A DNA stretch of 14,276 bases, from the NCBI GenBank assembly GCA_029259835.1, contig JAJDEL010000900.1:1-14276 (forward strand), written 5' to 3'. The notes beneath the pieces were generated by a model. It ran no database searches. It was not told the DNA's origin and was given only the letters and a program-made list of their open reading frames with translations. Numbering within the stretch: the stretch's first letter is position 1; each line of letters begins with the position of its first letter. Source of the stretch: Planctomicrobium sp. GTDB lineage: Bacteria > Planctomycetota > Planctomycetia > Planctomycetales > Planctomycetaceae. Positions 1-14,276 of this stretch are shown in pieces. Made by a program: the position numbers and the translations under genes.

Positions 1-1
1 C

Positions 2-253
2 ACTGTCACAGTGCTTGTGGAGCGGGTTACTCAGGAGATGGATGATCGGCGGGGTGATGGGTATTTGGATCGGGTGAAGTTGAGTTGCCCAACGGCCCTG
101 TCGGTGACTCGTGAAGATCACTGGGAGATCGACGGAGTGAAGTACTTCACTGACTTGATCCATCCTCCCGAGGCAGGGTTTCGGGTCGTTGAAGCGGTCA
201 ATCGTGAAGCGGAGTCGATTACTTCTCCAGGCCGGTCCGGACGAGATTTTTAG
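2..253 (+). CDS. Head-closure / head-tail connector protein (5' end outside window)
   Basis: This is the C-terminal 83 residues of a small protein; the frame is open to the left edge, so the true start lies upstream. A GTG at 11 is in frame but is probably an internal valine, because the preceding codons (TVT) continue a plausible beta strand. The visible part is a hydrophobic strand (VTVLVER), then a polar stretch, then a WEIDGVKY turn-strand motif and GFRVVEAV before a polar tail. Small beta-rich proteins of this type, directly upstream of the tail terminator and gp10-like genes, usually act as head-closure or connector rings that join portal to tail. The role is inferred from gene order and this weak pattern. 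An uncharacterised neck protein is the alternative. Confidence 0.55.
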   Translation, partial: TVTVLVERVTQEMDDRRGDGYLDRVKLSCPTALSVTREDHWEIDGVKYFTDLIHPPEAGFRVVEAVNREAESITSPGRSGRDF

Positions 254-264
254 GTTGATGTGAC

Positions 265-741
265 ATGACGCAAAATTGGATCAAATTGCCGATTGAGAAC
301 TTGGCGACGTTTATCGCCAATAGTGCCACGTTTCAAGGTCTTGTCGGTGCGGTCGATGCGACGGCGGCGCTGGATTCAATTTACTTCGTGGAAGCGGATG
401 CGGATTCAGAAATTCCCCGCTGCATTGTGGGAGTTGATGGAGGAAATCTGACTCGCAGTCGTGGCACGAATTCAGGTACTTGGACGACCGAAACAGGAGC
501 GTTGTGGGCGTGGTTTGATATTCCGACACCGACAGTACACCTGGGAGATGCGAATGTTGAAGCAGCTGCTGAATATCACTTTGGGATTTTGCAATCGATC
601 CTCAATGAATTGGAATTGCTCGCCAGTACGATTCTGAATGTTGTTGAATATGTGGTTGAAATTTTTCCTGTCCCCAACGAACCGGAGAAGAACAAAGGAG
701 TCGATTTCTGGCTATCAAAAGTCATTTTTCATGTGAGGTGA
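265..741 (+). CDS. Probable tail terminator / tail completion protein
   Basis: A 158-aa protein starting at ATG 265, 11 bases after the previous stop. It begins with an amphipathic helix (residues about 5-30, with FIANSATFQGLVG), followed by an alpha/beta region: IYFVEAD, PRCIVGVDGG, then a GALWAWFDIP strand, a long helix around residues 98-120 and a final strand ending WLSKVIFHVR. This size and alternating fold, placed between a connector and the major tail protein, fits the tail terminator family (lambda gpU-like or HK97-type), which caps the tube at its head-proximal end. No diagnostic motif exists for this fast-evolving family, so the name rests on order, size and predicted fold. Its last codons contain the ribosome binding site of the next gene. 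Confidence 0.5.
   Translation: MTQNWIKLPIENLATFIANSATFQGLVGAVDATAALDSIYFVEADADSEIPRCIVGVDGGNLTRSRGTNSGTWTTETGALWAWFDIPTPTVHLGDANVEAAAEYHFGILQSILNELELLASTILNVVEYVVEIFPVPNEPEKNKGVDFWLSKVIFHVR
735..740 (+). promoter_or_regulatory. Ribosome binding site for the gp10-like gene
   Basis: GAGGTG lies in the last codons of the upstream gene. The GAGG core ends six bases before ATG 745, good Shine-Dalgarno spacing. This supports ATG 745 over the adjacent TTG at 742 and suggests coupled translation of the two genes. Confidence 0.6.
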
Positions 742-744
742 TTG

Positions 745-1224
745 ATGTCGAGGAAGATCTTCGGTTGGATCGTTGAACGTGAGGATCTGACTAAGAGAAA
801 TCACAACAAAATCCTGCTCATCGTCAATCGAAAACGAGGAGCAGAACATGCCAGAAAACGAGTCCCTCGGCACTTTGCCAAGAATAAATGGACCAACCCG
901 GTTTCCGGTGGTTATCGATACTTTCGCCGGAGCGACAAAACAAAAGCAGCCAAAGAACGAGCGGGAAAGGATCGCCTGCGCCCCAACTTTGTTTCAGGAG
1001 ACATGCAACGTTCGATCCTCAACAGTTCGCGCGTGACAGCAACCAAAAGCCGCTGGACCTGGATTGCTCGCAATATGGAATTCGACCTTGCCACTCACCG
1101 TAAGCGGGAAATCGAAGAGATGGCTGATGATGAAATTGAAGACGACACCAATATTCTCGAAGAGCAATACATTCGTTTCGCACGCAAGGACAGATTCCGT
1201 CGCAAACGTCGACGACGTATTTGA
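745..1224 (+). CDS. HK97-gp10-like neck / tail completion protein, basic C-terminus
   Basis: A 159-aa protein. ATG 745 is preferred over the in-frame TTG 742 because of GAGG at 735-738. Residues 30-95 carry the layout typical of HK97-gp10-like proteins: an amphipathic segment (GAEHARKRVPRHF), an aromatic stretch (GGYRYFRRS), a helix rich in Lys, and PNFVSGDMQRSIL, which resembles the conserved 'P-L-V-x-T/S-G-x-L' element of that family. Such proteins sit at the head-tail junction in siphoviruses. The protein is strongly basic, and residues 145-159 form an Arg/Lys cluster ending RRKRRRRI after an acidic helix (EIEEMADDEIEDD). That charge-segregated tail is unusual for the family. The assignment is fairly secure by motif and position, but exact function is not shown. 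Confidence 0.6.
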   Translation: MSRKIFGWIVEREDLTKRNHNKILLIVNRKRGAEHARKRVPRHFAKNKWTNPVSGGYRYFRRSDKTKAAKERAGKDRLRPNFVSGDMQRSILNSSRVTATKSRWTWIARNMEFDLATHRKREIEEMADDEIEDDTNILEEQYIRFARKDRFRRKRRRRI

Positions 1225-1230
1225 AAGTTA

Positions 1231-1234
1231 AGGA
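1231..1234 (+). promoter_or_regulatory. Ribosome binding site for major tail protein
   Basis: AGGA in an A-rich context (AAGGAAAG) lies six bases upstream of ATG 1241 and supports that start. A strong site fits a protein needed in many copies per virion. Confidence 0.5.
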
Positions 1235-1240
1235 AAGATC

Positions 1241-2143
1241 ATGCAATCCACACTTTACGATGCCAATCTTGGTTCTTCACTGAAGCTCCGTCAAATCTTC
1301 GACGGAGGCTGGAGAACGCAAGGGAATCCTGTGATCGCACGGTCGACTGCCGGGCTTGATCCTGCTGAAATTTATGGAGGTCGCGCCGATCCTGTTGCCG
1401 ATTTTCAATCATCAGACTTAGTGACAATCCTCACGAATATCGACCCTGCTGCGGGGTTGATCGTCTCTGATACGTTGACGCTGCCGTTTCAAAAGCGGGC
1501 GTCTGCGGCTACCTATGCGGCTGGCGCCAATCACTTCGCGTCGTCTGCGACCAAGGCATTGGTTGTCGTGACAAACATCTCGACCGCTCGCGACCAGGAG
1601 GGCGACGATTCCCCTGGAGCGATGGCGACGCTGGAGGCACACGTTGAAAGTTCAGACGGTGCCGATCCCCTGACAGGAAGTTCCGGGAATTCTCTTGCCG
1701 CCACGGCCTTCGTCGATCAATTTGCGATGGGGCCGGTGCAAGTCAATGGAACAACTGTCACTGATGCCGTTGGATTCCGTGTGAATCCCGGCATTGAAGT
1801 TTACAAGCAGTACACCGAGAGTTTGACCTACCCGACTCTCGTCGCGATCAGAATGCGAACACCAACGATTGAGATCGATGTTGAAGACCTGGACAGTTTC
1901 GCGAATTCTGGCGGATTTGGTTTGGGTTTCTCAGGATTGACGAGTACTGGATGCTTCTTGCGTCGACGGCTTGACGGGGCGCAATTCGAGCCTGATATCT
2001 CGGCGGTACACGCAAAAATGAGTTTCGCGACCGGGATTGCAAGCGTACAAACGATTCGGGGATCAGGTCACGACGACGCCTCCGGAACAATCATTTTGCA
2101 CGGCAAAGCACTTTCATGGTCTGCAACGAACGCACTTCCGTAA
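1241..2143 (+). CDS. Probable major tail tube protein
   Basis: A 300-aa protein with a good ribosome binding site. It is acidic, rich in Ala/Gly/Thr/Ser, lacks signal peptides or membrane segments, and has alternating predicted beta strands (for example DTLTLPFQKRA, ATKALVVVTNIS, PTIEIDVEDLD, GTIILHGKALSW). The N-terminus, LGSSLKLRQIFDGGW, and the central strand pairs resemble tail tube proteins I associate with planctomycete prophages. Its position after the neck genes and two genes before the tape measure is the standard place for the tube protein, which polymerises into the hollow tail shaft. No Ig-like C-terminal decoration is obvious. The call rests on order, length and composition. It has no sheath gene as neighbour, so the tail is probably non-contractile. 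Confidence 0.6.
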   Translation: MQSTLYDANLGSSLKLRQIFDGGWRTQGNPVIARSTAGLDPAEIYGGRADPVADFQSSDLVTILTNIDPAAGLIVSDTLTLPFQKRASAATYAAGANHFASSATKALVVVTNISTARDQEGDDSPGAMATLEAHVESSDGADPLTGSSGNSLAATAFVDQFAMGPVQVNGTTVTDAVGFRVNPGIEVYKQYTESLTYPTLVAIRMRTPTIEIDVEDLDSFANSGGFGLGFSGLTSTGCFLRRRLDGAQFEPDISAVHAKMSFATGIASVQTIRGSGHDDASGTIILHGKALSWSATNALP

Positions 2144-2177
2144 TGATCCCTCAATCCTTAGCCCATGACCTTCTGCC

Positions 2178-2882
2178 ATGCACCCGCAAATCTGGATTCC
2201 GAACCCTCCTGGATCAAAAGTCGTTGACCCAACTGAGTTGCTCAGCTCGGTCGGTCTCGATGGTTTTGTGAGTGGGTATGATTTCGTGAAATCGTTGAGT
2301 CCCGCAACACTCCCCAACTTTGACCCATCTCAGGAACGGGTTCACGAGGAAGGAGTCATGTTCGGATGGCTCAATCCGACAAACAATCTGGCGATCCGTA
2401 CCGTTGAGCAACTGGAGTGGGTCCCTGCGATTGCACACAACGGTTTTCAGGAAGAGCGTTACTGGATTGGTTTCCATCCAAGCGAAAACCCAACTGCCGC
2501 GGACCTCGCTCACAAGCATCAATTCGATGGGCATCATGTGCGCTTGGGCGATCTCAATTACTGGCTGATTCCGCAACCAGCTCAACTTCCGAAAACGTTG
2601 ATCTTTGGGAACGACGAAATCTTGATGCAGGCGAGTTATCGCGCCAACGGCCACAAAATCAAAACCAGCTTCATCGAGCAAACAGCCCACTTCGAAAAGT
2701 TTATGGTCGATGCCGATGAAGATGCCGAACTCGACTGGCTCGATCTCGCGAACTACTGCATCGAATCACTCTGCGTCAATTACCGCATGACGCCTGAAAT
2801 CATGAACCGGCTCGAACTCCTGGACCAAGTCACTGCCCGAGCCATTCTGTATGTCTGTTTGTCCATCATCCGTAACGAATAA
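2178..2882 (+). CDS. Tail protein in chaperone position, function unknown
   Basis: A 234-aa protein starting at ATG 2178 without a clear Shine-Dalgarno sequence. It has an N-terminal Pro-rich segment, a mixed domain with aromatic strands (EERYWIGFHP, GDLNYWLIPQPAQLP) around residues 90-140, an acidic stretch (residues 178-188), and a C-terminal helical part with CIESLCVNYRMTPEIMNRLELLD (residues about 194-216). It lies between the tube and tape measure genes, where many tailed phages encode tail-assembly chaperones that bind the tape measure. Unlike the lambda G/GT arrangement, it is one long frame, with no overlapping second frame before the tape measure, so no programmed frameshift is apparent. 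The domain pattern looks like a family I associate with planctomycete prophages. The chaperone role is only positional inference. Confidence 0.5.
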   Translation: MHPQIWIPNPPGSKVVDPTELLSSVGLDGFVSGYDFVKSLSPATLPNFDPSQERVHEEGVMFGWLNPTNNLAIRTVEQLEWVPAIAHNGFQEERYWIGFHPSENPTAADLAHKHQFDGHHVRLGDLNYWLIPQPAQLPKTLIFGNDEILMQASYRANGHKIKTSFIEQTAHFEKFMVDADEDAELDWLDLANYCIESLCVNYRMTPEIMNRLELLDQVTARAILYVCLSIIRNE

Positions 2883-2897
2883 AGTGAACTGCCCAGA

Positions 2898-4517
2898 ATG
2901 GGAAAAACTGTCAAAGTCACCGGCTCTGTCGATGATCGCGAAATGCTTCAGGCATGGCAGCGACAGTTGAAGCTATTGGACCGGATGGAAAAGAAGCTCG
3001 ATCAGGTTGGCAAGGCGGGCGACAAATCGGGAAAGAGGACGCAATCAGGATTCAAAGGGGCGCTCACTTCAGTTGCCAAGTTCGCCGGCGCGATTGGAAT
3101 TGTCTCAACAGCATTGGGAGTCGCCCGGCTGGTCGCGAGTCAACTTCGCAAAGAAGTCGACAACATTCGCTCGCGTCAACAGGATGCTGGGGCTGTGCAG
3201 GTAGAGACGGCGATTGCTCAAAAAAGAGCGATGTTGAATTTATCCGACGATCGTAAACAGCCACTGGTTGATGCCGTCGAGAGGACTCAAAAACTTACAG
3301 GAGCTAAACAATCTGTTTTGTACGATACTAATTCAGCAGCGTTGTCTTTCAAGGGATCCAAACTTACAGACGAGGTCGCCTACGATGCTACCTTGCAAGC
3401 GGCCCGAATTGAACCTGTTGATGGGGAGCAACAGGTATCTCTTGCGACGGGATTTCTGGCACAGATCAAGAAAACCGGAGGGACTCCGGCGCAGATTGCT
3501 GGATTCCAACTTTTGGTAAAACAGGCGTCACCAGTCACGGAGGCGGGAAAGTTCGCGCAGAATATTGCACCTGGAATTGCCGACCTCGTCGCACTTGGAG
3601 ACACGCCTCGCGAAGCCGGTACGTTGCTTGCGACCTTAGGTTCCGGAATGAGCGACAAGGAAGGCAGTAAAACAAGGACTGCATCGACAAACTTTGCGTT
3701 GCAGTTAAAGCAAAAACTTCCAAATGTTGAGGGCGGCACGTTAGGGAGAATCGAGGCGGCGAGTCAGATGCCAAAGCTTCGCGAAGAGCTTCTCGGATCT
3801 CTCGACAAAAGTGTCAAGGAGGCCATAAAAAAAGGTGAAATTGGTGAAGGAGGAAACTTGACCGGGAGGGCCGCAGTTTTGCCAACACTGATTTCCTTGC
3901 TTCAAGAAGATGACAACGAAATGAAGCAACTGATGAGGGCTACCTATCAGTCAATTCCAAACCTCGTGGATGGTGCCGAAGCTTTGAACAAGCAACTCGG
4001 AATTATCTCTAAACAGCCACTTCAGCAAACTGCTGGCATTTATAACGCAGGTGTCGCAACGGTGGACTCTATTAAGCTGGGAGACACAGAGGGTGGTCGG
4101 ACCGGAATTCTGAGGCAGCAGCTTTCCGATGTTCTGAAAGCATCTGGACGATCTAAAACGGAACAGGAAATCTCAGCGCTGCTGTTTGATGCCAAAGGTG
4201 GGTTACGTGGCGATGGGACTCAGGCTGCGGTTGAGAAACTCCTGGAAGTTGCTGAGGATCTTCGCGATGGGTCTACGGAACGTATCTTTTCAAGCGTATC
4301 CGCTGGACCTGGGGCTGCGCCCTCTTCCTCGTTGAGCTTCGTTCCAGCGACACCTCAAGAAAAAGAAAATGCCGCCGCTCTGGCCTCACTTGCTGCTGAA
4401 ATCAAAAACCTTACAAAAGCCGTAGAAGACAATACCGACGAAACCGACAAGAACACCAACTCCAAACGAATACCGTTTCCGCCCCGAATTTCACCCACTC
4501 AAATGCTGGAGCGATAA
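2898..4517 (+). CDS. Tape measure protein
   Basis: A 539-aa protein, the longest of the early tail genes, starting at ATG 2898. Residues 12-45 form a charged, coiled-coil-like helix (QRQLKLLDRMEKKLDQVGKA). Residues 54-83 are a hydrophobic, Ala/Gly-rich segment (KFAGAIGIVSTALGVARLVA) of the kind commonly seen in tape measure proteins, which span the tube and reach the host membrane. Much of the remainder is helical, Ala/Lys/Glu/Gln-rich, and a second coiled-coil-like stretch lies at about residues 485-515 before a Pro-rich end. No peptidase or lysozyme motif is visible. Tape measure length sets tail length; at about 0.15 nm per residue this gives near 80 nm. Position after the tube and chaperone-place genes supports the call. 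Confidence 0.75.
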   Translation: MGKTVKVTGSVDDREMLQAWQRQLKLLDRMEKKLDQVGKAGDKSGKRTQSGFKGALTSVAKFAGAIGIVSTALGVARLVASQLRKEVDNIRSRQQDAGAVQVETAIAQKRAMLNLSDDRKQPLVDAVERTQKLTGAKQSVLYDTNSAALSFKGSKLTDEVAYDATLQAARIEPVDGEQQVSLATGFLAQIKKTGGTPAQIAGFQLLVKQASPVTEAGKFAQNIAPGIADLVALGDTPREAGTLLATLGSGMSDKEGSKTRTASTNFALQLKQKLPNVEGGTLGRIEAASQMPKLREELLGSLDKSVKEAIKKGEIGEGGNLTGRAAVLPTLISLLQEDDNEMKQLMRATYQSIPNLVDGAEALNKQLGIISKQPLQQTAGIYNAGVATVDSIKLGDTEGGRTGILRQQLSDVLKASGRSKTEQEISALLFDAKGGLRGDGTQAAVEKLLEVAEDLRDGSTERIFSSVSAGPGAAPSSSLSFVPATPQEKENAAALASLAAEIKNLTKAVEDNTDETDKNTNSKRIPFPPRISPTQMLER

Positions 4518-4525
4518 GTCACGAC

Positions 4526-4909
4526 ATGAGTTTCACGCACGGATCATTCACGTTCACGCAACTGCGCGGCAGTCTCATTGTCGGGGAGTTCGATCTCGAT
4601 TTGCAGATCGGACAGTTCCCAGGTGTGAATCGCGAGTCGCACTTGGTCGGCGGCGTTCATGGTTCGGAAATTCACTGCCCTTACATATTTTCCAATTACT
4701 CAGATGAAACAAACCTCGAAATTGCACTGAGAGAGGTCCGGCAACAAATTGGTGTCACCGCCGATATTGTGATTGATTCACGAACGTATCCGGATTGCAC
4801 TTTCCTGGGATTCTCAGAACAACCAGGTGCCAGGTTCGAGGATGGTTCCGGAGAACATGGCTGGATCACCAATGGAATGCTGCGTTGGCGTTTTGCTGGA
4901 ATCTATTAA
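4526..4909 (+). CDS. Small tail protein, function unknown
   Basis: A 127-aa protein, ATG 4526, eight bases after the tape measure stop. It is predicted mostly beta: FTFTQLRGSLIVGEFDLDL, EIHCPYIF, ADIVIDSRTYPDCTFLGF, and WITNGMLRWRFAGIY at the C-terminus. A short helix (NLEIALREVRQQIG) lies in the middle. The strand-loop ending 'CTFLGF...GEHGW...LRWRF' is like small proteins found right after the tape measure in prophages I associate with planctomycetes. Immediately downstream of a tape measure, a distal tail or baseplate adaptor role is plausible, but I cannot assign it to a named family. Confidence 0.5.
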   Translation: MSFTHGSFTFTQLRGSLIVGEFDLDLQIGQFPGVNRESHLVGGVHGSEIHCPYIFSNYSDETNLEIALREVRQQIGVTADIVIDSRTYPDCTFLGFSEQPGARFEDGSGEHGWITNGMLRWRFAGIY

Positions 4910-4932
4910 CCACATTGAAAGAAAGAAACCCA

Positions 4933-5154
4933 ATGACAAAGAAAGCCACCGCAAAGAAAGCCACCACGACCGAAGAGCGCATTGCCGCTGCTCTTGAAGG
5001 TGTCGACACCAAGCAGTCCGACTGTGATGCGGCTTACCACCAACACTTCCCGAATGAGGTCTCTCTGCACCAATTCCGCAACGAATGGTCGAAGAAAGTC
5101 GCCGCAAATTCTTCACCACCCACAGAACCACCAGCAGAGACTATTACCGAATAA
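4933..5154 (+). CDS. Small Lys-rich protein, 73 aa, function unknown
   Basis: A 73-aa protein starting at ATG 4933; upstream in-frame ATGs would overlap the preceding gene by over 100 bases and give no sensible extension. The start MTKKATAKKATTTEE is a basic low-complexity leader built on a 15-bp tandem repeat. A helical core follows (EERIAAALEGVDTKQSDCDAA and VSLHQFRNEWSKKVAAN, residues about 14-58), then a disordered Pro/Glu end (PPTEPPAETITE). The stop overlaps the next start as TAATG, so translation is probably coupled. No known function; its conserved place after the 127-aa tail protein suggests a minor tail or assembly role. Confidence 0.5.
   Translation: MTKKATAKKATTTEERIAAALEGVDTKQSDCDAAYHQHFPNEVSLHQFRNEWSKKVAANSSPPTEPPAETITE
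4937..4965 (+). repeat. 15-bp tandem repeat encoding KKAT
   Basis: CAAAGAAAGCCACC occurs at 4937-4950 and again at 4952-4965, one base apart (15-bp period). It encodes two KKA(T/T) units at the start of the small Lys-rich protein. Such a repeat can expand or contract in frame. Confidence 0.8.
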
Positions 5155-5774
5155 TGTCCGTTCACCTTGGCGCTCTTCAGATTCTCAGTTTTCGCTGGCA
5201 AACCGCCACCGCGATTGCTGTGGAATTTGAGAGCGGGCACACGGACTCTCATTATCAACTCTATGCCGGTCGCAGATTACTCGCAGAGACCGTTCACCCA
5301 GAACAACGAGAACTCATTGCTCAATATCCCTTTGAGCGATGGCAGGAGTATTGGAGAGTCGTCGCTGTCGATGGTCTTGATGTCGGCGTGGATCATGGCA
5401 GCAAATTCCCACCCAGACCCGAGAGCGTTGCCAGGATCCAATTCTCAACTGTGGGGTGGGCTGCTGATGCCGACTTGATCGACATTCACGCATCAACAGC
5501 ACCTGGCGGAGCGGTCGATCCCAACAACCGAATCGGCAGGATCCTTTACGAAGGTGAGAAGAGCTATGTCTTCGACGCGCCTCCGCGCGGACCGTCCGGA
5601 GTATGGAGTTTCGATGTGCAAGGACGGGATGACAAACCAAAGGGTGGAAACGCAGGGACCGCTGATTCTGGATCGGTCACCCTGCTGAGTATTCCTCCTG
5701 ATTTTGACGATGGGTTTGGTGTCTCCTTCACTGGTGGCATCGCGACGATCACAGCAACCGTACCAGTGGATTGA
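5154..5774 (+). CDS. Fibronectin-like tail protein (QLYAGR type)
   Basis: A 206-aa protein; ATG 5154 shares its A with the previous TAA stop, which is better than a start at 5085 that would overlap by 70 bases. Residues 9-88 form a beta-sandwich: LSFRWQTATAIAVEF, then HYQLYAGRRLLAET (33-46), a tryptophan-containing strand (YWRVVAVDG) and KFPPRPES. Residues 93-165 form a second unit with IQFSTVGW, LIDIHAS and a GVWSFDVQGRDDKPKGGNAG stretch reminiscent of fibronectin type III strands. This two-part layout is like tail-tip proteins I recall from planctomycete prophages. Its probable site is the distal tail, where such domains contact host surface glycans or other tip proteins. That role is inferred. 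Confidence 0.6.
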   Translation: MSVHLGALQILSFRWQTATAIAVEFESGHTDSHYQLYAGRRLLAETVHPEQRELIAQYPFERWQEYWRVVAVDGLDVGVDHGSKFPPRPESVARIQFSTVGWAADADLIDIHASTAPGGAVDPNNRIGRILYEGEKSYVFDAPPRGPSGVWSFDVQGRDDKPKGGNAGTADSGSVTLLSIPPDFDDGFGVSFTGGIATITATVPVD

Positions 5775-5781
5775 TAAGAGA

Positions 5782-6666
5782 ATGGCGACCGCAACCTGGA
5801 CAAAACCGAAACCAGACTCACCACCTGTCGTGAAATCTCGCGAGAAGTGGGAGGGCGGATCTGCGCGGTTGCCTTGGGAGTATCAGGTCACTGCGGTCAT
5901 CCCACACATCGACACGCCGGAAGAACTCGCACTGGTTGTGGAGCTGCTCAGGCTTCAAACAGTGCAGCCGTTTATCATTGTTGTTGACACGGGGTCAACT
6001 CCCGCAAACCTTGATCGCGTTTTGGAAATGCGAGCGAGCGACCTGGAAGTTCACACGCTTCAGCTCAATGGCGTGCGACATCCTTCTGACCCTGTCGCAA
6101 TGGCGATGGACCTCGCGACGATGGTCTGCCGGACGCGCTTCATGTTCTGCACTCATGCCGATTGCTTCCTGCGGCATCGTAATGTGCTCGATGAAATGGC
6201 GACACTTTGTGAAGACGATCCTGTGGTTGGATATCAGCTCTCTCCGCGTCCTCACGACGATTGGAAGTGGATGGTTGGGCACACTTGCACAATGCTCGAT
6301 ATCGATTGGATGGACCGACACAACATTACCTGGAGCCAACGCCGCCTGGCTCGCAACTTCGGTGCGATTGCTGGAATTGATTCGGAGGACTACGCGCCTT
6401 GTCCTACACGACCAAACTGGCCTGACACCGAACTCAATCTCAATTACATGGTCAAGGCAACCGGGATTGATCCGCTCATCATCGGGAGCGAGGAGAACCG
6501 TCAGAGAAACATCACCACAGACTTTGATCATCCTCGCAGTTACGTCTCCGCAAAAATGTATTCACCGAAATACTTCCAACAGGTGAAACGCTGGATGAAG
6601 CTTGCGAAGCAGGAAGCTCGCGTGAGAATTGATCAATGGCGACTTGCAGACTGTGAGGTGTTTTGA
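5782..6666 (+). CDS. Family-2-like glycosyltransferase (GT-A fold)
   Basis: A 294-aa protein. ATG 5782 lies seven bases after the previous stop; in-frame TTG 5704 or ATG 5710 would overlap that gene by about 65-70 bases. Residues 34-75 show the GT-A nucleotide-binding start: strand YQVTAVIPHI, a helix (PEELALVVELLRLQ), strand FIIVVDTGS (D69, S72). Residues 118-131, TRFMFCTHADCFLR, form the strand and acidic motif (H125-A-D127) that replaces DxD and would bind the metal and sugar nucleotide. Later conserved-looking elements are WPDTELNLNYMVKATG (213-228; D215/E217 candidate catalytic acids) and FDHPRSY (248-254). No membrane segment is visible, so it is probably cytosolic. Lying inside the tail operon with overlap to the next gene (TGATG), it may glycosylate a tail protein or alter a host glycan; donor and acceptor are unknown. 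Confidence 0.7.
   Translation: MATATWTKPKPDSPPVVKSREKWEGGSARLPWEYQVTAVIPHIDTPEELALVVELLRLQTVQPFIIVVDTGSTPANLDRVLEMRASDLEVHTLQLNGVRHPSDPVAMAMDLATMVCRTRFMFCTHADCFLRHRNVLDEMATLCEDDPVVGYQLSPRPHDDWKWMVGHTCTMLDIDWMDRHNITWSQRRLARNFGAIAGIDSEDYAPCPTRPNWPDTELNLNYMVKATGIDPLIIGSEENRQRNITTDFDHPRSYVSAKMYSPKYFQQVKRWMKLAKQEARVRIDQWRLADCEVF
6655..6660 (+). promoter_or_regulatory. Ribosome binding site for the tail fibre-like gene
   Basis: GAGGTG lies inside the end of the glycosyltransferase gene; its GAGG core ends seven bases before ATG 6666. It supports ATG 6666 over the TTG at 6663 and shows that the two genes are translationally linked. Confidence 0.6.
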
Positions 6667-7394
6667 TGGCGATTGCACTCAGGGGATCGACAGGAAAACT
6701 CACAGATTCGTCTGCAAATTCGATCACAACGGCAAGCTCACCAGCGGGGCTGGCCGTCGGTGACATCATGGTCGCTTTCGTCGCGAATTACGCGGCGGGC
6801 GCAGGAGACATGATTGCAGTCCCTTCCGGTTGGACCCTGATCGGAAGAGAAGCTGGCCCAATCAACACCAATGGAAGTTGGTTTTGGAAAGAAGCCGACG
6901 CAGCCGATGTCGCTGCTTCAAACTTCACATTTACAACGATCTCTGCGGGTAACAACGACAACACCTCAGTGACTCTTGTCGCGTATTCAGGTGTTGATAC
7001 AACGACGCCGATTCACAAATCGGCATTGAATTCAGGGACCGAGACGACAGTATCGACTGTGGATATTCCAGGTGTTACACCGACAGTCGATGGTTGCCAG
7101 ATCGTTGCGATGGGTGCCATTAACAATCCAACGAACACCTGGTCGCAGACGCAGCCTTCTGGCTACACCGAGGTTGGTCACCTCTTTGGGTCGGCAGTGA
7201 AAGTTGATCAGATCACGCATCACAAGAATCAAGCGACAGCAGCAGCAACTGGAAACATTACGTTCACTGTTAGTGCGTTGTCCTCTCCGAGATGGGTGGG
7301 AGGTGTCTTGGCTTTGCTCCCTTCTACAGGGGGCAGCGGAATCAAACGAAAGCTCATTAACGGCGGCCTCATCAATAACGGATTGATCTTATGA
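6666..7394 (+). CDS. Tail fibre-like beta-sandwich protein with GGLINNGL terminus
   Basis: A 242-aa protein starting at ATG 6666, overlapping the glycosyltransferase stop by one base. Residues 20-220 are one beta-sandwich domain rich in Thr, Ser, Asn and Gly, with landmarks GDIMVAFVAN (32-41), PSGWTLIGRE (53-62), SWFWKEADAAD (71-81) and VTLVAYSGVDTTTPIH (102-117). This layout is common in phage fibre and secreted adhesive proteins, in which the domain contacts other proteins or glycans. A flexible STGGSG linker precedes a short C-terminal tag, residues 228-242 (RKLINGGLINNGLIL), whose coding bases run into the next start. The tag looks like an interaction or anchoring peptide. The exact tail component is unknown. 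Confidence 0.55.
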   Translation: MAIALRGSTGKLTDSSANSITTASSPAGLAVGDIMVAFVANYAAGAGDMIAVPSGWTLIGREAGPINTNGSWFWKEADAADVAASNFTFTTISAGNNDNTSVTLVAYSGVDTTTPIHKSALNSGTETTVSTVDIPGVTPTVDGCQIVAMGAINNPTNTWSQTQPSGYTEVGHLFGSAVKVDQITHHKNQATAAATGNITFTVSALSSPRWVGGVLALLPSTGGSGIKRKLINGGLINNGLIL

Positions 7395-8884
7395 CAATTG
7401 CACTCGGAAACTTCACGCTCGATTCCACGATTCCGATCCCGTTCACCACGAACGACGGAAACGGGGGAGCAATTGGTCCTGCGAACGATTTCGAAGTTGC
7501 GGACTTCGTGATCTACAAAGAGTCCCTCGCAGACAAGAAGGCGAGCACGAATGGTCTGACGATCACGACGAACGGCGACACAGTGACTGGCCTACACTGC
7601 CTGACCATCGACACCTCAATTGACACCGGCGATGCTGGTTTCTGGGAGGCAGGAGCGAACTACTTCGTGGTCGCCACTCCTGACGAGACAGTTGATTCAC
7701 AGACCGTTGTCGGCCTCATCGCCACATTCACACTCGACCCTGATCCGTTCGACGAGGGTGAAGGAAACGAGATCATCGTCTGGAAAGACTACGGGTTCGT
7801 AGATGAAGACGGAATCGTTCGCATCCCCATTGCGACCAGTAATAGTAATGGGTTGGCGACTCCAGACGCGATTTCTGTTTCAATCTACAAAGAAGACGAC
7901 GCTGCAGAGAAGACTACGGCGAATGGTGTGACGGTCACAACCGATTTCGATTCAGAAACCGGTCATCATCTCATCAAAATCGACACCAACAACGATACTG
8001 GCGACGCCGGTTTCTGGATCACTGACAAAACGTACCATGTCAAAATCAAAACAACCGTCGCCAGCGCTGTTTCAGGCAGTGATAAGGTCAACCTGGCGGG
8101 TGTTGTGTTTCGTATCGGTTGCCAGAAGTCAGATGTTCAAAGACTGATCGGCTCTATGATCACAGAGACCACTGCCGGTCGCCTCGCTGGCAACTTTTCA
8201 ACGTTCGTCGATAATGGCGATGCTGACACAACGAATGTTCTTGATGATGTTGGTGGTGATAATGGTCCGACGGTCCTGCAATCGACGACAATTGCCACTC
8301 TCGCGAGTCAGTTGAGCTTCACGCTGACCGCAGGCTCCGCGGACGATGATGCCTACAACGGCTGCATGATGATCATCGAAGATCAGACAACAGCCGTTCA
8401 GAAAGCTCGCGTGCAGATCAGTGACTATGTCGGATCAACGAAGACGATCACTCTACAGACCGCTCCGGAATTCACCATCGCAACCGGAGACACCGTGAAG
8501 ATTATCGCGACTCCGAAACAGATCGACGGACTCGTTGACCCTTCAATCCAGTACGTTCCTTTGGTGACTCTCAGCTATACCGGAACGGCGGGAACGACGT
8601 TGCACATGCGAATCGACGTTGTCGATGGCTACGGACGTATTGTTGATGTGAACGCACTGGACGCCGCTGCAACCGCCTCAATGACAGTCTCAGAACACTC
8701 TCAAGATGGTGGGTCGGACATGTTCACAAAAGCGTTTTCCGCAGGCGATCAGGCTCGCAAAGGCTTCGAACAAACACAAAGCAATCCCGGATTTACAGAT
8801 GATAGGCAATACATCGCACAAACGACTGTGACGATCAACGGAACCCCTTACGTGAACACTGAGACCGTCGTCAACTTTGGATAA
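7391..8884 (+). CDS. Tail/baseplate protein with duplicated Ig-like domain
   Basis: A 497-aa protein; ATG 7391 overlaps the previous stop (ATGA). Two homologous domains occupy residues about 12-115 and 136-243: VIYKE at 40-44 and SIYKE at 164-168, TNGLT at 53-57 and ANGVT at 177-181, and GDAGFW at 80-85 and 204-209, all offset by 124 residues. They resemble BppU-like or Ig-like baseplate modules. Residues 245-375 form a further beta domain (TTIATLASQLSFTLTAGSADDD and KTITLQTAPEFTIATGDTVKIIA) of a kind frequent in phage tip proteins. The C-terminal part, residues about 380-497, is predicted beta (SIQYVPLVTLSYTGTAGTTL). Position in the adsorption region supports a baseplate or side-fibre component. 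Exact partner is unknown. Confidence 0.55.
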   Translation: MTIALGNFTLDSTIPIPFTTNDGNGGAIGPANDFEVADFVIYKESLADKKASTNGLTITTNGDTVTGLHCLTIDTSIDTGDAGFWEAGANYFVVATPDETVDSQTVVGLIATFTLDPDPFDEGEGNEIIVWKDYGFVDEDGIVRIPIATSNSNGLATPDAISVSIYKEDDAAEKTTANGVTVTTDFDSETGHHLIKIDTNNDTGDAGFWITDKTYHVKIKTTVASAVSGSDKVNLAGVVFRIGCQKSDVQRLIGSMITETTAGRLAGNFSTFVDNGDADTTNVLDDVGGDNGPTVLQSTTIATLASQLSFTLTAGSADDDAYNGCMMIIEDQTTAVQKARVQISDYVGSTKTITLQTAPEFTIATGDTVKIIATPKQIDGLVDPSIQYVPLVTLSYTGTAGTTLHMRIDVVDGYGRIVDVNALDAAATASMTVSEHSQDGGSDMFTKAFSAGDQARKGFEQTQSNPGFTDDRQYIAQTTVTINGTPYVNTETVVNFG

Positions 8885-8889
8885 TTCGC

Positions 8890-9612
8890 ATGGCTCGAAT
8901 CTGGCAGAGAAATCGGAACTACATTTTCCCGCATCGCCCGTTCAGCGGTCGCGGAGTCTCGATCTATGCTGGCGTTCCCCCTCTGAACTATCGCAACATG
9001 CGAATCATTCAGAGGAAGATCTTTCTGCGCGGTGGCGACACATTCCCAGTTGGTGAAACCAATATCACAAAAACCAGTCGCATTGGTTTCGCTACTGGAG
9101 TCGCTGGCGAAGCGATCACACCAGCAGTTGATCTTTCTCAGTTCAATGGACAGACCATCGCCGTCGATATCCGACACTTTGCTGATGATGTCGAAAATGA
9201 ATCAGTTCATCCGCAAATCGTCACTCTCGATGTCTCCGGAGAGAGCGTCACTGAAATCCTGGGAACAGCGATCGAGCTGGTTCACGAAGTCCGCGCGGCT
9301 GGTGTCGTGAAAATCCGCTTTCGTTGGGTTCCTTCTGACGACGGAATTCAACCTGACCTGTTTCGGATTCAACGGACTGCCGGACCGAGTAGCCCTGCCG
9401 ATGTAACGAAAGCAATTCGCATCACTGATAGTGGTCGCGGCGTCTATGAAATTCTCACACCAACGTTGAGCGATTCCAGCGCGTACACCTACAAGATCAT
9501 CGCAGAAAACACCGCCGGAACAGTCACGAAGGATTTGCTGACGGGCATTATCATCACCGCAGATGCCACCGGACCGATTGCTCCAGTTTCTCTCACGATT
9601 GAGGCAACCTAA
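8890..9612 (+). CDS. Tail protein with C-terminal fibronectin-like domain
   Basis: A 240-aa protein starting at ATG 8890, five bases after the previous stop, with no strong ribosome binding site. Residues 1-30 are basic and aromatic (RIWQRNRNYIFPHRPFSG). Residues about 60-165 form a beta domain (ITPAVDLSQFNGQTIAVDIRHFAD; VKIRFRWVPSDDG). Residues 168-240 look like a fibronectin type III or Ig-like fold: DVTKAIRITDSGRGVYEILTP, then YTYKIIAENTAG and a terminal strand PVSLTIEAT. Such domains are common tip decorations. It lies between the duplicated-domain protein and the large hub candidate, so it is likely a tail-tip component. No catalytic motif is present. Confidence 0.5.
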   Translation: MARIWQRNRNYIFPHRPFSGRGVSIYAGVPPLNYRNMRIIQRKIFLRGGDTFPVGETNITKTSRIGFATGVAGEAITPAVDLSQFNGQTIAVDIRHFADDVENESVHPQIVTLDVSGESVTEILGTAIELVHEVRAAGVVKIRFRWVPSDDGIQPDLFRIQRTAGPSSPADVTKAIRITDSGRGVYEILTPTLSDSSAYTYKIIAENTAGTVTKDLLTGIIITADATGPIAPVSLTIEAT

Positions 9613-9615
9613 ATT

Positions 9616-11484
9616 ATGCCAAATCCAAATCGAAATCAGCGTACGCCGGTCGGAATTTCAAAAACGAAATTTGTAGTGTATATCCGTGAAGACTTTATGT
9701 CTGAAGTCAGGGAGGAAGATGAACGGTCTGACGTCTATGTTGAAACGATACAGCATCGCGCGGGATCTGGTCTTATTGAAGCGGTCTTGATTTCAGATAT
9801 TGCGAAACAAAATCGCCGACTGGAAAACCTGTCACTATCAGAAAACGCTTCACGTAAGGTCGAAGTCTGGACGTTGCACGCGGATAACGGAGAGCGTGAA
9901 AATTGTCTTTTCTGGGGTGAAATTGTTGCCCAACAAATCGCGATTCGTAACGGGTCGGAAGCTCAATTGCTGATCGCGAGAGTCCTGCCATATCACTTCG
10001 GTGAACCGCTGAAAGGAATTCCAACATGGGGCTCATTCAGCACAGAGCCGGAAGTAGTTGACCACGACCTGGAATTCAATCCTGTTATCAATCAAAAATT
10101 GCTCTTCAATAAACTGGAAGTCGATCCGGAAGGATTTCAAACGCCAGGTCAATACGCAGATATCTCACTTCCAATGGACCCGGAAGTCTTCAATGACGCC
10201 GATGCCAATCTCGTGAAAGATGCTCTAGGCGGCACTCTCGAAGAGTGGAGCCTTGTCGATATCGTTGAAACTCTCATTTGGTGGAACAACGAAAACGAAA
10301 CGAACATTAAGAATCTTCCGAGAGACGGACTCGAATCACGTATTTCAGATCCGCCACGTGTAACAGATCTCATATTGCCTCGCGAGAATTATCTGCCATC
10401 AACCCTCGATCTCGTTTTGCAACCGTATGGATTTAACTGGTACGTCGAAATTTTCGTTGACGAGGCAGGTAATAACTCCCAGCGGACAATTGAAATCTAC
10501 AAACGTGGTGACGGGACAAAAAAAACGATTGATCTTCAAAACGTCGGGGAAGATTACAATCGAATCCTCTCAAACCTAGAAGAGACCATTCTCGATATCG
10601 ATATCAGTACGCTCGCGAATCGCGTTACCGGGCAATCTGCATTGATTCAAAATGAAGTCACCGCCGAACTCTGGCGGGCGTGGGATCAAAACGACGACGG
10701 GAACCAAGATCATAACGACGCGAACAATCCTATCGGTCGCAAGCTCGCCGCAAGTGAAGGCGCAGATTATTTTAGATTGAGAGACGAAATTGTCACAGCG
10801 GAATTAGGAAGTAATTATTTACTCAAGCGGAGACCAATGGAGGATTGTCTCACTCTGCGCGATGGAGAAAGAATCCCGCCACTTCTCCAGTACAGTGATG
10901 ACGATGGCGGCACATGGAATGACGCACCACAAAATTGGGCTTTTCGGCCTCTGAAGAATGAAATCGGTGTTTATTTCACAGACTTCAATGAGGACGGCAA
11001 CGCGATCCCTGATGAAGTGCTTGATGCCGATATTCGCTTCCGGATTACCTGCACAATCACATCCGACAAAAGGCACACATACACCAAACAAGCCGACGAC
11101 AGCCCAAACTCGAATGATCTTGAGCTAGTGATGGATCTTTCCAACCGGTTTCAAATTCGCAAGCGGATGGATTCGGGCGAATTCGCGAGCGTTCTGACAG
11201 GCGATGTTGACGAGCAAGATGACGAGGCGGCTCTAGAAGAATTCGTAGATTCAGTTGGATTGAATGAGCAGTCAGCACAGGTCACGGCGGAACTTCCGTT
11301 GCATGGAATTTTGACCGATTACAGAATCGGAGATCTCATCACCGAGATCAGAGGCCGGAACATTTCCTTGAATCGAAATTCTCGATCATCTTCACAAAAA
11401 CGATACCTGCAAATTGTGGGAATCAAATACGCAAACTTGCAGAAACAAAACACAATCCTCACTGTTGCACCGTACGATATGTAG
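9616..11484 (+). CDS. Large tail-tip / baseplate hub-like protein
   Basis: A 622-aa acidic protein, the longest in the window, starting at ATG 9616. Residues 20-170 and 305-345 hold paired strands (TKFVVYIRED; GLIEAVLISDI; KVEVWTLHADNG; LFWGEIVAQQ), and residues 255-300 contain YLPSTLDLVLQPYGFNWYVEIF, a layout seen in tail hub proteins of the gp27/Tal type, where a 'long-range' strand pair surrounds a central pore. The C-terminal third ends in strands (LQIVGIKYANLQKQNTILTVAP). Two Asp/Asn loops, residues 357-368 and 456-467, fit EF-hand or dockerin consensus spacing. Length, position after the tip genes and fold suggest the central hub that opens on adsorption. I see no lytic domain. The name is inference from pattern and place. 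Confidence 0.5.
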   Translation: MPNPNRNQRTPVGISKTKFVVYIREDFMSEVREEDERSDVYVETIQHRAGSGLIEAVLISDIAKQNRRLENLSLSENASRKVEVWTLHADNGERENCLFWGEIVAQQIAIRNGSEAQLLIARVLPYHFGEPLKGIPTWGSFSTEPEVVDHDLEFNPVINQKLLFNKLEVDPEGFQTPGQYADISLPMDPEVFNDADANLVKDALGGTLEEWSLVDIVETLIWWNNENETNIKNLPRDGLESRISDPPRVTDLILPRENYLPSTLDLVLQPYGFNWYVEIFVDEAGNNSQRTIEIYKRGDGTKKTIDLQNVGEDYNRILSNLEETILDIDISTLANRVTGQSALIQNEVTAELWRAWDQNDDGNQDHNDANNPIGRKLAASEGADYFRLRDEIVTAELGSNYLLKRRPMEDCLTLRDGERIPPLLQYSDDDGGTWNDAPQNWAFRPLKNEIGVYFTDFNEDGNAIPDEVLDADIRFRITCTITSDKRHTYTKQADDSPNSNDLELVMDLSNRFQIRKRMDSGEFASVLTGDVDEQDDEAALEEFVDSVGLNEQSAQVTAELPLHGILTDYRIGDLITEIRGRNISLNRNSRSSSQKRYLQIVGIKYANLQKQNTILTVAPYDM

Positions 11485-11495
11485 GCGCCGAGAAA

Positions 11496-11939
11496 ATGCC
11501 ACGAACAACCAGAAGAACAGACAACCCAAGACCCGCCAACCCTCAAGATCGCGCCGGAGGTGGTTGCCAACCTCAGTTTGCTCTCTGGCTGCATGGCAAT
11601 CCTGATGGCGGCTCAATCACATATTCCGTGACCGTCGAGACCGATGGAGGCGATGTGACCGAGGACGTGACTTTCAGCTTCACTGCAAGCGCGGAAGCTC
11701 CTGAAGGTTACTCCGGGGATGCTGATAGGTACATCGACACGGCACTCGCTGAACATAGTGAAATCGAACTCATTAATGTCGTCGCCAAGAGTCCCGGAGG
11801 GTCGCTGCCACATCAGGTGATGAGGTTTCACACGAAGGGATCAGTGAAAATGTCAGAAATTACATTCGGTGATTACGTCAACGACCTCACTGGTGGTTGG
11901 AGACCCTACGCACTTTTAGATCGCTGCTGTGGAGAATAA
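11496..11939 (+). CDS. Small distal tail protein, function unknown
   Basis: A 147-aa protein, ATG 11496, eleven bases after the hub-candidate stop. The N-terminus is basic and Pro/Asn-rich, with no membrane segment. Residues 38-65 are a beta hairpin (SITYSVTVETDGGDVTEDVTFSF) and residues 70-95 a helix-like stretch (DADRYIDTALAEHSEIELINVV). It ends in a cysteine pair (DRCCGE), and Cys24 is near a Gly-rich segment. The pattern resembles a small protein I associate with the ends of planctomycete tail clusters. It lies directly before the propeller gene and may be an adaptor for it. No function can be assigned from sequence. Confidence 0.45.
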   Translation: MPRTTRRTDNPRPANPQDRAGGGCQPQFALWLHGNPDGGSITYSVTVETDGGDVTEDVTFSFTASAEAPEGYSGDADRYIDTALAEHSEIELINVVAKSPGGSLPHQVMRFHTKGSVKMSEITFGDYVNDLTGGWRPYALLDRCCGE

Positions 11940-11941
11940 CG

Positions 11942-13162
11942 ATGGGATGTTGCTGTCTTGAACATGAATTCATTGGCACGCAGGCGACAATGTATGCCGT
12001 CCGCCTGAGCGATGGTGTGATCCTTTACGCCTTCGATTGTCTCTCCAGAATGGGGGGCGAAGGAAGCGGGGGCAGTTGCGACACGAATTCCAGCAAAGTC
12101 TTCAACGTGGCGAGCAGAAGCGGATTCGGGTTTAGCATCGCAGCCTATGACAAGACAACTTACGAGAACCTCTGGATCAATGACATCGTTGACGATTCTT
12201 CCAGTTACGTCTCTGAAAGCATTTCGCTTTATGCCGATGACAGCTATGTCTGGATCGCTGAACCAAACGGGCGTGCATGGTGCTACGATCAATCTGACGG
12301 TACGGAAGTCGGGACTCTGGAAAGTGACGATATTCCAGACTACTTGAATATCATGGCGGGTACGGAGGAAGGGAAAGTCTGTTTCGGTGCTCGCGTTGAA
12401 TACGATCACGAATTCACGGTCGTGCAATCATCCACAATCATAGAGGGTGCGAGTCCCATACTCACACCAGCCAACACAACAATCGGAACTGCAATCGATA
12501 TCGGCGTTGAAATTGTCGCGGCATACAAACAGGCGTCGAGAAACGAACTTCACATCTTCACAGTGGAGAAAGGCGATCTTGCAAATCCGTTTCACACGTT
12601 TCGATCAACAATTCAGACAGACAACTCTGACTTAATGATCGCTGACAGCTCACAATACGTCATTACCGGATGGGGAGACGATGTTGATCCAGTTGAAATT
12701 CCAGTGGGGACCGCTCCAGGAATCCAACTTCGAAACAATCGTGAAGCGTACTCTGTGAATGGTCCGTCCGTCTGGCAGCACTCTTTAGTTGGTGCTGATC
12801 CTACCAGCCCAATCCCAGTCCCGGTGATGTCGTCAGATTCGGTCTTTGGAATCGCTCAGTTCGACAACATTGCAAAATACGCAAGAGTGACGACCGAGAC
12901 GTACGGGACAGACACCGCTTGGTCTAAAACGCCCGGTGTGGGTTCAAGTCACCTGACAGCACTCTTTGATAATCCAAACTCGCAAGCCATTGGCATCGGC
13001 TCCCCTGGTGAAATTCTACGCGCCCTCGCTGACGATGACGGCGAAACGAATTGGGAAGCTGATCTCGTTGGCGACGGACTCAGGCTCATTGACGAGGGTG
13101 AAATCGTCTTCGCAGCCGTCCAAAGACACCAACTCGAAGATTCACTTCCGGATTCAGAGTGA
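11942..13162 (+). CDS. PQQ-like beta-propeller tail protein (candidate receptor-binding)
   Basis: A 406-aa protein starting at ATG 11942, two bases after the previous stop; the in-frame TTG at 11897 would overlap that gene by over 40 bases. It begins with a cysteine cluster (MGCCC), then repeated strands of four-stranded-blade type: MYAVRLSDGVILYAFDC (17-33), VWIAEPNGRAWCYDQSDGTEVGTL (103-126) and ILRALADDDGETNWEADL (358-375). The 'A-x-D-x-x-x-G-x-x-x-W' spacing matches PQQ-like and WD40-like blades, though blades in the middle are poorly conserved. No signal peptide is present, so it is not an exported enzyme. At the very end of the tail module, a propeller could form the receptor-binding tip. 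This role is inferred; a host-derived cargo gene is less likely because it is flush with the operon. Confidence 0.5.
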   Translation: MGCCCLEHEFIGTQATMYAVRLSDGVILYAFDCLSRMGGEGSGGSCDTNSSKVFNVASRSGFGFSIAAYDKTTYENLWINDIVDDSSSYVSESISLYADDSYVWIAEPNGRAWCYDQSDGTEVGTLESDDIPDYLNIMAGTEEGKVCFGARVEYDHEFTVVQSSTIIEGASPILTPANTTIGTAIDIGVEIVAAYKQASRNELHIFTVEKGDLANPFHTFRSTIQTDNSDLMIADSSQYVITGWGDDVDPVEIPVGTAPGIQLRNNREAYSVNGPSVWQHSLVGADPTSPIPVPVMSSDSVFGIAQFDNIAKYARVTTETYGTDTAWSKTPGVGSSHLTALFDNPNSQAIGIGSPGEILRALADDDGETNWEADLVGDGLRLIDEGEIVFAAVQRHQLEDSLPDSE

Positions 13163-13205
13163 CAGTCAGCACGGATGAGGCAAACCCGAACAGTGAGAGT
13201 CATGG

Positions 13206-14138
13206 ATGACACTCGAAACGCTCATCAACAAGTTCCTGAAGAGCTGTCGGCGCAAGGATGCGTCTGCAAACACGCTCCGTAGTTACCGCAGCCGGCTCAA
13301 TCAGTTGCTCGAACACTTTGGCACCGATCACGAGTACTCCTCAATCGACCGCGAAGAATTCCTCGATTATCTCCACACCGTCAATCACTGGCCGGCTGAT
13401 CACAAAACTAAGCCTGGTGAAGAGAAATCAGGTTCGACGCAGCGACTGAACATCATCGTCCTGCAACTGCTTCAGGACTACGCCGAAGACTTTCACCAAC
13501 TTCCGCAAGTCCTCAAAAAGCAAGATCTCGAGAAGCCGGCCGTCGGCCAGCGTGAACGCATCGCCACTGATGCCGAAGTCGCGGAGATCCTCAATCTCGC
13601 GAATCCTGGTTGGATCCGTCTCTACCAGGCGTTGCGGTTCACCGGCGCCCGACCTGGTGAGCTGATCTCAGCACTCATCGAGAAGATCGATCCTGCCGGC
13701 CCTCCGTTCACGAATGCGGTGATCGTTGTTGAGAAACACAAAACCGCTCGCAAGACCGGCAAGCCGAGAAAGATCCCCATCGGCAGCCACGTCGCCGGGA
13801 TCATCGCCGAGTCCGTCGGCGATCGCCAAAGGGGCCCCATCTTCCTGGACGACAAGGGGAATCCGTGGAATGTTCCCAGGGCCTCGCGAATCTTCCGCAA
13901 GATTCGCCAGCAGCTGCAGCTGCCAACGGAGATTGTGTTTTATTGCACCAGGCACGAATTCGGCAGCAAGGTCGCCGCCACCGGCGGCATCAACACCGCC
14001 AAAGAACTTCTCGGCCACACCGATATCAAAACAACGCAAAGATACATCCACCTCAGCCAGCAGCAGCTGCGGCAAGGCCAGGAAGCAGCGTTTTTGAAAC
14101 AGCATAGCGATGTTAGCAATCCGACGAATCCAGGCTGA
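13206..14138 (+). CDS. int: Tyrosine recombinase (phage integrase)
   Basis: A 310-aa integrase starting at ATG 13206, 43 bases after the propeller stop. Residues 1-105 are the SAM-like core-binding domain (SANTLRSYRSRLNQLLEHFG). Residues 118-300 form the catalytic domain: Arg149 in RFTGARPGEL, a beta-hairpin lysine around 177-179 (VEKHKTARKTGKPRKIPI), Arg249 in FYCTRHEFGS, His271 in LLGHTDIKTT and nucleophile Tyr280 in QRYIHLS. The usual HxxR histidine is Tyr246 here, giving YxxR, a replacement I recall from planctomycete integrases. The length is typical. The gene has visibly higher GC than the tail genes, so it may be of separate origin. It should catalyse integration and excision at an attachment site, likely close downstream. 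Confidence 0.9.
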   Translation: MTLETLINKFLKSCRRKDASANTLRSYRSRLNQLLEHFGTDHEYSSIDREEFLDYLHTVNHWPADHKTKPGEEKSGSTQRLNIIVLQLLQDYAEDFHQLPQVLKKQDLEKPAVGQRERIATDAEVAEILNLANPGWIRLYQALRFTGARPGELISALIEKIDPAGPPFTNAVIVVEKHKTARKTGKPRKIPIGSHVAGIIAESVGDRQRGPIFLDDKGNPWNVPRASRIFRKIRQQLQLPTEIVFYCTRHEFGSKVAATGGINTAKELLGHTDIKTTQRYIHLSQQQLRQGQEAAFLKQHSDVSNPTNPG

Positions 14139-14276
14139 AATCGTAAGTGGAGCGTGATCACGTGGGTGATCAACTTGCGAACCAACTGAGAATTGAGTGT
14201 CCACTTGGGATGTCGAATATACCCAAAATATGCGCCGCCTGATTTTCCCTCAGTGTGTTGGCTTCGTTTCTCTCTA
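14139..14276. other. Noncoding end region after integrase; possible attachment site
   Basis: These 138 bases carry no convincing gene, tRNA or GC-rich hairpin followed by T-tract. A prophage attachment site often lies beside the integrase, and here it could lie in this stretch, but defining it needs the opposite prophage end. The most notable local pattern is two GTGATCA copies at 14154-14160 and 14166-14172, the first within the palindrome CGTGATCACG (14153-14162). A 7-bp inverted pair, AAGTGGA at 14145-14151 and TCCACTT at 14200-14206, spans the region. Confidence 0.35.
14153..14172. repeat. GTGATCA direct repeat with 10-bp palindrome
   Basis: GTGATCA occurs at 14154-14160 and 14166-14172, twelve bases apart. 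The first copy lies in the perfect palindrome CGTGATCACG (14153-14162). This could be a recombinase arm site or an operator, or chance. Confidence 0.5.

Follow-up and report, generated by a model that had tools for sequence, protein, structure and literature searches.

A glycosyltransferase (GT) gene was found among the tail genes of a planctomycete prophage, and we favour, on balance, the reading that its product is made together with the tail and glycosylates a tail fibre or adhesin, with activity, donor and acceptor all being predicted. In a wider and distinctly more tentative proposal, planctomycete siphovirus-type prophages might possess a tail-fibre slot with an exchangeable GT, in which a constant fibre with a swapped sugar diversifies the receptor-binding part, the version of the prophage studied here being a GT family common to large T4-like phages.

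The glycosyltransferase gene resides in a prophage tail module

The analysed stretch of DNA, referred to as the window, is the entire 14,276-base contig G000:C888 from a planctomycete genome of 954 contigs. The genes along its plus strand look like a siphovirus-type tail module, with a tyrosine recombinase at the end. The following features are relevant here.

1241..2143, plus strand: probable major tail protein, named from its position; 40% and 47% identity in the related loci L103 and L104
2898..4517, plus strand: probable tape measure protein, named from its conserved position and a weak PHROG virion-structural match (E 0.003)
5154..5774, plus strand: tail-module gene preceding the GT and bordering the slot on the left; seven syntenic prophages have a match to it, and neither Pfam nor PHROG gives it a name
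5782..6666, plus strand: GT-A glycosyltransferase, 294 aa, of a family seen mostly in phages (fold, alignment and distribution)
6154..6162, plus strand: HAD motif (H125-A-D127) replacing DxD, with a putative role; H and D are conserved without exception in the 30 aligned rows
6418..6432, plus strand: WPDTE motif (W213-E217), likely to be the catalytic-base region; unchanged in all 30 aligned rows
6664..6668, plus strand: TGATG stop/start overlap between the GT gene and the next gene with the single common base 6666, read from the sequence
6666..7394, plus strand: beta-sandwich (almost all-beta) protein, 242 aa, putatively of fibre type
7391..8884, plus strand: 497-aa protein, the C-terminal part of which delimits the slot on the right in most related prophages (L107 is unmatched at the cut-off used)
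8890..9612, plus strand: conserved tail-module protein; 38-48% identity in four aligned relatives
9616..11484, plus strand: conserved tail-module protein, 622 aa, which served as query for related prophages
13206..14138, plus strand: tyrosine recombinase (XerC/D-like), likely the prophage integrase; E 9e-21, below the curated cut-off

The GT gene was confirmed as real and starts seven bases after the stop codon of the upstream gene; the one-base overlap with the downstream gene had already been noted in the first-pass annotation and is correct. Matches to the recombinase occur at the same end in L103, L104, L107 and L122. Between the tail genes and the recombinase, positions 11897-13162 encode a protein with weak similarity to PQQ/BamB-like repeats (E 8e-4, under the cut-off).

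The protein has a GT-A fold and two invariant motifs

Structure comparison established a GT-A Rossmann-like fold for the window GT, and the best solved folds include WrtF, TarP, SpsA and RmlT, several of which we take to be wall or surface glycan enzymes. With GT2 enzymes (PF00535) the protein shares the GT-A fold, an N-terminal nucleotide-sugar half and acidic motifs, but it carries HAD instead of DxD and WPDTE, presumably the equivalent, instead of the usual ED motif, and it stays below the curated Pfam cut-off for PF00535 (15.4 versus 23.3 bits). That label is borne by 13 of the 29 relatives with which it was aligned. In all 30 rows of this alignment, consisting of the window GT and these relatives, H-x-D is found where, by reading, the acidic motif for metal and sugar-nucleotide would be expected, and the alanine of HAD is replaced by serine in a single row. 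As judged from the aligned proteins, sequence constraint among the relatives is strong. The initial assignment to the GT-A type had been made from sequence motifs, all of which are indeed present in 5782-6666, and it is borne out by the fold and the invariant residues.

Over its GT-A half the protein also matches the profile of the mycofactocin glycosyltransferase MftF (TIGR03965) weakly (E 7e-4); this identity was rejected at 18.6 bits versus an NCBIfam equivalog cut-off of 280. Several relatives (P0004, P0006, P0007, P0010, P0013, P0034 and P0040) have a Cys/His-rich N-terminal stretch, and a separate 226-aa open reading frame beside the GT gene in a Maioricimonas prophage (L085:9155-9835) contains a similar one by reading.

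Four of seven related prophages carry other glycosyltransferases in the same tail-fibre slot

Relatives of the 622-aa protein were detected in eight other genomes of the 99 relatives searched and in 12 of 170 genomes of the family, the window's included, while neither viral contigs nor phage records yielded any. A wider search (11 of 392 genomes) added six distant loci (L132-L137), which match none of the slot-border genes and were left out of the slot count and the GT scan, as were L106, L109, L124 and L125 with an incomplete slot. Both borders are present in eight loci, the window and seven others (L103, L104, L105, L107, L108, L122, L123): on the left the 5154 gene, on the right the C-terminal part of the 7391 gene (unmatched in L107), followed by the 8890 and 9616 genes. 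None of the seven syntenic loci contains a match to the window GT family, and for five of these prophages the search covered the whole genome. The window GT is thus not obligatory, since seven related prophages keep the bordering tail genes without it. The first-pass annotation had regarded exactly such prophages as speaking against its proposal.

In the window, the slot is occupied by the GT and the beta-sandwich protein. In L107 (Gimesia aquarii) this place is taken by a tail-fibre-type protein of 633 aa and a 548-aa protein containing two GT2 regions; L122 has a 696-aa fibre together with a GT2 protein, L123 a 634-aa fibre together with a protein that contains two GT4 domains, and L108 a GT2 protein in addition to a tail-fibre protein and one of LamG type. 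Named GTs of another kind are therefore present in four of the seven slots (the window excluded), each adjoining fibre-type genes. Large structural proteins including a fibre protein (PF23140), and no GT, fill the slot of L104, and among the slot proteins scanned in L103, L104 and L105 (3/7) no GT was named. L105 has a 416-aa protein with a Methyltransf_24 domain (L105:8649-9896, minus strand), which was not counted as a GT because only its methyltransferase half is named; its N-terminal half looks GT-A-like by reading alone and is named by none of the libraries searched. The GT2 enzyme of L108 (L108:2702-4459) also resembles sulfotransferases weakly (PF13469, E 0.034, below cut-off), a hint that sulfated glycans might be involved.

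Given a background of 12-29 PF00535 matches per genome in these eight genomes, 0.083 matches would be expected over the 28.6 kb of slot sequence at genome density, as opposed to at least one GT2 match in each of three of the seven slots (P ~9e-5, or 0.003 if only two are independent, as two of the three share one genus). The enzyme of the fourth slot, that of L123, belongs to GT4.

In the three prophages of genus g38, the fibres are 59-67% identical over their length, whereas the enzymes share only 80-100 N-terminal residues (34-38% identity in the matched pairs L107-L122 and L122-L123; the copies in L122 and L123 are known from BLAST only).

L107:9516-11162: GT2+GT2
L122:11206-12342: GT2
L123:5272-7746 (minus strand): GT4+GT4

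Because the fibres are this similar while the catalytic parts differ, it appears from the sequences that the enzyme, and not the fibre, has been replaced. A joint exchange of fibre and enzyme is contradicted in these three prophages by the same fibre identities. The shared N-terminal module could possibly be a docking domain for the g38 fibre; a protein search with it returned the query's own record and one further protein only.

The family member in Maioricimonas follows a glycosyltransferase cassette

Among 392 planctomycete genomes, the window GT family was found at E<=1e-20 in two, the window genome and Maioricimonas rarisocia (G044), a member of the same taxonomic family with a GT 59% identical to that of the window. 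Among the 99 relatives, G048 adds a weak match (28% identity, residues 35-151). The Maioricimonas prophage carries portal, capsid, major tail protein and tape measure genes, after which come an 855-aa protein with partial tail-type matches, an unnamed 360-aa protein and a cassette composed of a GT2 protein, an unnamed 317-aa protein, a GT4 protein, a 1425-aa GT/methyltransferase/GT2/TPR protein and finally the window GT family member. When the window genes were compared with the fetched Maioricimonas stretches, the GT alone gave a match at E<0.1; the tails of the two prophages therefore appear unrelated, and both place the GT behind tail genes. Beyond the Maioricimonas GT, L085:4371-9155 and L090:10014-14762 (minus strand) contain two genes (1594 and 1582 aa) with similar starts. 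By reading only, they encode YD-repeat (Rhs-like) proteins, and transposase-like open reading frames lie between or near them.

A tight coupling of the GT with the downstream beta-sandwich gene, as originally suggested, is not supported. A search with the 242-aa protein retrieved 26 proteins including itself, only two of them near 50% identity, both on metagenome contigs. Its sole other match among the 99 relatives is weak and lies in G073, a distant relative without a GT match, and the fetched Maioricimonas stretches contain no match although the GT is present. A strict pair was rejected on these two cases, and the seven syntenic prophages without the window GT likewise speak against it.

Most viral members of the family lie in stretches with T4-type tail genes

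Viral contigs provided 115 confirmed matches to the window GT family, the best 80 of which were retained as 79 loci, on contigs of 4 to 533 kb. Grouping of all fetched loci at 90% GT identity resulted in 55 groups, or 51 viral groups after subtraction of four (window, Maioricimonas, metagenome-assembled genome (MAG)). On genome contigs of about 85,000 species, only two family loci, L083 and L084, were encountered, both in a single Neisseriaceae MAG (AWTP1-37); L083 is probably misbinned phage DNA, as its gene order is that of the viral loci. The family has so far been seen mostly in phages, a statement that is not exhaustive, since the genome-contig scan had limited sensitivity and missed both Maioricimonas and a planctomycete MAG under P0040. 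A single one of 50,697 phage records matched, an unannotated 595-kb phage, in two places. At the one place read (L138; LR756511.1, 347346-366125) the GT copy adjoins a run of genes named GT-like by reading, and no tail gene of the tested clusters is nearby.

Open reading frames were called with a simple script and clustered by single linkage, each cluster being named from one representative. At least one T4-type tail gene (tube, sheath, gp15 or baseplate) is present in the fetched stretch of 38 of the 51 non-redundant viral groups, some stretches being short since contigs end. The location inside a tail module claimed for the window GT is supported and is common in the family, which does not agree with the accompanying premise that GTs of phages are usually encoded elsewhere than in this module. 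In 38 of 51 groups there is likewise a protein with a sigma-70 region 2, similar to a late sigma factor (directly after the GT in 34), and in 37 a TPR protein. In these contigs the tail genes are mostly on the strand opposite to the GT, which adjoins the TPR protein and the sigma-like factor. Loci such as L018, L035 and L079 display a conserved block of TPR (probably GT2-TPR), GT and late-sigma-like genes next to those for tube, sheath and gp15. Profile comparison of the TPR cluster with the GT2-TPR region of Maioricimonas gave 98% probability over the GT2 half, based on an alignment of 63 rows (two of 65 dropped, including Maioricimonas L002; the cellular GT2 row L003 kept), and the cluster is likely to represent GT2-TPR proteins. 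Cluster c19 is GT-like by reading, without a match in Pfam or PHROG.

A midpoint-rooted FastTree tree of the family, read without support values, comprises three clades. The first consists of tail-locus members, the second of members that, with exceptions such as L022, are mostly distant from tail genes, and the third contains the window, Maioricimonas and metagenome proteins. Two viral loci without T4-type tail genes, L069 and L071, are placed nearest to the window.

Proposed function and alternatives

In the function that we favour, a soluble GT-A (GT2-like) enzyme would be produced alongside the tail proteins of a siphovirus-like planctomycete prophage. Encoded behind the distal-tail genes, in a slot occupied in its relatives by a fibre or adhesin and often by another kind of GT, it would use a host nucleotide-sugar as donor and attach one or more sugars to Ser/Thr or other side chains in the adjacent fibre or adhesin. 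The transfer would occur before or during tail assembly and yield a glycosylated receptor-binding part. We infer the catalytic activity, the donor, the protein acceptor, the late timing and the role, be it masking, receptor binding or stability; the gene is presumed to be expressed late because of where it lies.

This function is suggested by the GT-A fold with its invariant HAD and WPDTE motifs, by the tail context in two unrelated kinds of phages (T4-type viral contigs and siphovirus-type prophages), by the GT2/GT4/multi-domain GT cassette preceding the Maioricimonas member behind tail genes, by the different GTs adjoining fibre-type genes in four of seven syntenic slots, by the excess of GT2 matches in three of them and by the g38 enzymes that change while the fibre stays alike. 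Other observations argue against it. Three slots (L103, L104 and L105) are without a named GT, the immediate partner of the family varies, with TPR and sigma-like neighbours on the strand opposite to the tail genes in viral contigs, and the second clade of the family is mostly away from tail genes. The beta-sandwich protein has the highest Ser+Thr content (21.9%) of the 16 window proteins compared, but none of these contains a mucin-like Ser/Thr stretch. Tail-protein glycosylation as first put forward is supported in a broader form, by a fibre-type slot with other GTs in four of seven relatives, and not as a pairing with this one gene.

Ranked next, although unlikely, is modification of a host surface glycan (O-antigen, capsule or other), leading to a superinfection block or a receptor change. 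GT2-like enzymes are typical of surface glycan synthesis, several of the close solved folds (WrtF, TarP, RmlT and SpsA among them) are those of wall or surface glycan enzymes, and co-evolution of fibre and receptor would equally yield a linkage of fibre and GT genes. Gtr O-antigen conversion operons of temperate phages consist of a flippase, a bactoprenol glucosyltransferase and a membrane enzyme. The window resembles them in that its GT is prophage-borne; it differs in that Pfam named none of these three components in the ten window proteins scanned, which include both neighbours of the GT on a contig ending at 14276. Neither a GtrA-type flippase nor a GtrB beside the enzyme was seen there, and no flippase or membrane partner was named in the scanned slot proteins. 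Moreover, the window GT gene is situated among tail genes with a start/stop overlap and not beside the recombinase, and the change of the g38 enzymes with similar fibres fits an enzyme acting on the fibre somewhat better than a concerted change of fibre and receptor. Tail location and the lack of a named flippase partner in the scanned proteins together make lysogenic surface conversion less plausible and favour a product that is made along with the virion.

It is quite improbable that the GT is mere cargo in an insertion-permissive site between tail genes, functionally unlinked to the fibre. Its accessory distribution (two of 392 planctomycete genomes), the absence of the family from the seven syntenic loci and the variable slot contents would agree with cargo, but GTs recur in the slot (GT2 in three of seven as opposed to 0.083 expected matches, GT4 in a fourth), the sequences appear strongly constrained and tail locations are seen in unrelated phages.

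Base glucosylation needs a partner enzyme making the hydroxylated base, and DNA hypermodification by viral GTs was reportedly described by Pyle and colleagues in 2024. Glucosylation or other hypermodification of phage DNA by the window GT would be in keeping with a known role of phage GTs (PMC12619734) and is nevertheless very unlikely. Within the 14 kb available, none of the scanned window proteins was named as such a base-hydroxylating partner, and GT2 and GT4 enzymes that occur in a tail slot in several architectures suit protein or glycan acceptors better.

Relation to known systems and implications

Glycosylation of virion proteins as such has a precedent. The first-pass annotation had called such virion modification poorly described, which needs qualification: virion glycosylation is reported for the mycobacteriophages Che8 (gp110), Corndog (gp38) and Myrna (Freeman et al., 2023, as cited in passages of PMC12363180 and PMC12619734), where, according to these passages, phage-encoded GTs act on virion structural proteins, namely capsid and tail tube. 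The hosts are different, and the window GT, with its predicted activity, lies in a fibre slot. The parts of PMC12619734 considered also describe moraphages, large aquatic phages with T4-like tail genes, a sigma factor and four core orthogroups named putative GTs, a combination similar to that of our viral contigs, some of which possibly belong to the moraphage lineage. These orthogroups are, in those parts, named only as putative GTs and without placement in a tail locus. Virion glycosylation as such is thus already known from mycobacteriophages, and the fibre slot with changing GTs is the new part; no report of fibre-GT slots in planctomycete prophages was found in the open-licence papers searched.

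Sugar modification of virions by phage enzymes has been shown in few systems. If the slot pairs a fibre with a GT that can be replaced without loss of that fibre, the acceptor becomes predictable, namely the neighbouring fibre. From the slot reading, a role can further be proposed for an unnamed GT family found in phages with T4-like tails. If true, glycans would constitute a second layer of variation in phage host recognition.
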